Assembly (NCBI GenBank): GCA_007859745.1
Contig: SMLU01000003.1
Span: forward strand, 62,001 to 126,000
From: Phycisphaerae bacterium RAS1
GTDB taxonomy: Bacteria > Planctomycetota > Phycisphaerae > UBA1845 > Fen-1342
Length of the DNA stretch: 64,000 nt
Reading direction: 5' to 3'
Every line of letters begins with the position of its first letter. Position 1 is the stretch's first letter. The notes beneath the pieces were generated by a model. The model ran no database searches. It saw only the letters and a program-made list of their open reading frames with translations, and was not told the origin of the DNA. The position numbers and the translations under genes were made by a program. Positions 1-64,000 of the stretch are shown one piece after another.

Positions 1-1
1 C

Positions 2-544
2 GCGACGCTGGCCGTCAGCGGCGACGAATTCGTCAACAACCGCACCGGCAAGATCACGGGCAATGGGATCTTGAACGTCCGCCAGCTCACGACGCAGAGA
101 ATCACGAACAAGGGCGGCACGGTCGAGCCGAAGCAGGTTGCTCCAAACGACCGCGACGCGCTCATCCCGACCACTGCGCAGCTCGTCATCGACGGGGATT
201 TTGAGCAGCTCGAAATGGCCGCGCTCGATCTGGACCTGGATGCGAGCGAAGCCGATCCGCTGATGGACCAGCTTGTGGTTACGGGGCTGGTGCAGCTTGA
301 GGAAAGCGTCATCAACCTGAGCGTGCTCGACCCGAACACCCTTCAGATCGGCCAGAGATTCACGGCCATCGACGGCGAAGTGCTTAGCGGCGTCGCGCCG
401 CTGCTGAACGCCCCCCAGTACAGCGGCCTCGGCTTCGAGATCGAGCTCGATTACGCAAGCGGAAACGTCGATATCGTCGTCGTGCCGGAGCCGGCAACCG
501 CGAGCATCGCGCTTCTCGGCCTGGCGCTGCTTCGGCGACGCTAA
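2..544 (+). CDS. PEP-CTERM sorting-signal protein, 5' truncated
   Basis: The reading frame is already open at the window edge, so the N-terminus is missing. The visible part is rich in Asn, Thr and Gly and resembles passenger-like extracellular repeats. It ends with a PEP-CTERM signal: VVPEPATASI, a short hydrophobic stretch (ALLGLALL), then RRR and the stop. In PEP-CTERM bacteria this signal directs exported proteins to an exosortase-dependent sorting step, so the product is probably a surface or secreted protein. Its specific function cannot be read. A TTG at 71 is not needed as a start. Confidence 0.75.
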   Translation, partial: ATLAVSGDEFVNNRTGKITGNGILNVRQLTTQRITNKGGTVEPKQVAPNDRDALIPTTAQLVIDGDFEQLEMAALDLDLDASEADPLMDQLVVTGLVQLEESVINLSVLDPNTLQIGQRFTAIDGEVLSGVAPLLNAPQYSGLGFEIELDYASGNVDIVVVPEPATASIALLGLALLRRR

Positions 545-602
545 GACCGATTCCGACCGAGACTCCCGCCGACGCGCCAGTAGCCGCCAGACGGGCGCTG
601 TT

Positions 603-739
603 TCCGAACCCGCCGCGCCAAGCGGCGGGTTGACAATCGCAGGCGATCGGCGCCACACAGGCCGGGGACGATCGGCAGCGAGCGGCGGCGCACAGACCGG
701 GGACGTCACCCCGCCGCTTGGCGCGGCGGGTTCGGACAG
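603..739. repeat. REPIN-like paired palindrome (family 1), copy 1
   Basis: Left half (603-636) contains CCGCCGCGCCAAGCGGCGG. The right half (705-737) is its inverted copy. Each half can fold alone and the two can pair with each other. The spacer holds two similar segments with a GCGAGCGGCG core. It fills the gap between the PEP-CTERM gene and larC; no gene is seen in 545-849. Confidence 0.9.
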
Positions 740-849
740 ACATCCCCCCTGTCGTGCCGGAGACTCGCCCGACGAGCTTGCCACACCGCCGGTCACGACT
801 CACGGTCGCGGCTCTGATCGGGCGCTGGAATAGCGGATAGAGTACGGCG

Positions 850-2061
850 ATGAGAATCGCCTATTTCGACTGCTTCAGCGGCGCCGCCGGCGACATGATT
901 CTCGCGGCCCTGATCGACGCCGGCTGCCCGCTGGACTACCTGATCGGCGTCGTTGCGACGCTGAACCTGCCGGGAGTGTCGCTCAGTGCAGAGAAGGCAA
1001 AACGCGGGGGAATCTCGGCGACGCACGTCCGCGTCCAGCTTGCCGCCGACGCGCCGCGCAAGCATCGGCATCTTTCGCATATTCTGAGGATTATCGACGC
1101 GGCCGGGCTTCCACAGAAAGTTGCCGACAATGCTCGGCGCGTCTTTACGCGGCTGGCGGACGCCGAGGCCGCCGTCCACGCGACAACCGTTGAAAAAGTG
1201 CATTTTCACGAGGTCGGCGCGGACGACGCGATCGTGGACATCGTCTGCGTCGCCGCGGCGCTGCACCAGCTCGGCGTCGAGTCGTGCGTATGCTCAGCGA
1301 TCCCGGCCGGGACAGGCACAGTCCGTTGCGATCACGGCCTGATGCCGGTCCCCGCGCCGGCCACGGCCCTGCTCCTCCGCGGCGCGGCGCTGGCCGCATG
1401 CGAGGAAGAGGGCGAGCTGACGACGCCGACCGGGGCGGCGATTCTGACGGCGCTTTGCGAGTCGTATGGACCGCTCCCGCCCATGACGCTGAGTCAGGTC
1501 GGCGTCGGGGCGGGCACGCGCGAGGGACGGACGCGGGCCAACATCCTGCGGGTGTTGATTGGTGAGTCGGCCGTGCCGCGGCCGTCGGACGAGCACGACA
1601 CGGTGGTCGTGCTCGAATCACAGCTCGACGACGCTACCGGCCAGGTCGTCGCGCACGCGTGCAGCCGTGTGCTCGAGGCCGGTGCTCTGGATGCCTACAT
1701 TGTGCCGATAATCATGAAAAAGGGCCGGCCCGGGCAGCTCGTGACCGTCCTCTCCCGGCCGGACGACGCGGCCGCGCTCGAGGCGATTCTCTTCGCCGAG
1801 ACGCCGACGCTCGGCATCCGGCGATACACGTGCGAGCGCACGACGTTGACGCGGCGGCAGGACACGGTCCAGACCGAGTTCGGCGCGATCCGGGTCAAGG
1901 TCGCGAGCCGCGATGGCGCGGCGCTGCGGATGCAGCCAGAATTCGAAGACTGTGCCGCGGCCGCTCGCGAGCACAAGGCGCCGCTGACGACGATTCAGGA
2001 CGCGGCCCGACGAGCATGGATGCGCGAACATGGCGATTCCGGCGTGGAGCGCCGCGACTGA
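850..2061 (+). CDS. larC: Nickel-pincer cofactor biosynthesis protein LarC
   Basis: The 403-residue product begins MRIAYFDCFSGAAGDM, the diagnostic N-terminus of LarC (DUF111). LarC inserts nickel into the pyridinium bis-thiocarboxylate precursor in a CTP-dependent reaction, giving the nickel-pincer cofactor of lactate racemase and related enzymes. HFHEVGADD (near 115) and a C-terminal cyclometallase-like part are visible, and the length is normal. No larB, larE or larA is in the window. The next gene's start overlaps the last 32 bases, suggesting co-transcription. Confidence 0.92.
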   Translation: MRIAYFDCFSGAAGDMILAALIDAGCPLDYLIGVVATLNLPGVSLSAEKAKRGGISATHVRVQLAADAPRKHRHLSHILRIIDAAGLPQKVADNARRVFTRLADAEAAVHATTVEKVHFHEVGADDAIVDIVCVAAALHQLGVESCVCSAIPAGTGTVRCDHGLMPVPAPATALLLRGAALAACEEEGELTTPTGAAILTALCESYGPLPPMTLSQVGVGAGTREGRTRANILRVLIGESAVPRPSDEHDTVVVLESQLDDATGQVVAHACSRVLEAGALDAYIVPIIMKKGRPGQLVTVLSRPDDAAALEAILFAETPTLGIRRYTCERTTLTRRQDTVQTEFGAIRVKVASRDGAALRMQPEFEDCAAAAREHKAPLTTIQDAARRAWMREHGDSGVERRD

Positions 2062-2743
2062 CCCGACGCTGCTGACGATCGCCGCCGTGACGGCGCTTCT
2101 GGTTGGCGTCGCGCTCTATCGCCGTTACGCCGCCTGGCAGCCGAGCGAGAAAGCGATCGAGCGCGAAATGCGAGCGCGGCTGTCGGCCGAGTCGCAGGTC
2201 CGCGACGAGCTGCGCGGACTGCTGCGACAGATCGAGGAAACGTCGGCCCGCGCCACTGCTGAGCTGGATGCGCGCATGACCTCGATGCGCGAGCTGCTGA
2301 CGTCGGCCGATCGGCATTCGCCGGGGGACCGGCGTGCGGGCGGTCTGAACACGACCTCGGCGGCGACAGACGCTTCGTCCGAACCCGCCGCTCCGCCCGA
2401 ACCCGCCGCTCCGCGTCCGCGCGGCAGTCTTTCCGAACCCGCCGCGCCAAGCGGCGGGGCGACGTCCCTGCTCGAATCGCGCAGCGGTGATCGCAACCGC
2501 GCGCCACGCCGGCGCGTACTGGCGGCCCACGCCACCCCGCCGCTTGGCGCGGCGGGTTCGGACAAGCCGCCGGCCAAGACGAGCGCCGACGACACGCCCT
2601 TCGCCGACGTATATCATCTCACCGACGCCGGGCGGACGCCGATCCAGGTCGCCCAGGTGCTGCATCGCCCGCTGGGCGAGGTTGAGCTGGTGCTGAATCT
2701 GAGGATGCTGCGTGAGTCCGACGCCGTCGCGGTCGCTGGCTGA
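2030..2743 (+). CDS. Membrane-anchored coiled-coil protein with a translated REPIN
   Basis: The 237-residue protein has one N-terminal transmembrane helix (about residues 13-31), a charged coiled-coil stretch (about 38-90), a low-complexity middle, and a conserved-looking C-terminal module (about 193-230) containing GEVELVLNLRM. That module resembles the C-terminal segment of DUF6115-type proteins, but I am not sure of the family. Residues about 116-178 are encoded almost entirely by a family 1 repeat, reading SEPAAPSGG on the left half and [10 protein letters not shown] on the right. It overlaps larC by 32 bp and is overlapped by the next gene. Confidence 0.7.
   Translation: MAIPAWSAATDPTLLTIAAVTALLVGVALYRRYAAWQPSEKAIEREMRARLSAESQVRDELRGLLRQIEETSARATAELDARMTSMRELLTSADRHSPGDRRAGGLNTTSAATDASSEPAAPPEPAAPRPRGSLSEPAAPSGGATSLLESRSGDRNRAPRRRVLAAHATPPLGAAGSDKPPAKTSADDTPFADVYHLTDAGRTPIQVAQVLHRPLGEVELVLNLRMLRESDAVAVAG
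2378..2564. repeat. REPIN-like paired palindrome (family 1), copy 2, inside a CDS
   Basis: Full left half at 2432-2464 and inverted right half at 2531-2562, preceded at 2378-2415 by two extra truncated left-half starts (CCGAACCCGCCGCTCCG). The whole insertion keeps the surrounding reading frame open. It is the only family 1 copy in this window that lies within a convincing gene. Confidence 0.88.
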
Positions 2744-3263
2744 TCCCGACCAACAGGTCGAGCGACTGGCGCGGCAGACGAACCTGCTGGTTTTCCTGGT
2801 GATCGCGGCGGGACTGGGGGCGAACCTCGCGTCTCGTTACTGGCACGTGGAGGTCGAGTCCTCCACCGTGCGCGCCCTGACGCGCCTGTTGCGAGGCTTT
2901 CTCCCGGTGTTCGTGCTGGCCGGCACGCTGGTCGTCTCGAACGGCCTGCTGCGCGGGTTGCTGCGCCAGATTGGAACCGGCCCGCTCACGCCGGACGCCG
3001 CGGTCGGGCCGCTACTGGTGGGCAAACGGCTGTCGATCTGCGGGCTGGCGGTGTGCGCGCTGATTTCGGACGCCTGTCTGCTGTTCGCTACCACGGTGAC
3101 CGATTATCTGCTGGCGCTCTGGCCGATCGGACTCCTGGTTCTCTCCCGCCCGGGACCGGCGGCGCTGGCCGGCTACATGGCCATCGTCGAGTCGCTGCGG
3201 CGCGAGCGGCTCGAACGAGCACAGGAGCTGCTCCGCGCCACCGATCCGCGCGGCGGCGACTAG
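2712..3263 (+). CDS. Hypothetical polytopic membrane protein
   Basis: A 183-residue protein starting at GTG 2712, inside the end of the preceding gene (32-bp overlap). It has about four hydrophobic segments: LLVFLVIAAGLGANLA, LLRGFLPVFVLAGTLVV, LSICGLAVCALISDACLLF and LLALWPIGLLVL. A charged tail follows (RRERLERAQELL). I do not recognise the family. The tight overlaps with the two upstream genes suggest one transcription unit with larC. Confidence 0.6.
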   Translation: MSPTPSRSLADPDQQVERLARQTNLLVFLVIAAGLGANLASRYWHVEVESSTVRALTRLLRGFLPVFVLAGTLVVSNGLLRGLLRQIGTGPLTPDAAVGPLLVGKRLSICGLAVCALISDACLLFATTVTDYLLALWPIGLLVLSRPGPAALAGYMAIVESLRRERLERAQELLRATDPRGGD

Positions 3264-3305
3264 TCCGGGTGTGCCCGTTTTTCCGGGCGGGCGGGCGGCT
3301 TTTCT

Positions 3306-3455
3306 TTCCGAACCCGCCGGTAGAGTCGAGATGTGGCGCGGTGGATTAGGCGCGGCCGATCGGCTTCCGATCCGGCAAACGGCGTCAATCGACGTCGCGG
3401 CGCCGCGGACGCGAGGGGGCGTCACCCCGCCGCTTGGCGCGGCGGGTTCGGACAG
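3306..3455. repeat. REPIN-like element (family 1), copy 3, left half truncated
   Basis: Only the start of the left half (CCGAACCCGCCGG, 3306-3320) remains. The right half (3421-3453) is intact. It occupies the convergent gap between the membrane protein and nadD; nothing else is seen in 3264-3493. Confidence 0.8.
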
Positions 3456-3493
3456 ATAAACCCGGGGCCGGTTCGGACAGCGTCGCGGCGCGA

Positions 3494-4114
3494 TTACGAC
3501 GACGCGTACAGCCTGTGCGCCGCAACGTAGGCGGCGACACTTTCGGGGACGACGTCGCCAATGGTCTCGCCGCGGGCGACGCGCTGCCGGATGTCGGTCG
3601 CGCTGATATCGATCAGCGGTCCGTCAATGATGTACGCCGCGATCTCGGACCGCTGCTGCGCCGTCAGCATCGGCAGAGCCAGCGCCAGATCCGGACGCGC
3701 CACGCCCGGGCGAGCCATGCTGACAAAGGTGCACAGGCCGGCGAGCTCGCCGATGCGATACCACGATCCCAGGTCGCGCAGCATGTCGGCGCCGATCAGC
3801 CAGCAGACACGCACATCCATCCCGACTCGGCGGCGGAACTCCTGAACCGTCAGCAGCGTGTAACTTGGCCCGCCGCGATTCAGCTCCCAGTCGCTCACCT
3901 CGAAGAGCTCGTCGCCCGCGACCGCCAGCCGGCACATCGCCAGCCGATGCTCGCCCGCCGCCAGCGCCGCCTCGCGTTTGTGCGGCGGCTGGCCGCTGGG
4001 AATGAGCACGACGCGCGGGATGCTCAGCCGAGCGGCAGCGAAGCGCGCGATCGCCAGGTGGCCGTTGTGAATCGGATCAAACGTTCCGCCGAACAGCAGC
4101 ACGGAATCCGTCAC
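3494..4114 (-). CDS. nadD: Nicotinate-nucleotide adenylyltransferase
   Basis: The 206-residue product starts at GTG 4114 and contains the nucleotidyltransferase motif GGTFDPIHNGHL at residues 9-20 and the C-terminal ISATDIRQRV motif (family ISSTxIR). NadD transfers AMP from ATP to nicotinate mononucleotide in NAD synthesis. Length is typical. The start overlaps the stop of the upstream GNAT gene by four bases (GTGA), so the two are probably translationally coupled. The frame stays open upstream but similarity begins at this GTG. Confidence 0.92.
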   Translation of the reverse strand: MTDSVLLFGGTFDPIHNGHLAIARFAAARLSIPRVVLIPSGQPPHKREAALAAGEHRLAMCRLAVAGDELFEVSDWELNRGGPSYTLLTVQEFRRRVGMDVRVCWLIGADMLRDLGSWYRIGELAGLCTFVSMARPGVARPDLALALPMLTAQQRSEIAAYIIDGPLIDISATDIRQRVARGETIGDVVPESVAAYVAAHRLYASS

Positions 4115-4644
4115 GCCGGGTCTCGCTCGCGCACCATCTGGATCAGGTCGCGAAAAGCCCCGCGTTTCCAGTTCCGCCTCGGAATTCGGCCCACCTCGCG
4201 ATATCCGTTCCGCTGCAGCACCTTGTACGACCCGATGTTGCCCTCCATCACTTCGGACAGCAGCAGCCGCAGACCGACGACGTCGAACAGGTAGCGCGTG
4301 CGGACCGCGACGGCGTCCGAGCCGTAGCCCTGGCCCCACATCTCGCGGCGGCCGATGAGCGTGCCGGTGAGGGCGAAGCCGTTGCGATAGTCGATGCGAT
4401 GCGCCCCGGTCAGGCCGATGTGCTCGCCGGCGAGCGTCTCGAGGGCGAAGACGATGTCTTCCAAGCCAGCCTTGCTGCGCTGCTGGAACCAGTCCTCCTC
4501 GGCCAGCTTCGTCAGCGGAAAATCGCCCATCAAGGTCCACTCGGTAACCTGCGGGTCATTGATCCACGTCACGCAGTTGTCGAAGTGCCGCTCGCGATCG
4601 AGCGGCACCAGCCGTGTTTTTTCCCCGGTCCAGCCGAACGACAT
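4111..4644 (-). CDS. GNAT family N-acetyltransferase (RimJ/RimL-like)
   Basis: The 177-residue product resembles RimJ/RimL-type GNAT enzymes: TRLVPLDREH-like start, GLTGAHRIDYRNG, GQGYGSDAV (acetyl-CoA pyrophosphate loop, normally QGxGxA/G) and VLQRNGYREVGR near the end. The ATG at 4644 is preceded by GGGAGA at good spacing, which decides the start. The acceptor substrate is unknown. It is upstream of and overlaps nadD by 4 bp. Confidence 0.85.
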   Translation of the reverse strand: MSFGWTGEKTRLVPLDRERHFDNCVTWINDPQVTEWTLMGDFPLTKLAEEDWFQQRSKAGLEDIVFALETLAGEHIGLTGAHRIDYRNGFALTGTLIGRREMWGQGYGSDAVAVRTRYLFDVVGLRLLLSEVMEGNIGSYKVLQRNGYREVGRIPRRNWKRGAFRDLIQMVRERDPA

Positions 4645-4772
4645 GCCATTCTCCCGGCGAGGGTTGGCGGCTATCTTAGCGGGTCGCGGCGGGCCGGTGA
4701 GGGCGGACCGTCGCGCTGGCGGCCGGGCTGACCGCCTGATTCTTCGCCCCAACAGACAAGCGTGAGGGTTCC

Positions 4773-5495
4773 ATGCGATACGAACGAACGCTGGCGGCGG
4801 TGCTGGTCGGTGCGCTCCTGAGCTTCGGCGGCGCGGCTGCGGCCCGAGCCGACGACAAGAAGCCGGACGACAAGAAGCCGGAGAGCAAGCCCGCGCCGGC
4901 GGGCGCCACGGAGAAAAAGCCCGACGCCGCCCCGGGCATGATGGACAAGAAACAGATCGCGGCGATGATGGCGATGAAGGGTCAGCCGGGCTCCGAGCAC
5001 AAGATGCTGGATGCGCTGGCCGGATCGTTCGACGTCGAAATCAAGATGAGCATGATGCCGGGTACGCCGCCCCTGGTGGCCCATGCGGTGTTTGAGGGGC
5101 AGTGGGTGCTGGGCAAGCGCTTCATCCAGACGATGAGCAAGCCGGCGGCGGGCGAGGAGCTGAAGATCGAGTCGATCAGCTACTTCGGCTTCGACCAGCG
5201 AACGGAGAAGTATTTCTGGTGGGGCATCGACAACACGGACACCTACAGCGTTTTCGCCGAGGGCGAGTACGACGAAACGAGCAAGACCGTGACGCTTTTC
5301 GGCGAGAATCTGGAACAGGGCGTGGGCAAGATGAAGTTCAAGGTGGTCCTGAAGCTGGAGAGCGCCGACAAGCACACGATGGCGGTCATGTTCCAGGCGC
5401 CCGAGGCGATGCGCGCCACCGTGCCGGCGGGGGCGCTCGATAAGGACGGGTGGTTTGCGATCATGGAGTCGGTGGCGACGCGGAAGAAGCAGTAA
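4773..5495 (+). CDS. Secreted DUF1579 family protein
   Basis: A 240-residue protein with a signal peptide (MRYERTLAAVLVGALLSFGGAAAARA, probable cleavage after ARA near 26), then a Lys/Pro-rich linker (DDKKPDDKKPESKPAP). The C-terminal ~160 residues match DUF1579 in pattern: LDALAGSFDVEIKMSM, FEGQWVLGKRF, YFGFDQRTEKYFWWGID and YDETSKTVTLFGE. These beta-rich, lipocalin-like domains are common in planctomycetes; the function is unknown. GAGGG just before the ATG serves as ribosome binding site. Confidence 0.8.
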   Translation: MRYERTLAAVLVGALLSFGGAAAARADDKKPDDKKPESKPAPAGATEKKPDAAPGMMDKKQIAAMMAMKGQPGSEHKMLDALAGSFDVEIKMSMMPGTPPLVAHAVFEGQWVLGKRFIQTMSKPAAGEELKIESISYFGFDQRTEKYFWWGIDNTDTYSVFAEGEYDETSKTVTLFGENLEQGVGKMKFKVVLKLESADKHTMAVMFQAPEAMRATVPAGALDKDGWFAIMESVATRKKQ

Positions 5496-5548
5496 GCGGC
5501 CGCGCACCCGCGCGCGGATGATGAACGCGCGCGGGCGGCCTCCCGCAT

Positions 5549-6070
5549 CTAGGTCGTCAGGATCTCAATCGGCAGCCAGCCGGCGGGATCCATCGCGGAA
5601 TCACCAAGCGACACTTCAATGCCGCCGCCGCCTGCGCGCGGGGCGCCGCAGGCGGGGCCGCTCGTCAGGCAGGTTTCCAGGTTCTGTCCGCAGCCGGTGC
5701 AAATCCACACCGGTGGCGCGGGGCGGAGCGGCAGGCCGCAGGCGGGGCAGTCGGCGACGCCGGCGTTTCGCACGTCGTGCCCGCAGCGCGAGCATTCGCT
5801 GGGCTGACGGGTGGGGCGCTGGCGCGCGTCGAGAAGGTCGGCGACGGCGTCGTAGGCGGTCGCCATGTCGGCGTTGTCGGCGATCCAGACTTCGGAGGCG
5901 GCGTCCGGGTCGCTCGCGCGGCTGGTGCGACCTGCACGTTGTGTCGCATCAGGCGCTGCGACGGCCGGCGCGCCGTCGCCGCGCACGACTGCGGGCAGGC
6001 CCGCGGAGAGGAGCAGGGCGCAGAGCATCTGGGCGTCGATGACGGAACGGGAGCGGAAGAGGCGTTTCAT
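5549..6070 (-). CDS. Exported zinc-ribbon hypothetical protein
   Basis: A 173-residue protein with a basic, hydrophobic N-terminus (MKRLFRSRSVIDAQMLCALLLSAGLPAVV) suggesting export or membrane anchoring. It has two zinc-ribbon-like Cys clusters in the C-terminal half: CSRCGHD...CPACG and CTGCGQN...C. No family is recognised. I chose the ATG at 6070 over one five codons upstream because it gives a clean signal-like N-terminus. The gene converges with the DUF1579 gene. Confidence 0.55.
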   Translation of the reverse strand: MKRLFRSRSVIDAQMLCALLLSAGLPAVVRGDGAPAVAAPDATQRAGRTSRASDPDAASEVWIADNADMATAYDAVADLLDARQRPTRQPSECSRCGHDVRNAGVADCPACGLPLRPAPPVWICTGCGQNLETCLTSGPACGAPRAGGGGIEVSLGDSAMDPAGWLPIEILTT

Positions 6071-6169
6071 AGTCAGATCTCTCACGTTTGAGCCACTACT
6101 GATCGTCTTTCGTCCAATCGTGTGGGCGATCAGTGCATTTCAATCAGCGTTCGTCGCCGGTGCGGCTCA

Positions 6170-7054
6170 TCAGCGCCGCCGTCGTCGATGTGCGGTTCTT
6201 CGTTGCAATACCCATGGTAATCGGCGTGCTTCGCTGTTCGTCACAAAGTCCTCGGATTCAAATACACTGGCCTGTGGGGGAAATGACTGCGCGAAGTACA
6301 GTCCATGCCAAGGCCGCTCGTTCTCGGCGCCAAGCACACCGCGTGACCATTCGCGTACGCGAGGGGTTTCAAGTTGCCAGACACAGAGAACGCGGCAGTC
6401 ATGGAGATTCCGAACCCAGCAGCAGTCGTAGCGAAGAGCTCCGCCCCACGCCCTAACGCGATCGAACTTGTTAAGACTCATCGCCCGCCTCAGTAATTGC
6501 CGAAGTAGCGGTCCGAAGCGCTCTCGTCGTTCGAGGTCTTCGCGGCGTTCGGGGGAGCAAGCGGGCACCGGGGCGAAGGTCAGTCTCTGGGAATCGTGAG
6601 GGAGGAATTCAGCGTATAGCACGGCGTGTAGCCCCCTCACCCACGGCCAGGTAGCGTCGATGGTGCCCCCGATACCCGTGAGTACGGGAATAGCGTCGTT
6701 CTTGGTGAACAACAAGTCGGGTCGCAGGTTCATCGTCCGAACGTCGCGCCGCGTGATCGGGTATGGCGGCACCGAGAATCGCTGGAGAATAGTAAGACAG
6801 TAGTCACCCTGCTCTTTCTTTGCTGCGTCGCATGTGCGATGTACCCACAAAACGATCGGAAATGCACCAGTTGCTCCGGCACCGAGGATGGAACGGGGCA
6901 CTACGTGTTCTCGCGACAAGTGTTTCTTCCAGCCAGGTTTTCGGGCTGGGAGTGTCTCGCCGCACAGATAACAAAAAGCAATGCGGTCCGCGGCAATGGC
7001 GAGTTGTTGTTGCGTAGTGATTCGCCGGGCGACGTCACACATGATCTGCGTCAT
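6170..7054 (-). CDS. HNH endonuclease-like protein
   Basis: The 294-residue protein has an N-terminal HNH-like zinc/nuclease region: CYLCG (Cys28, Cys31), SREHVVPRS with candidate catalytic His50, and a following Cys75 in VHRTCDAAKKEQ. HNH nucleases cut DNA or RNA with a beta-beta-alpha metal site. The C-terminal ~200 residues are unrecognised. The start ATG overlaps the stop of the DUF433 gene (ATGA, 7051-7054), an arrangement seen in toxin-antitoxin pairs. A second in-frame Met at 7042 could also be used. Confidence 0.65.
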   Translation of the reverse strand: MTQIMCDVARRITTQQQLAIAADRIAFCYLCGETLPARKPGWKKHLSREHVVPRSILGAGATGAFPIVLWVHRTCDAAKKEQGDYCLTILQRFSVPPYPITRRDVRTMNLRPDLLFTKNDAIPVLTGIGGTIDATWPWVRGLHAVLYAEFLPHDSQRLTFAPVPACSPERREDLERRERFGPLLRQLLRRAMSLNKFDRVRAWGGALRYDCCWVRNLHDCRVLCVWQLETPRVREWSRGVLGAENERPWHGLYFAQSFPPQASVFESEDFVTNSEARRLPWVLQRRTAHRRRRR

Positions 7055-7290
7055 AAAGTGTCAGTGTCTCGCGGTTGAGAATCCGCGTGCAACGCTGCCG
7101 CAGCCGCGAAGGCAACGACCTCGTTCAAGTGCTCGCGCGTCAGCGTCGGAAAGGCCTTCATGATCGCCTCCACCGTGTCGCCCGCCGCCAGGCTGGCGAG
7201 AATCGTCCGCAGCGTCACGCGCGTGCCGCGCAGCACCGGCTGCCCGCCGCAGATTTTCGGGTCGCGAACGATGAAGTCTTGATAGGTCAT
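7051..7290 (-). CDS. DUF433 antitoxin-like protein
   Basis: The 79-residue product shows the DUF433 pattern IVRDPKICGGQPVLRGTRV followed by VEAIMKAFPTLTREHLNEVVAFAAA, a VapB-like winged-helix domain usually paired with a PIN-like (DUF5615) toxin. Here the next gene is an HNH-like protein, overlapping by 4 bp. The start at 7290 is preceded by TTGGAGAGAC. It lies 22 bp downstream of the clpB stop and may be co-transcribed with it. Confidence 0.85.
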   Translation of the reverse strand: MTYQDFIVRDPKICGGQPVLRGTRVTLRTILASLAAGDTVEAIMKAFPTLTREHLNEVVAFAAAAALHADSQPRDTDTL

Positions 7291-7312
7291 GAGTCTCTCC
7301 AACTGACTCGGA

Positions 7313-10042
7313 TTATACCGTGGCCGTCGCGTGCTCTCGCCGCACGAACGCGTACCCATCCCCATTCACATCCATCTCAATCGAATCGCCCGCCGCAAAC
7401 TCGCCCGCCAGGATGCGCTTGGCCAGCAAGTTCTCCACCTGCTGCTGAATCAGCCGCTTCAGCGGCCGGGCGCCGTAGACCGGGTCGTAGCCGTCGGCCG
7501 CCAGGCGGTCCTTGGCGGCGTCGCTGATTCGCAGCGTCATCTCGCGCGCCGCCAGCCGCTGCTGCAAATAGCGCACCTGCAAATCCACGATTTGCCGCAG
7601 GTGCTGGCGGCCGAGGCGGTGGAAGATCACCACCTCGTCGATGCGGTTCAGAAACTCAGGGCGAAAGTGCTTCTTCAGCTCCTCCTTCACGCGGAGTTCG
7701 ATTTCAAGGTCGTCGGCGACCGCATCGGCACGGGCTTCGTCGCCCTCGTGCGGCCGACTCGGAGGTCGGCCGCTACGCGCGTCTCTGTTCCCTGTTCCCT
7801 GTTCTCTGTTCCCTCGATCCCTTGATCCCTCCCCCATCGCCGCGATGTACTCACTGCCGATATTGCTCGTCATGACGACGATTGCATTGCGGAAATCCAC
7901 CGTCCGCCCGTGTCCGTCCGTCAGGCGCCCGTCGTCCAGCACCTGCAACAGCACGTTGAACACGTCGCGATGGGCTTTCTCGATCTCGTCCAGCAAGATC
8001 ACGCTGTAGGGCCGGCGATGCACCGCCTCCGTCAGGCGCCCGCCCTCTTCGTAGCCGACGTATCCCGGCGGCGCGCCGATCAGCCGGGCGACGGAGTGCT
8101 GCTCCATGAACTCGCTCATGTCGATCCGCACGAAGGCCGAGTCATCATCGAACAGGAATGCGGCCAGCGCTTTGCACAGCTCCGTCTTGCCCACGCCCGT
8201 CGGCCCGAGAAACAGGAACGAGCCGATCGGCCGGTTCGGATCGGACAGGCCCGCGCGCGAGCGGCGCACCGCGTCCGACACGGCCCGCACGGCATCGGTC
8301 TGCCCGACGACGCGCTCGCTGAGCCGGTCCTCCATCTTCATCAGCTTCTCGCGCTCGCCTTCGAGCATGCGCGAGACCGGAACGCCGGTCCATTTGCTCA
8401 CGACCTCGGCGATTTCCTCGGCCGTCACCTCCTCGCGCAGCAGCCCGCCGCCGGCGGCGTGAAGCTGCGTCAGTTTCTGCTCGCGCTCGCGAAGCTGCTT
8501 CTCGAGCGCCGGAAGCTCGCCGAAGCGGATGCGGGCGGCGGCTTCGAGGTTGCCGCGACGCTGCATTTCGTCCAGCTCGGTTTGCTTGGCGGCAAGCTCG
8601 ACCTTGATCGCCTTGATCGCGTCGATCGCCCCCTTTTCGTTCTGCCATTGAGCGGTGAGCCGGCCATCCTGCTCTTTCAGTTCGGCCAATTCACGCTGCA
8701 CCAGCTCAAGCTGCTTGCGGCTGGCGTCGTCCTTCTCCTTCTTGAGCGCCTCGCGCTCGATCTCAAGCTGCATGATCCGGCGGCGCAGGACGTCCAATTC
8801 CGCGGGAAGGGAGTCGTTCTCGATGCGCAGGCGGCTGGCGGCCTCGTCGATCAGATCGATCGCCTTGTCGGGAAGGTGGCGATCAGCGATGTAGCGGTGC
8901 GACAGCGTCGCCGCGGCCACCAGAGCCGAATCCTGAATGCGTACGCCATGATGGGCGTCGTAGCGGGCCTTCAAGCCGCGGAGAATGGCGATCGTGTCTT
9001 CGACGCTCGGCTGGCCGACGTAGATCGGCTGAAATCGCCGCTCGAGCGCCTTGTCCTTCTCCAGGTTCTTGCGGTATTCGTCGAGCGTGGTCGCGCCAAT
9101 GCAGCGCAGCTCGCCGCGGGCGAGCGCCGGCTTGAGCAGGTTGCCCGCGTCGGGCGAACCCTCGGCTTTTCCCGCGCCGACAATCGTGTGCAGCTCGTCG
9201 ATGAACAGGATCACCTGCCCGTTCGAATCGACGACGGCCTTCACCACCGCCTTGAGCCGCTCTTCGAACTCGCCGCGATACTTCGCGCCCGCGATCAACG
9301 CGCCCATGTCGAGCGCGATGAGCTTCTTGTCCTTGAGCGCACCGGGTACGTCGCCGGCCAAAATTCGCTGCGCCAGCCCTTCGACGATCGCCGTCTTGCC
9401 GACGCCCGCTTCGCCAATCAGCACCGGGTTGTTCTTGGTCCGCCGCGCGAGCACCTGCATGCAGCGGCGGATTTCCTCGTCGCGGCCGATGACGGGGTCG
9501 AGCTTGCCCTGCCGGGCAGCTTCGACCAGGTCGCGGCCGTAGCGCTGCAAGGCCTGATACGTGTCTTCGGGGTTCTGTGTTGTGACGCTCTGATTCCCGC
9601 GGATGTCGCGCAGCGCCGCAAGAATGTCGTCGCGCCGGGCCGCGTTGACGCTCAGGACTTCCTTGGCCGTGCTCTTCACCTCCGCCAGCGCCAAGAGCAG
9701 ATGCTCCGTGCTGACGTACTGGTCCTTCATGCGGTCGGCTTCCTTGCCGGCCTGCTGAAGCACCTCCCCAAGTTCGCGGCTGGCCGAGAGCGACGCCCCG
9801 GTCACTTTCGGCAGCCTGCCCAGCTCCGACGCAACCATGCCCCGCAACTGCCCGACGGGTACGCCGATTTTTTCGAGCAGTGGCACGATGATGCCGCCCT
9901 CGCCGTTGCCCGCCCCGCCGCTGGTGATGAGCGCGTCGAGCAGGTGCAGCGGCGTGACCTCGGGATGCCCGAGCGAAGACGCCCGCTGCTGGGCGGCCTG
10001 AATGGCCTCGGCGGACTTGACGGTCAGACGATCCGGGTTCAT
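7313..10042 (-). CDS. clpB: ATP-dependent disaggregase ClpB with extra linker
   Basis: The 909-residue protein has the full ClpB order: N-terminal repeat domain ([18 protein letters not shown]), first AAA with Walker [14 protein letters not shown], a middle coiled coil (about 410-540), second AAA with [12 protein letters not shown], and the C-terminal small domain. With DnaK/DnaJ/GrpE it extracts polypeptides from aggregates. It is roughly 40-50 residues longer than usual because of an Arg/Gly/Asn-rich insert between [11 protein letters not shown] and the [15 protein letters not shown] segment, encoded by a GGGAACAG-type repeat (about 7715-7850). The start at MNPDRL is chosen by homology. Confidence 0.95.
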
Positions 10043-10227
10043 GGCTGCACTGCCTCCGGACGACTGGTTGGCAATTCCCGCGCCGCGCCCAAAATCCGCC
10101 CCGCGGCATGAAAACCGCCGCCCGTGCGACTTCCCGCCTGTCAGTCTGACAGCCGTGGCAGGCAGACGTCGACGCGCCACGCCGCGGAGGAGACCGACTA
10201 AGCGATCGAGGCCACGCGGCCGGGGAC

Positions 10228-10260
10228 GTCGACCCGCCGCTTGGCGCGGCGGGTTCGGAC
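10228..10260. repeat. REPIN-like half element (family 1), copy 4
   Basis: Only the right half is present, CCGCCGCTTGGCGCGGCGG followed by GTTCGGAC; no left partner is seen upstream. It sits in the 400-bp divergent gap 10043-10444 between clpB and the next gene, which otherwise shows no gene. A CIRCE element (TTAGCACTC inverted repeat) is not seen upstream of clpB. Confidence 0.8.
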
Positions 10261-10444
10261 AAATATGCCCGCTGGGCGGCCTTTCCGATCGCGCCGAGCC
10301 TGTCAACATCCGTGGGCACACGCCACCCGCGCCATCCGTTCGGAACGAATTGAACCTCGAGCGGAGAATCGGCAGAATAGTCACTACTGCCGCGACGACG
10401 CGCGGTCGCCGCCGCGAGCACGAGTTCCGGTCAGGGGTCGCGTC

Positions 10445-10927
10445 GTGCTCAAAATCTTCGCCACGCTCGCGTCTTTCGTCATGTTCGCCGCGGTGCTCTG
10501 GTTCATGACCAAGGACATGAAACCCGCCAGCGAGCGCGACGTGATGATCGGCGCCGGCTTCGGCGGGGTCTCGAACGGCGTGATCGTCATGCACCTGGCC
10601 ATCCCGGCGGCGATGTTTAACGCCGACCCGCCGAAGATGACCGAGAGCGGCGCCCAGCAGTGGGACGATTGGATCAAGGCGAAATTCGAGCTTCGCGACA
10701 ACGCCGGCAAGCCGCTCGCCTGGCGCCGGCGCGGCGCCAGCGACATCGTCGACGGCGTGCACGGCAGCCTGGCGGAGTGGTACCTGGAAGCCCAGCTCAA
10801 GCCGGGCGAGAAGTACCAGTTTGACTTCGTGTCGAACATCGCCACCGGCCGGCGCTACCGCGACGTGTTCACCCCGCCGTCGGACAAGTGCATGCAGACG
10901 CTGGCGCTCAAGCCGCTGAAGAAGTAG
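10445..10927 (+). CDS. Hypothetical membrane-anchored protein
   Basis: A 160-residue protein starting at GTG 10445, preceded by AGGGGTC. It has one N-terminal transmembrane segment ([21 protein letters not shown]) and a soluble domain ending [14 protein letters not shown] Gly-rich segment ([20 protein letters not shown]) may be part of the fold. I do not recognise a family. It is transcribed away from clpB. Confidence 0.55.
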
Positions 10928-10982
10928 AAGTTATTCCGTAAGCGCCGTTTCGATCCGAGTGGCACGCGCGGCAGGCAAATCT

Positions 10983-11082
10983 GCCCGAACCCGCCGCGCC
11001 AAGCGGCGGGTCGACGTCCCCGACCGGTGAGGCGCCGCTCGCTCAAGACCGTCAACCCGCCGCTTGGCGCGGCGGGTTCGGA
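10983..11082. repeat. REPIN-like paired palindrome (family 1), copy 5
   Basis: Left half 10983-11016 and inverted right half 11051-11082, with a 34-bp spacer containing GGCGCCGCTCGCT. It lies in the convergent gap 10928-11117; a short direct duplication (CTTCTTTGATCAGG) follows at 11096-11122. Confidence 0.9.
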
Positions 11083-11117
11083 AAAGCGGCCGGGCTTCTT
11101 TGATCAGGCTTCTTTGA

Positions 11118-12341
11118 TCAGGTCTTCCAGAAGTAGAACCACGCACCGCCCCACGCATTCACCAGCACCGCGACGACGATCAGGATCTTCTGAGCCGCGT
11201 TGACCCACCCGCGCAGCGCCGACGCAATCAGCAGCATTGTGGGGACGACAAAGTCCAGGCTGAACCGGTATCCGAACTGTTTCCAGCCGGTGTTGTAATA
11301 GAGCATCAGCGGAACCAGCAGCAGCAGCAGCGCCACCCACGCACCCAGGACGAGCGGCCCACGGCTTCGAAGCGTCGCGGCGAGGTAGACGACCGGCGGC
11401 GTCGTGAGCAGCAGGCTCATTCCCAGCGGATCGGGAACGTACATGTGCAATTTCGGATCCCACGCCGGCAGCGCCAGCAGCATGGCCCAGAGATTTCGTG
11501 CGACAAAATGCGGGTGAAACTGGCCATACTGATTCAGATCGCCGATGACTTCCGGCCCGACGTGCTGACGCGCATAGCCGAAGTCGAGCGGGTCGCCGAA
11601 GCGCGCGGCGTTGTAGGCCAGGAGAACCAGCGCGGCGGCGGCCATCGGCGACAGGCTGGCGGCGATCCACGCCGCGCCGGTATTCCTGGCGCCGCGCGAG
11701 AGACCGTAAAGCAGCGGCCAGGTCAGCGCGATGTGAGGGCGGGCGAGCATCCCCAGGGCCAGAAACGCTCCGCACATCGCCGGGTGTTTGCCCGCTGCAG
11801 CGGAGCACGCGGCGGCAGCGGCGCCGCAGACGGTGAAGATATGGGCGATGTACCAGACGGTGCCGTCAACCGACACGTACCAATGCACCGTGCCCGCGGC
11901 GAAGAGGACCGCCAACCACGCGCGCCCGCCGGGGCCAAGGTCAATCAGGCCGCGCCGCCGGCAAACACCCAGCAGGGACCACAGCAGCGCGACATTCGCC
12001 GCCGCGAAGACTACCGAGAACGCCACGGTATTCACGCGGAAGCCCAGCACGCGCCAGGGAAGCATGACCAGCGCAGGCAGCGGCGGAAACGGCACGTACC
12101 AGAGGCCGCCCGCCGGCGTCAGGTCGACGGGATTGTCGCGCGCGGGGATGTCGAGGCGGCCCTTGAGAAATGCATCCGCGAGCTCGTCAAAATAGGAGAG
12201 GTTGGGAGTTCCCGTCCGGCCCGCAACCCAGGCCGACGATCCGTAGAAGAGCAGCGCGATGATGAAGACGGTGATCGCGCCATCGGCCCAGCCGATCGGC
12301 GTGAGCGGCGTGGCGCCGTGCGTTGTCGTGCGGTCGCTCAT
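11118..12341 (-). CDS. Polytopic membrane protein, GT-C glycosyltransferase-like
   Basis: The 407-residue protein has about ten hydrophobic helices. An early periplasmic-type loop holds NLSYFDELADAFLKGRLDI, similar in layout to the first loop of GT39/GT-C dolichol-phosphate-sugar mannosyltransferase-like enzymes, where an acidic residue near the first helix is catalytic. Later segments include LARPHIALTWPLLYGLSRG and YNTGWKQFGYRFSLDF. A role in sugar transfer to lipid or protein is inferred from topology only. Confidence 0.55.
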   Translation of the reverse strand: MSDRTTTHGATPLTPIGWADGAITVFIIALLFYGSSAWVAGRTGTPNLSYFDELADAFLKGRLDIPARDNPVDLTPAGGLWYVPFPPLPALVMLPWRVLGFRVNTVAFSVVFAAANVALLWSLLGVCRRRGLIDLGPGGRAWLAVLFAAGTVHWYVSVDGTVWYIAHIFTVCGAAAAACSAAAGKHPAMCGAFLALGMLARPHIALTWPLLYGLSRGARNTGAAWIAASLSPMAAAALVLLAYNAARFGDPLDFGYARQHVGPEVIGDLNQYGQFHPHFVARNLWAMLLALPAWDPKLHMYVPDPLGMSLLLTTPPVVYLAATLRSRGPLVLGAWVALLLLLVPLMLYYNTGWKQFGYRFSLDFVVPTMLLIASALRGWVNAAQKILIVVAVLVNAWGGAWFYFWKT

Positions 12342-12371
12342 AGAGTCGAAGCGTAATCGGACTGCCGGCTT

Positions 12372-12472
12372 TTCCGAACCCGCCGCGCCAAGCGGCGGGT
12401 CGATGATCGTACCCGAGCGGCGCCACACCGGCGGGGGGCGTCACCCCGCCGCTTGGCGCGGCGGGTTCGGAC
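12372..12472. repeat. REPIN-like paired palindrome (family 1), copy 6
   Basis: Left half 12372-12404 and inverted right half 12440-12472. The spacer (GAGCGGCGCC) matches the spacer core of other copies in the opposite orientation. It occupies the divergent promoter gap between the GT-C-like gene and the aldehyde dehydrogenase. Confidence 0.9.
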
Positions 12473-12574
12473 AGAAATGCCCGGCGAGCCTGCCAAATAG
12501 GGAGTCACACACGCTTGGGCGCGCAGCCTGGCCGCGCCGCTTGACCGAGCGGCCGGCCGCCGCACAATGGCGAC

Positions 12575-14002
12575 ATGCTTCGCGACAGATACGGCTATTG
12601 GCTGGCCAATCGTCCGATCGACTCCGGGGGCGAGGCCGTCGTCACCAACAAGTACACCGGTCAGCCCGCAGCCCGCGTGCGGCTGGCGGACGCCGGCGCG
12701 ATGGAAGCGGCGATCGCGGCGGCGGCACGGGCATTCGACGAAACGCGCCGCATGCCGGGCTATTCGCGGCAGCGCGTGCTGCGGCAGGTGGTGAACGGGA
12801 TCGAGCGGCGGGCAGCGGAGCTGGCCGGCGTCCTGGCGGTCGAGGCCGGCAAGCCGATTCGCGATGCGCGCGGCGAAGTCGGCCGCATGCGCGACACCTT
12901 CGCCATCGCCGCCGACGAGGCCGTCCGCCAGTACGGCGAGTGGCTGCCGCTGGACATCTCGGAGCGGACGCGCGGCTGCGAGGGGATCGTGCGGCGGTTT
13001 CCGCTGGGGCCGTGCGGGTTCATCACGCCCTTCAACTTTCCGCTCAATCTCGCGGCGCACAAGATCGCGCCTGCGATTGCGGTGGGCTGCCCGTGGGTGC
13101 TGCGGCCGTCGCTCAAGACGCCCATCAGCGCGCTGATTCTGGGTGAAATCCTGGCCTCGACCGAGCTGCCGGCGGGCGCGTTTTCGATTCTGCCCTGCGA
13201 ACACGGCGTCGGCGAGAAACTCGTGACCGATGATCGCATCCGGCTGCTCAGCTTCACCGGCTCGCCGGAGGTCGGTTGGAAGCTGCGCGAAAAAGCCGGC
13301 CGGAAGCGCGTGACGCTGGAGCTAGGCGGCAACGCGGCCTGCATCGTCGACCGCGACGCCGACCTGGAGCGGGCCGCGCAACGGATCACGTTCGGCGCGT
13401 TCTACCAATCCGGCCAGAGCTGCATCAGCGTGCAGCGCGTGCTGGCGCATCGCGATATCCATGCGCCGCTGCGCGAGCGGCTGGTGGCGGCGGCGGCCGG
13501 CCTCAAGTCCGGCGACCCGCTGGACGAGAGCACGTTTCTGGGGCCGTTGATCAGCGAGGACGACGCGCGGCGCGTTGAATCGTGGGTGCGCGAGGCAGTG
13601 AACAGCGGCGCGAGCCTGCTCTGCGGCGGCGCGCGGCACGGCCCCTTTTTCGACGCGACCTGGCTGGAGAACGTCGATCCCGCTGCCAAGGTCGACTGCA
13701 TCGAGATCTTCGGCCCGGTCGCGACGCTGCGGGCCTTTGATTCGTTTGACGAGGCGGTGCGCATGGCCAACGACAGCCGCTACGGCTTGCAGTGCGGGAT
13801 ATTCACGCGCGACATCGGACACGCGATGCATGCCTATCGTGAACTGGATGTCGGCGGCGTGGTGATCAACGACGCGCCCAGCACGCGGAGCGACGCGATG
13901 CCCTACGGCGGCGTCAAGGAGAGCGGCGTCGGGCGCGAGGGCGTGCGTTACGCGATGGAGGAAATGAGCGAGCCGAAACTGCTGATGCTCTGCCAGGTGT
14001 AG
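12575..14002 (+). CDS. NAD(P)-dependent aldehyde dehydrogenase
   Basis: The 475-residue protein is a complete ALDH: FITPFNFPLN (oxyanion Asn near 154), SFTGSPEVGW (nucleotide binding), LELGGNAACIV (general base Glu249) and GQSCISVQR (nucleophile Cys283). It resembles glyceraldehyde-3-phosphate or lactaldehyde dehydrogenase-like ALDHs by the SCISVQR form, but the substrate cannot be fixed. It oxidises an aldehyde to acid (or acyl phosphate) in the cytoplasm. It stands alone between repeat-filled gaps. Confidence 0.93.
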   Translation: MLRDRYGYWLANRPIDSGGEAVVTNKYTGQPAARVRLADAGAMEAAIAAAARAFDETRRMPGYSRQRVLRQVVNGIERRAAELAGVLAVEAGKPIRDARGEVGRMRDTFAIAADEAVRQYGEWLPLDISERTRGCEGIVRRFPLGPCGFITPFNFPLNLAAHKIAPAIAVGCPWVLRPSLKTPISALILGEILASTELPAGAFSILPCEHGVGEKLVTDDRIRLLSFTGSPEVGWKLREKAGRKRVTLELGGNAACIVDRDADLERAAQRITFGAFYQSGQSCISVQRVLAHRDIHAPLRERLVAAAAGLKSGDPLDESTFLGPLISEDDARRVESWVREAVNSGASLLCGGARHGPFFDATWLENVDPAAKVDCIEIFGPVATLRAFDSFDEAVRMANDSRYGLQCGIFTRDIGHAMHAYRELDVGGVVINDAPSTRSDAMPYGGVKESGVGREGVRYAMEEMSEPKLLMLCQV

Positions 14003-14065
14003 CGGGAAACGTGCGAAGCGGGGGTGGGCAACGTTCGTGGCAGACGTCGCCGGCCGGGCCGTATT

Positions 14066-14166
14066 TCCGAACCCGCCGCGCCAAGCGGCGGGTTGACGTT
14101 CGTTGGCGCTCGGCGCCCCAAAGGCCGGGGCACGTCACCCCGCCGCTTGGCGCGGCGGGTTCGGAC
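14066..14166. repeat. REPIN-like paired palindrome (family 1), copy 7
   Basis: Left half 14066-14098 and inverted right half 14134-14166, with spacer core GCGCTCGGCGCC. It fills the gap 14003-14233, in which no other feature is seen. Confidence 0.9.
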
Positions 14167-14233
14167 AGACGAGCCGGCGGCAGGTCCGGACCGTCGTCCG
14201 CGCGAACGTGATTAGCGATATATTCTCGCCGGA

Positions 14234-15043
14234 ATGAACGCACCGCCGCGCTCGCCTCCGAAACCGCCTGGCCCACGGCCGTTTCGGCTGTCGGTGTTGC
14301 TGCGCGAGTTGCGGCGAGAAGCCATGCGGGCCGGCCCGCGGACCGAGCCGGTTCACGAACTCAAAACCACCGTCCGCCCGAGAGTCGACGCCTCCGTAAT
14401 GCCGGAGACGGACGCGCAGCCCCCGGCGGAGAGTCCGTCCGCGGCGCGGCACCGCCGTCGGGCGGATCGCCGCCGCCATCGCGAGAAGTCGCACCTCACG
14501 GTGGGGCGGATCGTGGACGCGACGCAGAGCGCCGGCTTCGGGTTCGTGCTGGCGCTCCTGGCGGTGTGCTCGGTGCCGCTGCCGGGTGTCTCAGTCCCGT
14601 TCGGTCTGGCGATCGCCTTCGGGGCGCTTCAGATCATCATCGGCCTTCACCGGCCGTGGCTGCCGAGCGTCATTCGCAATCACCGCGTCTCCGTTCGCAC
14701 GTTGATCTGGCTCAGCTTTGTGTTGCCGCGCTGGACGTCGTGGATGGAGGTCGCCGTCCGCCCGCGCTTCGAGTTCATGAGCCGCGGGGCGCTGTGGTCG
14801 CTGTGCGGCGTCGGGATTCTCATCGGCGGCGTGGGGCTTTCGCTGCCGCTGCCGATACCCTTCTCGAATTTGTTTTTCGTGATACCGCTCCTTCTGTACG
14901 CCATCGCCGCGATGGAGGCCGACGGGCTGATGATCATGGCGGCGCATGCGCTGACTGCGTACCAGGTCCTGTTTGTCGTGCGCTTCTGGGAAAAGATCGT
15001 TGATGTGTTCCGCTGGCTGGCGACCTGGCTGGGCGCGGCATAA
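14234..15043 (+). CDS. ExoD family exopolysaccharide-synthesis membrane protein
   Basis: The 269-residue protein has a long Pro/Arg-rich cytoplasmic N-terminus (about 85 residues), then an ExoD-like core: LTVGRIVDATQSAGFGFVLALLAVCSVPLPGVSVPFGLAIAFGALQ, GLHRPWLP, and four to five helices. ExoD proteins affect exopolysaccharide production in rhizobia; the molecular activity is not known. The N-terminal extension is longer than usual for the family. Confidence 0.75.
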   Translation: MNAPPRSPPKPPGPRPFRLSVLLRELRREAMRAGPRTEPVHELKTTVRPRVDASVMPETDAQPPAESPSAARHRRRADRRRHREKSHLTVGRIVDATQSAGFGFVLALLAVCSVPLPGVSVPFGLAIAFGALQIIIGLHRPWLPSVIRNHRVSVRTLIWLSFVLPRWTSWMEVAVRPRFEFMSRGALWSLCGVGILIGGVGLSLPLPIPFSNLFFVIPLLLYAIAAMEADGLMIMAAHALTAYQVLFVVRFWEKIVDVFRWLATWLGAA

Positions 15044-15053
15044 CCGAGGACCG

Positions 15054-15079
15054 CCGTCGGCCACAGAGGGCCGACGCTA
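15054..15079. repeat. Family 4 palindrome supplying a stop codon
   Basis: An inverted repeat CGTCGGCC-acagag-GGCCGACG followed by CTAC. On the minus strand its outer end reads GTAGCGTCGG, and this TAG (15079-15077) is the stop of the Asp-box protein gene. Confidence 0.8.
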
Positions 15080-17551
15080 CAGTCCGCTCAGCGCCGTTAC
15101 GAAGAGATTCACATCCAGGATGTCGATCCACCCGTCGGCGTTGAAATCAACCAGGTTGATATTGCAGTTCGGAAATGCCGCCTCGTATTCAGTGAGACTG
15201 ACAATCGCCAGCACGAACGCGTTGATGTCAAGGATGTCGAACGAGCCGTCGCAATTCGCGTCGCCCAGGCCCACCGTGCCGCGCGCCAGGTCGTCGAATG
15301 CCGCGGCAAGCTGCGCGTCGACAAGATAGCGCGCATAAAACGCATCGCCAAAGATCGAGCCCGGCAGCGGCGGGGAAACCGCGGGCATTCCGGTCGTCAC
15401 CTGAACCGGTGAGCTCGCCGCCAACGCGTCGATGGCCACCGCCGCCGTCTCGATCCCGCGACCATTCGCGACCGAGAGCGCCAGCTCGCCGGACGCATAG
15501 CGCACAGCGAGCGTGACCTGGGCCTGGCTGAGAAAGAACTGTCCGCCAATCACCAGCGGCGGCTGGTCGGCGCCGGCGATCGTCGAGTCCAAGATAAAGG
15601 CGCTGCCGACCGGATCAAAGCTGATGCGCAGCGCCGAATCTCCGGACAGCGTGTACTCGCGGACCGGCAGCGGCTCGTCTAACGCGAGCCAGTTGGAAGT
15701 GATTCCGGTTTCGAATGAGAACACGTTGGTCCACGCGCCGCCGTGGGCCAGCGACGCCTTGCAGCGCGACTCGCCGCGCGGCATGTCGCCGAGCTGCCAG
15801 CTCGAACCGGGCGGCGATTCGATCTGCAGGCCGTCAATGAGCGCGTCGCAGCGGGCGTCGGTCGTGGAGACCAGCGTGATCGAGATGCCCAGCGTCCCGC
15901 CCGCGCCGGCGCCCAGGAATGGAAACAGCACGACCTCCCGCCAGCGGTCGGGCGACACGGTGAACTCGACCGCTGTGCCGACGTCGAACCCGTTCATGCG
16001 CCAGCGGGCGAAAGCCAGCCCGCCGTCGCCGCGAATCCAGAATCGCCCCGCGTACGCGGTGTTGGCGACGAGCGGCGCCGTGGGCGACGCCAGTTTCATC
16101 GCCTGCGTGTCGCTGCGCCAGTAGTGCGCACACTTGTTCCCATGCAGCGCCGCGCCCTCCGCCAGCTCCAGCGTGCCCCCCGCCGGGCCGATGTCCTGCC
16201 AGCCGGCGAGCGACTCGGCGCTGCTGCGCTCGGCGCTCAGCATGTTCGCGGTGGGCGGGTCGATTCGTATCGCCGACGCCAGGGCGACCCGCGCCGGACT
16301 CAGCACCATGTGGCGGTAGGACTCATTGGCCTCGACCACCATCAGGTGCAGCTTGCCGTTGAGGGCGCCGGCCAGGTGATTCACGCCGCGCTCGTTGTTG
16401 CTGAAGCGGTGGTAGACGGCCCAATGCACGAGGTCTGGGCTGACGCTGATGACGGCGTTGCGCGGACCGCCCGAGTAATCGTAATTGCAGGCGTAGGTCA
16501 GCCCGTCGTGCTGAAAAACGCAGAACGAGTAGTTCTGGCCGTTGAGCGGGCTCCAGTTGGTCACCAGCGGCTCGAGGCGGCGGGCGTTCGGCCCGTCGGA
16601 GACATCCAGCGCCGCGGCCTGCCAGGTGGTGTCGGAGCCGCACAGCAGCCGCGTTGCGTCGCCGAAATCAAGCAGCGACGTCGGCTGCTCATAGATCGCG
16701 CCGGGCGGCGAGTAGGTGGTCCAGGTCGCGCCGTCGTCGTCGCTGGCCAGCAGCGTCTGCTGCGTGACGCCGTCGCCGGTGACGGCGATCCAGCGCTGCA
16801 AGGCCGCGTGATAGGCGACGGCATGGTGGTGCTTCACCAGGTTCTGGTTGTCGTGGACCATGCGCCAGGTCGCGCCGCCGTCGGTCGAGCGATACAGGTA
16901 GCGCCCGTTGGCCGGCAGATTGTATTCCGCGATCACCACGGTTCCGTGCGGCGCCTGGCAGAACCCGAAGGGCAGCACCCAGGCGTTTTCAGCCAGCATG
17001 GCAAACGGCCCGCCGCCCTCCCACTGGGCCGTCTGCCAGGTCTGCCCGTCGTCGAGGCTGAGTTCAATCGCGAGGTGGTTGTCGGCCTGATAATGCGTGC
17101 GCAGGAGCGTGTCGTTGCTGAGCGAAAACATCCAGTGAATCGGCAGCGCACCGACGTCTTCCCACGCCTGGCCGTCCGGGCTGCGATAGAGATGTCCGTT
17201 GTTGCCGCGGGCGAAGAGATAGCGGCTGTTATGACAATGCGGAATCACTGTGACGCCCCCGGGCGCCTGGGCCGTGCGATACTCGCCGTCGCTGACGCTG
17301 CAGGCCAGGAGAGTCTGCCCGGCGGAGGCGTTGGGCGACAGTTGCGCCATCAGCCCGGAGTCCATCGCAAACGCCGGCGTCTCACGCGAAAATTCGCAGC
17401 GAACCGCCGCTGCGGCCGGGAGCTCGTCGCGTGCGATGCCGGGCGGCGCCGCGCGCGCGCCGCCCACTGCAAGGCTCACAGCCGCGCCCAGCGCAAGCAG
17501 ATTGCGCCGCACCCCGGCGCGCCGGCTCTTGCCGCCGATATGAACCGGCAT
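15077..17551 (-). CDS. Secreted Asp-box (BNR/sialidase-like) protein with dockerin-like repeats
   Basis: The 824-residue protein starts at ATG 17551 after a GGAGGAG ribosome binding site. It has a twin-Arg-like basic start and hydrophobic signal (RRNLLALGAAVSLAVGG, cleavage near ARA). The N-terminal part holds Asp-boxes of a beta-propeller (SPDGQAWEDV, SLDDGQTWQ, STDGGATWR, SDDDGATWT). A jelly-roll-like middle follows. Two EF-hand/dockerin-like repeats close the protein (GDANCDGSFDILDINAF and DFNADGWIDILDVNLF). Sialidase-like folds often bind or hydrolyse glycans; catalytic residues were not verified. Confidence 0.8.
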   Translation of the reverse strand: MPVHIGGKSRRAGVRRNLLALGAAVSLAVGGARAAPPGIARDELPAAAAVRCEFSRETPAFAMDSGLMAQLSPNASAGQTLLACSVSDGEYRTAQAPGGVTVIPHCHNSRYLFARGNNGHLYRSPDGQAWEDVGALPIHWMFSLSNDTLLRTHYQADNHLAIELSLDDGQTWQTAQWEGGGPFAMLAENAWVLPFGFCQAPHGTVVIAEYNLPANGRYLYRSTDGGATWRMVHDNQNLVKHHHAVAYHAALQRWIAVTGDGVTQQTLLASDDDGATWTTYSPPGAIYEQPTSLLDFGDATRLLCGSDTTWQAAALDVSDGPNARRLEPLVTNWSPLNGQNYSFCVFQHDGLTYACNYDYSGGPRNAVISVSPDLVHWAVYHRFSNNERGVNHLAGALNGKLHLMVVEANESYRHMVLSPARVALASAIRIDPPTANMLSAERSSAESLAGWQDIGPAGGTLELAEGAALHGNKCAHYWRSDTQAMKLASPTAPLVANTAYAGRFWIRGDGGLAFARWRMNGFDVGTAVEFTVSPDRWREVVLFPFLGAGAGGTLGISITLVSTTDARCDALIDGLQIESPPGSSWQLGDMPRGESRCKASLAHGGAWTNVFSFETGITSNWLALDEPLPVREYTLSGDSALRISFDPVGSAFILDSTIAGADQPPLVIGGQFFLSQAQVTLAVRYASGELALSVANGRGIETAAVAIDALAASSPVQVTTGMPAVSPPLPGSIFGDAFYARYLVDAQLAAAFDDLARGTVGLGDANCDGSFDILDINAFVLAIVSLTEYEAAFPNCNINLVDFNADGWIDILDVNLFVTALSGL

Positions 17552-17726
17552 ATCCGCTCTCCTCCGTCCGTTCGCGCCGCGTCCGCGCCGCCGGGAACCG
17601 CGGCGACCGGCGTACTCCATCGGTCGATTAATGGGTCGTGCCTGATTCTAGGGAATTCGCGGGCCAGATGGAAAGTCGGTGCTTCGCGGGAAGTGACCCG
17701 ATATCCCGGCAGGCTCAGCGGCGACA

Positions 17727-17865
17727 TCTGTCCGACCCCCCTGCGCGAAGCGGCGCGGTTATCCGTCCGAACCCGCCGCGCCAAGCGGCGGGCTAACGTC
17801 CCTGGCCTATGAGACGCCGCTCGCGTCTGGACGTCACCCCGCCGCTTGGCGCGGCGGGTTCGGAC
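17727..17865. repeat. REPIN-like paired palindrome (family 1), copy 8, plus a decayed half
   Basis: A decayed left half (17727-17760) with a CGCGAAGCGGCGCGG core precedes an intact left half (17766-17798) and inverted right half (17833-17865). It is in the 645-bp divergent gap 17552-18196. Confidence 0.85.
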
Positions 17866-18060
17866 AGAACAGCGGCCTCCGGAGATTTGCGTTGCGGCAC
17901 GCTTCGAAACCGGCCATGCCTGCCCGTCGGATGAGCCGCCGAAAAAACGCCCGAGAACTTGAAAAAAAAAAACCGACGCGCCTATCGTTATGGTGACGGC
18001 CGGCGGGAGCATCTCGGCCGCCGGGTCTGTTCGGAACATCCGGGCCGCGATTGTCACGAA

Positions 18061-18160
18061 GGTACTGGTCAAGTTTGGGTGCCATGGACACGGCTTTTGC
18101 GTGGGCATGCCGACACAACGGCCGTGGGCATGGCACCCACCATCAAGCGTGACCAGTACC
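18061..18160. repeat. Nested inverted repeat, GGTGCCATG family
   Basis: Outer arms GGTACTGGTCA (18061-18071) and TGACCAGTACC (18150-18160) enclose inner arms GGGTGCCATG (18078-18087) and CATGGCACCC (18129-18138). The compact 100-bp MITE-like shape lies just upstream of the beta-propeller gene. Related inner arms recur at 53530-53646. Confidence 0.8.
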
Positions 18161-18196
18161 CGAAAGAAGCTGTATTCCAGGACGGAGTTGGGTGCG

Positions 18197-19234
18197 ATGA
18201 ACCACGCTTCTCCAAGCCCGATAACGCGGTCGCGCATCGCGACGCGATTGAGTTGGCTCTTGGCCGCCGCCACGGGGGCGCTGGCGCGGGCCGAATTTGT
18301 GCCGGGGCATATCTACATCACACACGCGGGCAATCCGGATTTCTGCGGCTGGGCGGGCTATCCGCCGACGGACCGGGTTTACGACGTCGATCCGGCGACG
18401 GGGAATTACACGCTTTTGAAGACCAAGTTCACCTGCCGCAACCTTTCCAGCGGGATATTCACGCCGGATGGGTCGGCCATGCTGGCGGCGCGGAGCAGTG
18501 CCAACGAGGTGATTCGGATTCAGCCCGACGGCACGTCACAGACGGTCCTGACGGGGGCGGACGGCTTGTCGAATCCGGGGGGTCGAAACGGTATGGTCTA
18601 CGGAAACGACGGATCGCTCTTCCTGGTTAACAACGGAACGCGGCGAATCTGGCGCTTTCCTAACGGGAGTGCGCCAGGTTCCCAGTTTGGAATCACGCCC
18701 GGAACCGGCGCAATCGCCAAGGCCGCCAGCGGCGACATCTACTGGGCGGGAACAACAAACGTCGATCCGTTCGAGATGGGACGGGTGTATCGATTCACAG
18801 ACGAGGGTGTCCGGATTGAGTTTGATCGGTTCGTTGGAGGTCTCATCTCGGTTGCGGCAGATGGCTTTGGAAATCTGTTCGTACTCGGTCCGCACACAAC
18901 CGGCGGGACCATCTGGCGATACCAGAACGAAGATCCATCTACTAGGCAGGTCTTGGTGACTGGGCTTTCCGCATCGGGCGCGCTCACCATGTCTGGCGAT
19001 GGGACTACCCTGTATGCCGCAGTCGGCAAGTGGGTCTACTCGATCGATATTGACACTGGCGCTCAGGCGCTGGTCACGGAACTGCCGGATATGACGCACA
19101 TCCTTGGTGTTTCGACATTTGTGCCGGAATCCACGTCTAGTGCGATGACGCTTCTTGCATTCTGCGTCGCATTCACCTGGCGCGCGCGGGCGCGCCCAAC
19201 TCAAGACAACTACTTCGAAACAAAGGTGCGATGA
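18197..19234 (+). CDS. Secreted beta-propeller (NHL/SMP-30-like) protein with PEP-CTERM-like tail
   Basis: The 345-residue protein has a signal-like N-terminus (RIATRLSWLLAAATGALARA) and repeated propeller blades (DRVYDVDPATGNY, GIFTPDGSAMLAARSS, NEVIRIQPDG, GMVYGNDGSLFLVNN). The C-terminus VPESTSSAMTLLAFCVAFTWRARAR has the PEP-CTERM layout: VPE, hydrophobic stretch, basic end. The start at ATG 18197 is chosen because it gives the signal peptide; the frame is open further upstream through a repeat. Its stop overlaps the start of the copper oxidase gene (ATGA), implying joint production. Confidence 0.7.
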   Translation: MNHASPSPITRSRIATRLSWLLAAATGALARAEFVPGHIYITHAGNPDFCGWAGYPPTDRVYDVDPATGNYTLLKTKFTCRNLSSGIFTPDGSAMLAARSSANEVIRIQPDGTSQTVLTGADGLSNPGGRNGMVYGNDGSLFLVNNGTRRIWRFPNGSAPGSQFGITPGTGAIAKAASGDIYWAGTTNVDPFEMGRVYRFTDEGVRIEFDRFVGGLISVAADGFGNLFVLGPHTTGGTIWRYQNEDPSTRQVLVTGLSASGALTMSGDGTTLYAAVGKWVYSIDIDTGAQALVTELPDMTHILGVSTFVPESTSSAMTLLAFCVAFTWRARARPTQDNYFETKVR

Positions 19235-21165
19235 TGCTGAGAAACCGATTCGATGCAGCCTCCACAGCGCTCGCCGCCTGCGCCGGCTGTGCGCTCATTG
19301 TCCCGGGCGCCGCGATGGGCCAATCTTGCTCAACTGGGAGTACACCTCCGGAAAAAGGCGCATGGGGTGAACTGAAGCCGCTCAAGATTACGAGCCAACC
19401 GCCGGGACTTACCTGCCAGATGCAAGCCATCCATGGCGCCGTGCTGCGATCCGGGAAGGTGATTCTGGCCGGACTCATGGACGATGTTGGCGATTGCGTG
19501 CCCGATGTTGTGATACTTGACCCGCTGACCGAAGTGTGCAAGAACGTCGGCTGGCCATTTCCGAACACGCTTGATGATCACGTACTCTTCTGCGGGGCAC
19601 AATCGGCAATGACCGATGGAAGAATCCTCTGGGTGGGGGGTGGGGCGCGGGCGGTTGTCTCCTCCGGCAGGGACTGTCCCGGCACGGACCAGACGACGAT
19701 CTATGATCCCGCCAACACGTTCACCGACGGCCAAGGCAACTGGGGCACTGGACAGTGGATTGTCGGACCGCCGGAAATCTGGCCCATGGACCCGAACAAC
19801 CCGCTCGGCTCGCTCCGCCAGACGCGGCGCTGGTATCCGACGATGACTATGCTCGGCGACGGGCGCTTCCTGATCCTGGACGGTGCGTGCGAATGCGTGG
19901 GGTGCGGCGACCAGAATCCGATCAACTGCAACCCGGAAGACGATGGTTACCCGTTCTGCAACGGAAACCCGCGCATTCCTGTAATCCTCGACACGAGCGC
20001 CGGCTCGGTCAGCCAGTGGGCTTTCACGCCCCTGTATGACGCGCATTACTGCTACCCCCACGCCGGGCTGCCCTGTCCGGTCGGGCCGACCGCCCCGCCC
20101 GCCAGCCCCAATCCACCCTGCCCCACTGGCGGCGTGCCGGCCAGCCCGTTCGACCTGGCTTACTACCCATTCGTTTTTACCCTGTCAGACGCGAAGATAT
20201 ATGTACCCTCTTCTCCCTACGGCACGATCGCGGGCAACGTCGGCCGAAAGCTGCACGACAAGAGCGGCACCTGGATCACGCAAAACGTCCCCACGCCTCC
20301 GATCATCGGCGGCGCGGCGGTCCTGTTCGGCAGAGACCGGATCATGCTGGCCGGCGGACCGACGCAGAACTGCGCCGAGAACTGCGGCGTCCACGGCCCC
20401 GACACATCCCTTCCGGACAATCGCGTGTACGTGCTCGAAAACGCCGCAACAGCCACAAGCTGGACGCAAAAGGCGGCGATGAACCACCGCCGTTGGCACT
20501 TTTACCTGACGGCGATGCCGGACGGCACCGTTCTTGCCTGCGGCGGCACGAGCGCCGAGCAGTTGCCGCCCGACTATCCCCCGACCACCACCCAGCCGGC
20601 CGAATACCAGTTTCCCGATTGCTACCGGCCCAGCGCCGTGCTGGAGGCGGAGTCGTTCAACCCCGCCACCAACGAATGGTGCCGCATGGCGTCGATGGCC
20701 GTCCCCAGACAATATCACAGCGCAGTTCTTTTGCTTCAAGACGGGTCTGTGCTTGCCGCCGGTGGCCAGGTCGCCGACGCCAACGACCCGATCTGGCGCA
20801 TCAATAACCAGTGGACCTACCAGATCTACAAGCCGCCTTATTTCTTCCAGGGGGCGCGCCCGCTCATTCAGAGCGCGCCCGAGCAAGTGGTCTACGGCGA
20901 CAGTTTCATTGTCGTGCCGGATGCGTCCGTCGAGTCGATCACGCGCGTGCGGCTGATCCGCCTCGGCTCAGTGACGCACTCGATCAACTTCGACCAGCGC
21001 ATGCTCGAACTCGACTTCGCCCCGCGGCCGAACGGGTTACAGGTGATCGCGCCCTCCAGCGGCAACGAGGCCCCGCCGGGATACTACATGCTCTTCATCT
21101 GCACCGGGCCCAACGGCTCGATCCCGTCGGTCGCGAAGTTCATCCAACTGATCCCGGCGACGTAG
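19231..21165 (+). CDS. Copper-radical oxidase (galactose/glyoxal oxidase family)
   Basis: The 644-residue exported protein (signal peptide to about residue 30) carries the full active site expected for galactose/glyoxal oxidase enzymes. Cys121 (LFCGAQ) and Tyr202 (RRWYPT) can form the Cys-Tyr cofactor. Tyr495-His496 (RQYHSAV) and His583 (GSVTHSINFDQR) are the remaining copper ligands. Kelch-like blades (DGRILWVGGG, DGTVLACGG, DGSVLAAGG) and a C-terminal DUF1929-type domain follow. These enzymes oxidise primary alcohols or aldehydes with O2, releasing H2O2. The natural substrate is unknown. It is translationally coupled to the upstream propeller gene. Confidence 0.88.
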   Translation: MMLRNRFDAASTALAACAGCALIVPGAAMGQSCSTGSTPPEKGAWGELKPLKITSQPPGLTCQMQAIHGAVLRSGKVILAGLMDDVGDCVPDVVILDPLTEVCKNVGWPFPNTLDDHVLFCGAQSAMTDGRILWVGGGARAVVSSGRDCPGTDQTTIYDPANTFTDGQGNWGTGQWIVGPPEIWPMDPNNPLGSLRQTRRWYPTMTMLGDGRFLILDGACECVGCGDQNPINCNPEDDGYPFCNGNPRIPVILDTSAGSVSQWAFTPLYDAHYCYPHAGLPCPVGPTAPPASPNPPCPTGGVPASPFDLAYYPFVFTLSDAKIYVPSSPYGTIAGNVGRKLHDKSGTWITQNVPTPPIIGGAAVLFGRDRIMLAGGPTQNCAENCGVHGPDTSLPDNRVYVLENAATATSWTQKAAMNHRRWHFYLTAMPDGTVLACGGTSAEQLPPDYPPTTTQPAEYQFPDCYRPSAVLEAESFNPATNEWCRMASMAVPRQYHSAVLLLQDGSVLAAGGQVADANDPIWRINNQWTYQIYKPPYFFQGARPLIQSAPEQVVYGDSFIVVPDASVESITRVRLIRLGSVTHSINFDQRMLELDFAPRPNGLQVIAPSSGNEAPPGYYMLFICTGPNGSIPSVAKFIQLIPAT

Positions 21166-21176
21166 CGGAGGTCCGA

Positions 21177-22550
21177 TCACAGCAGCCCGTGCTTCTCCAG
21201 CCGGTAACGCAGCCGGTCGCGCGTCAGTTGCAGCAGCTTGGCCGCCTGCGTCTGGTTATTCGCCGTCCGGTCCAGGGCCTGCTTCAGCAGGTTCGCTTCC
21301 AGCCGCCGCAGCTTGTCGAAGTCGAAACCCTCCGGCGGCAGGAGCACGTGATCGACGTCCCAGTCGAGCGTCTGCGGCTCGATGCGGCCCAGGACGATGT
21401 CGCCCGTGGCGATCTCGTCGCTCTTGCACAGCAGCACGGCCCGCTCGATGACGTTCCTGAGTTCGCGGACGTTGCCGGGCCAGCCGTAGTCCAGCAGCCG
21501 CGCGTAGGCGGCGCGCGAGACGCGCGTGATGGGCTTTTTGAACTCGCGCGCGAAGCGCTCGACGAACGTGTCGGCCAGCAGCTTCACGTCGTCGGCCCGG
21601 GCCCGCAGCGGCGGCAGGTAAATCGTGACGACGTTCAGGCGGTACATCAGGTCGCGGCGGAAGGCCCCCTCTTCGATGGCCTTGTCGATGTCGCGATTGG
21701 TGGCGGCGATGACGCGCACGTCGACCTGAATCTCCTTCGTCCCGCCGACGCGGCGGAACTTGCGTTCCTCCAGGAAGCGGAGCAGCTTGGCCTGGAGCGG
21801 TGCGGGCATGTCGCCGACTTCGTCCAGAAAAACCGTGCCGCCGTCCGCCAGCTCGAACAGGCCCTTTTTCTGCGTCTTGGCGTCGGTGAACGCGCCGCGC
21901 TCGTGTCCGAACAGCTCGCTTTCGAGCAGCGTTTCAGAGAGGGCGGTGCAGGTCACGTTGACGAAGGGCTGGACGGCGCGTTCGGAGGCGTGGTGAATGA
22001 CGCGCGCCACCAGGTCCTTGCCCGTCCCGGTCTCGCCGCGCAGGAAGACGGTCGAAACGCCGGTCTTGCCCACCTGCCGGATGGTCTCGAACAGCTCCAG
22101 CATGCTGGAGTGCTTGCCGATGATCGAGTCGAGGCCGAACTGCGTCTGGAGCGTGCGGCGAAGCTCGCCTATCTCGCGCCGCAGGCGCGTCGTCTCGAGC
22201 GCCTTGTCCACCTTGAACATCAGCTCGTTCATCTCGAACGGCTTCGAGACGTAATCAAACGCCCCCAGCTTGATGGCTTCGACCGCATTTTCGATCGTGC
22301 TGTAGGCGGTCATCATGATCACGACGGCGTCGGTGTCGATCTCGCGCAGCTTGCGCAGCACGTCGATGCCGTTCATCTCGGGCAACTTGTAATCCAGCAT
22401 GACCAGGTCGAAGCCGCCGCCTTCCATCGTCGCCAGGGCCGCCTTGCCGTCCTCCGCTTCGCTGACGCGGAAGCCGCGCTCCTCAAACTTCTGGCGCAGC
22501 GACCAGCGGATCAGGCTCTCGTCTTCGACAATCAGAACGGTGATTGGCAT
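21177..22550 (-). CDS. Sigma-54-dependent response regulator (NtrC family)
   Basis: The 457-residue protein has a receiver domain with phosphoacceptor Asp53 (VMLDYKLPEM), then a sigma-54 activator AAA domain with Walker A GETGTGKD, the sigma-54 contact loop in the GAFTDA form (usually GAFTGA), and the conserved GNVREL region. A Fis-type helix-turn-helix closes it (NNQTQAAKLLQLTRDRLRYRL). It activates sigma-54 promoters after phosphorylation. It lies 17 bp downstream of its probable partner kinase. Confidence 0.95.
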   Translation of the reverse strand: MPITVLIVEDESLIRWSLRQKFEERGFRVSEAEDGKAALATMEGGGFDLVMLDYKLPEMNGIDVLRKLREIDTDAVVIMMTAYSTIENAVEAIKLGAFDYVSKPFEMNELMFKVDKALETTRLRREIGELRRTLQTQFGLDSIIGKHSSMLELFETIRQVGKTGVSTVFLRGETGTGKDLVARVIHHASERAVQPFVNVTCTALSETLLESELFGHERGAFTDAKTQKKGLFELADGGTVFLDEVGDMPAPLQAKLLRFLEERKFRRVGGTKEIQVDVRVIAATNRDIDKAIEEGAFRRDLMYRLNVVTIYLPPLRARADDVKLLADTFVERFAREFKKPITRVSRAAYARLLDYGWPGNVRELRNVIERAVLLCKSDEIATGDIVLGRIEPQTLDWDVDHVLLPPEGFDFDKLRRLEANLLKQALDRTANNQTQAAKLLQLTRDRLRYRLEKHGLL

Positions 22551-22567
22551 CGCCCTCGGCTCCGTCG

Positions 22568-23827
22568 TCAGGCCTGCTCGCGCGGCAGACGCACTGTCAC
22601 GGTCGTCCCCTCGCCGACCGCCGTGTCAATGCCCAGCGTCCCGCCGTGCATCTCGACGATCTTCTCGCAAATCGGTAGCCCCAGCCCGGTGCCCTTGGCC
22701 TTCGTGGTGAAGAATGGCTCGGCCGCGCGGCGCGCGACCACCGGGTCCATGCCGTGGCCCTGGTCGATGACCGCCAGCTCGACGGTTCGCGGCTGCGCCG
22801 ACGTGGCGATCATGACCGTGCGTCCATCGGCCGAGGCCTGGACCGCGTTCAGCACCAGGTTCATCACGAGTTGCTCGATCTGGCTCTCGTCCGCCATGAT
22901 CGGCGGCGCCGACGAATTCTCAAACCGGACCGAAACGCGCCGCAACTCCGGCTCCGCCCGCAGGACCGTCAACACGCGATCGATGACGCGCTGCAAGTCA
23001 CAGGATTTGAAGCGCGGCGGGCGCGGCCGGGCGTATTCGAGCAGGTCTTTGACTGTTCCATCGAGCCGGTCGATCTGCCTTAGTACTTCGGCCAGGATCG
23101 GGCGGCGCGGGTCGTCCGGGGCGATCCCCTCGCGAATGACCTGGATAGCCCCGCTGATCCCGGCGAGCGGGTTCTTGATTTCGTGGGCGAGCGAGGCGGC
23201 GAGCTGGCCGATCTGGGCAAGGTGCTCGGCACGGGTGAGCTGTTCCTGAACGGCATCCCGCTCGGTCTGCCGCACCTGCTCGGTGTACGTGCCCTTGTAA
23301 TTCTCCAGCATGATGCCGGTTTCGATTGTCAGTAACTTGTGCAGGGAGCGTAACTTGGAATCGACGTCTGGAATTGCGGCGGTGCGCGCGCGCGACTCAA
23401 GCTCCTGCCAGACCACCTCCATCCCGGCGAACATATAGTGCTGGGCCAGCCCGACGCGGACGTGCACGCGCCCGATTTCAGAGCGCCGCCTCGCGTACTC
23501 AGCGTCGTAATTCCCGCAAAACAGCGTTCGCAACCACTCGTGCAGCTTCTCGTGCAGCCGCGAAAGTTGGTCGGCGTCCTGAATGACCCCGGCCGCACCC
23601 GGATGGCGCGCGATTTCCTGGTAGAAGCGATCAACGATGGCGCCAAAAAACGGAGTGACCATCGGCCCGAGCTGGCGGAGGTTCTGCGCATCCGCCGGTC
23701 CGAACCCGACAAAATCCATCAGTTCTGTGAGGACTGCGGGCGACACGGCGCGATTGTAACTCTCACGCGCCGTGGCGGACACCGCAGGCGCGCGCAGCTG
23801 CGACAATTTCGACCGGGGGTGGGGCAT
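22568..23827 (-). CDS. Globin-coupled sensor histidine kinase
   Basis: The 419-residue cytoplasmic kinase begins with a protoglobin-type domain (about 28-165) containing the proximal-histidine motif IGRVHVRVGL (His122), as in heme oxygen sensors. A linker helix follows, then HisKA with the H-box SLAHEIKNP (His215) and a HATPase_c domain with NLVLNAVQA, DQGHGM and GTGLGLPI. It has no membrane helix. It is probably a gas (O2, NO or CO) or redox sensor for the downstream sigma-54 regulator. The start at ATG 23827 is the first Met before similarity. Confidence 0.88.
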   Translation of the reverse strand: MPHPRSKLSQLRAPAVSATARESYNRAVSPAVLTELMDFVGFGPADAQNLRQLGPMVTPFFGAIVDRFYQEIARHPGAAGVIQDADQLSRLHEKLHEWLRTLFCGNYDAEYARRRSEIGRVHVRVGLAQHYMFAGMEVVWQELESRARTAAIPDVDSKLRSLHKLLTIETGIMLENYKGTYTEQVRQTERDAVQEQLTRAEHLAQIGQLAASLAHEIKNPLAGISGAIQVIREGIAPDDPRRPILAEVLRQIDRLDGTVKDLLEYARPRPPRFKSCDLQRVIDRVLTVLRAEPELRRVSVRFENSSAPPIMADESQIEQLVMNLVLNAVQASADGRTVMIATSAQPRTVELAVIDQGHGMDPVVARRAAEPFFTTKAKGTGLGLPICEKIVEMHGGTLGIDTAVGEGTTVTVRLPREQA

Positions 23828-24193
23828 GCCAGAGTCCAATCGCGCAGACTGATCCCGAACCGTCACTTCTTGGCAATTCCTGTGCCGAAGCGGAAAAACA
23901 TGCGGCCCGTTCAGGACGCTTCCTGGTCGGCCGGCTGGCGCTTCCCGTCGAACGACTGCGCGATTCTCCCCCCAGCACTGCGCGATTTGACACACCCCGA
24001 CCGATAGTCAGCCGATCGTACCTGGTCTCGAAACTCCCCCAGTTGGGCCGCGTCGGGCCGCCGCCGCTGGTTTCGACTTTGATTTCGACCCACCACCCAG
24101 CAAGAACTGCCGCCCCCGTCATGCGACCGACTTGTTTCCTAAACGGCACGCCGCGTGCATCCTTGATTTCTCGGACACGGCCCGGACGCTGCC

Positions 24194-24634
24194 ATGCTAC
24201 ACCGACTCGCCGCACACGAAGCATCGACGAATGACGCGGAAACGCCCGCGTCCCGCGCGCGAGCGTCACGCGTGCTGATCCTGGAGCCCGACGCGCTGTC
24301 GCGCTGGTCGCTCTCGGCGTACCTGCGACGCTGGTTTGACGCGCGCGTCACCGCGTCGCCGGAAGAGGCTGTCGCCCTGCTCGGCACGTTCGCCGTGGAT
24401 GCCCTGATCGTCTCGGACGAAGTGGACGCCGACGCGCTTCGCCGAATTGAGTCCATCGTCCGGCGTCGCTCGCCCGGCGCCGTCATGATCCGCACGGTCA
24501 CGCACCTGTCAGAGTCACCTGGCGACGTGGCCGGCTGGCTCGAACTGGAAAAGCCGTTCAATCTGGCTCGCCTCGCGGAACTGCTGGGCGTCGCCGCGCC
24601 CGGTTCGCCCGGCCCGCTGGCGCCGCGCGGCTAG
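24194..24634 (+). CDS. Divergent receiver-domain protein
   Basis: The 146-residue protein has the layout of a stand-alone receiver: RVLILEPDALSRWSLSAYL near 26-45, ALIVSDEVDADALR in the region of strand 3, and LELEKPFNLARL carrying the conserved Lys-Pro. The acidic pair after strand 1 is reduced (EPD) and the phosphoacceptor strand reads VSDEVD. Phosphorylation may therefore be altered or lost. It is divergent from the kinase gene, with 366 bp between them in which nothing else is seen. Confidence 0.6.
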   Translation: MLHRLAAHEASTNDAETPASRARASRVLILEPDALSRWSLSAYLRRWFDARVTASPEEAVALLGTFAVDALIVSDEVDADALRRIESIVRRRSPGAVMIRTVTHLSESPGDVAGWLELEKPFNLARLAELLGVAAPGSPGPLAPRG

Positions 24635-24675
24635 AATCATCTACGGGGGAAACCGCTCTGGTCGGAGGTGCATCC

Positions 24676-25041
24676 ATGACGGAAAGCGAGCTTGTGCACT
24701 CGATCCTGCGCCAGGCCGAGGGCGAGGGGCGCCGTCTGCACGCTGAGCGACTGGCCCGCGTTCGCTGCCGGCTGAGCTTCCAGTCTCAACTCGACGAGCG
24801 CCTGATTCAGGAGATGTTCGCCCGCTGGCGGCGCGACACGCTGTGCGAGCACGCCGACCTGGAAGTCGAGCACCTCCCGCCGTACGCGCTTTGCCCGCGG
24901 CATCGCCAATTTCTGGCGGACTGCTCCGGCCAGCACGCGCCGCCCGACGGCTGCCCGTATTGCAGCCTCGAAGCCAACGAAATGGCGGGCCGCGAGTGGA
25001 CACTGATCGGCATCGACGCGGCCAGCGACGTGGTGTGCTAG
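24676..25041 (+). CDS. HypA/HybF-like zinc protein lacking the nickel-site N-terminus
   Basis: The 121-residue product follows HypA in outline: an N-terminal alpha/beta part (SELVHSILRQAEGEGRRLHAERLARVR), ADLEVEHLPPYALCPRH, a zinc loop with Cys73, Cys93 and Cys96 (CPYC), and the end GREWTLIGIDAA. HypA delivers nickel to hydrogenase or urease and binds it through the N-terminal Met-His(-Glu). Here the start is MTESE, so the nickel ligand His2 is absent, and one zinc Cys appears replaced in CPRH. A strong GGAGGTG precedes the ATG. No hydrogenase genes are in the window. Confidence 0.6.
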   Translation: MTESELVHSILRQAEGEGRRLHAERLARVRCRLSFQSQLDERLIQEMFARWRRDTLCEHADLEVEHLPPYALCPRHRQFLADCSGQHAPPDGCPYCSLEANEMAGREWTLIGIDAASDVVC

Positions 25042-25060
25042 AGCGATTCCAGCGAGGCTG

Positions 25061-25085
25061 TAGCGCCGGACCTCTGCATCCGACG
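25061..25085. repeat. Family 4 palindrome, copy after the HypA-like gene
   Basis: The TAGCGCCGGACCTCTG...CCGACG arrangement is an inverted, slightly decayed copy of the family 4 element. It lies 20 bp past the HypA-like gene's own stop. The rest of 25042-25259 shows no gene. Confidence 0.65.
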
Positions 25086-25259
25086 GCGATTTCAGCGCCG
25101 CACGTGGAGGGTGGCATGGCTGCGGCGATTGGCAGCCATGCTCTTTGACTACAAAACGGGACTCGGCGGGCGCCTCGATTTGCGCGGCACTCGATTGATG
25201 GTATCGCGCAAGAGGCGAAGACATGCTCGCCAAAGGCCGCGAGCGTGCCACCGAAGAAA

Positions 25260-25330
25260 AGCAGCGTCCGGCACGCTAGTGCGCGGACGCCGCAAGAGTG
25301 GAGGCGGGGGGAGTCGAACCCCCGTCCCGA
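25260..25330. repeat. Left attachment site (71-bp direct repeat)
   Basis: Identical over 71 bp to 34302-34372. It contains 30 bp of the tmRNA 3' end (T-arm and acceptor strand, minus sense) and the GC hairpin GCGTCCG...CGGACGC, which on the minus strand is followed by TGCTTTTC. Confidence 0.92.
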
Positions 25331-25580
25331 TCAAACCAGCGAAGCTGTAACCGCGATATCTGACAACGCTTTAGCGAATGCACCGAAGTCGGCTGAGGCG
25401 GGGTGTTGTACTCCCCGTTGCACTCCAAACCCGAAAACGGCGACGGAAGCAGCCGAGACGCGACCTGCGGAGCCGAGCGACCCGGAGCTTGCCGCGATCG
25501 TGGCGGCGTGGCCGGCACTGCCGGCGGCGATCCGGGCAGGCGTGCTTGCGCTGGTGCGTACCGCCGGCGCATCGGCATGA
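25331..25580 (+). pseudogene. Detached 3' segment of the element's integrase gene
   Basis: Frame 25245-25580 reads through the left repeat as SSVRHASARTPQEW... and continues DQTSEAVTAISDNA... to a stop at 25580, ending DPELAAIVAAWPALP and AAIRAGVLALV. The integrase frame reads the right repeat in the same phase. In an excised circle the two join exactly (1370 + 250 nt = 540 codons with stop). The segment has no start of its own, so it is a silent 3' part while the element is integrated. It also carries GTTGTACTCCCC units like those in the integrase at 34184. Confidence 0.6.
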
Positions 25581-25672
25581 CGCTGAAAGGGGCGGAGGTG
25601 GCTCGCGCGATCGAATGGCGCGGCTCTTGGCGCGGTTTTTGGGCGGTTTGGAAACGGAGCGACGCCGAGTGA
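25577..25672 (+). CDS. Small ORF overlapping its neighbours
   Basis: A 31-residue frame (MTLKGAEVARAIEWRGSWRGFW...) whose ATG overlaps the upstream stop (ATGA) and whose stop overlaps the next start (GTGA). The paired overlaps argue that it is translated. No function is recognised. Confidence 0.4.
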   Translation: MTLKGAEVARAIEWRGSWRGFWAVWKRSDAE

Positions 25673-26091
25673 GCGACACGACGAGCGACGGCCGCGAGCT
25701 TCGCCGCGGCACCGGCGGGCGCTTCACTCCGGGAACGGCCGGCGGACCGGGCCGCCCCGCCGGCGAGAGCCGGGCGACGCGGCTCGCCGATGCGTTCCTG
25801 TCGGCGCTGGATCACGCCGGCGGCGAGCAGTACATCCGCGACTTCGCCCGCGACCAGCCCGGCGACTTTCTGCGGATCGTCGCGAGGATGCTGCCGGCCG
25901 CGGTGGACCTTTCTGTGCCGAGTGCCGGGAATGCCCCATCGGTGCTTTTTGTGCCGGACGATGCCACGGCGGATACGGAATGGCGAAGTAACCCGGCCGC
26001 GGCGATCAAGTTCATCATCATTGAACCCGGCGAGACTCGGGCGCTGCCGGACGCAAACGACGCCACCCACGCGATGCCGGGCGCTTTCTGA
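25669..26091 (+). CDS. DUF5681-like small protein of mobile elements
   Basis: The 140-residue product starts at GTG 25669. It has the Gly/Pro-rich segment GGRFTPGTAGGPGRPAGE, the kind of motif (GxFxxGxSGNPxGRPxG) found at the start of DUF5681 proteins, which often sit near phage packaging genes. It is followed by LADAFLSALDHAGGEQYIRDFARDQPGDFLRIVARMLPAAVDLS, also DUF5681-like. The molecular role is unknown. It is the third gene in an overlapping chain that begins with the integrase 3' segment. Confidence 0.65.
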   Translation: MSDTTSDGRELRRGTGGRFTPGTAGGPGRPAGESRATRLADAFLSALDHAGGEQYIRDFARDQPGDFLRIVARMLPAAVDLSVPSAGNAPSVLFVPDDATADTEWRSNPAAAIKFIIIEPGETRALPDANDATHAMPGAF

Positions 26092-26909
26092 GTACTTTCT
26101 GAGCGGTTTCGGCGGGCGACGCCGCGGCGTCCGCTGCCGGGCACGCTGCGGTTCGCCGTCGCCCCGGCAGCCCGGCACCCCGCGGTTCCGGTGCCATCGC
26201 CCGCGACTTCCCTTCTGCTGTCTTGTCCAAGGCTCCCTACATCGCGATGGTCGCCCCCTGACGGCGACGACGGAAGCGACGACGGCCGGCGGTCGGTTTT
26301 CGGCGGGCTTTCGACCCGCTTTCGGACGGGAATCTGGATCGGTCGTGAGAGCGTGAATCCGCGGGGCGGCGATTTTGTGCCCACCCCACCCCGTCAATCC
26401 AAAGCCGGTTACTTGTACATAACCCCGTCTGCAGTCGCCGGATTCGAGCGCTCCGGCCCCCTTTGAGCTATGAACGCGGGCGAAAACCGGCTGACGGCGC
26501 GCTTGTTCTGTAAAATCCTGCTCGACAGGTGCGACCGGCGACGAACGCTTGCGAATGAACCTGCTTGACGGCGCATCGGCTCCGCGAGAATCCGCGCGGG
26601 TGAGCTTTCGCGCTGCGTATTATTGCCTTGTTTTTGGCTCCGCACGCGAAACGGTCATTCTCGCGCGCGAGGGGAGCGCGGAAATCAGGCGAAAGTGCGC
26701 GTAGGCGCGCTCCGGCTGGTGCGAGCGAGAGGGGTGCTGGCCCGCGAAAACTCACCACCGTTCGACGAAAAAAGTTCGGCGGGTCGTGCGCGAAGGCAGC
26801 AGCGGCGGAAGATGTCTGCGCCTCAAAAACGCCGAAAACACCCCATCCGTCTCTTTTCACGCGGCACAAAATCGATCGCACGCGAAATCGAACTGGGTAC
26901 GATCATCGC
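26092..26909. other. 818-bp stretch without a supported gene
   Basis: Short open frames exist on both strands, but none has a good start, a known motif or a neighbour-like composition. The segment is patchy: GC-rich to about 26390, then an AT-richer part with GTATTATTGCCTTG near 26615-26630. It may be a deletion scar in the element's cargo or a long regulatory region for the downstream operon. Confidence 0.4.
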
Positions 26910-27362
26910 ATGGTTTCCGAGCGCAAACTTGCGGCGAATCGGCGGAACTGGGCGATGCGGCGCGGGCTGACGAAGGACGGCCGGCGGCGGTTGCGCGAGG
27001 CGGCGCTGCGCAACCGACCTTGGACGTACGCGACCGGGCCGCGGACGGCGGCGGGCAAAGCCCGCAGCAGCGGGAACGCGACGAAGTCCGGCGAGCACAC
27101 GGCCGAGAGCAAAGCGGCGCGGCGACAGGCGCGGGAAACGGTGACGGCGTGCATGGACGGGCTGCGCTTCCTCGGCGGGTTGTGCGACTGCATGGGCCGA
27201 TCCAGCCGGCTCGCGGCGCTCGCAGCGACGCTGTCTGACGAGTCGCCGCGGAGCCTGCGACGGCTGGACCGGGCGGCGGCGCGCCTGGACGCGCTGGCCG
27301 ACGATACGCTCGCCGTACTGGGTCGATTTCGTGAGTCCGCTGTGCGGTTGGTCAGCCGATAG
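26910..27362 (+). CDS. Hypothetical basic protein with TGPRTAAGKARSS motif
   Basis: The 150-residue protein starts MVSERKLAANRRNW and contains TGPRTAAGKARSSGNATKSGEH. This is a variant of an ANRxNA...TGPRTxxGKARSSxNAxxHG motif that I know from small uncharacterised planctomycete and proteobacterial proteins. The N-terminal half is strongly basic and may bind nucleic acid; the C-terminal half is Ala/Leu-rich and helical. It lies 99 bp upstream of the restriction gene. Confidence 0.55.
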   Translation: MVSERKLAANRRNWAMRRGLTKDGRRRLREAALRNRPWTYATGPRTAAGKARSSGNATKSGEHTAESKAARRQARETVTACMDGLRFLGGLCDCMGRSSRLAALAATLSDESPRSLRRLDRAAARLDALADDTLAVLGRFRESAVRLVSR

Positions 27363-27461
27363 CGACGAAGCCCGGATTGTGCCCCCCCGCGCACGGCGTA
27401 GAATGCTACCCGTCGCAAATCGGGCACCGACTACGCGAGGGACTCCGCGGGACGGGGCAGC

Positions 27462-30400
27462 ATGGCTCAGGTCGTCATCGACAATCCGGTCATCAACTCG
27501 CCGTTCGCCGAACCGGAGCGGCACTTTCGGTTCACGGACGAAGGCATTTCGAACCAGATCGACGCGGGCAGGCGACAGAGCGAGTATTTCGTCCCGATCG
27601 CGGCACCCAAGAAAAAGGGCAAGCAGCGGTACTTTGACACCGAGTGGACAAAAGACCGCATCGAGCCGAACCGGCTGGTCAACCAGATTCGCCCACGGAT
27701 CAAGCAGTGGCGCGAAGGGGGATATGTTGGCGTGACCCCCACGACGGGCCGGCTGCTGGCGTACTGGACCGACCCGGCACGAGACAAGAGGCTCTTCTTC
27801 TGCCAAATCGAAGCGCTTGAAACGGCGATTTATGTCGCGGAAGTCGCGAAGAAATATGGCGACGCCTGGATCGACAACGACCTGCGCGACGCGAACGACA
27901 TGTCGAACCCGGGATTGCCACGTACCGCGTTCAAAATGGCAACGGGCGCGGGCAAGACGGTCGTCATGGCAATGCTGATCGCGTGGCAGGCGCTGAACAA
28001 ACTCGCCAATCCGCAAGATGCGCGATTCTCGGATACGTTCCTGATCGTCACGCCCGGCATCACGATTCGCGACCGCTTGCGAGTGCTGCTGCCGAATGAT
28101 CCGCAGAATTACTACCGGCAACGCGACATCATCTCGGCCGAGCTGCTGGAGAGGCTGCAACGCGCCAAGATCGTCATCAAAGACTTCCACACGTTCTTGC
28201 TGCGCGAGGAATCCGACGCGGCGAAGCTGACGAAGCTGGTCGCCGGCCAGCTTCATACCGGCGTGAACAAGGAATCGCCCGAGCGAATGGTCCGCCGCGC
28301 CTGCCGCGAACTGGGCAACAAGAAGAACATCATCGTCATTAACGACGAAGCCCATCATTGCTACCGCCGCAAGCCGGACGGCGATGACGTGAAGCTCACC
28401 GGCGACGAACGGAAAGAGGCCGAAAAACGCAACGCCGACGCGCGCGTGTGGATATCCGGAATCGAGGCGTTCAAGGCGAAGATCGGCGTCAAGGCGATTT
28501 ACGACCTGTCGGCGACGCCGTTCTTCCTGCGCGGCTCGGGCTGGCCGGAAGGCACGCTATTTCAGTGGGTCGTGTCCGATTTCTCGCTCATCGACGCAAT
28601 CGAGGCCGGCATCGTGAAGGTGCCGCGAGTTCCCGTCTCCGATGATTCCATGACGGGCGACCAGCCGACCTACCGAGACATCTGGCTTCGCATTCGCGAC
28701 GAACTTCCCAAAAAGGGCCGCGGGACGGAAGCCGTCGGCGATGAGCCGAAGCTGCCGCGAGAACTTGAAGGCGCGCTGCGCAGCCTCTACGGCAACTATG
28801 AAAAATACTACCGGCTCTGGGAGTCGAACCCGGTCGCACGCACTAACACGACTCCGCCGGTGTTCATTGTCGTGTGCAACAATACGAACGTGTCGAAGCT
28901 CGTATTCGACTACATCGCGGGATGGGAAAAACAGGTTCGCGGACAGACGGTCGTGCAAGCCGGGGCGCTGGCGATCTTTCGCAACGACGACGGCCACGGC
29001 GGCTGGTTGCAACGGCCCAACTCGATCCTGGTGGACAGCGAGCAACTCGAATCCGGCGAAGCGATGAGCGATGAATTCAAGAAGCTCGCCGCGCGCGAGA
29101 TCGACGAATTCAAGGCGGAGTACCGCATGCGCTTTCCCGGCGCAGACACCGAAAAGCTCACTGACGAAGACCTGCTTCGCGAAGTGATGAACACCGTCGG
29201 AAAACCGGGAAAACTGGGCGAGCACGTCAAGTGCGTCGTCAGCGTGTCGATGCTCACCGAAGGCTGGGACGCCAACACTGTCACCCACGTGCTGGGAGTC
29301 CGCGCCTTCGGCACGCAGCTTCTCTGCGAGCAGGTCGTCGGGCGGGCGCTGCGGCGCATGAGCTACGCACCCGAGCCGCAATCCGTCCGCGCGCAGGGCC
29401 GCACGCACGAGTTCATCGGCTTTCCGGCTGAATACGCCGAAGTCTACGGCGTGCCTTTCTCGTTCCTGCCGTGCGGCGGATCGGCCAATGACCCGAAGCC
29501 GCAGCCGATTCCGACGCGCGTCCGGGCGCTGGAAGAGCGCATTGCGTGTGAAATCACGTTCCCGCGGCTCGCCGGATACCGCTTCGACATCGGCACGGAA
29601 CGTCTTTCGGCGCGCTTCGACGAAGGCTCGCGGCTCGCCCTCAGCACGCAGGATGTGCCGACACGGACGGAGGTGGACCCGATCGTCGGGCAGCGCAGCG
29701 TTCACCGGCTGGACGACCTTCGCAACGAGCGAGAGAACACGGTCGCATTCGTGATCGCCCGGCGGACGCTGGAACGCTATTTCCGCGACGGCGACGGCAA
29801 CGATAAGCCGTGGCTCTTTCCGCAACTGCTCGCGATTTCCAAGCGCTGGCTGGCCGAGTGCGTGACGCTCAAGGACAACGCTTTCCTGCAAATGCTGCTG
29901 CTTCACGAGCTGACGCACGACGCCGCCGATCGCGTCTACAGAGCAATCCCACCGGCTAGCGGCGGCGCGGCAACGCTGAAACCGATCCTGCGTCCCTACG
30001 ACACGCTGGGCACGACCCGCCACGTGGATTTCGACACGACGCGGCCCACGTACAGCACGCGGGCGGACAAATGCCACGTCTCGCACGTCGTCGCCGATAC
30101 GGAGTCGTGGGAGCAAAAGCTCGCGCAGACGCTCGAAAACATGCCGCAAGTGCTGCGCTACGTGAAGAATCAAAACCTGGGCTTCACGATTCCGTACGTT
30201 CTGGACGGGCAGGAGCGGCAGTATCACCCGGACTTCATTGCCGTGCTGGACGACGGCCACGGAAGCGCCAACCCGCTGCAACTCATCATCGAAGTGACCG
30301 GCGAGCACAAAAAGGACAAGGCCGCGAAAGTCTCGACGGCACGGACGCTGTGGGCGCCGGCGGTGAACAGCCACGGCGGATTCGGGCGCTGGGCGTTTGT

Positions 30401-30485
30401 CGAAATCGCCGATCCGTGGGACGCGGAGAAGTTAATTGGGGCAGCGCTCGGCGCGGCTGTTGACCGACAGGAACATTCACGATGA
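27462..30485 (+). CDS. Type III-like restriction enzyme (DEAH helicase-nuclease, BPTD_3080-like)
   Basis: The 1007-residue protein is a superfamily 2 translocase: Walker A ATGAGKTV (160-167) and Walker B/motif II NDEAHH (D295-E296-A297-H298). Motif VI-like QVVGRALRRMSY lies near 620-640. A C-terminal PD-(D/E)xK-like nuclease follows, with HPDF (922-925) and LIIEVTGEHK (about 938-948). It resembles the res subunit of type III systems, specifically the BPTD_3080 group. It would cut unmodified foreign DNA with a partner methyltransferase. The Fic gene starts inside its last four bases. Confidence 0.88.
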   Translation: MAQVVIDNPVINSPFAEPERHFRFTDEGISNQIDAGRRQSEYFVPIAAPKKKGKQRYFDTEWTKDRIEPNRLVNQIRPRIKQWREGGYVGVTPTTGRLLAYWTDPARDKRLFFCQIEALETAIYVAEVAKKYGDAWIDNDLRDANDMSNPGLPRTAFKMATGAGKTVVMAMLIAWQALNKLANPQDARFSDTFLIVTPGITIRDRLRVLLPNDPQNYYRQRDIISAELLERLQRAKIVIKDFHTFLLREESDAAKLTKLVAGQLHTGVNKESPERMVRRACRELGNKKNIIVINDEAHHCYRRKPDGDDVKLTGDERKEAEKRNADARVWISGIEAFKAKIGVKAIYDLSATPFFLRGSGWPEGTLFQWVVSDFSLIDAIEAGIVKVPRVPVSDDSMTGDQPTYRDIWLRIRDELPKKGRGTEAVGDEPKLPRELEGALRSLYGNYEKYYRLWESNPVARTNTTPPVFIVVCNNTNVSKLVFDYIAGWEKQVRGQTVVQAGALAIFRNDDGHGGWLQRPNSILVDSEQLESGEAMSDEFKKLAAREIDEFKAEYRMRFPGADTEKLTDEDLLREVMNTVGKPGKLGEHVKCVVSVSMLTEGWDANTVTHVLGVRAFGTQLLCEQVVGRALRRMSYAPEPQSVRAQGRTHEFIGFPAEYAEVYGVPFSFLPCGGSANDPKPQPIPTRVRALEERIACEITFPRLAGYRFDIGTERLSARFDEGSRLALSTQDVPTRTEVDPIVGQRSVHRLDDLRNERENTVAFVIARRTLERYFRDGDGNDKPWLFPQLLAISKRWLAECVTLKDNAFLQMLLLHELTHDAADRVYRAIPPASGGAATLKPILRPYDTLGTTRHVDFDTTRPTYSTRADKCHVSHVVADTESWEQKLAQTLENMPQVLRYVKNQNLGFTIPYVLDGQERQYHPDFIAVLDDGHGSANPLQLIIEVTGEHKKDKAAKVSTARTLWAPAVNSHGGFGRWAFVEIADPWDAEKLIGAALGAAVDRQEHSR

Positions 30486-31594
30486 CGCCGGTTCAATATC
30501 ATTCCGGGAAGTTCCCGCCGGCGACGCTCGACTTGGCGCGCCTGTTCCCGCTCATCGGACCCGCCAGCGCCGAATTGGCGCGCTTTGCCGGAACCTTGTC
30601 CGCCATTCCGAATGCGGAAGTGCTGCTGTCGCCTCTGACGACGCAGGAAGCGGTCCTGTCCAGCAAGATTGAAGGCACGCAGGCAACGATCGGCGACGTG
30701 CTGGAGTTCGAAGCCGGCAAGGAGCCGATCAGCGAGAAGAAAGAGGCGGACATTCTCGAGGTGCTCAACTACCGCGCCGCCATGCGCGGCGCTGTCGAGC
30801 AAATGTCCAAGTTGCCGCTTTCTCAGCGGCTGGTTCGCGACGCGCACCGGCGATTGATGCAGGGCGTGCGCGGACAGAATAAGACGCCCGGCGATTACCG
30901 CCGCACGCCCAACTGGATCGGCCCGCCGAATCGCCCGATTGAGGAGGCACGGTTCATTCCCCCGCCCGCGGACCGCGTGCCCGACGCGATGTCGGCCTGG
31001 GAGCGTTATCTTCACGCGGACGCGCCCGATCGGCTCGTGCAGCTCGCGATCCTGCACGCCGAGTTCGAGGCCATCCACCCGTTTCTGGACGGCAACGGCC
31101 GGCTCGGCCGGCTGATCGTGCCGCTGTTCCTTGTTGATAAGAAGCTGCTTTCAGGGCCGACGTTCTACATCAGCGCCTATTTCGAGGCCCACCGCGACGA
31201 GTATTACGAGCGCTTGCTGGCCGTCTCGCGAGACGACGACTGGACCGGCTGGTGTCTCTATTTTCTGACCGCGGTCATCGAGCAGGCGCGCGACAACACC
31301 GCCAAGGCCGGCGCGATCCTCAATCTGTATCGCCAGAAAGGCGACTGGCTCGCGCAAACCACCGGCTCGCGCCACGCCGTCCGTGCGATCGACTGGTTCT
31401 TCAATCGGCCGATCTTCAAGACATCCGACTTCGTCGATTCGGCCGACGTTCCGAAGCGCACCGCCCATCGTATCCTGACCATCGCGCGCGAGAAGCGGCT
31501 GCTCCGGACGCTCCGGGCGGCGAGCGGCCGCCGGCCGGCAGTCCTTTGTTTCTCGGAGCTTATGAACATCGCGGAAGGAAGACGTGTTTTTTGA
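30482..31594 (+). CDS. Fic family AMP-transferase
   Basis: The 370-residue protein has the intact catalytic motif HPFLDGNGRLGR (199-210) and an N-terminal inhibitory motif SSKIEG (60-65, fitting S/TxxxEG/N). An N-terminal Fic/DOC dimer-type domain and a C-terminal winged-helix-like region (about 300-360) are also present. Fic proteins transfer AMP from ATP to Ser, Thr or Tyr of target proteins, and the inhibitory helix keeps them off. The ATGA overlap with the restriction gene ties the two together and suggests a defence or control role, which is inference. Confidence 0.92.
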   Translation: MTPVQYHSGKFPPATLDLARLFPLIGPASAELARFAGTLSAIPNAEVLLSPLTTQEAVLSSKIEGTQATIGDVLEFEAGKEPISEKKEADILEVLNYRAAMRGAVEQMSKLPLSQRLVRDAHRRLMQGVRGQNKTPGDYRRTPNWIGPPNRPIEEARFIPPPADRVPDAMSAWERYLHADAPDRLVQLAILHAEFEAIHPFLDGNGRLGRLIVPLFLVDKKLLSGPTFYISAYFEAHRDEYYERLLAVSRDDDWTGWCLYFLTAVIEQARDNTAKAGAILNLYRQKGDWLAQTTGSRHAVRAIDWFFNRPIFKTSDFVDSADVPKRTAHRILTIAREKRLLRTLRAASGRRPAVLCFSELMNIAEGRRVF

Positions 31595-31680
31595 GTGCCA
31601 CCGGCGCATGACAACGCGATTTGTGTGCCATTTTTGTAATAAAGTGGGACACAAAATGGCTTGCCGCGCAGCGGTGGCAC
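31595..31680. repeat. Nested inverted repeat between fic and the methyltransferase
   Basis: Outer arms GTGCCACCGGCGC (31595-31607) and GCGCAGCGGTGGCAC (31666-31680) enclose GCCATTTTTGT and ACAAAATGGC. The 86-bp MITE-like unit starts right at the fic stop and separates the operon genes. Confidence 0.75.
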
Positions 31681-31751
31681 ACAACGTGACGGCGGTTCGC
31701 ATAACCGCTGGAAACGGCGCGACTTCCGAATGAGTGGGAGTGTGTCGGATA

Positions 31752-32504
31752 ATGGCCAAGAAACGATCATCGAAAGCCGACAGTGCCAAGGGCAAAGGCG
31801 GCGGCCCGCGCGGCGGCAAGCCCGTTGACGCCATCCGCCACAAGGACAAGCGGCCCAACATCCCGACCGAAGAGCTGCGCGACTTCGTGGCCGACGACGA
31901 GAACGCCCCGAAGACGATGCTCTATCCGCGCGACCCGTCGCTGGACCCGCAGCTTGTCTGGAAGGGCAAGGACGAGCAGGACCGCGCCGACCTGGCCGTC
32001 CCGGTCGTGCCGATCTACATCCAGGAAAAGATTCACCCGCAGGCGCTGGTCGAAGACGTGCGGGCGAGCGCCGCGGCCGCTGCCGCCGAGCCGCGCCCGT
32101 CAGGAAGTGATCCGTCCGAGCCGCGCCCGTCAGGAAGCGGGACCGGCGCGCAACTGAGCCTCTTCGCCGATTTCAACGGGCTGGACGACTTCGACAAGAA
32201 AGTCGAGTTCTACGCGCACGAGCAGCACTGGTCCAACCGCATGATCCTGGGCGATTCGCTGCTGGTCATGACCAGCCTGGCCGAGAAAGAAGGGCTGAAG
32301 GGCAAGGTCCAGACGATCTACTTCGACCCGCCCTACGGCATCAAGTTCGGCTCGAACTGGCAGGTGAGCACGCGCAAGCGCGACGTGAAGGACGGCAAGC
32401 CCGAAGACATGACCCGCCAGCCGGAGCAGATCAAGGCGTTCCGGGATACGTATCAGCTTGGGATTCACTCCTACCTGGCGTATCAACTGGGGGCGTCGCG
32501 CTGA
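31752..32504 (+). pseudogene. Truncated type III-like DNA adenine methyltransferase (mod)
   Basis: The 250-residue remnant keeps the N-terminal part of DPPY methyltransferases. It has a basic start, NRMILGDSLLVMTSLA (target for cofactor/DNA binding) and catalytic DPPYG (192-196). It continues to FRDTYQLGIHSYLAYQL and then stops after GASR, where intact family members continue for several hundred residues, including the SAM-binding FxGxG part. The break is abrupt at about 32490. A duplicated EPRPSGS segment (32086-32145) is repeat-derived. Without a full Mod the restriction enzyme is probably inactive or uses another methylase. Confidence 0.8.
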
Positions 32505-32755
32505 CGAGGAACCCGCCCGACCTGCCGACAGCTCCCGGCTCCCGCCACGGCGGCGCGACGTACGAAAGCGCGGCCGGCTACGTTGGGCCGGCGGACCTGC
32601 CGATCGACTGGCGCGAATGGTATGAGGAGCGCGCCGCGATCCGCGAGTACGACGGCGGCGAGTTGCGCGAGCACGCCGAAGCTGGAGCGTTGGTCGAAAC
32701 GCTGGCGGCGATGCGGCAGGCCGGAGAATTCGGAATTCCGCCGCGCGGGGCTTGA
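32501..32755 (+). CDS. Small WREWYEER protein of the element, start uncertain
   Basis: Frame 32501-32755 encodes about 84 residues: PADLPIDWREWYEERAAIREYDGGELREHAEAGALVETLAAM and the end FGIPPRGA. I recall DWREWYEERAAIREYDGG-type small proteins beside integrases in planctomycete elements; the function is unknown. No ATG or GTG is available. A CTG at 32501 overlaps the methyltransferase stop (CTGA). The 5' end may instead have been lost in the deletion that cut the methyltransferase. Confidence 0.5.
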   Translation: MTRNPPDLPTAPGSRHGGATYESAAGYVGPADLPIDWREWYEERAAIREYDGGELREHAEAGALVETLAAMRQAGEFGIPPRGA

Positions 32756-32780
32756 CACCGACATCGACACGAGTAACACT
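32752..32780 (+). promoter_or_regulatory. Candidate sigma-70-type promoter for the HTH-integrase pair
   Basis: TTGACA (32752-32757) is followed after 16 bp by TAACACT (32774-32780), just ahead of the HTH gene start at 32787. The -35 box overlaps the stop of the WREWYEER gene. The short leader (under 10 bases) leaves little room for a Shine-Dalgarno sequence. Confidence 0.45.
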
Positions 32781-32786
32781 TATTAC

Positions 32787-32999
32787 ATGACGATGACCGA
32801 GACAATCAAGAGAGCGTTTCGCAAGAGCGGGCTGACGCTGTACGGCGCGGCGGCGGCGGCGGGAATCAAACGACCGAGCTTGTCCCGGTTCATTCGCGGC
32901 AAGCAATCCCTACGGCTCGATTGCGCCGACAAGCTCGTCGCGATACTGGGGCTGGAGCTGCGCCCGACGCGGCGCACTGCGGGAAGAGAAGGTAGGTGA
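32787..32999 (+). CDS. Small Xre-like helix-turn-helix protein
   Basis: The 70-residue protein (MTMTETIKRAFRKSGLTLYGAAAAAGIKRPSLSRFIRGKQSLRLD..., given in part) is a single HTH domain: KSGLTLYGAAAAAGI and KRPSLSRFIRGK form the two helices, then LDCADKLVAILGLEL. It is placed directly before the integrase (4 bp gap), where excisionase or repressor genes usually sit. It probably controls integrase expression or directs excision. Confidence 0.75.
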   Translation: MTMTETIKRAFRKSGLTLYGAAAAAGIKRPSLSRFIRGKQSLRLDCADKLVAILGLELRPTRRTAGREGR

Positions 33000-33002
33000 C
33001 TT

Positions 33003-34535
33003 GTGGCGTTCGTGTTCACACCAACAGTGACGCGCGTTCGTAGTGGCCGCAAAATCAAGCGGCGTTCGCGGTTCTACTGGGCGTCGCTTTCGGACGCCGC
33101 GGGTGAGCCGGTGCGGAAGGCGTTGAAACTCCCGAACGGGCAGCCGGTGAGCGACCGCGAGACGGCAGAGCAAGTGCTACGGCAGCTAATCCGTCGCACG
33201 GAGAGGAGGGCCGTCGGGCTGATTGACCGCGCGGTAGAGTCGGCCGGGCTGCCGCTGCGCGTCGCGCTCGCTCGATTCGCTCGTTACATGCGTCAACGCA
33301 AGCTGTCCTACGTGCATGTTCGCAAGACGCTGACGCGCGTGAAGTGGATTGCCGACACGGCTGGCATCATCCGGCTGGCGGACGTGAACGCGCCGAACGT
33401 CTCAAAGTCGCTCGCGGTGTTGGCGGGTCGCAACCGTGCGCCGAAAACGTACAACGATTACCGCGCGGCGATGTTCGGATTCTGTCGCTGGGCGGTTTCT
33501 CCTGGCGAGCTTCTGGACCGCAACCCCATGACGGACGTGACGCGCCGAGACATAGACGGCGACATCCGCAAGGTTCGTAGGGCGCTGACGCCGCAAGAGG
33601 CGGGGCGGCTGCTGGCGGCTGCCGGGCCGCGGGCGCTTTGGTACGAAACGGCGATGTTGACCGGACTACGCTGCGGAGAAATGGCGCGGCTCGAATGGCG
33701 CGACGTAGACCTTGTGGCGAGTCGGCCGGGGCTGACGCTGAGAGCGGAAGCGACGAAAGCGCGTCGGGCCGATATCATCCCGCTGAAAGCGTCTCTCGCG
33801 ACGAAGTTGCGAGAGCTACGACCGGCGAACACGAAACCGACGGATCGGGTGTTCCCGCGGACGCCGAAGCGCGAGACGTTTCGGGCCGATTGCGACCGGG
33901 CGGGTGTTTCGTGGAAGGCGGATGACCGTGGGCGGACGTTGGACCGGCACTCGTTGCGAACAACGTTCGTGAGCTGGCTCGGCGCGGCAGGCGTTGACCC
34001 GCAGGCGGCGCGGCAGCTTGCACGGCATACCGACATCCGGTTGACCATGCAGACCTACACCGACCCGCGCTTGATTAACACGGCGGCGGCGGTGGAGCAT
34101 TTGCCGGACGTGGGTTCGGCGCGGCCGTTGCCGGACGCCGAGCCGTCTCGGAAGCTGGGCACAAACGACGCTGAGGCTGTTGTACTCCCCGTTGTACTCC
34201 CCGTTGCATTCCCCGTTGTATTGCACGACCGGGAACGGTTGCGCACGGACGCGCAACGCGACAATGCGAATGAAGCGCAAGTGTCTGTCAGTGCAAAAAA
34301 TAGCAGCGTCCGGCACGCTAGTGCGCGGACGCCGCAAGAGTGGAGGCGGGGGGAGTCGAACCCCCGTCCCGAAGCATTTCAGCCTGGGCCTCTACGTGTG
34401 TGTCCGGCGGATTTGATCTCGGCTCACCGCAGACCCACCGGCCGGTCATCGGATCGCCCAGCCCCGCTGCATCTCATCCGCACGCCACGGGACGGGAGCG
34501 TACGAACCAGCCTGCTGTTTCGACCGTCCGCCTAG
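33003..34535 (+). CDS. int: Tyrosine integrase whose frame crosses the attachment site
   Basis: The 510-residue integrated-state product starts at GTG 33003. It has an SAM-like core-binding domain (about 85-180) and a complete tyrosine recombinase active site: Arg223 (TGLRCGE), Lys252, His316 and Arg319 (HSLR), His342 (RHTD) and nucleophile Tyr352 (QTYTD). From residue 434 the frame reads the 71-bp repeat, including WRRGESNPRP (the antisense tmRNA T-arm), and ends on antisense tmRNA sequence at 34535. In the excised circle the same frame would end on the sequence now at 25331-25580. The catalytic part is unaffected either way. Confidence 0.88.
   Translation: MAFVFTPTVTRVRSGRKIKRRSRFYWASLSDAAGEPVRKALKLPNGQPVSDRETAEQVLRQLIRRTERRAVGLIDRAVESAGLPLRVALARFARYMRQRKLSYVHVRKTLTRVKWIADTAGIIRLADVNAPNVSKSLAVLAGRNRAPKTYNDYRAAMFGFCRWAVSPGELLDRNPMTDVTRRDIDGDIRKVRRALTPQEAGRLLAAAGPRALWYETAMLTGLRCGEMARLEWRDVDLVASRPGLTLRAEATKARRADIIPLKASLATKLRELRPANTKPTDRVFPRTPKRETFRADCDRAGVSWKADDRGRTLDRHSLRTTFVSWLGAAGVDPQAARQLARHTDIRLTMQTYTDPRLINTAAAVEHLPDVGSARPLPDAEPSRKLGTNDAEAVVLPVVLPVAFPVVLHDRERLRTDAQRDNANEAQVSVSAKNSSVRHASARTPQEWRRGESNPRPEAFQPGPLRVCPADLISAHRRPTGRSSDRPAPLHLIRTPRDGSVRTSLLFRPSA
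34184..34225 (+). repeat. 12-bp tandem repeat in the integrase gene
   Basis: GTTGTACTCCCC occurs three to four times with small changes and encodes VVLPVVLPVAFPVVL. One and a half similar units recur at 25404-25425 in the element's left end. Confidence 0.75.
34294..34331 (-). terminator. Intrinsic terminator of the tmRNA gene
   Basis: On the minus strand, GCGTCCG-cGCAC-tagc-GTGC-CGGACGC forms an 11-bp stem just past the mature tmRNA end and is followed by TGCTATTTTTTGC. The hairpin is inside the att repeat; the T run comes from element DNA. The chromosomal copy at 25260 ends TGCTTTTC instead. Confidence 0.7.
34302..34372. repeat. Right attachment site (71-bp direct repeat)
   Basis: Perfect copy of 25260-25330. 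The last 32 bases (34341-34372) are the 3' end of the tmRNA gene; the rest is the tmRNA terminator hairpin. Integration therefore rebuilds both the tmRNA end and its terminator. Confidence 0.92.
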
Positions 34536-34689
34536 CAGGCGTTGGCGGCGGTCGGACTACCTTACTTAGGCAGCCATGCGATAGCCGGAATCGGCATCTA
34601 AAAGTCTGCCAGGTGTTTAACGAGGCCTCCTAGCAACCTCGACACGCCACCCAGACCTCAACCTGCCCGGTCGAAAGCCTGTCGCCCCC
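34341..34689 (-). ncRNA. ssrA: tmRNA (transfer-messenger RNA)
   Basis: A 349-nt tmRNA rescues stalled ribosomes. The 5' end GGGGGCG pairs with the 3' CGCCTCC in a 7-bp acceptor stem (one G-U pair). The T-arm is GGGGG-TTCGACT-CCCCC with discriminator A; CCA is not encoded. The tag frame follows TTTTAGAT and reads GCC GAT TCC GGC TAT CGC ATG GCT GCC TAA (34595-34566), giving ADSGYRMAA. This is a protease tag ending MAA rather than the commoner LAA. The gene is the integration target of the mobile element. Confidence 0.93.
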
Positions 34690-34705
34690 AAACAGGGGCG
34701 CTCTA

Positions 34706-34734
34706 AGGATAGCGCGCCGCGGCTGAGAAATCCA
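34706..34734 (-). promoter_or_regulatory. Candidate tmRNA promoter
   Basis: On the minus strand TGGATT (34734-34729) and TATCCT (34711-34706) are separated by 17 bp. They sit 16 bases ahead of the mature tmRNA 5' end, allowing a short processed leader. A perfect CGCGGCTG...CAGCCGCG stem (34718-34740) overlaps the -35 region. The remainder of 34690-34900 holds no gene. Confidence 0.4.
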
Positions 34735-34900
34735 GCCGCGAGCTGCGCGCTTACACACCGGACACGAACCGCGCACGATCCTCCACGCGGGGACCCAGTC
34801 GCTTTGCCGAGCCGCTATACTTCACGCCGCGGCCAGCCTCGATGCGGTGATTCGCGGCGCCGGGCGGGCTGCGTGCAGGTCGGTGGTTTTGAGGGAGTGC

Positions 34901-35563
34901 ATGACGCCGGATCCGCAATCGAACCAGACCCCCGCCGCCCCGCCGGGCGAACTGACGGCGCGCGCCGTCGCCGGTGACGACGCCGCGCTGACCGAGCTGC
35001 TCTTCAAGCACTTCGATCCGCTGCTGCGCTACGTGGACCGCAAGCTGCCCTCCGATCTGCGCGGCGTGGTAGCTGCGGACGACGTCGTTCAGGAGACCTT
35101 CATCGAAGTGTTCCGCAGCATTCAGCGCTTTCGCCCGGAAGGCGGCGAGGTCGCGTTCTACCGCTGGATGGTGACCATCGCCGACCAGCGCATGCTCGAC
35201 AAAATCAAGGCGCAGCGCCGACTGAAGCGCGGCGGCGGGCGAAACCGGATCGACACCGCCTGGCTGGGGCTCTCCTCTTCGTTCGGTCCGCTGGTAAACG
35301 TACTGCGACAGGACGACCACACGCCCAGCCGCGTCGCGGCTCGCGGTGAGTGGAGCCTGGCCTTGGGCGAGCAGCTTGCCGCGCTGAAGGACGAATATCG
35401 CGACGCGCTCAAGCTCCGATACGTGGAGGGGCTGTCGGTGGCGGAGATCGCGAAGAAGATGGGGCGCACCGAGCGGGCCGTGCACATGCTCTGTTATCGC
35501 GGCATCCGGCAACTGCGCGATCTGCTGGGCGATCCCGGGCGCTATTTGTCGCGCGATGGGTAG
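34901..35563 (+). CDS. ECF-type RNA polymerase sigma factor
   Basis: The 220-residue protein has sigma region 2 (LLFKHFDPLLRYVDRKLP, DDVVQETFIEVFRSI) and region 4 (LAALKDEYRDALKLRYVEGLSVAEIAKKMGRTERAVHMLCYRG). This is the standard ECF layout with a longer linker. ATG 34901 follows GAGGGAG. It is like the many planctomycete ECF factors with no adjacent anti-sigma gene; the target regulon is unknown. Confidence 0.9.
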   Translation: MTPDPQSNQTPAAPPGELTARAVAGDDAALTELLFKHFDPLLRYVDRKLPSDLRGVVAADDVVQETFIEVFRSIQRFRPEGGEVAFYRWMVTIADQRMLDKIKAQRRLKRGGGRNRIDTAWLGLSSSFGPLVNVLRQDDHTPSRVAARGEWSLALGEQLAALKDEYRDALKLRYVEGLSVAEIAKKMGRTERAVHMLCYRGIRQLRDLLGDPGRYLSRDG

Positions 35564-35628
35564 AGGTTTTCCGGGGCTGAGCCGCACCGGCAACGGGCGG
35601 AGCCACATCATGCCGCCTGATGACGTCT

Positions 35629-35710
35629 GGGGGAGCATCGGCGTCCCGCCGGTGTCCGCCCCCAAAAAATCAAGAGTCGCAGCGCACCGGCGGGACGCCG
35701 ATGCTCCCCC
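35629..35710. repeat. Family 3 inverted pair (GGGAGCATCGGCGTC)
   Basis: Left arm GGGGGAGCATCGGCGTCCCG...GGTG (35629-35654) and its inverted copy (35685-35710) flank a 30-bp spacer. The same pair recurs at 51166-51249. Confidence 0.88.
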
Positions 35711-35725
35711 AAAAGAAGAGCGAAC

Positions 35726-35750
35726 CGTCGGACACAGAGGTCCGACGCTA
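35726..35750. repeat. Family 4 palindrome supplying a stop codon
   Basis: CGTCGGAC-acagag-GTCCGACG followed by CTAC. On the minus strand its TAG (35750-35748) terminates the TPR-like gene. Confidence 0.85.
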
Positions 35751-38438
35751 CGGACCGCCGGCGGGGTCGGAGTCGATCTGCATTCCGGATTCGGCCGCGG
35801 CGCGGCGGTAGAGCTCCTCCAGCCGCTCCTGCCACGGTGAACCACCCAGGTCGGGATACCAGAGCCGCTCCTGGTGGATCGCCTTGTGGACTTCCGCGGC
35901 GCGGCCGCCGCGGAGAAGGATCGTCAGCCACTGGCAGCGAGCTTCCCAGTATCGCTCGGGCGAACGCTGTCGCAGGCCGGGATCGGCGAGCAGCGCCTCC
36001 CACGCCTCCTGCGCCTCGCGCAACTGCGCCGGCGCCGGCGCATCGCCCAGACCCTCGGCGAGGATTTGGGCCCGCAGGTGCTGATACGGCCCACTCTTGG
36101 GGTCGCGTGCCAACAGCTCAGACGCCACGCGCAGGGCGGCATCGTATTGCCGCGAGATACGCAGCATCTGGGCCCGGCCGAACGCGACCGACGCCGCGCT
36201 TCCGGCCCGACCGGGGTCGGCGGCCAGCAGGGATTCGAGTTGCTCAAACGCGGTGATCGACTCGGCCGCCATGCGCGCCGCGGCGTCCGTCTGCCCCTCG
36301 CGTTGCAGTCGCTCGACTTCCTCCTGCAACCCGCGGGCGAGCGTGGCCAGGACGCCCGCGGTGCGTTCCGGCGGAACGCTGCGAACGTACTGATCCAGAA
36401 TCTTCGACGCCTTTTCCAGGTCCCGCAGCCCGCGATAAGCGCGGATGCGGACGCCCAGGACCCGGCCGGTGAGTTCGCTTTCCGGGTAACGCTGTTCGAA
36501 GGGCTCGAGCAATTGCAGCGCCAGCTCGTACTGCTCGACCCACGACGCCGTCATCATCTCGCCCGCGTTGACGCGCGCTTCGGCCGAGAGCTTCAGCACG
36601 GCGGCGCGGTTGGCGGCCTTCTCGGCCCGCTGATACGCCTCGTCCGAGTAGGCGACCAGGGCCGTGGCGGCCTTGCGGGCGGCGGCGTCGCGCGCGTCGG
36701 CGGCGACCCCGGCAGCGCTCTCGCACAGCAGCCGCCCGCAGAGCGCGCGGCGGAACTGGGCTTCTTCCCAGTACTTCGAACCGGGCGGGATGTTGCCGAA
36801 ATTCACGGCGGCTTCTTCGTATCGCGCGGCGTGCTGGAGAGCGACCGGGTACCACCACGCGGCCGCTTCGCGTTCGGGGTGATCGGGGTAACTCTGCAGC
36901 AGATTCAGGAGCGTGGCGGCGAGCCGGGCATAGTCGGCCCGCTTCTCACTTAGCTTGGCCACCTTCGCCCAGAGCTGGTAGGCCAGCGTGGCCGCCCGCG
37001 GCGCCTTCTCGTGGCTTTTCTGCTCGCGGGCGAGCTTTTCCAGCATTTCCGCCGCAGGCCGAGTCTCGTTGAGCAGCGCCAGGCAGCGGCCCAGCTCAAA
37101 GGCGATGTCGCCGGCCACGTCCTTATCCACTCCGTTGCGGCCCGCGGCTTCCTCCAGCCGCAGCCGGGCGTCGCGATATTTTCCGGCTTCGAGCATCAGT
37201 TGCGCGGTGGCGAGCAGTTCGGACGGGCCGAGTTGCCGCGGGTCGGCGGCGGGGTCGATGCCGGCGCCGATATACAGTTGCACGATCGGCGGCCAGGACC
37301 CGCCCAGGGCGCGCAGGCGGTTGAACCGCGCGATGCCCGTCTCCGTGGCGCGCTGCGCCTGAAGCAGAATCGCCTTGCCTCCGGCGCTTTTTTCGGCCGA
37401 TTTTCGCAGGGCCGCGGCTTCGAGCAGGTAACTGTTGGCGTCCCAGAGCTTGGCGAGACTGATGTAGAAACGCGCCGGGCGATCTTCCGCCGCGAGGCGC
37501 TCCAGCTCCTTCTCGACCAGCGGCGTCAGCGTCTCGCGGGCGGCGGCGAACTTCGACTGCGCCAGCCGGCAGCGAGCCAGTTCGTAGCGGGCCTGCGCCC
37601 GAAACGCGACGTCTTCGGCTGGCGTGTCGGCGATGGACTGTAGCAGGCGCTCGGCGTCGTCAGGCCGGTCCAGCTCGCGCTGCGTCAGCGCAAGCCCCAA
37701 CTGCAACGGGCCGGTCTTTTCCGCGGTATGCTCGTCGAGCAACTCGCGGAAGCGCTTGGCAGCATTCTCAAGAGACGTCCTGCGGCGATCGCCCGGATCC
37801 GACGTGCGCCCGACGTAGTAATTCGACCACGCCAGCCCGAAGGCCGCGTCGAGGCGCACCTGTCCGATGGGCTGCAGGATTCCCGCGGCGGCGTATTCAT
37901 CCTCTTTTGAAAAGAGCTGATCGGCGAGGGGTTTGATGATGCGGGCAGCCGATTCAAACTGCTCGCGGGCGGGCTCCAGGAGCGCGAGCACCGCTTTCCG
38001 ATCGCCGCGCAGACCGCCGGTCAGTTCCAGCTCGTCGAGCGGACCGCCGGCGCGGAAATTGAGCAGCATGTTTCCCAACTCGACGTGTGCGGCGGCGAGG
38101 GCGACTTTCTGCTTCTCGCGCTGCTGACCGGCGGCGGCGCGCTCCAGGTCGGCAAGGGCTTTTCGATAGGTCTCATCGCCCTTTGAAAAGGCGCGCTCGC
38201 GTTCATCGGCCTGCGTGACGCGCCGGGCCTTATTGGTGTAGGCCCGCGCGAGCAGCAGCAGCTCGTCGGCGCTGCGTCCGCCGCGAAAGCGCGATTCGAG
38301 CGCCTCCGCCATGCCGTCGCGAACCATGCGCTCAACGTCCGACTCGGCTGCGGGCGCAGCTGCGGGCGGCTCGTCGGCGGATGCGGCGGGAGCAGCGGCG
38401 AGCGACGCGAGAATCAGAAGAGAAATCGAACGTGGCAT
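35748..38438 (-). CDS. Exported TPR-like solenoid protein
   Basis: The 896-residue protein has a signal peptide (MPRSISLLILASLAAAPAASA). It then consists of Ala/Leu/Arg-rich helical repeats resembling tetratricopeptide units (ARYELARCRLAQSKFAAARETL; AAWWYPVALQHAARYEEAAVNFG). TPR solenoids are protein-binding scaffolds, and the partner is unknown. The start at 38438 gives the signal peptide. The stop codon lies in a family 4 repeat, so the last few residues (DPAGGP) may be repeat-influenced. Confidence 0.75.
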   Translation of the reverse strand: MPRSISLLILASLAAAPAASADEPPAAAPAAESDVERMVRDGMAEALESRFRGGRSADELLLLARAYTNKARRVTQADERERAFSKGDETYRKALADLERAAAGQQREKQKVALAAAHVELGNMLLNFRAGGPLDELELTGGLRGDRKAVLALLEPAREQFESAARIIKPLADQLFSKEDEYAAAGILQPIGQVRLDAAFGLAWSNYYVGRTSDPGDRRRTSLENAAKRFRELLDEHTAEKTGPLQLGLALTQRELDRPDDAERLLQSIADTPAEDVAFRAQARYELARCRLAQSKFAAARETLTPLVEKELERLAAEDRPARFYISLAKLWDANSYLLEAAALRKSAEKSAGGKAILLQAQRATETGIARFNRLRALGGSWPPIVQLYIGAGIDPAADPRQLGPSELLATAQLMLEAGKYRDARLRLEEAAGRNGVDKDVAGDIAFELGRCLALLNETRPAAEMLEKLAREQKSHEKAPRAATLAYQLWAKVAKLSEKRADYARLAATLLNLLQSYPDHPEREAAAWWYPVALQHAARYEEAAVNFGNIPPGSKYWEEAQFRRALCGRLLCESAAGVAADARDAAARKAATALVAYSDEAYQRAEKAANRAAVLKLSAEARVNAGEMMTASWVEQYELALQLLEPFEQRYPESELTGRVLGVRIRAYRGLRDLEKASKILDQYVRSVPPERTAGVLATLARGLQEEVERLQREGQTDAAARMAAESITAFEQLESLLAADPGRAGSAASVAFGRAQMLRISRQYDAALRVASELLARDPKSGPYQHLRAQILAEGLGDAPAPAQLREAQEAWEALLADPGLRQRSPERYWEARCQWLTILLRGGRAAEVHKAIHQERLWYPDLGGSPWQERLEELYRRAAAESGMQIDSDPAGGP

Positions 38439-38534
38439 GGCGGATTCTTGTCGCCCCGCGGGCATTGGTCCAGCACGGTTGTGGCGGCGCTTCTGCTGGG
38501 TGTGGCCAGAAACCGGGGTAAGCCCGCTAGATGG

Positions 38535-38653
38535 TCCGGACCCGCCGCGCCAAGCGGCGGGGTGACGTCCGGGCGCGTTCGCGGCGGCCCGTCGTAGATG
38601 GACGCCGATCGCCGAGCGCACCTCAACCCGCCGCCTGGCGCGGCGGGTTCGGA
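38535..38653. repeat. REPIN-like paired palindrome (family 1), copy 9
   Basis: Left half 38535-38567 and inverted right half 38622-38653 (one stem base changed, CCGCCTGGCG). It fills the tandem gap 38439-38702 upstream of the TPR-like gene. Confidence 0.88.
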
Positions 38654-38702
38654 AATCAGGACCGCCCGCCCGGAAAAATGGGCGCACCCCTTCGGCTCTC
38701 GC

Positions 38703-39614
38703 CTATCTGAGCATCGCGGCTGACATGGGTTGCGGCGCGAGCTGCGGAAAGCGAGCGAGGAAACGTGAACCATCGAGCGACAGGTCCGCCGGGCGCGGCT
38801 CGGCCGAGCTGATCGCCAGCCGGCTGATCGGTTCCAGCTTCGGCTCGTGGATCGCCAGCAACCGGGCGACGCGCTCGATCATCTCAAGACGCGAAAGGCG
38901 CTCCGGGCCGGCCACGTGGATAAGGCCGGTTTCATCGCTGCGGGCCAGCGCGATTACGGCCCGGGCGGCGTCGAACAGCCAGATTGGCGTACGGTGTTCA
39001 TCGGTGAAGAGCTTCAGCGGCCGGCCGGACCGGAGCGCGGCGAGCTGCGCGGCGAATGTTGTTCCGGTCTTCGCCACGGGGATGCCGAACATGAGCGGAA
39101 TGCGGATCGCCAGCGCGTGCGGCATGCCCACGATGGCCCGCTCAGCGGCGACCTTGGTGCGCCCGTACACGCTGGGCGGCGAGGGCGCGTCCGTCTCGCG
39201 ATAAGGGGCCGCGTTTCCGTCAAAGACCATGTCCGTCGATGAGAATACGAAGCGCCCGCCACAGGCGCCGGTTTCCTCCGCCAGCACGCGTGTCGCGACG
39301 GTGTTGATCGCGTGCGCCTCGTCGGGCCGAGCGAAGGCGTCCGAGACGGCGGTCATGGCGCCAAGGTGGACCACGTGCGTCGGCCGCCATGAGCGTACGC
39401 ACGCGCGCAGCGCGACGAGCTCCTGGAGCGGAATGCGGCGCACCTCGACGCCGACACCCACAGCGCCGGCGCCGGCGAGCGCCAGGACGCGGCCCGCCGC
39501 GCGGGCCGATGCGAGCAGAGAGACGACGTGCCCGCCGAGCTGGCCGGAGGCGCCAGTGATGATCCAGCGTTCGTCCGCCGACGCGGAATCGACGGTGCAA
39601 ATCGGGTCGGACAC
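38703..39614 (-). CDS. NAD(P)-dependent sugar-nucleotide reductase, RmlD-like
   Basis: The 303-residue protein has the Rossmann start WIITGASGQLGGHVVSLL and the short-chain catalytic set: Ser-Thr in VFSSTDMVFDG and YGRTK (Tyr-x3-Lys). This is the RmlD/SDR pattern of dTDP-4-dehydrorhamnose reductases. It may reduce a 4-keto sugar nucleotide for surface polysaccharide; the specific sugar is inferred only. The start GTG 39614 is preceded by GGAGAA; ATG 39662 or 39665 would add 16-17 residues. Confidence 0.78.
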   Translation of the reverse strand: MSDPICTVDSASADERWIITGASGQLGGHVVSLLASARAAGRVLALAGAGAVGVGVEVRRIPLQELVALRACVRSWRPTHVVHLGAMTAVSDAFARPDEAHAINTVATRVLAEETGACGGRFVFSSTDMVFDGNAAPYRETDAPSPPSVYGRTKVAAERAIVGMPHALAIRIPLMFGIPVAKTGTTFAAQLAALRSGRPLKLFTDEHRTPIWLFDAARAVIALARSDETGLIHVAGPERLSRLEMIERVARLLAIHEPKLEPISRLAISSAEPRPADLSLDGSRFLARFPQLAPQPMSAAMLR

Positions 39615-39747
39615 GGTGGATTCTCCGGACAGCGTTTGTGACGACGCGCCGCCGCGCGACATCATAGGGGATCGAGCCGAGTTACTCCGATACACGCCGC
39701 GTCCGGGGCGCCGGCCGGTTTGGAACGCGTGGTGAGGCGAGTCTGTC

Positions 39748-39861
39748 CGAACCCGGTGCGCCAAGCACCGGGGTGACGTTCATGGGATCGAGCGCCTCCC
39801 CGTGGCCGCCGGCATCAGCATGTGGGGACGTCAACCCGCCGCTTGGCGCGGCGGGTTCGGA
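39748..39861. repeat. REPIN-like pair (family 1), copy 10, with compensated left stem
   Basis: The left half reads CCCGGTGCGCCAAGCACCGGG, whereas the usual left stem is CCGCCGC...GCGGCGG. The changed bases still pair. The right half (39830-39861) is standard. It lies in the 408-bp divergent gap 39615-40022, otherwise without features. Confidence 0.88.
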
Positions 39862-40022
39862 GAATACGCTGCATCCGCCCAAAGTAGCGAAATGAAAAGT
39901 CGTGCATCAGTCCGCTCGTGGAAAGCGACCGCCGCGGGTTGCGTTGAGAGAGGGTACAATCAGGCGCCGGGGCTGGAGCGAGATTGCGCCCGCAGCCGCA
40001 ACGTCTGGGAGACAACGACTTT

Positions 40023-42185
40023 ATGAAACGCCGTCACTCCTGTCTTCTGCTCGCTTGCGTCCTTTCCGCGGCCGAGGCGTTCGCCGGGGGGCCGCTCCGC
40101 GAAGCCGAATCCGATAACCAGCGATTCACCCTGCACATCTCGCCCGGCACGCGTCGCGGCGACAACAGCGGATGCAGCGCCAAACTGCTCGAAGGCGGCC
40201 GAAAACGCTGGGAACGGGGGCTCGTCAACGACACCGCTCCGGTCGCCGCGGCGATCAGCGATGATGGAAAATTTGTGGTCACGCTGGATGAGTTTCGCCG
40301 CGGCGGGGCGCGCAACCCGATCGTCATCTACGGCGAGCGCGGCCAGCTCCTACGGCATTTTGTGCTCTCAGACATACTGCGCCGCGACGAATGGAAGCGC
40401 GTCCGAAAAGGAAAACGCAGCATCGACTGGCTGGAAAACGCCGAGTACGCGTTTCAGGAGCAGCCGCCCGAGTTTCAGCTCGACCTGTCGTGGGGCCGGA
40501 CCGTTCGGATCGATCTGAAGACGCTTCAGATCATTCGCGAAAAAGGCGACGAGCGGGAGTATTCGGCGGGCGCGCCGCCGGAGTTCTCCGCGATTCTCGA
40601 TGCAGCCGCCGATGGCGGTGCGCCGCCTGATTTGAAGCCCGCGGCGAAGCTGACGCCGGAGCAGATGGCCGCGCTCATCGAGCAGATCAGGGCGGAAGAT
40701 CCCGAGTTCAACGCCGCGGGGTTGTCAGCCGAGGAGCTTCTCGCCGCCGCCGCCGAGCTGGACATCGAGTTTGCCGACGCGGCGCTGCGCGAGGGGAAGC
40801 CGAATGTCGGCGACGCCAAGGCCGCGGCATCGCCGTCACCGGCGGCAGGCGCACCGGCGGGCGAGACGGAGCCGGGTCTGGCCTGGGAAAACGGCCTGGA
40901 CGCGGCTGCTGCCGACGCCATCGCCGCCGTCACGCCCCCGCCTCCCGATCCCGCCGCGCCGGTCAATTACGTGCAGTGGGCCAACGAGCTGGGCGTGGTC
41001 GAAGGCCCGGACGCCAAGCCGTTCTACGACGCGGCCGTGGCGGCGTTTGTGCAGTATGAGGGCAATCAGGAGCTGTTCGACGCGGCCATGAAGAGCGATC
41101 CAGCGGCGCTCGCCTCGCCGGAGATCACAAACTGGCTGGCCGCCAACCAGAACGCGCTTGGCCAATGGGAGGCCGGCGCGGCGCTGGACCGCAAAGGCTG
41201 GCATTTTGAGAGCGGCGACGGCAGCTTGATCGGCGTGCTCCTGCCGCAGCTCGGTTCGTTGCGGCAGATCGCCAAGGCGGCGGTCATTGAAGCGCACGCG
41301 CTCGAGCAGCAGGGACGCTTCGACGATGCGATTGATACGTATGTGACGGCGCTGCGCGCCGGCGCGCACTCGGGACAGGGCCCGACGTTGATCGAAAACC
41401 TGGTCGGCGTAGCCGTGCAGAATCTCGCGACCGAGCAGATTCTGGATCTCGCCTCACGGCCCGAGGCGGACCAGATCGACTTCGCGGTCTTGTCGCAGAA
41501 ACTGGAGGCGTCGTTCATCGCGACGCGTCCGATGGCGGAGACGGTGCAATTCGAGCGGGCCGCGTTCATGGACACGATTCAACGCCTGTACACGGTCAAT
41601 CCTTCGACCGGGCAGTACACGGCTGATATGAGCAAGGCGCGCGAGTTCATGGAATTTGTCAACGCCGGCTCCGACGGGAGCGCGATCAAGCAGCTTGGCA
41701 ACCTGTGGACGCTGGCCAACACGAGCTTCGAAGATCACGTGGCCGCCGGAAACGAGTTTTACGACGCGCTCAGCGGGGCGATGGCCAAGCCGTATGTCGA
41801 GGGGCGCGACGATTTTGCCGCCATCGATCAGCGGCTGGAGGGGCCGCGGCTGAATCCGCTGCTGCGCGTGCTGGCGCCCAGCCTGTCGCGGGCGGCCTAT
41901 CTGAACGCCCGCCATGACGCCAACACCCGCGCGTCGATGCTCGTCACGAATATCCTGGCGTACCGGCAACAGCACGGCCGCCTGCCCGATTCGCTCGACG
42001 CCTTCGCGGGGCGCCGCTTCGTCGATGATCCGGTGGCCGGCAGCCGCTTCGTCTACCACGTAACCGAGGACGGGCGTTTCACACTGTATTCAATGGGGAA
42101 GGACGGCGTCGACAACGGCGGCGTGCATGATCCGAAGGCCGAGACGAACGACTATCTGTTCTGGCCGCGCCCGACGAAGAAATGA
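40023..42185 (+). CDS. Secreted hypothetical protein with pseudopilin-like C-terminus
   Basis: The 720-residue protein has a signal peptide (MKRRHSCLLLACVLSAAEAFAGG), a beta-rich N-terminal region with DDGKFVVTLDEFRRGG, an Ala/Pro/Glu-rich linker (about 200-310), and a helical C-terminal half. The last 100 residues (NILAYRQQHGRLPDSLDAFAG, DPVAGSRFVYHVTEDGRFTLYSMGKDGVDNGG) resemble the C-terminal layout of type II secretion major pseudopilins and related planctomycete proteins. No catalytic motif is recognised. Confidence 0.6.
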   Translation: MKRRHSCLLLACVLSAAEAFAGGPLREAESDNQRFTLHISPGTRRGDNSGCSAKLLEGGRKRWERGLVNDTAPVAAAISDDGKFVVTLDEFRRGGARNPIVIYGERGQLLRHFVLSDILRRDEWKRVRKGKRSIDWLENAEYAFQEQPPEFQLDLSWGRTVRIDLKTLQIIREKGDEREYSAGAPPEFSAILDAAADGGAPPDLKPAAKLTPEQMAALIEQIRAEDPEFNAAGLSAEELLAAAAELDIEFADAALREGKPNVGDAKAAASPSPAAGAPAGETEPGLAWENGLDAAAADAIAAVTPPPPDPAAPVNYVQWANELGVVEGPDAKPFYDAAVAAFVQYEGNQELFDAAMKSDPAALASPEITNWLAANQNALGQWEAGAALDRKGWHFESGDGSLIGVLLPQLGSLRQIAKAAVIEAHALEQQGRFDDAIDTYVTALRAGAHSGQGPTLIENLVGVAVQNLATEQILDLASRPEADQIDFAVLSQKLEASFIATRPMAETVQFERAAFMDTIQRLYTVNPSTGQYTADMSKAREFMEFVNAGSDGSAIKQLGNLWTLANTSFEDHVAAGNEFYDALSGAMAKPYVEGRDDFAAIDQRLEGPRLNPLLRVLAPSLSRAAYLNARHDANTRASMLVTNILAYRQQHGRLPDSLDAFAGRRFVDDPVAGSRFVYHVTEDGRFTLYSMGKDGVDNGGVHDPKAETNDYLFWPRPTKK

Positions 42186-42228
42186 GCGGGCATGGTGCGG
42201 GGGCCTGAGCCTGTGAACTCGTTCGCGT

Positions 42229-42288
42229 GGAACGGGCATCGTGCCCGTTCAAGAGATCGCCAGGACGGGCGAGACGCCCGTCCCACCC
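42229..42288. repeat. Family 5 pair (GAACGGGCATCGTGCCCGTTC and GGGCGAGACGCCC)
   Basis: Two adjacent palindromes, 42229-42250 and 42263-42288, are preceded by CTGAGCCTGTGAAC. The same pair recurs at 59827-59885, and the second palindrome with the same leader at 63379-63423. Confidence 0.85.
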
Positions 42289-42319
42289 AATCACGATGCA
42301 AACAGCGTGACTTGCTACA

Positions 42320-42523
42320 CTAGCGCGACGTCCAGCGCATCAGCCGGCCGGGGCGATCCGCCCGCCAGAGGTAATTCCAATCTTCGAACATCTGGCGTGA
42401 TTCGATGTCGAGGGCGGTGCGGTAGGTGGCCGCCACCTCGCCGGGGGACTTGGTGACCGTCGAACAACCGGTGCCGAGAACCGAAGCGAAGATCAGGGCG
42501 GCGAGCACGACAGCCTTGCGCAT
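42320..42523 (-). CDS. Small lipoprotein
   Basis: The 67-residue protein has a lipobox (LGTGC, Cys near 20) after a hydrophobic signal (KAVVLAALIFASV), so it should be lipidated and membrane-anchored. The mature part (STVTKSPGEVAATYRTALDIESRQMFEDWNYLWRAD) is unrecognised. AAGAGGTG precedes the ATG at good spacing. Confidence 0.7.
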   Translation of the reverse strand: MRKAVVLAALIFASVLGTGCSTVTKSPGEVAATYRTALDIESRQMFEDWNYLWRADRPGRLMRWTSR

Positions 42524-42692
42524 ACAGCACCTCTTGCGGGTTACTCACGCTCGGGCGGTAGTTTGCCGGTGAGCGGCGCGTGTGTCAACCCAAAAGTGCG
42601 AAGCGCGCGGCGGGCGGGGCGTGACACCTCTGGCGGGGTGCAGAACACAAACGGCGGCGTCGTTTTCAGCCCCGCCAGGGGCGAAAGAGTAA

Positions 42693-42861
42693 AGCCCACG
42701 GCGCAAGCCGTGGGATAGCGGCCCGCGGCGAACGGCAGCCCCGAAGGGGCGAAAGAACCGGGGCGCCTCCCGCGTCCGGCGCTTCTCTCTCCCATGCGGG
42801 GCTGCGTATTTTGAGGATACGGCGGTTCCCGACCGCGTACCCACGGCTTGCGCCGTGGGCT
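42693..42861. repeat. Inverted pair of GCCCACGGCGCAAGCCGTGG palindromes
   Basis: The palindrome at about 42693-42714 reappears in exact inverted orientation at 42839-42861. The two-palindromes-in-inversion plan matches family 1. A GCCCCGAAGGGGC palindrome (about 42740-42752) lies between them. Confidence 0.8.
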
Positions 42862-43133
42862 TTTGCTCTCTCGCCGCTCCGCGGCTGCCTGACCGGGCGC
42901 GGTCGTCGTACAGCGAATTCGGGCCTGAGGGCCTGGAATCCCGGTTTGGCTCGCCCCGTGAAACCGTGACCGGCCGACGCCTATGCCAGTAACGCGGCCC
43001 GCGGCGAGGTGGGGTAGGCGCCCAGGCGTAACTCCTTCTGCTTGTCTGTGGCACCGGTTTTCGACCGGTGATTCCGCTCGGCGAGATTACTATCGCGCAC
43101 GCGCTCCGGCGGATTCCCATCCCAAGAGCACAT

Positions 43134-43178
43134 GCGGGAACGGATTCCCGCGGTCGGGGTGCGAGAACGGATTCTCGC
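43134..43178. repeat. Twin hairpins with a compensated base pair
   Basis: GCGGGAA-cgga-TTCCCGC (43134-43151) and GCGAGAA-cgga-TTCTCGC (43161-43178) share the same loop and differ by a matched G-to-A/C-to-T change in the stem. Confidence 0.8.
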
Positions 43179-43409
43179 GCCAGCGGTACCGTGATCTTCG
43201 CTCCAACGGGGCGAAGAGCGGGATGCGCGAGTATGAGTAGGCGAGGATGCCGGCCGATTTGAGCGGAAGCTATCCCAAAACGCTTTCCGAGCCGCGACCG
43301 TAGGGAGCGGGGGCCTAAGAACCGCTTGCTTACGCGCGCGGCTCGGATCGAAATCAGGGTTCTGAGATAGCCTCAGGAACTAGCGCGTTTTTTTCACAAC
43401 CCCGGAAGC

Positions 43410-43652
43410 TTATCGACGCGGCTTGCGCGAGGGATGCGTGTGGCCGTTGGAAATGAGCTCGATTCCGGCCACATGCAGGAACGGAATGAGGGCGTAGCGG
43501 TCGGACCTTGGTTCGGCGATAAGCAATTGCGACTTCAGCACCACGACAAGGCCGGGGTTGCGCACGTCGTAAGTCGCCCCGCTACTGGCGCGGACACGGA
43601 ACGCGTGAAACGGCTCGCGTTCCAGAATATCGCGAATGGAATCGACCGTCAT
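43410..43652 (-). CDS. Small conserved-looking hypothetical protein
   Basis: The 80-residue product (MTVDSIRDILEREPFHAFRVRASSG..., ending NGHTHPSRKPRR) fits a small family I have seen in planctomycetes that begins MTVxxIRxxLxxxPFxPFRIHxxDG. The function is unknown. It contains an EPFHAFRV motif and a beta-rich middle (VVVLKSQLLIAE). It stands alone. Confidence 0.55.
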   Translation of the reverse strand: MTVDSIRDILEREPFHAFRVRASSGATYDVRNPGLVVVLKSQLLIAEPRSDRYALIPFLHVAGIELISNGHTHPSRKPRR

Positions 43653-43766
43653 GGGCTTGATAATAGCGTATCGAACCCGGAGGGTCCAAGAGCGAGCAGA
43701 CCGGCGCAGAATCCATCGAGGTCTCGCGTGCCCGCTCTCAATCCTCGGCGTTTGCCGCAGCGTCAC

Positions 43767-44375
43767 CTAATGCGGCCAGCGCCAGGCGAATATCGCTCCC
43801 GTGATCACGCCGTACGCGATGCCGTCAACGATGCTCGCGACGATCGCGCGCTTGTACGCGCCGAACCAGATGGCGCTCGGGATGAAGGAGAAGGAGTAGG
43901 CGAGGACGCCGGCCGTGCCGACGACCTGGAAGACCCTGGCGAATCCGGGCGCGCCCGGATCGGCTTGCGGTGGGAGGGGAAGAGTGACGGAGGCGAGGTA
44001 GGCGATGAGCGTGCTCGCGACGAGATAGACGATAAACGTGCCGGCCAGCTTGCCGCCCATGCTGAGCGGCGGCGGCCAGAGGCTGAGGTGGCCGACCGGG
44101 CCTGCCTCGAGCGCCTGGCTCACCTTCTCCGACTTCATGGCTGCGGGACTGCGGAAATCGGGGAAGAGATAATTGCCGGGCTTGATGCCGCTCTGGCGGA
44201 GGAACTGCATGAAGGCGTCCTCACGTGCGGCGGAGCTCACGTCCTCGTCGGCGGAGCCGAGGCCGATCCAGTCGTTCTTGTGATGCAGGAACGGCATTCC
44301 GAAGATGGTCGAGACGATCCAGACGGCCGCGGCGGAGAGGAGGATCGGGAGCCAGAGCGAAAGGAGAAGGTCCAT
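43767..44375 (-). CDS. Hypothetical four-helix membrane protein
   Basis: The 202-residue protein has helices at about 5-25 (LLLSLWLPILLSAAAVWIVSTIF), 110-130, 145-165 and 175-195. A soluble loop lies between helices 1 and 2 (SAAREDAFMQFLRQSGIKPGNYLFPDF). The layout resembles DUF1761-type small membrane proteins, but I cannot confirm the family. It lies 29 bp downstream of the glycosidase gene and is probably in the same transcript. Confidence 0.55.
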   Translation of the reverse strand: MDLLLSLWLPILLSAAAVWIVSTIFGMPFLHHKNDWIGLGSADEDVSSAAREDAFMQFLRQSGIKPGNYLFPDFRSPAAMKSEKVSQALEAGPVGHLSLWPPPLSMGGKLAGTFIVYLVASTLIAYLASVTLPLPPQADPGAPGFARVFQVVGTAGVLAYSFSFIPSAIWFGAYKRAIVASIVDGIAYGVITGAIFAWRWPH

Positions 44376-44404
44376 GGGGCCCTTTCTTTGATGTTCGGGA
44401 TTTC

Positions 44405-46087
44405 CTACCGTTTCAAGCGCACGCGAAGCGGCTGCCCCGCGATCAGTTCGAACCCGTATGGGCGACCGTGCAGCAGGATGCGGAGGCGAATGTCGCCGGT
44501 GCTCACGGCGCGGAGTTCGCGCTGACCGTCAGGGTCTGCCGGCTCGCAGACGAGAGATACAGCCACGTCGCCGAAACGGTACCGGTCACAGCCGACGCGC
44601 CGTTCGCTGCGGATGGTCCAGGTGAGCCTGCGGTTCGGCGCGTCGGGGCGCAGGCCGATCCCATACTCGAGCAGGAAGTTGATCGGCCCGAGGCCCGAGA
44701 AGCCAACCAGGTCGCGCAGCGCGCCGTCGCCGCGCGCGACCCGCGTGGGCGCGTAGTTCTCCCAGATTGCGCCCGTCTGAAGGTAGACCGCGGTGACGTT
44801 CTCCAGGTGGTTGAGCGCGATCTCGTACGCGAGGTCCGTGAAACCGTAGCGCTCCAGTCCGCGCACGATCATCATGTCCATGGGCGACCAGACCGAGCCG
44901 CGCCAGTACTCTCCGCCGGGCGCGAACTGGCTTTCATCAGCGGCCAGCGACGGCGCCCGATGGTGCGTGCCGAATGTCGCCGGATTCTCAAGTTCAGCGG
45001 CCAGCGCGCGGGCCTGCCAGGGAGACGCGGCGCCGGCCAGCAGCGTCCAGAAGGCCGCGATGGTCTTTATCCCCCCGCGTTCGCCGTCGACGGACAGGTC
45101 AAAGTAAAATCGCCGGGCGGGATCCCACATCAGCGCGTTGATGCGCTCCGCGAGCGCGTTGGCCTCGGCGCGGTATTTCGCGGCGTCGTCCGGTTTTCCA
45201 AGGACGTCTGCCATTTCAGCCAGGCCACGCGCGAACAGCACCATCTGGGCCGACGTGTCCACCGCCGTTCCGCCGCGATCGACATGCATGTTTCGGGGAG
45301 AATTGTCCATGCTGGCCCAATCGGTGATGTACAGGCCGTTGCCCTGACGCAGATAGGTCTGCAGCGCCGCGTAGTACCGCGCCAGCGGCGTCCAAACGCG
45401 GTGCAGCCGCGCGGCGTCGCCCGTCACGCGGAAGCTCTCCAACTCCGCCCAGGCCGCCAGCGGATGATTAAGCGCGTCCAACGTGCAGAGCGGCGGAGGC
45501 GTGGGCGCGGCGCGGCCGCGATACTCGACCGGCGTCGGCCCTTGGTCCCGCCGATCCCAACCGCCCCACCCGCAACGGCTGAAGAGCGGCTGAGCCTCGC
45601 GGTTCGTCCACGGCTCAAAGTCACGGCCGGTGTCGCGATTGATCTCGCGACAGATTTCGCCGGTCTCGTGCTGCTTGGCATAGAAGTTGTCGAGCGCCGC
45701 GACGCCGGGCGTCAACCCTGGCGCATAGTTGCAGAACATCGTCATCAGGCATGTGTCCCAGAAGAAGATGTTCTGGTTGAAGTCCAGGTCGACGTAGGGT
45801 GAGACGAATCCGCTTTCCGCCGTGGGCTGCCGAACATGCGCGCACACGACGCGCCACGCCTCCCAATAGCAATCCACATACGCCGGGTTTTCTTCGTAGA
45901 TCGGGGCTGGCAATTGGTCGCGCAGGCCCGCGAATGTCGGCATCCGCTCCGCGCCGTCGTTGACTCTCGCGCCCGGCTGGGGAGGGCGGGCGGTGCGGCA
46001 GGCGCTGCCGGCGCACGCGAGGGCCAGGCCAACCATCACGCTCAGCCGTAGCCAACGCGGCCGACGAATGCGACTCTCACGTTTCAC
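44405..46087 (-). CDS. Lipid-anchored or exported glycoside hydrolase, (alpha/alpha)6 type
   Basis: The 560-residue protein has a signal with a lipobox-like LACAGSAC. An (alpha/alpha)6-barrel hydrolase resembling GH63/GH37 enzymes (mannosidase/trehalase-like) follows. Its visible motifs are FFWDTCLMTMFCNYA, QPLFSRCGWGGWDRRDQGP, DWASMDNSPRNM (aromatic/Asp-rich substrate loop) and GEYWRGSVWSPMDMMIVRGL, where the family places a catalytic acid. The substrate is unknown. The GTG start at 46087 is chosen to give a compact signal; the frame is open upstream to 46132. Confidence 0.75.
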   Translation of the reverse strand: MKRESRIRRPRWLRLSVMVGLALACAGSACRTARPPQPGARVNDGAERMPTFAGLRDQLPAPIYEENPAYVDCYWEAWRVVCAHVRQPTAESGFVSPYVDLDFNQNIFFWDTCLMTMFCNYAPGLTPGVAALDNFYAKQHETGEICREINRDTGRDFEPWTNREAQPLFSRCGWGGWDRRDQGPTPVEYRGRAAPTPPPLCTLDALNHPLAAWAELESFRVTGDAARLHRVWTPLARYYAALQTYLRQGNGLYITDWASMDNSPRNMHVDRGGTAVDTSAQMVLFARGLAEMADVLGKPDDAAKYRAEANALAERINALMWDPARRFYFDLSVDGERGGIKTIAAFWTLLAGAASPWQARALAAELENPATFGTHHRAPSLAADESQFAPGGEYWRGSVWSPMDMMIVRGLERYGFTDLAYEIALNHLENVTAVYLQTGAIWENYAPTRVARGDGALRDLVGFSGLGPINFLLEYGIGLRPDAPNRRLTWTIRSERRVGCDRYRFGDVAVSLVCEPADPDGQRELRAVSTGDIRLRILLHGRPYGFELIAGQPLRVRLKR

Positions 46088-46315
46088 GGCTCGCGACGCT
46101 CCGTTTGTCGAGACCCGGCGGCGGTCCACCACCTCGCCTCAAGGCTCGTGGGCGGCGGCGGTCATCCTCCGATGGAGTCCGACACGCGTCAACGACCCGA
46201 AACGCTTCCGAATCCAGTTGAATCAGTGATCCCCAGGGATGCAAAGCCGCTTCGCTTAGATTGGTCCGTGCGTTCCGGCATTGAAACGCTGCCTCGGTAG
46301 AGCAGGCTTCACAAC

Positions 46316-46354
46316 CGAAAAGAGAAGGCCGTTCGACGTTTCCGCCGAACGGCC
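46316..46354 (-). terminator. Terminator downstream of tRNA-Pro
   Basis: On the minus strand, GGCCGTTCG (46354-46346) and CGAACGGCC (46335-46327) form a perfect 9-bp stem followed by TTCTCTTTT. It lies 15 bases past the tRNA-Pro 3' end. The rest of 46088-46369 shows no gene. Confidence 0.75.
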
Positions 46355-46369
46355 GCTCTTGAAGAAAAC

Positions 46370-46445
<76 letters not shown>

Positions 46446-46565
46446 GTAGCTTCGGTAAAATCATACGCCCCGGCACGAGCCGCCGCAATCCGGCGGCCGG
46501 TGGTTTTGCGGTGGCCGCTTCCGGTGACGCGGGCGCCGCGCCGGACTGCCGAGAAAATCGGTAAT

Positions 46566-46638
<73 letters not shown>

Positions 46639-46748
46639 GCGAACCGTCCGCCCTGACCAGAGCACGGGAGTCTAGTTTCGCAATCGCCGTCAGGCAAGCG
46701 ACGAAAAAGACTCGCGGATGGGTAGGGTTGCGCTGTTTGGGCTCGAGC

Positions 46749-46779
46749 GTCACCCCGCCGCTCGGCGGGCGGGTTCGGA
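46749..46779. repeat. REPIN-like half element (family 1), copy 11
   Basis: Only the right half remains (GTCACCCCGCCGCTCGGCGG...GTTCGGA), in the gap between tRNA-Lys and the GH10-like gene. Confidence 0.75.
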
Positions 46780-46920
46780 CCGACCCGACCGCGGAGCTGC
46801 CAGTGATCGCGCGGTCACGCCTCTGCCCGCCTTTTCCCGCCCATCGCGCCGTCATAAGATAGGTCCGCCGCTCGCGCACGCGGGCGTTGGCCTCAGACCA
46901 CTGCGGAGAGCGTTGGCGCC

Positions 46921-48411
46921 GTGCATCGATTTCAGTTCTTCCAGTCCGAAGGCCGCCAGCCGCTTACCGAGTTGGCCGGGGCGCACGTCGTCGGGGCGGA
47001 CGGCGTGCCGGTGCGGGCCGAGTTCAGCCTGGCCGACGGCGAGGTGCGCTGCGAGTCGCGCTCGCAGGAGCCGGCCGGTCTCTCGCTGCTCTGGCCGGTC
47101 AGCGGCTTCGGCACGCTGCAGCTTGAAACCACGCGGCTGCCCGCGCGGCCGGCGCCGTATCACCTGCACGTCGAGCTGACGCGCCACCGCCTGCTGCGGC
47201 TGAACCTGAAACGCGAGGAGTGGGGCCTGTTCGACTACCGCGGCATGGAGGAAATCGGCGAGCAGATCGACCATGCCCGGCAGCGTTTTATCGAAGCGCT
47301 CCAGAAGCTGAGCAGCCCGGAGCAGGCCGCGCGCATCGCCGACGAGGCGCTGCGCGAGGCCATGTGGGCTTCCGAGCGCATGGCGCGCTTTCACGCCTCG
47401 GTCTTCCTCGGCCGGCGGCAGCAGAGCGGCGGCTTCGCCCGCGGCTACTTCGGGGCGTCGCTGCCGGGCGGCCCGGTCAACGCGGCCCTGGTGAAGGCGG
47501 CCCGCAGCCTGATCGACTTCGTGCGCGTCCCGCTTACCTGGCGCGACATTCAGCCAAAGGAACAGGGCAGCCAGTACGACAGCGTCGATGCCTGCCTGAA
47601 GGCATGCTCATCGGTGAAGATGCCGGTGCGCAGCGGCCCGCTGCTGAATTTCGGCGTGCAGTTTCTCCCGGACTGGATCTACATCTGGGAGAACGACTTC
47701 GAGGAAGTGTTCGATTTCGCCCGCGATCACATCCGCCGCACCGTTGAGCGCTACGGCAACTCGATCACGCATTGGACCGTCGCCAGCGGTCTGCACGCGG
47801 ACAACGCGCTGTCGTTCAATTTCGAGCAGATCATGGAGCTGACGCGGATGGCGGCCACGGTCACGCGCCAGGCGGCGCCGCGCAGCCAGATTCTGGTCGA
47901 CCTGACGCAGCCGTGGGGCGAGTATTACGCCCGCAACCAGCGCAGCATTCCGCCGCTGCTGTATGCCGACATGCTGGTGCAGTCGGGCGTGCCGTTCGAT
48001 GCGTTCGGGCTGCAATTCGTCTTCGGGATCGACTACGACGGTTATCACTTTCGCGACCTGCTGCAGATCAGTGCCTTGATCGACCGCATCGCCAACCTCG
48101 GCAAGCCGCTGCACGTCACGGCCATCGCCGCCCCGTCGGCCGCGCCCGAGGGGAAGCCCGTTCCGATCGGGACCGGCGGGCAGTGGCACGAGTCGTGGAC
48201 CGAGAAGTCGCAGGCCGACTGGCTGGTGGCACTGTGCGAAATCGCGCTGTCGAAGCCGTACGTCGAGACCATCTGCCTGCAGACGATCGCCGACGGACGC
48301 GACAGCGGAGTGCCGTTCAGCGGCGTGCTGCGTGAGGACTTGTCGCCCAAGCAGGCGTACAACCGCCTGCTGGAGATGCGAAAACAGTTGCAGGCCGAGC
48401 CGCCCAAGTAG
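46921..48411 (+). CDS. GH10-like barrel protein lacking catalytic glutamates
   Basis: The 496-residue protein has an N-terminal beta domain (about 1-170) and a C-terminal TIM-barrel part resembling family 10 xylanases: VRVPLTWRDIQPKEQ, FGVQFLPDWI, RYGNSITHWTVASGL. At the GH10 acid/base site (usually W-D-V-V-N-E) it reads W-T-V-A-S-G. At the nucleophile strand (usually I-T-E-L-D) it reads HVTAIAAPS. Both catalytic Glu therefore appear absent, making it a probable carbohydrate-binding or otherwise repurposed pseudo-enzyme. There is no signal peptide, so it is probably cytoplasmic. The start is GTG 46921. Confidence 0.65.
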   Translation: MHRFQFFQSEGRQPLTELAGAHVVGADGVPVRAEFSLADGEVRCESRSQEPAGLSLLWPVSGFGTLQLETTRLPARPAPYHLHVELTRHRLLRLNLKREEWGLFDYRGMEEIGEQIDHARQRFIEALQKLSSPEQAARIADEALREAMWASERMARFHASVFLGRRQQSGGFARGYFGASLPGGPVNAALVKAARSLIDFVRVPLTWRDIQPKEQGSQYDSVDACLKACSSVKMPVRSGPLLNFGVQFLPDWIYIWENDFEEVFDFARDHIRRTVERYGNSITHWTVASGLHADNALSFNFEQIMELTRMAATVTRQAAPRSQILVDLTQPWGEYYARNQRSIPPLLYADMLVQSGVPFDAFGLQFVFGIDYDGYHFRDLLQISALIDRIANLGKPLHVTAIAAPSAAPEGKPVPIGTGGQWHESWTEKSQADWLVALCEIALSKPYVETICLQTIADGRDSGVPFSGVLREDLSPKQAYNRLLEMRKQLQAEPPK

Positions 48412-48432
48412 CGCGTCGCCTCCGACCGCGCA

Positions 48433-48858
48433 TCACTTTCTCGCCGCTCCACGGCTTCCGCCCCCGCCGCCCCTCCGACGGCTGTCGCCCGCGCGCTTTG
48501 ATTCCGGCGCAGTTTTCGCCGCGCCCGCGTTTGAATCGGGCCCGGTTGCCGGCGCACCCGCGGAGGAGGTGTCGGCCTTGGTCGCAGGTGCGTCCGGCTT
48601 GGCGCCTGGCTGCTTGGCGTCGCTGGATGCGGCCGCCGCGGGCTTCTCGGCCTCGGCGGCTTTCTTGTAGGAATCGCTGCGATAGTCGGTCTGGTAGAAG
48701 CCGCTGCCCTTGAAAATCACGCCGGCGCCGGCGCCCAGCAGCCGCCGCAGAGCCTTCTTCTTGCACGCCGGGCACTTCGTCAGCGGCGCCGCGGTGATCG
48801 GCTGGAATTCCTCGAAGCGATGCTGGCAGCGATCGCACTCGTACTCATACGTGGGCAT
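48433..48858 (-). CDS. FmdB family zinc-ribbon protein with long tail
   Basis: The 141-residue protein starts MPTYEYECDRCQHRFEEFQ and closes the ribbon with KCPACKKKALRRLL, the FmdB/CxxC_CXXC_SSSS pattern, then GAGVIFKGSGFYQTDYR. The last 75 residues are an Ala/Lys/Gly-rich disordered tail. FmdB proteins are putative regulatory zinc-ribbon proteins of unclear role. It is downstream of grpE in the chaperone cluster; the gap holds a family 7 repeat. Confidence 0.88.
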   Translation of the reverse strand: MPTYEYECDRCQHRFEEFQPITAAPLTKCPACKKKALRRLLGAGAGVIFKGSGFYQTDYRSDSYKKAAEAEKPAAAASSDAKQPGAKPDAPATKADTSSAGAPATGPDSNAGAAKTAPESKRAGDSRRRGGGGGSRGAARK

Positions 48859-48883
48859 CGGCACGGACTCCGGGCGGAGAATG

Positions 48884-48957
48884 TCAAATGTCGAAAAGCG
48901 AATGGCGAAACGTCGCCGTCCCATTCAGCATTCTGAATTCGACATTCGACATTCTCA
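48884..48957. repeat. Family 7 inverted pair (AATGTCGAA units)
   Basis: Left side GAATGTCAAATGTCGAA and right side TTCGACATTCGACATTC form a long inverted pair with a GAATTC-containing inner part. A related pair lies at 53443-53515. Confidence 0.75.
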
Positions 48958-48958
48958 G

Positions 48959-49531
48959 TCAATCCCCTTTTCCTTTCGACACAACGACGCGCGCCGTCCG
49001 CAGCACGCGGTCACGCATGCGATAGCCGCGGTGGACTTCGCGCAGGACGCTCCCGGCGGGCACGTCGGGGCTGGGTTCCTGCATGAGCGCCTCGTGCTCG
49101 TCCGCGTTGAACGCCTTGCCGACCGCATCGATCGGCACGATCTCGCGGCTGCGGAGCACCTTGTCAAAGTGCTCGAAGACGATGCGCACGCCGTCGGCGA
49201 TGGCGGCGGCGTCGTTTCCGGCCTTGATCGCCTCGCGGGTCCGCTCGAGGTCGTCCATCACCACGAGCAGCTCGCGGGCGAACTCGGCCTCCGCAAAGCG
49301 CAGCGACTCCTCGCGCTCGCGCGCCGCGCGCCGCTGCATGTTCTGCATCTCCGCCACGAGCCGCAGGTTTTTGTCGGTCAGCTCCGCCACTTGCTTTCGC
49401 AGCGCCTCGGCTTCGTCCGGCGCTGAAGCGCCGGCCGCCGAGGCCCCTGTTGCTGCGGCGTCCGCAGCCGTGGCAGCATCCGCCGCGGGTTGAGTTTCCT
49501 GGTTCTTCTTCTTCGGATCAGTCGTCGTCAT
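48959..49531 (-). CDS. grpE: Nucleotide exchange factor GrpE
   Basis: The 190-residue protein has the acidic/Ala-rich disordered start, a long helix (LRKQVAELTDKNLRLVAEMQNMQRRAAREREES) and the beta domain with the GrpE signature region (FNADEHEALMQ, VLREVHRGYRMRDRVLRTARVVVSKG). GrpE releases ADP from DnaK. It is downstream of dnaJ; dnaK is not in the window. Confidence 0.95.
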   Translation of the reverse strand: MTTTDPKKKNQETQPAADAATAADAAATGASAAGASAPDEAEALRKQVAELTDKNLRLVAEMQNMQRRAAREREESLRFAEAEFARELLVVMDDLERTREAIKAGNDAAAIADGVRIVFEHFDKVLRSREIVPIDAVGKAFNADEHEALMQEPSPDVPAGSVLREVHRGYRMRDRVLRTARVVVSKGKGD

Positions 49532-49567
49532 GCGTATGCACCCAGCTTCTGCTTGAGAATCAAGACC

Positions 49568-49715
49568 GCGACCTTTTTTCAGGGCCGCGACGTTTGTCAG
49601 AGCCGCGACGTTTGTCAGAGCCGCGACGTTTGTCAGAGCCGCGACCGTAAGGGAGCGGTCTGGTGCTCAATTGACGCTCTCGTCGGCCGCACCGCTCCCT
49701 CACGGTCGCGGCTCT
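49568..49715. repeat. Family 6 repeat array (GAGCCGCGACCG) with tandem units
   Basis: Three to four direct 18-bp units GCCGCGACGTTTGTCAGA are followed by AGAGCCGCGACCGTAAGG...AGCGGT and an inverted ACCGCTCCCTCACGGTCGCGGCTCT. Related single ends occur at about 795-820 and 43289-43310. The rest of 49532-49760 shows no gene. Confidence 0.8.
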
Positions 49716-49738
49716 GTTGGGCGCGGCTCGGAAGGCAA

Positions 49739-49763
49739 CGTCGGACGCGGAGGACCGACGCTA
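49739..49763. repeat. Family 4 palindrome supplying a stop codon
   Basis: CGTCGGAC-gcggag-GACCGACG followed by CTAC. On the minus strand its TAG (49763-49761) terminates dnaJ. Confidence 0.85.
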
Positions 49764-50924
49764 CACGCCCGGCTTCGCGTCACCGGTCAAGTACTCCTTC
49801 AGCTTCTCAAAAAATCCCTTCGTCTCCGGCAAAATCGTCTTGTCCTCGGTCGCGGCAAACTGCCGCAGAATCTCCTGCTGCTTCTTGCTGAGCTTCTTGG
49901 GCGTCTCGATCACCACCTGCACAATCTCATCGCCGGGCCGGCCGGAATTCAGATTCGGAACGCCCTTGCCGTGCAGGCGGAAGATCGCGCCGTACTGCGT
50001 GCCCGCGGGAATCCGCAGCGGCGCCGTGCCCGTCAGCGTCGGAACCTCAACCTGTGCCCCCAGGGCCGCCTCGGTGAACGTGATCGGCAGGCGCACGACC
50101 AGGTGATCTCCGTCGCGCTGGAAAAACTCGTGCTCACGCACGCGGATCACGCAGCGCAGATCGCCGCGCACCTGGCCGGTCTGCCCCGGCTCGCCCTCGC
50201 CGCGGACGCGGATGCTCTGTCCATCCTGGATGCCCGCGGGAATTTTGACGTTGATGACGCGCTGCCGCGGGGCGTGGCCGCTGCCGCCGCAGTCACGACA
50301 GGCGCTCTCGATCATCGACCCGCGCCCGTGGCAGCCCGGGCAGTCGGCGATCGTCCGCGTGACGAAGATGCCCATCGACGTCTGCCGCTCAACCTGCCCG
50401 TATCCGCCGCACGTGCGGCAGGTGCGCCGCTGCGTGCCCGGCTCGGCCCCCTGTCCGCCGCAGCGTTCGCAAAAGTCGTTGCGCTCGAATTGCAGCGTTT
50501 TCTCGACCCCGGTCGCGACCTCGCGCAGGTCGATTTCGATCACCTTCTGGATGTCGACGCCGTAATCCGCCCGTCCTCGGCCGCGGCCGCGCCCCCCGCC
50601 GCCGCCGAACACGTCTCCGAAGATGTCGCCGAAGATGCTGAAAATGTCCTCCACCCCCATGTGCGAGAAATCGTGAACCCCGGCGCCCTGCAATCCCTGG
50701 TGGCCGTAGCGGTCGTAGCGCTGCCGCTTCTCCGGGTCGGAAAGAACCTCGTACGCCTCCGACGCTTCCTTGAACCTGGTTTCCGCCCCGGCTTCCTTGT
50801 TTCGGTCAGGATGGTACTTCATCGCCGCCTGGCGAAAGGCGCGCTTGATCTCCTCCGGCGCGGCCGTGCGGGCGACGCCCAGGACTTCGTAGTAGTCTCG
50901 CTTTTGGGCCACGCGGGTGCTCAT
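49761..50924 (-). CDS. dnaJ: Chaperone DnaJ
   Basis: The 387-residue protein has a J domain with HPD (MKYHPDRNK), a Gly/Phe-rich region ([13 protein letters not shown]), four CxxCxGxG zinc repeats ([32 protein letters not shown]) and the C-terminal substrate domain. It delivers substrates to DnaK and stimulates its ATPase. The start ATG is at 50924. The stop codon is inside a family 4 repeat. Confidence 0.95.
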
Positions 50925-50962
50925 TGGGAATCGCGAGGTCGCTGCAGCGTCGCGAGCGCCCT

Positions 50963-51061
50963 TCCGAACCCGCCGCGCCAAGCGGCGGGGTGACGTTCAA
51001 CGGACCGGCCCGCACGCCCACGGCGGCCACTCAGCCCGGCCGCTCGGCGCGGCGGGTTCGG
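50963..51061. repeat. REPIN-like paired palindrome (family 1), copy 12
   Basis: Standard left half 50963-50995 and a partly diverged right half 51029-51061 (GGCCGCTCGGCGCGGCGG). It lies upstream of dnaJ, between it and groEL1. Confidence 0.85.
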
Positions 51062-51085
51062 ACAGGCTGCGGACGACTACTTCGC

Positions 51086-51110
51086 CGTTGGACGCAGAGG
51101 TCCTACGCTA
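51086..51110. repeat. Family 4 palindrome, free copy
   Basis: CGTTGGAC-gcagag-GTCCTACG followed by CTAC. The stem changes (GT with AC) are compensated relative to CGTCGGAC...GTCCGACG. It is not at a gene end. Confidence 0.75.
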
Positions 51111-51165
51111 CACACACAACGTCGCGGGGCGCGTGCGCCTGAAGCGCCAGCGCCCCGCGCGGTTC

Positions 51166-51249
51166 GGGGAGCATCGGCGTCCCGCCGGTGCGTCGGCGAG
51201 AGCGAGGCGCCCCTGAAAATCACGCACCGGCGGGACGCCGATGCTCCCC
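51166..51249. repeat. Family 3 inverted pair, second copy
   Basis: GGGGAGCATCGGCGTCCCGC...(51166-51190) and its inverted copy (51225-51249), immediately downstream of groEL1. Same layout as 35629-35710. Confidence 0.88.
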
Positions 51250-51269
51250 TCAACCTCCGACGCTCTCCG

Positions 51270-52886
51270 CTAGCGCGTCGCGCCTTCGATGTCCTTGTGC
51301 TTCTCTTCCTTGTACTCGGTGCACAGGACATCGGTCGTCAGCAGCAGGCCGGCGACGCTGGCCGCATTCTGCAACGCCACGCGCGCCACCTTGGCCGGGT
51401 CGAGAATGCCGGCCTCGAACATATCGACATATTCGCCGCGGGCCGCGTCGAAACCGACGCCCTTGCCGCGGGTCAGAATCTCATCAACCACCACGCCGCC
51501 GTCATGGCCGGCGTTCTCGGCGATCTGCCGCGCGGGGAACTCGAGCGCTTTGGCGATGATCTGGTAGCCGATGCGCTCATCGCCTTCGACGTTCTTGCCG
51601 GCGTTTTTCACGTCCTTGATCGCGTGCAGAAACACCACGCCGCCGCCGGCGACAATGCCCTCTTCGGCCGCCGCCTTGGTGGCGTGGAAGGCGTCGTCGA
51701 CCAGGTCCTTGCGCTCCTTGACCTCGATCTCGCTCGCGCCGCCGACGCGCACGACCGCGACGCCGCCGGTGAGCTTGGCCAGGCGCTCCTGGAGTTTCTC
51801 GCGGTCGTAGTCGCTGGTGGTCTTTTCGATCTGCGCGCGAATCTGGGCGATGCGGGCCTCAATGTCCTTCTTCTTGCCGGCGCCCTCGATGACGGTCGTG
51901 TCGTCCTTGGTGATGACCACGCGCTTGGCCGTGCCCATCATCGACAGCTCGATGTTCTCGAACTTGATGCCGCGATCCTCGCTGATGAACTCGCCGCCGG
52001 TCAGGACGGCAAGATCCTCGAGCATTGCCTTGCGGCGGTCGCCGAAACCGGGCGCCTTCACCGCGCAGATGTTCAGCACGCCGCGAAGCTTGTTCACCAC
52101 GAGAGCCGCGAGCGCCTCGCCCTCGACATCCTCGGCGATCAGCACGACCGGCTTGGCCGCGGTGACGATCTTCTCAAGCAGCGGGATCATGTCGCGGACG
52201 GAGCTGATCTTCTTCTCGAAGATGAGAATGATCGGATTCTCGAAGACGGCTTCGAGCGTGCTCGGGTTGGTGATGAAGTAGGGCGAAATGAAGCCCTTGT
52301 CGAACTGCATGCCCTCGACGTGCTCCCACGTCGTGTCGATGCCCTTGCCCTCTTCAATCTCGACCACGCCGTCCTTGCCGACCTTCTGGAAGGCCTCGGC
52401 CAGCATCTTGCCGACTTCCTTGTCGCCGTTGGCGCTGATCGTGCCGACCTTGGCGATGTCATCCTTGCCGCGGACGGCGACGGCCTGTTTTCTAATGTTC
52501 TCAACCGCGACCTCAACGGCCTTGTCGATGCCGCGCTTGAGCGACATCGGCGCGGCGCCGGCGGTGACGTTCTTCAACCCCTCGGCGTAGATCGCCTCGG
52601 CCAGAACGGTCGCCGTGGTCGTGCCGTCGCCGGCCACGTCGGACGTCTTGCTGGCGACTTCGTTCACCAGCTTGGCGCCCATGTTCTGAAACGGCTCGGG
52701 CAGCTCGATTTCCTTGCTGACCGTGACGCCGTCCTTGGTGATGCGCGGGGCGCCCCACGACTTTTGCAGAAGCACGTTGCGGCCGACGGGGCCGAGCGTG
52801 CTCTTGACGGCCTTGGCCAGCGTGCGGATGCCGGTCAGGATCTCCTGGCGGGCGCGATCGCTGTACATGAGTTGCTTTGCGGGCAT
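51270..52886 (-). CDS. groEL: Chaperonin GroEL, paralogue 1 (no GGM tail)
   Basis: The 538-residue protein is a full-length Hsp60: [26 protein letters not shown] (ATP site), [15 protein letters not shown] with the catalytic Asp, and the apical and equatorial parts in order. The C-terminus is charged ([15 protein letters not shown]) instead of the usual GGM-rich tail. It is downstream of groES by 114 bp and is probably its direct operon partner. A second groEL lies at 54644-56341. Confidence 0.95.
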
Positions 52887-52898
52887 TGGGCACCTTTC

Positions 52899-53000
52899 GG
52901 AGTTAAGAGTAGCGAGTAGCGAGTAGCGAGTTACAGACGGGTCGCCGGCGGTGTTCCGGCACGTGTCTTCAACTCGCTACTCTTAACTCGCTACTCGCTA
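52899..53000. repeat. Family 8 inverted pair (AACTCGCTACTCGCTACT)
   Basis: Left side GAGTTAAGAGTAGCGAGTAG and right side CTACTCTTAACTCGCTACTC form a ~100-bp inverted pair between groES and groEL1. A half copy lies at 54612-54636, downstream of groEL2. Confidence 0.82.
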
Positions 53001-53339
53001 CTAATCCTGAATCGCCAGCACGTCGCTTTCGCGGATGATGACATACGTCTCGCCATCAATCTCGATCTCGGTGCCGCTGTACTTGCCATAGAACACCGTG
53101 TCGCCGACCTTCAGCGACATCTCGCCGCGCTGGCCGCTCTTTTCGATCAGCTTGCCCGGGCCGGCCGCGATGACCTTGCCGAGCTGCGGCTTCTCGCGGG
53201 CGCTGTCGGGCAGGACGATCCCGCCGCGGGTTCGCTCTTCGGCCTCGGCCGGCTGAATGACGACGCGGTCGTCCAGCGGGCGGACCTTGATGCTCATGCT
53301 CTTCTTCGTCGACTCTCTGCTCATCGTCGCAGTCGCCAT
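53001..53339 (-). CDS. groES: Co-chaperonin GroES
   Basis: The 112-residue protein contains the GroES core SIKVRPLDDRVVIQPAEAEERTRGGIVLPDSAREKPQLGKVIAAGPG, with the mobile loop (RTRGGIVLP) that binds GroEL, and ends VYVIIRESDVLAI-like. The ATG at 53339 follows AGGAGCG; a second ATG at 53297 gives the usual ~98-residue length and could be used instead. Confidence 0.95.
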   Translation of the reverse strand: MATATMSRESTKKSMSIKVRPLDDRVVIQPAEAEERTRGGIVLPDSAREKPQLGKVIAAGPGKLIEKSGQRGEMSLKVGDTVFYGKYSGTEIEIDGETYVIIRESDVLAIQD

Positions 53340-53352
53340 TGCAATCGCTCCT

Positions 53353-53432
53353 GTAGGGTGGGCCGTGCCCACCGTTCTTACGGTGTTACGTCCTTCGGTG
53401 TTACGTCCTTCGTAGGGTGGGCATTGCCCACC
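53353..53432. repeat. GTAGGGTGGGC palindrome pair
   Basis: GTAGGGTGGGCCGTGCCCACC (53353-53373) and GTAGGGTGGGCATTGCCCACC (53412-53432) are direct copies of a GGTGGGC...GCCCACC palindrome, separated by a short duplicated GGTGTTACGTCCTTCG. They are just upstream of groES. Confidence 0.8.
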
Positions 53433-53442
53433 AATCACCTCA

Positions 53443-53515
53443 AATATCGAATGTCGAATAGCGAATGTCGAAAACCTCGGTCATCGGGGGATTTCTGAAT
53501 TCGGCCTTCGTCATT
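53443..53515. repeat. Family 7 inverted pair, second copy
   Basis: ATCGAATGTCGAATAGCGAA...ATTTCTGAATTCGGCCTTCG resembles the pair at 48884-48957 with more divergence. Confidence 0.6.
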
Positions 53516-53529
53516 CACAGCTCGCTCTC

Positions 53530-53646
53530 GGGTGCCATGCCGACGGCCTTTGCGTCGGCATGTGCTCCGCGTTACGCCTCAATCAGGTCGCATCGTCACC
53601 GAACCCGTCGCCGACTCCCGGCACTGCTCGCAGAGCAGTGGCACCC
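53530..53646. repeat. GGTGCCATG-family nested inverted repeat
   Basis: Outer arms GGGTGCCA (53530-53537) and TGGCACCC (53639-53646) enclose ATGCCGACG...CGTCGGCAT and CACTGCTCGCAGAGCAGTG. It resembles the element at 18061-18160. With the two preceding repeats it accounts for most of the gap 53340-53678. Confidence 0.75.
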
Positions 53647-53678
53647 GCAGACATCACGCCAACCATGCCACCCGCCCC

Positions 53679-54050
53679 TCAACGATCGAGCGAGGCACGA
53701 TCAAAAGCGTCCAAGCCCTTGCTCAAGTAATCGCAGAGGCGCGGTTGCTTTTCGATCAGCTTGCAAATCGCAGCGACCTTCGTTGAATAGCAAGGTAATG
53801 GCTGGGCGAGAATGCCCGCAAAGGTCCTGCCGCTTCCTCCTCTGCCAAGGTACATGACGGCAACTACCTTCCGCAACACATCGAGCGGCAGCGAATTGAG
53901 GTACTCCCGGAGGTCGTCCGGCGTTTCGGCGGAGGTCCGAACAACATTCAGGACAATTTGGCGTGTGGATTTCGCGGCGAATTCCGACCGAGTGAGCATC
54001 TCATTTCTCCGAGGTTCTGACTCGAGTTCATCTACGAATACGAACGCCAT
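53679..54050 (-). CDS. DUF3775-like protein
   Basis: The 123-residue protein has the DUF3775-type layout: DLREYLNSLPLDVLRKVVAVMYLGRGGSG in the middle and PRLCDYLSKGLDAF at the end. The function is unknown. It lies between groEL2 and groES on the same strand, 4 bp after the next upstream gene. An alternative start is the internal Met 18. Confidence 0.6.
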   Translation of the reverse strand: MAFVFVDELESEPRRNEMLTRSEFAAKSTRQIVLNVVRTSAETPDDLREYLNSLPLDVLRKVVAVMYLGRGGSGRTFAGILAQPLPCYSTKVAAICKLIEKQPRLCDYLSKGLDAFDRASLDR

Positions 54051-54053
54051 TGG

Positions 54054-54338
54054 CTATTCGTCCTTCTCCTCCGTCATGTACTTCCTGCAATCCGCGTGCG
54101 GCCGAAACAGCGTCGCCAGCCGCGTCAGCGTCTCTCCGGTGCGCGTCACCTCGACGCGGTACCAGATCTCCGGCTCCGCCACGCCGCCGACCATGGTGCC
54201 GACGCGGTCCCGCGGCGTGCGCGCCTGGGGCGGGGCCTGCTTGACGATGACCTCCTTCACCACCACTTCCTCGTAGTGATGACGCGGGTCGGCCAGGCAG
54301 AGCTTGTCGCCGACGGCGGCGGGGCGAACGTCGCTCAA
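54054..54338 (-). CDS. Hypothetical protein, coupled TTG start
   Basis: The 94-residue frame (LSDVRPAAVGDKLCLADPRHHYEEVVVKEVIVKQ... to EEKDE) lacks an ATG or GTG near its start. A TTG at 54338 overlaps the upstream stop (TTGA), fitting translational coupling with the KOW-like gene. It also has a VGDKLCLADPR beta-barrel-like start, suggesting the two are related SH3-type domains. The function is unknown. Confidence 0.5.
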   Translation of the reverse strand: MSDVRPAAVGDKLCLADPRHHYEEVVVKEVIVKQAPPQARTPRDRVGTMVGGVAEPEIWYRVEVTRTGETLTRLATLFRPHADCRKYMTEEKDE

Positions 54339-54607
54339 GGAAGTTGTTCCAAGCCCCAAGTGTTCACTTCCAGTTCCTCGCCAGTCTCCAGTACCTTCAC
54401 GCAGTAGGTAGAGATGGGTGTTGCAGTGTCCATCGTCGGCCACTCGTTACCGAAGGTCATCTGCGAGATCGGTACGGTTGGCCCAATCGCAATAACTTCA
54501 ACAAGCTTACCTGACGCTTTACCCTTCGCGATTCTCGCCTTGTCACCAACTTTGTATGACGGCACGGGTACCATGTTGGTGCTCCATTCAGATCCACTGA
54601 GCGACAC
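54335..54607 (-). CDS. Small KOW/SH3-like protein
   Basis: The 90-residue protein contains YKVGDKARIAKGKASGKLVEVIAIGP, a KOW-like SH3 beta-barrel pattern as in NusG/L24 tails, then VKVLETGEELEVNTWGLEQLP. It could bind RNA or protein, which is inference. It is between groEL2 and groES and lies 36 bp from groEL2's stop. Confidence 0.5.
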   Translation of the reverse strand: MSLSGSEWSTNMVPVPSYKVGDKARIAKGKASGKLVEVIAIGPTVPISQMTFGNEWPTMDTATPISTYCVKVLETGEELEVNTWGLEQLP

Positions 54608-54643
54608 GTCTGTAACTCGCTACTCGCTACTCTGAGCTCTGAA

Positions 54644-56341
<1,698 letters not shown>

Positions 56342-56508
56342 GCGGGTTCTCCTTGCAAGGGGCGATACGGAGCGCCGTTCGCCGCTGAATGTCACCGAGA
56401 ATCGGGCAACGTGCGATCGCGGCGATTCGCCGGCCGGCGATACGCGCGCGATGCTTCCGGTCATCCGTTGGCAATGGGCGTGCCACTCGCCGCATCGCAA
56501 GTCGGAGT

Positions 56509-56520
56509 AATCTTAAGATT
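56509..56520. promoter_or_regulatory. Perfect palindrome AATCTTAAGATT upstream of groEL2
   Basis: A 12-bp AT-rich palindrome in GC-rich surroundings, about 170 bp ahead of the groEL2 start, beside TATAGA (minus strand, 56526-56521). It could be an operator or promoter part. No other feature is seen in 56342-56600. Confidence 0.35.
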
Positions 56521-56600
56521 CTATAGGCAAAGCATTTACACTGACGCGGCACGCCGCCAAAAAAGCCGAGAGTCCCCGCCGTTCTGTCGCGCTGGCAGTG

Positions 56601-57350
56601 TCATTCTGACAGCCCGCGACCGCCGCAGTGTCCGTCGATCGCCGCTCGCAGCGCTCGCACCGCCGTCGCGTCAACCCCCGCCCCCGGCGGCAGCGGTCGG
56701 GCACGGCAGGAGCTGTGAACCTGCCCGCAGCCCGTGAAGTCCAGCACCCGCCCGACGTTGTCCGCCCGGATCCCGCCCGCGGGAAGTATCTCGATTCGCC
56801 CCGCCGCCTGGCGGACCAGCGCCCTGACGACCTCCGCGCCGGCTGACGGCGGCGCCACACTGCCGGGACGGCCCGACGTCAGCACCCGGCGAAACCCAAG
56901 CCGGATCAATTGCTCAAGCGCGGCGGACGGATCAGGCACGTCGTCCATCGCCCGATGAAAGACAGCTTCCCGCCCGCGGCAGCGGTCCGTCAGCGAGCGA
57001 CAGCCATCCACGTCGATGCAGCCGTCCGGCCCAGCAGCGCCGATGACCACCCCGTCGGCGCCGGCCCCGAGCGCCGCGTCAATCTCGCGTCCGATTTGCC
57101 GCAGCTCCGCGGGTGTGTAGCAGTACGCGCCGACGCGCGGGCGGATCATCACCATCAGCGGAACTGCGAGACCTCGCCGCAGCGAGGCGACGTCCGCCAT
57201 CGACGGGGTCAGCCCCTCCGTCTCCAGTTGCGCACAGAATTCGATGCGATCGGCGCCGGCTGCGACAGCCGCAAACGCATCGGCTACGGAATCGACGGTC
57301 ACCTCCAGCAGCGTGCGCACGTCGGCCAGAGCATAACACAATTTCCGCAC
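56601..57350 (-). CDS. cutC: CutC family protein
   Basis: The 249-residue protein matches CutC: LLEVTVDSVADAFAAVAAGADRIEFCAQLETEGLTPS, VMIRPRVGAYCYTP, FHRAMDDVPDPSAALEQLI, RVLTSGR and ILPAGGIRADN. This TIM-barrel family was linked to copper homeostasis, though its direct role in copper is disputed. The start is a GTG at 57350; a GTG ten codons later (57320) is equally plausible, since family similarity begins there. Confidence 0.88.
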   Translation of the reverse strand: MRKLCYALADVRTLLEVTVDSVADAFAAVAAGADRIEFCAQLETEGLTPSMADVASLRRGLAVPLMVMIRPRVGAYCYTPAELRQIGREIDAALGAGADGVVIGAAGPDGCIDVDGCRSLTDRCRGREAVFHRAMDDVPDPSAALEQLIRLGFRRVLTSGRPGSVAPPSAGAEVVRALVRQAAGRIEILPAGGIRADNVGRVLDFTGCGQVHSSCRARPLPPGAGVDATAVRALRAAIDGHCGGRGLSE

Positions 57351-57482
57351 CGCCGTGCAGGTTGCGAACGGCGGCGTCTGTCGGAAGCAGTCCGTTACAG
57401 TACCGCGGCGCGGATGGCGTGCGCCCGTTGCACGCCCGGCACGTCACTTCTATAGTTACTCGAACCTGCGTGGAGAGCGACC

Positions 57483-57704
57483 GTGCCGATGTACGAGTAC
57501 GCCTGCGAGGCCTGCGACGTGGAGTTCGAGCAACTGGTCCGCACGGCGCGCGAGGAAAAATCCGTGAAGTGCCCGCAGTGCGGAGGCGGCCGCGTGCGCC
57601 GCAAGCTCAGCGTCTTCGCTCCGCGCAGCGGCGCTGCCCCCGCGGCGCCGGCGCCACGCGGCTGCGGGCGATGCGGCGACCCCGACGGTCCCTGCGGGCT
57701 ATGA
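57483..57704 (+). CDS. Second FmdB family zinc-ribbon protein
   Basis: The 73-residue protein (GTG start at 57483) reads MPMYEYACEACDVEFEQLV with KCPQCGGGRVRRKLSVF, the FmdB ribbon. It ends with a second Cys cluster (GCGRCGDPDGPCGL) typical of FmdB proteins. It is a short-tailed paralogue of the one at 48433-48858. Confidence 0.85.
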   Translation: MPMYEYACEACDVEFEQLVRTAREEKSVKCPQCGGGRVRRKLSVFAPRSGAAPAAPAPRGCGRCGDPDGPCGL

Positions 57705-57803
57705 TGCAGCGCGCCGGCAGAAGCCTCGGCGTGATCGCGGTTTGCCAGTTGACGGACCGCGCTCGCCGACGTTCATGATCACCTTTTCCGGAAGCAAAGC
57801 GGG

Positions 57804-58346
57804 ATGGCTAACGCCGGGCGCGAAGACAGGACCCTCCTGACGATTCAGGCTGGTGTGCTGACCTGGCTCATTCCGGGACTGGGTCATTTCCGCATCGGCC
57901 AGCGCGGACTCGCGGCGGTGTTTTTCATCTTCGTGAGTTTCCCCTTCTGGGCCGGACTCGCGGTCGGCGGCATCAAGAACTCGATCAACCCGTGGACCAA
58001 CCGCTGGCTGTTTCTGGCCGAGATGGGCGCCGGCGGATACACGACCGCCGGCCTGACGTGGAACCACGCCCTGAGCGATCTACCGCCGGCCGCGGTCGGC
58101 AGCGTGCTGAACAAGGACCAGGCCTTCATGCACGCGAGCGCCGATCGGCGTAAGGAGCTTGAGGCGAGCCTGCTGAAGTATGTGAGCTTCTATCCGGAAT
58201 CAGAAATAGCCCAGATCTACCTCGCGACCGCCGGGCTGCTGAACATCCTGGCGATTTGCGATGCCATGGCTCGCGCCGCCAGCGGCGGCCGGCCGACCTA
58301 TGCCTCCGTGCTGCCTGCGGCGGAAACCGCCGGAGGCCGCGCCTGA
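57804..58346 (+). CDS. Membrane protein, DUF6677-like
   Basis: The 180-residue protein has TWLIPGLGHFRIGQRGLAAVFFIFVSFPFWAGLAVGG, a TM2-like hairpin with GLGH, and a soluble middle with YPESEIAQIYLATAGLLNILAICDAM near the end. This is the layout of DUF6677 proteins of planctomycetes; the function is unknown. The stop overlaps the next start (TGATG), so the two genes are coupled. Confidence 0.65.
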   Translation: MANAGREDRTLLTIQAGVLTWLIPGLGHFRIGQRGLAAVFFIFVSFPFWAGLAVGGIKNSINPWTNRWLFLAEMGAGGYTTAGLTWNHALSDLPPAAVGSVLNKDQAFMHASADRRKELEASLLKYVSFYPESEIAQIYLATAGLLNILAICDAMARAASGGRPTYASVLPAAETAGGRA

Positions 58347-58597
58347 TGCTCGACTCCCTCGGCATCCTGGCGGACGTGCTGTTTGTGCATCCGCTGAAAC
58401 TCCCGGCGGGGAGCCGGCTGTGGACGTTCCTGCCGCTGGCATTCTGCATCGCGGCGGTTTATCGCGCGACGCGCGCCCGCTCGCCCGCCGAGCTGCCGAA
58501 GGCGACCGTGACATCGTTTGTGATGATTACACTGGCAATGAGCGGGATCGCGCTGGGGTTCTATCTTTTGCACCAGGCCGTCATTAGATTCTTCTGA
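58346..58597 (+). CDS. Small two-helix membrane protein
   Basis: The 83-residue protein has helices RLWTFLPLAFCIAAVYRA and VTSFVMITLAMSGIALGFYLLHQAV. It starts in the TGATG overlap with the DUF6677-like gene and is probably a partner membrane protein. The family is not recognised. Confidence 0.6.
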   Translation: MLDSLGILADVLFVHPLKLPAGSRLWTFLPLAFCIAAVYRATRARSPAELPKATVTSFVMITLAMSGIALGFYLLHQAVIRFF

Positions 58598-58636
58598 GAG
58601 CCCCGCCGCAGGATCTGGGTCGCGACCTGCCTGAAC

Positions 58637-58677
58637 AAAAAACTTCCGGGACCATACCCGTGGGTTGATCCCGGAAG
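58637..58677 (-). terminator. Intrinsic terminator of the predicted small RNA
   Basis: On the minus strand CTTCCGGGA (58677-58669) pairs with TCCCGGAAG (58651-58643) and is followed at once by TTTTTTG. The run of six T is only on the minus side, so it acts in that direction. Confidence 0.75.
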
Positions 58678-58742
58678 TGCGCCACGGCTAGAACAGCCGT
58701 TTATTCCACTTTTGACGTCGTCGGAAGCACTCTCCAATCGAC
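58637..58742 (-). ncRNA. Predicted ~106-nt small RNA
   Basis: A promoter-like pair and an intrinsic terminator bracket a non-coding minus-strand segment. Inside are ACGGCTGTTCTAGCCGT, a short hairpin, and the terminator stem. No open frame of note fits. It is antisense to nothing and lies between convergent and divergent neighbours. I do not recognise it as 6S, SRP or RNase P RNA. Confidence 0.5.
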
Positions 58743-58748
58743 CGGCGG

Positions 58749-58777
58749 ACTATAGCAGATACCCCCGGGGGTGTCCA
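58749..58777 (-). promoter_or_regulatory. Candidate promoter of the small RNA
   Basis: On the minus strand TGGACA (58777-58772) and TATAGT (58754-58749) are 17 bp apart, close to the sigma-70 consensus, with transcription predicted to start near 58742. Confidence 0.5.
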
Positions 58778-58880
58778 TGGTGGCATTTCGTCCGAATTCC
58801 GAATATGAACATAACATGTTTAGTTACAATAGTTTAGAATTTCCTCGCGCTACGCACACCCAATTTCGGCGGGCCTGTCT

Positions 58881-58980
58881 GTCAGAACCCGCCGCGCCGA
58901 GCGGCGGGTTGACGTCCCCGACGTGTCTGGCGCCGCTTGCTTACGATCCTCAACCCGCCGCTTGGCGCGGCGGGTTCGGA
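58881..58980. repeat. REPIN-like paired palindrome (family 1), copy 13
   Basis: Left half 58881-58913 (with GCGCCGAGCGGCGG, one loop change) and right half 58948-58980, with spacer GGCGCCGCTTGCTTACG. It lies just upstream of the sirtuin gene. An AT-rich stretch at 58793-58850 precedes it; no gene is seen in 58598-59027. Confidence 0.88.
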
Positions 58981-59027
58981 AAAACGGCCACCTCGATCGA
59001 CCCGAGACATCGCCATAAACTCCCGCC

Positions 59028-59813
59028 GTGGACGCCGCTGAAATCAACCGCGCCGCGCAAGCCATCGCGAGATGCACGTCGCTCTGCGTGCTGAGCGGCG
59101 CCGGGATGTCCGCGGAGTCGGGCGTGGCGACGTTTCGCGACGCGCAGGGACTTTGGTCCCGGTTCAACCCCGCCGAGCTGGCCACGCCGGAGGCCTTCGT
59201 CTGCGATCCGCTCAAGGTGTGGTCCTGGTATCGCTGGCGCCGCTCGGAGCTGGCGAAGCGCCAGCCTCATGAGGGGCACTACGTCCTCGCCCGGTGGGAG
59301 GCTCAATCCGGCATGGAGCAGGAAGCGCAAACATCGCCGCGGCCCGCCGCGATGACCATCATCACCCAGAACGTCGACGGCCTGCACCACCGCGCCGGCT
59401 CACGTAACGTCATTGAGCTCCACGGTCGGCTCGACGCCGCCCGCTGCACGGCCTGCCCCCATCACGAACTCGGCTTGCGCGACCTTGGCGAAGACCCGCG
59501 CTGTCCCGCCTGCGACCGGCGGTTGCGGCCGGGCGTCGTCTGGTTCGGCGAGCCGCTTACACCCGGCGCGTTTGAGGCCGCCCGAACGGCCGTCGACGCG
59601 TGCGACGTTGCGCTGGTCATCGGAACCAGCGGCGTCGTGCAACCCGCCGCCTCCCTCGCCGACCGTGCGAAAGCCGGCGGCGCGATGCTGATCGAAATCA
59701 ACCCCGAACCGACGCCGATTTCCGAAATCGCCGATGTGTGCATCCGGCGTCGCTGCGGCGCCGCGCTGACGGCGATCGACGCGGCGCTTTCCGGCGGGTC
59801 GGAGAGCCGGTGA
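59028..59813 (+). CDS. NAD-dependent protein deacylase, SIR2 family
   Basis: The 261-residue protein (GTG start) has the sirtuin set: [31 protein letters not shown], catalytic His in VIELHGRL, four zinc Cys (CTAC...CPAC), [21 protein letters not shown] and INPEPTP. It removes acetyl or other acyl groups from protein lysine using NAD. It resembles CobB-type class III sirtuins, although the Tyr/Arg pair diagnostic for desuccinylation was not verified. Confidence 0.93.
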
Positions 59814-59826
59814 ATGTGTTCGGGGG

Positions 59827-59885
59827 GAACGGGCATCGTGCCCGTTCCTGAGTCCGCGGGGACGGGCGAGACGCCCGCCCCACCC
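59827..59885. repeat. Family 5 pair, second copy
   Basis: GAACGGGCATCGTGCCCGTTC is nearly identical to 42229-42250 (59827-59847). GGGACGGGCGAGACGCCCGC follows at 59859-59885. It fills the convergent gap between the sirtuin and methyltransferase genes. Confidence 0.88.
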
Positions 59886-59891
59886 AAATGC

Positions 59892-60785
59892 TCACAAGCT
59901 CAGAGTCCCGTACTCCCCCGCGACTTGCGTCATCGCCGAAATATGCTCCGGCGTCGTGCCGCAGCAGCCGCCGACGATCGCCGCTCCCTCGTTGATCCAC
60001 CGCTGCGCGACGGCGGCATACGCGCGCGGCGACATGGCCTGCGCCAGCCTCCACCCCGGCGTGGGCGTCAGGTTGTTGATGTGCCCATACACCGCGATCG
60101 GCCGATGCGTCGCCCTTCGCAGCCGCGGCAGATGCCGCGTGATCCCCGTCGGCGGACCGCAGTTCAGCCCGACGCACAGCGGCTCGAAAGGCTCAACGCC
60201 TGCCAGCGCGTCCTCAATCGCATCGCCGCCGAGCAGACCGCCGTCCTCTCGCAGTACGAACGAGATGGACAAGCTCAAGCCCGCTGCGGCGCAGCAGGCC
60301 GCCGCAATCGCCGCCTCGCGGGCGGTGTTCATGGTCTCGATCCACGCGAGGTCCGCGCCCGCGGCCAGCACCCACGCCGCCATCTGCGAATGCTCGCGAT
60401 GGAGTGTCGCGTCGTCGGCCGCCAGGTCAGGCCGGTAGCAGTCCGCGGCCGGCGCGACGCTGGCGGCGATCAGCACGTCACGCTGCGCGTCGCGCGCCGC
60501 CTGCCGCGCGAGCTCAACCGCGAGTCGCGTGAGTGTGGCGCCCTCTTCCGACCGGCCGCAGGCCGCAAGCGTCCGCGGATTGGTCCGAAACGTGTTGGCG
60601 GTCAGGATGTCCGCCCCGGCTTTCAGATATGCGACGTGAATCTGACGCACGGCATCGGGCGCGGCGGTGAGCGCTGCAGCCGACCAGAGCGGCGGCGGGC
60701 ACGCGACGCCGCGTCGCTCCAGCTCGGTGCCCATGGCGCCGTCGAGCAGCCGGCAGGCGGCGAATCGCTCGGCGATCGTTGGCAT
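59892..60785 (-). CDS. Homocysteine S-methyltransferase family protein
   Basis: The 297-residue TIM-barrel protein has LLDGAMGTELERRG, ADILTANTFRTNP, zinc-ligand Cys in GLNCGPP, and GGCCGTTPEHI with the Cys pair. It transfers a methyl group (from S-methylmethionine or a similar donor) to homocysteine, forming methionine. It has the single barrel only, not the full MetH. The ATG at 60785 gives the family start. Confidence 0.9.
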   Translation of the reverse strand: MPTIAERFAACRLLDGAMGTELERRGVACPPPLWSAAALTAAPDAVRQIHVAYLKAGADILTANTFRTNPRTLAACGRSEEGATLTRLAVELARQAARDAQRDVLIAASVAPAADCYRPDLAADDATLHREHSQMAAWVLAAGADLAWIETMNTAREAAIAAACCAAAGLSLSISFVLREDGGLLGGDAIEDALAGVEPFEPLCVGLNCGPPTGITRHLPRLRRATHRPIAVYGHINNLTPTPGWRLAQAMSPRAYAAVAQRWINEGAAIVGGCCGTTPEHISAMTQVAGEYGTLSL

Positions 60786-60819
60786 AGATCGTGCGCCGCA
60801 CCTGCCCACTCGGCCGCGG

Positions 60820-61923
60820 CTACCGCGAGGCCGCCGCCGGCTCGTGCGCCGCCGGCCCGATTTGCTGCAAGAGCTGCTGCGCTTCGACGTTGGTGGGGTC
60901 GATTTCAAGCGCCTTGCGGCATTGCTCGGCGGCGTCGCTGGTTCGTTCGACGACCAGCAGCACGCGCGCGTAGGCCAGCAGGGCCGGGACGCTCTGGTCG
61001 TCGAACTTCAGAGATTTTTCGTAGTAGGGCAGCACGGCTCGCAGGTAGCTGATCCGCGACTCCAGCACGACCTGGCGGCCGCGCGCCTCCCCGATTCGCA
61101 CCAGCACCTGCGCGATTTCGCGCTCCTTCCCGGGGATCGGGTCGGTGGTCGGCTCGCCGCGCGCGTTCGGCAGGTGAAGCGTGGCGTGATACAGAATCAG
61201 CCCTTCGACCAGCGTCTGGTAGACCTGCCCGGACTGGCGGAGCAGCTTGGCGTCGGCCGGGTTGTCATGCAGCTTCTGCTCGACCAGCTCCATCAACTTG
61301 CGCCCGTCTTCCAGCGCCTGCTCGAACTGCTTCTGGCCCATGCGAACCACGGTAAGCGTCTGCAAGGCGTCGACGTTTTTCGCGTCCGAAGCGACCGCCT
61401 GCTGGGCCGTTTCGAGCGCCTTGTTCACCGTCCCGTCCTGCACGTAGCAGCGCGCCAGGACGCTCAGCGTTTCGGCCCGCTTGTCCGGCGGGGCCACGCG
61501 GGCGGCCGTCTCCAGGTAGCGCATCGCCTGCCGCCACATCTTCGAGCGGAAGTACAACTCGCCCATGCCGCGGTTGGCGCGGAAGTTGTTCTCCTCCAGC
61601 TTCAGAACGTCGCTGAAGTAGCGCCGCGCAACGTTGCCGTCGCGGCGTTCGAGCGCAACTTCACCCACCATGATGATGGCGTCGGCGTTGGTCGGTTCGA
61701 CGCGCAGCACGTCCTGCAGGAATTGCTGTGCGGCAATCAGATCCTCTTCCGTGCCGGACTCGAGCAGCGCCTGCGCCCGCTGCAGCGAATCCTTTACATC
61801 GATCTTCGCCGGCGCGTCGGCTGCGCCGCCGGCCGGTTGCGTGGACGCCGGGTCGCTGCCCGGCGCCTGCCCCCATGCGGCCGCCGCGCAAAAAACGCCA
61901 ATGAGGATTCGCACGCGTACCAT
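60820..61923 (-). CDS. Exported TPR protein
   Basis: The 367-residue protein has a short signal peptide (MVRVRILIGVFCAAAAWGQA) and several TPR units (AQQFLQDVLRVEPTNADAI, ARRYFSDVLKLEENNFRA, ALETAQQAVASDAKNVDAL, AAEQCRKALEIDPTNVEAQ). It probably scaffolds an envelope complex. AGGAG precedes ATG 61923. It lies 34 bp upstream of the methyltransferase start, possibly in one transcript. Confidence 0.8.
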   Translation of the reverse strand: MVRVRILIGVFCAAAAWGQAPGSDPASTQPAGGAADAPAKIDVKDSLQRAQALLESGTEEDLIAAQQFLQDVLRVEPTNADAIIMVGEVALERRDGNVARRYFSDVLKLEENNFRANRGMGELYFRSKMWRQAMRYLETAARVAPPDKRAETLSVLARCYVQDGTVNKALETAQQAVASDAKNVDALQTLTVVRMGQKQFEQALEDGRKLMELVEQKLHDNPADAKLLRQSGQVYQTLVEGLILYHATLHLPNARGEPTTDPIPGKEREIAQVLVRIGEARGRQVVLESRISYLRAVLPYYEKSLKFDDQSVPALLAYARVLLVVERTSDAAEQCRKALEIDPTNVEAQQLLQQIGPAAHEPAAASR

Positions 61924-62048
61924 GTGAAACTCCTGAGCGCCGCCGGGCGGCGGCACCCTGCCATTATCGGCGGTAACAAGCCTGCTCGTAAATCCCGATA
62001 TGGGGCATACGTCCACCGCAGGGCGGCGTTCGAACGGCATCGAGCGGG

Positions 62049-63293
62049 CTAGGCGCGCCGGAGCAGCGCCAGCCTCAGCCGGTTTAGAGCCGTCCGCGCC
62101 GCCCTTTCGCGGATCACGTCACGCGGCGCATCCTCGCCGAATCGATATTCCTCGACTGCCACGCCCTCCGCCGCGGCGATGCCGAGGTAGACCAGCCCGA
62201 CCGGCTTGTCGGGGCGCCCGCCGGAGGGGCCGGCGATTCCCGTCACCGAAACCGCGAAATCGGCGCTGAAGCGCCGCCGCGCGCCCTCGGCCATCGCCTC
62301 CGCCGCCGGCCGGCTGACCGCGCCGTGCGCGTCCAGGACATCGCGCGGCACGTCGAGCAGCCGCTCCTTGGCCTCATTCGAATAGGCCACCACGCCGCCG
62401 AGGTAGTACGCACTGCTGCCGGGCGTGGCGGTCAGCATCTGCCCGATCATCCCACCGGTGCAGGACTCCGCCGTTGCGAGCGTGGCGTGCCTCTTTTGGA
62501 GAAGGTCCCCGACCGCGCCGGCGAGTGTTTCTTCATCGCGTCCGAACACCAGCTCGCCCAGCCGGCGGCGCACTTCGGCCTCGTCCGCGTCCAGCAGCCG
62601 CAGCGCCGCCTGAACCGCATCGGCCGCCGCGTTGATTCGGATCCCGATTTCCCCGAGCTGCGCCGTCGTGCCCACCTCCGGGTTTCGGCCGCGGGCCATG
62701 AGGTCGCGAATCGCGTCGCCGATTTCCGATTCGCCCCGGCCATAAGTGCTCAGCCGCCGGCTCAGAATGACGCCCCGGCTGCCGTCGAGATGCGCGGCAA
62801 CCTGGTCGCGGAACATGACCCGCATCTCGAACGGCACGCCTGGAAGCGCGAAACAGGGCGTGCCGCGAAGCTCGATGAAGATGCCCGGCGCCGTGCCGCA
62901 CGAGTTAGGCAGCGGGCGCGCCCCGCCGGGGATCATGGCCTGAATTCGGTTGCGCTCCGGCATGGGCCGCTTTCGCGCGGCGAAGAACGCCTCAAGCTGC
63001 GCCAGGCTGGCTGCGTGCAGCTCCAGCGGGGCGCCCGCGATGTCGGCCAGAACGAAGCGCGTCAGGTCGTCTTCGGTCGGGCCCAGTCCGCCGGTGAGCA
63101 GAATCACGTCTGCGCGCCGGGCCGCGGATTCCAGCGCGTCGCGCAGGTCCGCGGCGGCGTCGCCGACCGTGATGTGCCGCGCCGGGCGAATGCCGCGGCC
63201 GGCCAGCTCGCGCGACAACCAGGCGGAATTCGTGTCGATCGATTGGCCCAGCGTCAGTTCGCTGCCGCTGGAGATGATCCATGCCGTCTGCAT
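62049..63293 (-). CDS. cinA: CinA (molybdopterin-binding-like and NMN amidohydrolase domains)
   Basis: The 414-residue protein has an N-terminal MoCF-like domain (IISSGSELTLGQSIDTNSAWLSREL, LLTGGLGPTEDDLTR, NRIQAMIPGGARPLPNSCGTAPG) and the C-terminal CinA domain with ATAESCTGGMIGQ and VTGIAGPSGG. The C-terminal domain deamidates nicotinamide mononucleotide; the N-terminal domain has ADP-ribose pyrophosphatase activity in characterised members. Length is standard. Confidence 0.95.
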   Translation of the reverse strand: MQTAWIISSGSELTLGQSIDTNSAWLSRELAGRGIRPARHITVGDAAADLRDALESAARRADVILLTGGLGPTEDDLTRFVLADIAGAPLELHAASLAQLEAFFAARKRPMPERNRIQAMIPGGARPLPNSCGTAPGIFIELRGTPCFALPGVPFEMRVMFRDQVAAHLDGSRGVILSRRLSTYGRGESEIGDAIRDLMARGRNPEVGTTAQLGEIGIRINAAADAVQAALRLLDADEAEVRRRLGELVFGRDEETLAGAVGDLLQKRHATLATAESCTGGMIGQMLTATPGSSAYYLGGVVAYSNEAKERLLDVPRDVLDAHGAVSRPAAEAMAEGARRRFSADFAVSVTGIAGPSGGRPDKPVGLVYLGIAAAEGVAVEEYRFGEDAPRDVIRERAARTALNRLRLALLRRA

Positions 63294-63396
63294 CGCCTCT
63301 ACCTGAAACGTGGGCGCGATTGCCGACGAAGCGTGCCCGACGTACGCTCATTCTAAGCGCCCGTTTGGCGGACCGGCCTCTGAGCCTGTGAACATT

Positions 63397-63423
63397 GGGT
63401 GGGACGGGCGTCTCGCCCGTCCC
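63397..63423. repeat. Family 5 palindrome, single copy
   Basis: GGGTGGGACGGGCGTCTCGC...GTCCC is preceded at 63379-63392 by CTGAGCCTGTGAAC, the same leader as at 42204-42219. It lies in the divergent gap 63294-63488. Confidence 0.8.
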
Positions 63424-63488
63424 GGCGGTCTCAGACTGGCCGCAGTCCTGTCCCGCCGGACTGACCCGGCGCCGATTCGGAAAGTGCC

Positions 63489-64000
63489 ATGCAGACCGAG
63501 AGCGCATTCCAGAACGCCGACGCCTTCCGCCCCGCCGCGTGGATTGAATATCGCGGCGTCCGACTTGCGGCGCGCTTTGGCGACGTCGCGGAGGAATTCC
63601 GCGCGGCGCGCGAGGGCGCAGCGCTCGTAGACCGCAGCGACCGCGGCGTTCTTGCCATCACGGGTAATGACCGCAAGGCGTGGGTTCACAACCTCGTGAC
63701 CAACGCCGTGAAGACGCTCGACGATCGCAGCGGCAACTACGCCTTCGCCTGCGACGTCCGCGGCCGCATTCAGTTTGACATGAACATCCTGGTGCTGCCC
63801 GACCGTCTGCTGCTCGACATCGACGCTGCGACGTGCGCATCCGCCGCGGCGCATTTTGAGCGCTACCTGATTACCGAAGACGCGAAGATCGAGGACGTTT
63901 CGGGTTTTTTCGCGCGGCTCGGCTGCTGCGGAGCTCGTGCGGACGCGGTCGCAGCGGCGCTGGGCGCGACGAACTTCTCCGCCATGGCGCAGCTCGGCAC
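63489..64000 (+). CDS. GcvT/YgfZ-like folate-binding protein, 3' truncated
   Basis: The frame runs off the window end after 170 codons. It reads RDWIEYRGVRLAARFGDVAEEFRAAREGAALVDRSDRGVLAITG-like at the start and continues LVTNAVKTLDDRSGNYAFACDVRGRIQFDMNILVL, the fold of GcvT-related aminomethyltransferase and YgfZ iron-sulfur cluster repair proteins. The shift to DRGVLAITG resembles YgfZ-type more than true GcvT. The C-terminal motif needed to decide is outside the window. Confidence 0.75.
   Translation, partial: MQTESAFQNADAFRPAAWIEYRGVRLAARFGDVAEEFRAAREGAALVDRSDRGVLAITGNDRKAWVHNLVTNAVKTLDDRSGNYAFACDVRGRIQFDMNILVLPDRLLLDIDAATCASAAAHFERYLITEDAKIEDVSGFFARLGCCGARADAVAAALGATNFSAMAQLG

What the first reader, a model, noticed from the sequence alone, without database searches (positions are those of the whole stretch)
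25260..34535. Integrase gene that spans its own attachment site at the tmRNA 3' end and swaps its C-terminus on integration
The integrase frame (33003 onward) enters the right 71-bp repeat in phase 0 and continues on antisense tmRNA to 34535. The frame leaving the left repeat is in the same phase and ends at 25580 with a helical tail (DPELAAIVAAWPALP, AAIRAGVLALV). Joining the element ends at the repeat gives one uninterrupted 540-codon ORF (1370 + 250 nt). In the circle the integrase would have this native tail; once integrated it receives a different tail encoded by the tmRNA antisense strand. Integrase splitting by integration is known for SSV-type archaeal viruses, and bacterial integrases that read into tRNA genes are common. 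Here the catalytic domain stays intact and only a regulatory-looking tail is exchanged, so integration state could change integrase behaviour.
Basis: partly seen in the sequence, partly recalled or inferred. Interest (0 to 1): 0.85.

Follow-up and report, generated by a model that had tools for sequence, protein, structure and literature searches.

The report
Integrase loses its tail on integration
In these bacteria the enzyme that inserts a mobile DNA element into a tRNA-type gene appears to carry the insertion site inside its own gene, so each insertion would cut a conserved tail off the enzyme while leaving its catalytic domain whole, a built-in marker of whether the element is free or inserted.

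Summary
The 9,042-bp element (25331-34372) sits in the 3' end of a tmRNA gene. Its tyrosine integrase reads through the 71-bp att repeat into antisense tmRNA. Joining the element's ends gives one open frame of 539 residues ending in a helical tail. That tail belongs to a conserved family of about 29 residues, found in 70 of 114 genomes of the order at E<=1e-8. Of 44 int/tail pairs whose shared repeat overlaps a tRNA or tmRNA gene, 43 are in frame and 42 fully open; of 57 non-cognate pairs 23 are in frame. Elements read the antisense T-loop in three different frames, yet tail and integrase agree in all 32 scorable rows of 47. The tail shows protein-level selection. Arm-like repeats flank the core in 38 of 44, so attP seems to lie inside the gene. 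It resembles archaeal 'suicidal' integrases, called exclusively archaeal in a 2021 review, but the split comes after the catalytic domain. The tail's job is inferred: probably it favours integration. No circle and no intact joined gene was seen.

The parts
25331..34372 (.). integrated element, 9,042 bp between equivalent points of the two att repeats
   Evidence: repeat pair, tmRNA at the right end
33003..34118 (+). integrase: N-terminal, core-binding and catalytic domains (first 372 residues)
   Evidence: PF00589 at residues 195-355; R223, K252, H316, R319, H342, Y352 invariant in 4 aligned sequences, their catalytic role recalled; ordered part of model
34119..34301 (+). linker on the integrase side with repeated GTTGTACTCCCCGTTG (34179, 34191), putative attP arm
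34302..34372 (+). right att repeat; overlaps the tmRNA 3' end and is read in frame by the integrase
34373..34535 (+). replacement C-terminus of the integrated form, antisense to tmRNA
   Evidence: ORF list; low confidence in model
34340..34689 (-). tmRNA gene, integration target
   Evidence: ARAGORN, tag ADSGYRMAA
25260..25330 (+). left att repeat with the last 33 nt of tmRNA
25331..25478 (+). linker on the tail side with one GTTGTACTCCCCGTTG (25405), putative attP arm; no start codon in frame
25479..25580 (+). conserved C-terminal tail motif DPELAAIVAAWPALPAAIRAGVLALVRTA plus last residues and stop
   Evidence: tail profile, selection, two short helices in a weak model
32583..32999 (+). HTH protein ending 3 nt before the integrase start codon; possible directionality factor or repressor (inference)
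   Evidence: PF01381 E=3e-6

Best explanation
This is a tyrosine-integrase module whose whole attP (arm-like repeats, core, arm-like repeats) lies inside the integrase gene, between the catalytic domain and a conserved C-terminal helical tail. SHOWN: catalytic part and tail stand at opposite ends of the integrated element on the same strand, each running in the same frame through its own copy of a tRNA/tmRNA-derived core; the tail is under protein-level selection and mostly has no ATG of its own. INFERRED, strongly: in the circle the two halves are one gene and make full-length, tailed Int; integration cuts the tail off and leaves an intact catalytic domain with an arbitrary tail read from (mostly antisense) tRNA. 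INFERRED, less certain: the tail helps assemble or stabilise the integrative complex, so integration removes its own helper, and excision is left to tail-less Int (perhaps with a helper protein) or to tailed Int supplied in trans.
For: 43 of 44 cognate joins in frame and 42 open, 7 of 7 further pairs without an ARAGORN overlap in frame, non-cognate 23 of 57; three T-loop frames used, int and tail agree in 32 of 32 scorable of 47 rows; tandem elements at one core use different frames, each with its own tail; pN/pS 0.46 in the tail frame, third-position changes 381 of 768; no ATG between core and tail in 37 of 44; shared linker repeats in 38 of 44; L066 joins linker, core and tail in one ORF.
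Against: No circle-junction DNA and no intact int+tail ORF: 0 of 138 tail ORFs also hold a catalytic match; no tailed form in viral, phage or plasmid collections. L145 is out of frame, L187/L169 has a stop, L173 shares no repeat. 13 of 40 tail-chosen regions gave no tested cognate integrase (seven of them were cut short by a contig end), and three regions chosen by integrase alone (L090-L092) had no tail. The tail motif also ends other proteins: two kinases and two primase-like ORFs. Nothing here tests what the tail does.
Confidence: 0.6

Rival explanations
1. Degron switch as in mycobacteriophage BPs: the tail makes circle-form Int unstable and integration stabilises Int by removing it.
For: BPs does this with its repressor (PMC4557955, abstract); the tail is C-terminal and hydrophobic.
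Against: The conserved motif mostly ends 2-28 residues before the stop and 1 of 45 tail ORFs ends in AA, unlike an ssrA-type end; removing a destabiliser after integration would favour excision, odd for an element that settles (inference).
Confidence: 0.12
2. The joined gene is real but the tail only stabilises Int or binds a partner; the split has no switching role and attP sits there for historical reasons.
For: The motif also ends kinases and TOTE-type primases, so it may be a general protein-protein module; the catalytic domain stays intact after the split.
Against: The tail is lost from the gene exactly when the state changes, in 17 target-gene types counted, so any tail function is bound to the circle whether or not it was selected as a switch (inference).
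Confidence: 0.22
3. The tail is a separate small gene or an unrelated frame at the left end and the in-frame join is coincidence of GC-rich DNA.
For: GC-rich DNA gives long chance frames (69 ORFs of 80 aa or more in 14 kb); in the integrated state the tail ORF can start in flanking DNA (GTG at 25245); 25 of 44 have some ATG, GTG or TTG before the motif.
Against: 43 of 44 in frame against 23 of 57 non-cognate; 32 of 32 over three T-loop frames; no ATG in 37 of 44 and no start of any of the three kinds in 19 of 44.
Confidence: 0.03

Closest known systems
Archaeal 'suicidal' (SSV-type) integrases: SSV1, pTN3, pT26-2 (PMC8371274, passages)
   Same: The att site lies within the integrase gene, so integration at tRNA genes splits the gene; the complete gene exists only in the free element.
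   Different: There the N-terminal part is cut from the catalytic part and the fragments tested were inactive; here the cut is after the catalytic domain. They carry PF16795, not found here. The review calls self-disrupting recombinases exclusively archaeal.
Mycobacteriophage BPs integration-dependent immunity (PMC4557955, abstract)
   Same: attP inside a gene; integration gives a protein with a different C-terminus.
   Different: The gene is the repressor, not the integrase; the longer form is degraded by an ssrA-like tag, which the tails here do not resemble.
Ordinary tDNA islands with lambda-type integrases (Islander, PMC4383910, listing)
   Same: Integration restores the tRNA/tmRNA gene and leaves a displaced fragment; integrase gene next to the target.
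   Different: Here the integrase frame crosses the core and continues, at the far end of the element, into a conserved tail.
State-dependent int promoter of ICEKp1 (PMC13023037, start of abstract in listing)
   Same: Integrase expression depends on integration state.
   Different: A transcriptional switch, not a change of the protein.

Membership tests
SSV-type suicidal integrase | att site inside the integrase reading frame, at a tRNA gene | tested here: met
   (in the joined form, which is inferred)
SSV-type suicidal integrase | split separates an N-terminal part from the catalytic domain | tested here: not met
   PF00589 and the invariant R, K, H, R, H, Y residues lie whole upstream of the core
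SSV-type suicidal integrase | Phage_integr_3 domain PF16795 (named in PMC8371274) | tested here: not met
   only PF00589 reported at E<=0.01
SSV-type suicidal integrase | gene fragments inactive after integration | not testable with these tools
   needs a recombination assay
BPs-type integration-dependent switch | attP within the repressor gene | tested here: not met
   the gene is a tyrosine integrase
BPs-type integration-dependent switch | integration changes the C-terminus of the product | tested here: met
   (from sequence; proteins not seen)
BPs-type integration-dependent switch | longer form carries an ssrA-like degradation tag | tested here: inconclusive
   1 of 45 tail ORFs ends in AA; stability not measured
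Lambda-type tyrosine integrase | catalytic domain with R, K, H, R, H, Y | tested here: met
   PF00589 E=5e-16, residues invariant in 4 sequences, roles recalled
Lambda-type tyrosine integrase | arm-type sites flanking the core, bound by an N-terminal domain | tested here: inconclusive
   repeats on both sides in 38 of 44 and a predicted N-terminal sheet plus helix; no binding data
Lambda-type tyrosine integrase | fold of known integrases | tested here: met
   Foldseek: Brujita E=9e-10, lambda 2e-8, XerA 2e-8; TM-scores low (0.22-0.27 by query length), much of the model disordered

The most novel reading that the evidence does not exclude
A phylum-wide bacterial class of state-sensing integrases: the C-terminal tail, encoded in the same gene only when the element is a circle, acts as a built-in directionality factor, so one gene yields an integration enzyme in the circle and an excision-only or silent enzyme in the chromosome, with att specificity swapped freely between two fixed protein halves.
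Probability: 0.3. Interest if true: 0.92.

Novelty: new variant of a known kind. Interest (0 to 1): 0.8.

Why it matters
[quoted passage not shown] Here is a bacterial family that does a milder version, common in one order (70 of 114 genomes have the tail), in which the catalytic part survives. It makes a clean test possible of whether integrase direction can be set without a separate factor, by comparing two natural protein forms of one gene. It would also explain short 'hypothetical proteins' that such left ends must yield in annotation (inference), and the tail is a practical marker of the far end of an element, up to tens of kilobases from its integrase.

Tried and rejected
Chance or spurious antisense-tRNA frames: rejected by the cognate versus non-cognate comparison and the three-frame test. 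Separate small gene: made unlikely by lack of starts. ssrA-like degron: weakened. Known domain: tail sequences had no Pfam, PHROG or NCBIfam match of note (one Pfam hit at E=0.13, below its cut-off) and no PDB sequence relative (best E=1.2). Free circular or virion forms: none found in viral contigs (exact short-peptide scans, so close relatives only), phages (29: five records, 24-28% identity; tail query 35: none) or plasmids (30: two weak records; 36: none); the Aquisphaera plasmid record has an integrase match but no tail match (L113). Three tail hits in ORFs of 425 to 538 aa were checked for intact integrases and proved to be two kinases and a TOTE-type primase. L134 looked contiguous (linker-like sequence before core and tail) but no catalytic domain was seen upstream. 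L001-L008, other integrases of the own genome, have no tRNA gene in the fetched stretch, so they were no control for tDNA integrases without tails. No distribution outside the phylum was tested beyond. Ten literature searches, none of whose listings named this arrangement; the library is open-access only, I saw listings, passages of PMC8371274 and the abstract of PMC4557955.

Rows dropped: one search made 60 int/tail rows. Fifteen had no repeat overlapping an ARAGORN gene: 7 cognate pairs counted apart (L041, L082, L088, L161, L180, L181, L170A/L171) and 8 secondary ORFs or other recombinases (L089, three in L144, L161, two in L173, L174). L170B x L171 was set aside as known non-cognate, leaving 44. 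The 18 pairs were picked from same-contig hits plus L041; of the 20 regions, L090-L092 were chosen by integrase alone and showed no tail. The 40 regions were picked by eye from the tail hits for room on the contig. Of these 40: 22 gave a pair in the 44, 4 a pair among the 7, L173 an integrase without shared repeat, 13 nothing tested (L166 has a PF00589 match that my profile missed and I did not test). In one search, 15 of 47 rows had no scorable shared T-loop and the five sense-strand targets were left out.
Full report
OBSERVATION. The window holds a 9,042-bp element whose ends are marked by 71 identical nt inside a 77-nt, 97% repeat. The right copy overlaps the 3' end of a tmRNA gene on the minus strand (34340-34689); the left copy holds the last 33 nt of tmRNA plus the sequence behind it. 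The integrase ORF (33003-34535, 510 aa) crosses the right copy and ends in antisense tmRNA. The frame leaving the left copy is the same and stops at 25580; joined, they give 1,620 nt, 539 residues and a stop.

FROM ONE CASE TO A FAMILY. I searched 61 genomes (own plus 60 relatives) with the catalytic part (55 with a match at E<=0.001) and with the last 41 residues of the predicted circle-form tail (55 with a match, but at the loose E<=0.5). In the same-contig pairs that I picked from these lists, tail and integrase lay on the same strand with the tail upstream, the geometry expected if circularisation joins them. In the window's own genome each of the four integrase ORFs of 490 aa or more has such a tail hit at 7-13 kb. 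An iterated profile gave 64 domain rows in the first 112 loci, a few of them short secondary pieces, with 49 distinct cores; the motif mostly ends 2-28 residues before the stop. At stricter thresholds 70 of 114 genomes of the order (E<=1e-8) and 55 of 294 genomes drawn across the phylum (E<=1e-6, only 24 candidates scored per genome, so a lower bound) have one. The four named relatives from genome contigs are all Planctomycetota, so the window is probably from that phylum; its species was not determined.

THE JOIN TEST. For pairs of integrase and tail ORFs I took the longest exact repeat (at least 12 nt) that overlaps an ARAGORN tRNA or tmRNA gene and asked whether both frames agree. Of 44 cognate pairs 43 agree and 42 are open from integrase to tail. 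The exceptions are L145 (out of frame) and L187/L169 (in frame, with a stop). Seven more pairs with repeats of 19-57 nt but no ARAGORN overlap all agree. L173 shares no repeat. Twenty-two of the 44 come from regions chosen by their tail alone: 21 in frame, 20 open; four of these needed the next same-strand PF00589 match at 24-70 kb. Non-cognate pairs that share at least 16 nt agree in 23 of 57, near one in three; the excess includes close relatives.

WHY THE FRAME IS NO ACCIDENT OF tRNA SEQUENCE. The antisense T-loop is read in three frames by different integrases (5, 17 and 10 cases, typically as SNP, L/F-E-P/R or RT), and the tail uses the frame of its own integrase in 32 of 32 scorable rows of 47. 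On one contig two elements share a 46-nt core at a tRNA-Gly gene: the upstream integrase reads it as KRAKGLEPSTFSLEG, as its own tail does 27 kb away, while its neighbour reads SGRRDSNPQHSAWK with its own tail. Four integrases lying directly before a neighbour's tail (L154, L156, L170, L180) are out of frame with it. Targets of the 44 are tmRNA and tRNA genes for 14 amino acids and selenocysteine; 39 lie antisense to the integrase, 5 sense.

SELECTION. Among 33 non-overlapping pairs of tail cores (drawn from 101 cores, whether or not an integrase was found) pN/pS is 0.46 in the tail frame against 1.11, 1.78, 1.10, 1.75 and 0.58 in the other five, with changes 219/168/381 by codon position. The 0.58 is in an antisense frame, presumably the one whose wobble positions coincide with those of the tail frame. 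No ATG lies between core and tail motif in 37 of 44 and no ATG, GTG or TTG in 19 of 44. The simplest reading is that the tail is made as part of the integrase.

attP INSIDE THE GENE. The linkers on both sides of the core share a longer match than expected in 38 of 44 elements (p<=0.05, 100 single-base shuffles each); in the window GTTGTACTCCCCGTTG occurs at 34179, 34191 and 25405. By analogy with lambda (recalled) these would be arm-type sites. The model of the integrated form has an N-terminal sheet, a helical domain and a catalytic domain, then disorder from about residue 373 to 510 (four sequences, mean pLDDT 61); Foldseek places it with Brujita and lambda integrase and XerA (low TM-scores). 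The tail side alone is modelled with two short helices in the motif (mean pLDDT 63, single sequence, weak).

A JOINED COPY. I found no intact circle and no ORF holding both catalytic and tail matches (138 tail ORFs, 123 integrase ORFs). One fragment, L066, joins 59 residues of Int linker (92% identical to L038 of the same genome; 190 nt at 96%) through the core to a tail in one ORF, with no tRNA gene in the stretch. I read it as a relic of the joined form.

MECHANISM. Shown are the anatomy and the selection. The tail is kept by selection although it is cut from the gene once integrated, so it should pay in the circle, where the task is integration. I therefore favour a role in integration, lost once integration is done. 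Whether tail-less Int excises, alone or with the HTH protein beside it (similar small HTH-like ORFs beside several others, judged by eye), is open. A degron as in BPs, or a tail without a switching role, remain possible. The motif also ends two kinases and two TOTE-type primase ORFs, which suggests a portable interaction module.

COMPARISON. SSV-type integrases share the principle but not the split point or the PF16795 domain; the review that I read in passages says self-disrupting recombinases are exclusively archaeal (PMC8371274). BPs shares the state-dependent C-terminus, but in the repressor (PMC4557955, abstract). I file this as a new variant of a known kind.

Noticed in passing
window 27462-32504: Cargo of the element: a ResIII-type ORF (27462-30485), a Fic protein (30482-31594) and a short ORF (31734-32504) without a Pfam match that looks like a cut-short type III methylase (DPPY motif, recalled).
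   Followed up: partly
L190:540-2153, L192:1544-2818, L191:1269-2711, L064:1486-2520: The tail motif also forms the C-terminus of two protein kinases and two TOTE-type primase ORFs, so it is a portable module.
   Followed up: partly
L170 and L171 (one contig, G291:C18): Two elements in tandem read the same att core in different frames, each matching its own tail.
   Followed up: yes
L093-L104 (G036, G032): Six int/tail pairs 32-60 kb apart, phage-sized elements of the same integrase family; cargo not examined.
   Followed up: partly
L066: Solo linker-core-tail fragment with no tRNA gene in the stretch, a possible relic of the circular junction.
   Followed up: partly
L144, strand coordinates 9894-12564: Three further tyrosine-recombinase ORFs in a row just upstream of the tail-type integrase.
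   Followed up: no
window 35628-35711: Perfect 27-nt inverted repeat with a 30-nt spacer, outside the element.
   Followed up: no
L081, L086, L145, L172, L175: Five elements whose core lies in the sense strand of the target tRNA relative to the integrase; four of the five are still in frame with their tail.
   Followed up: partly
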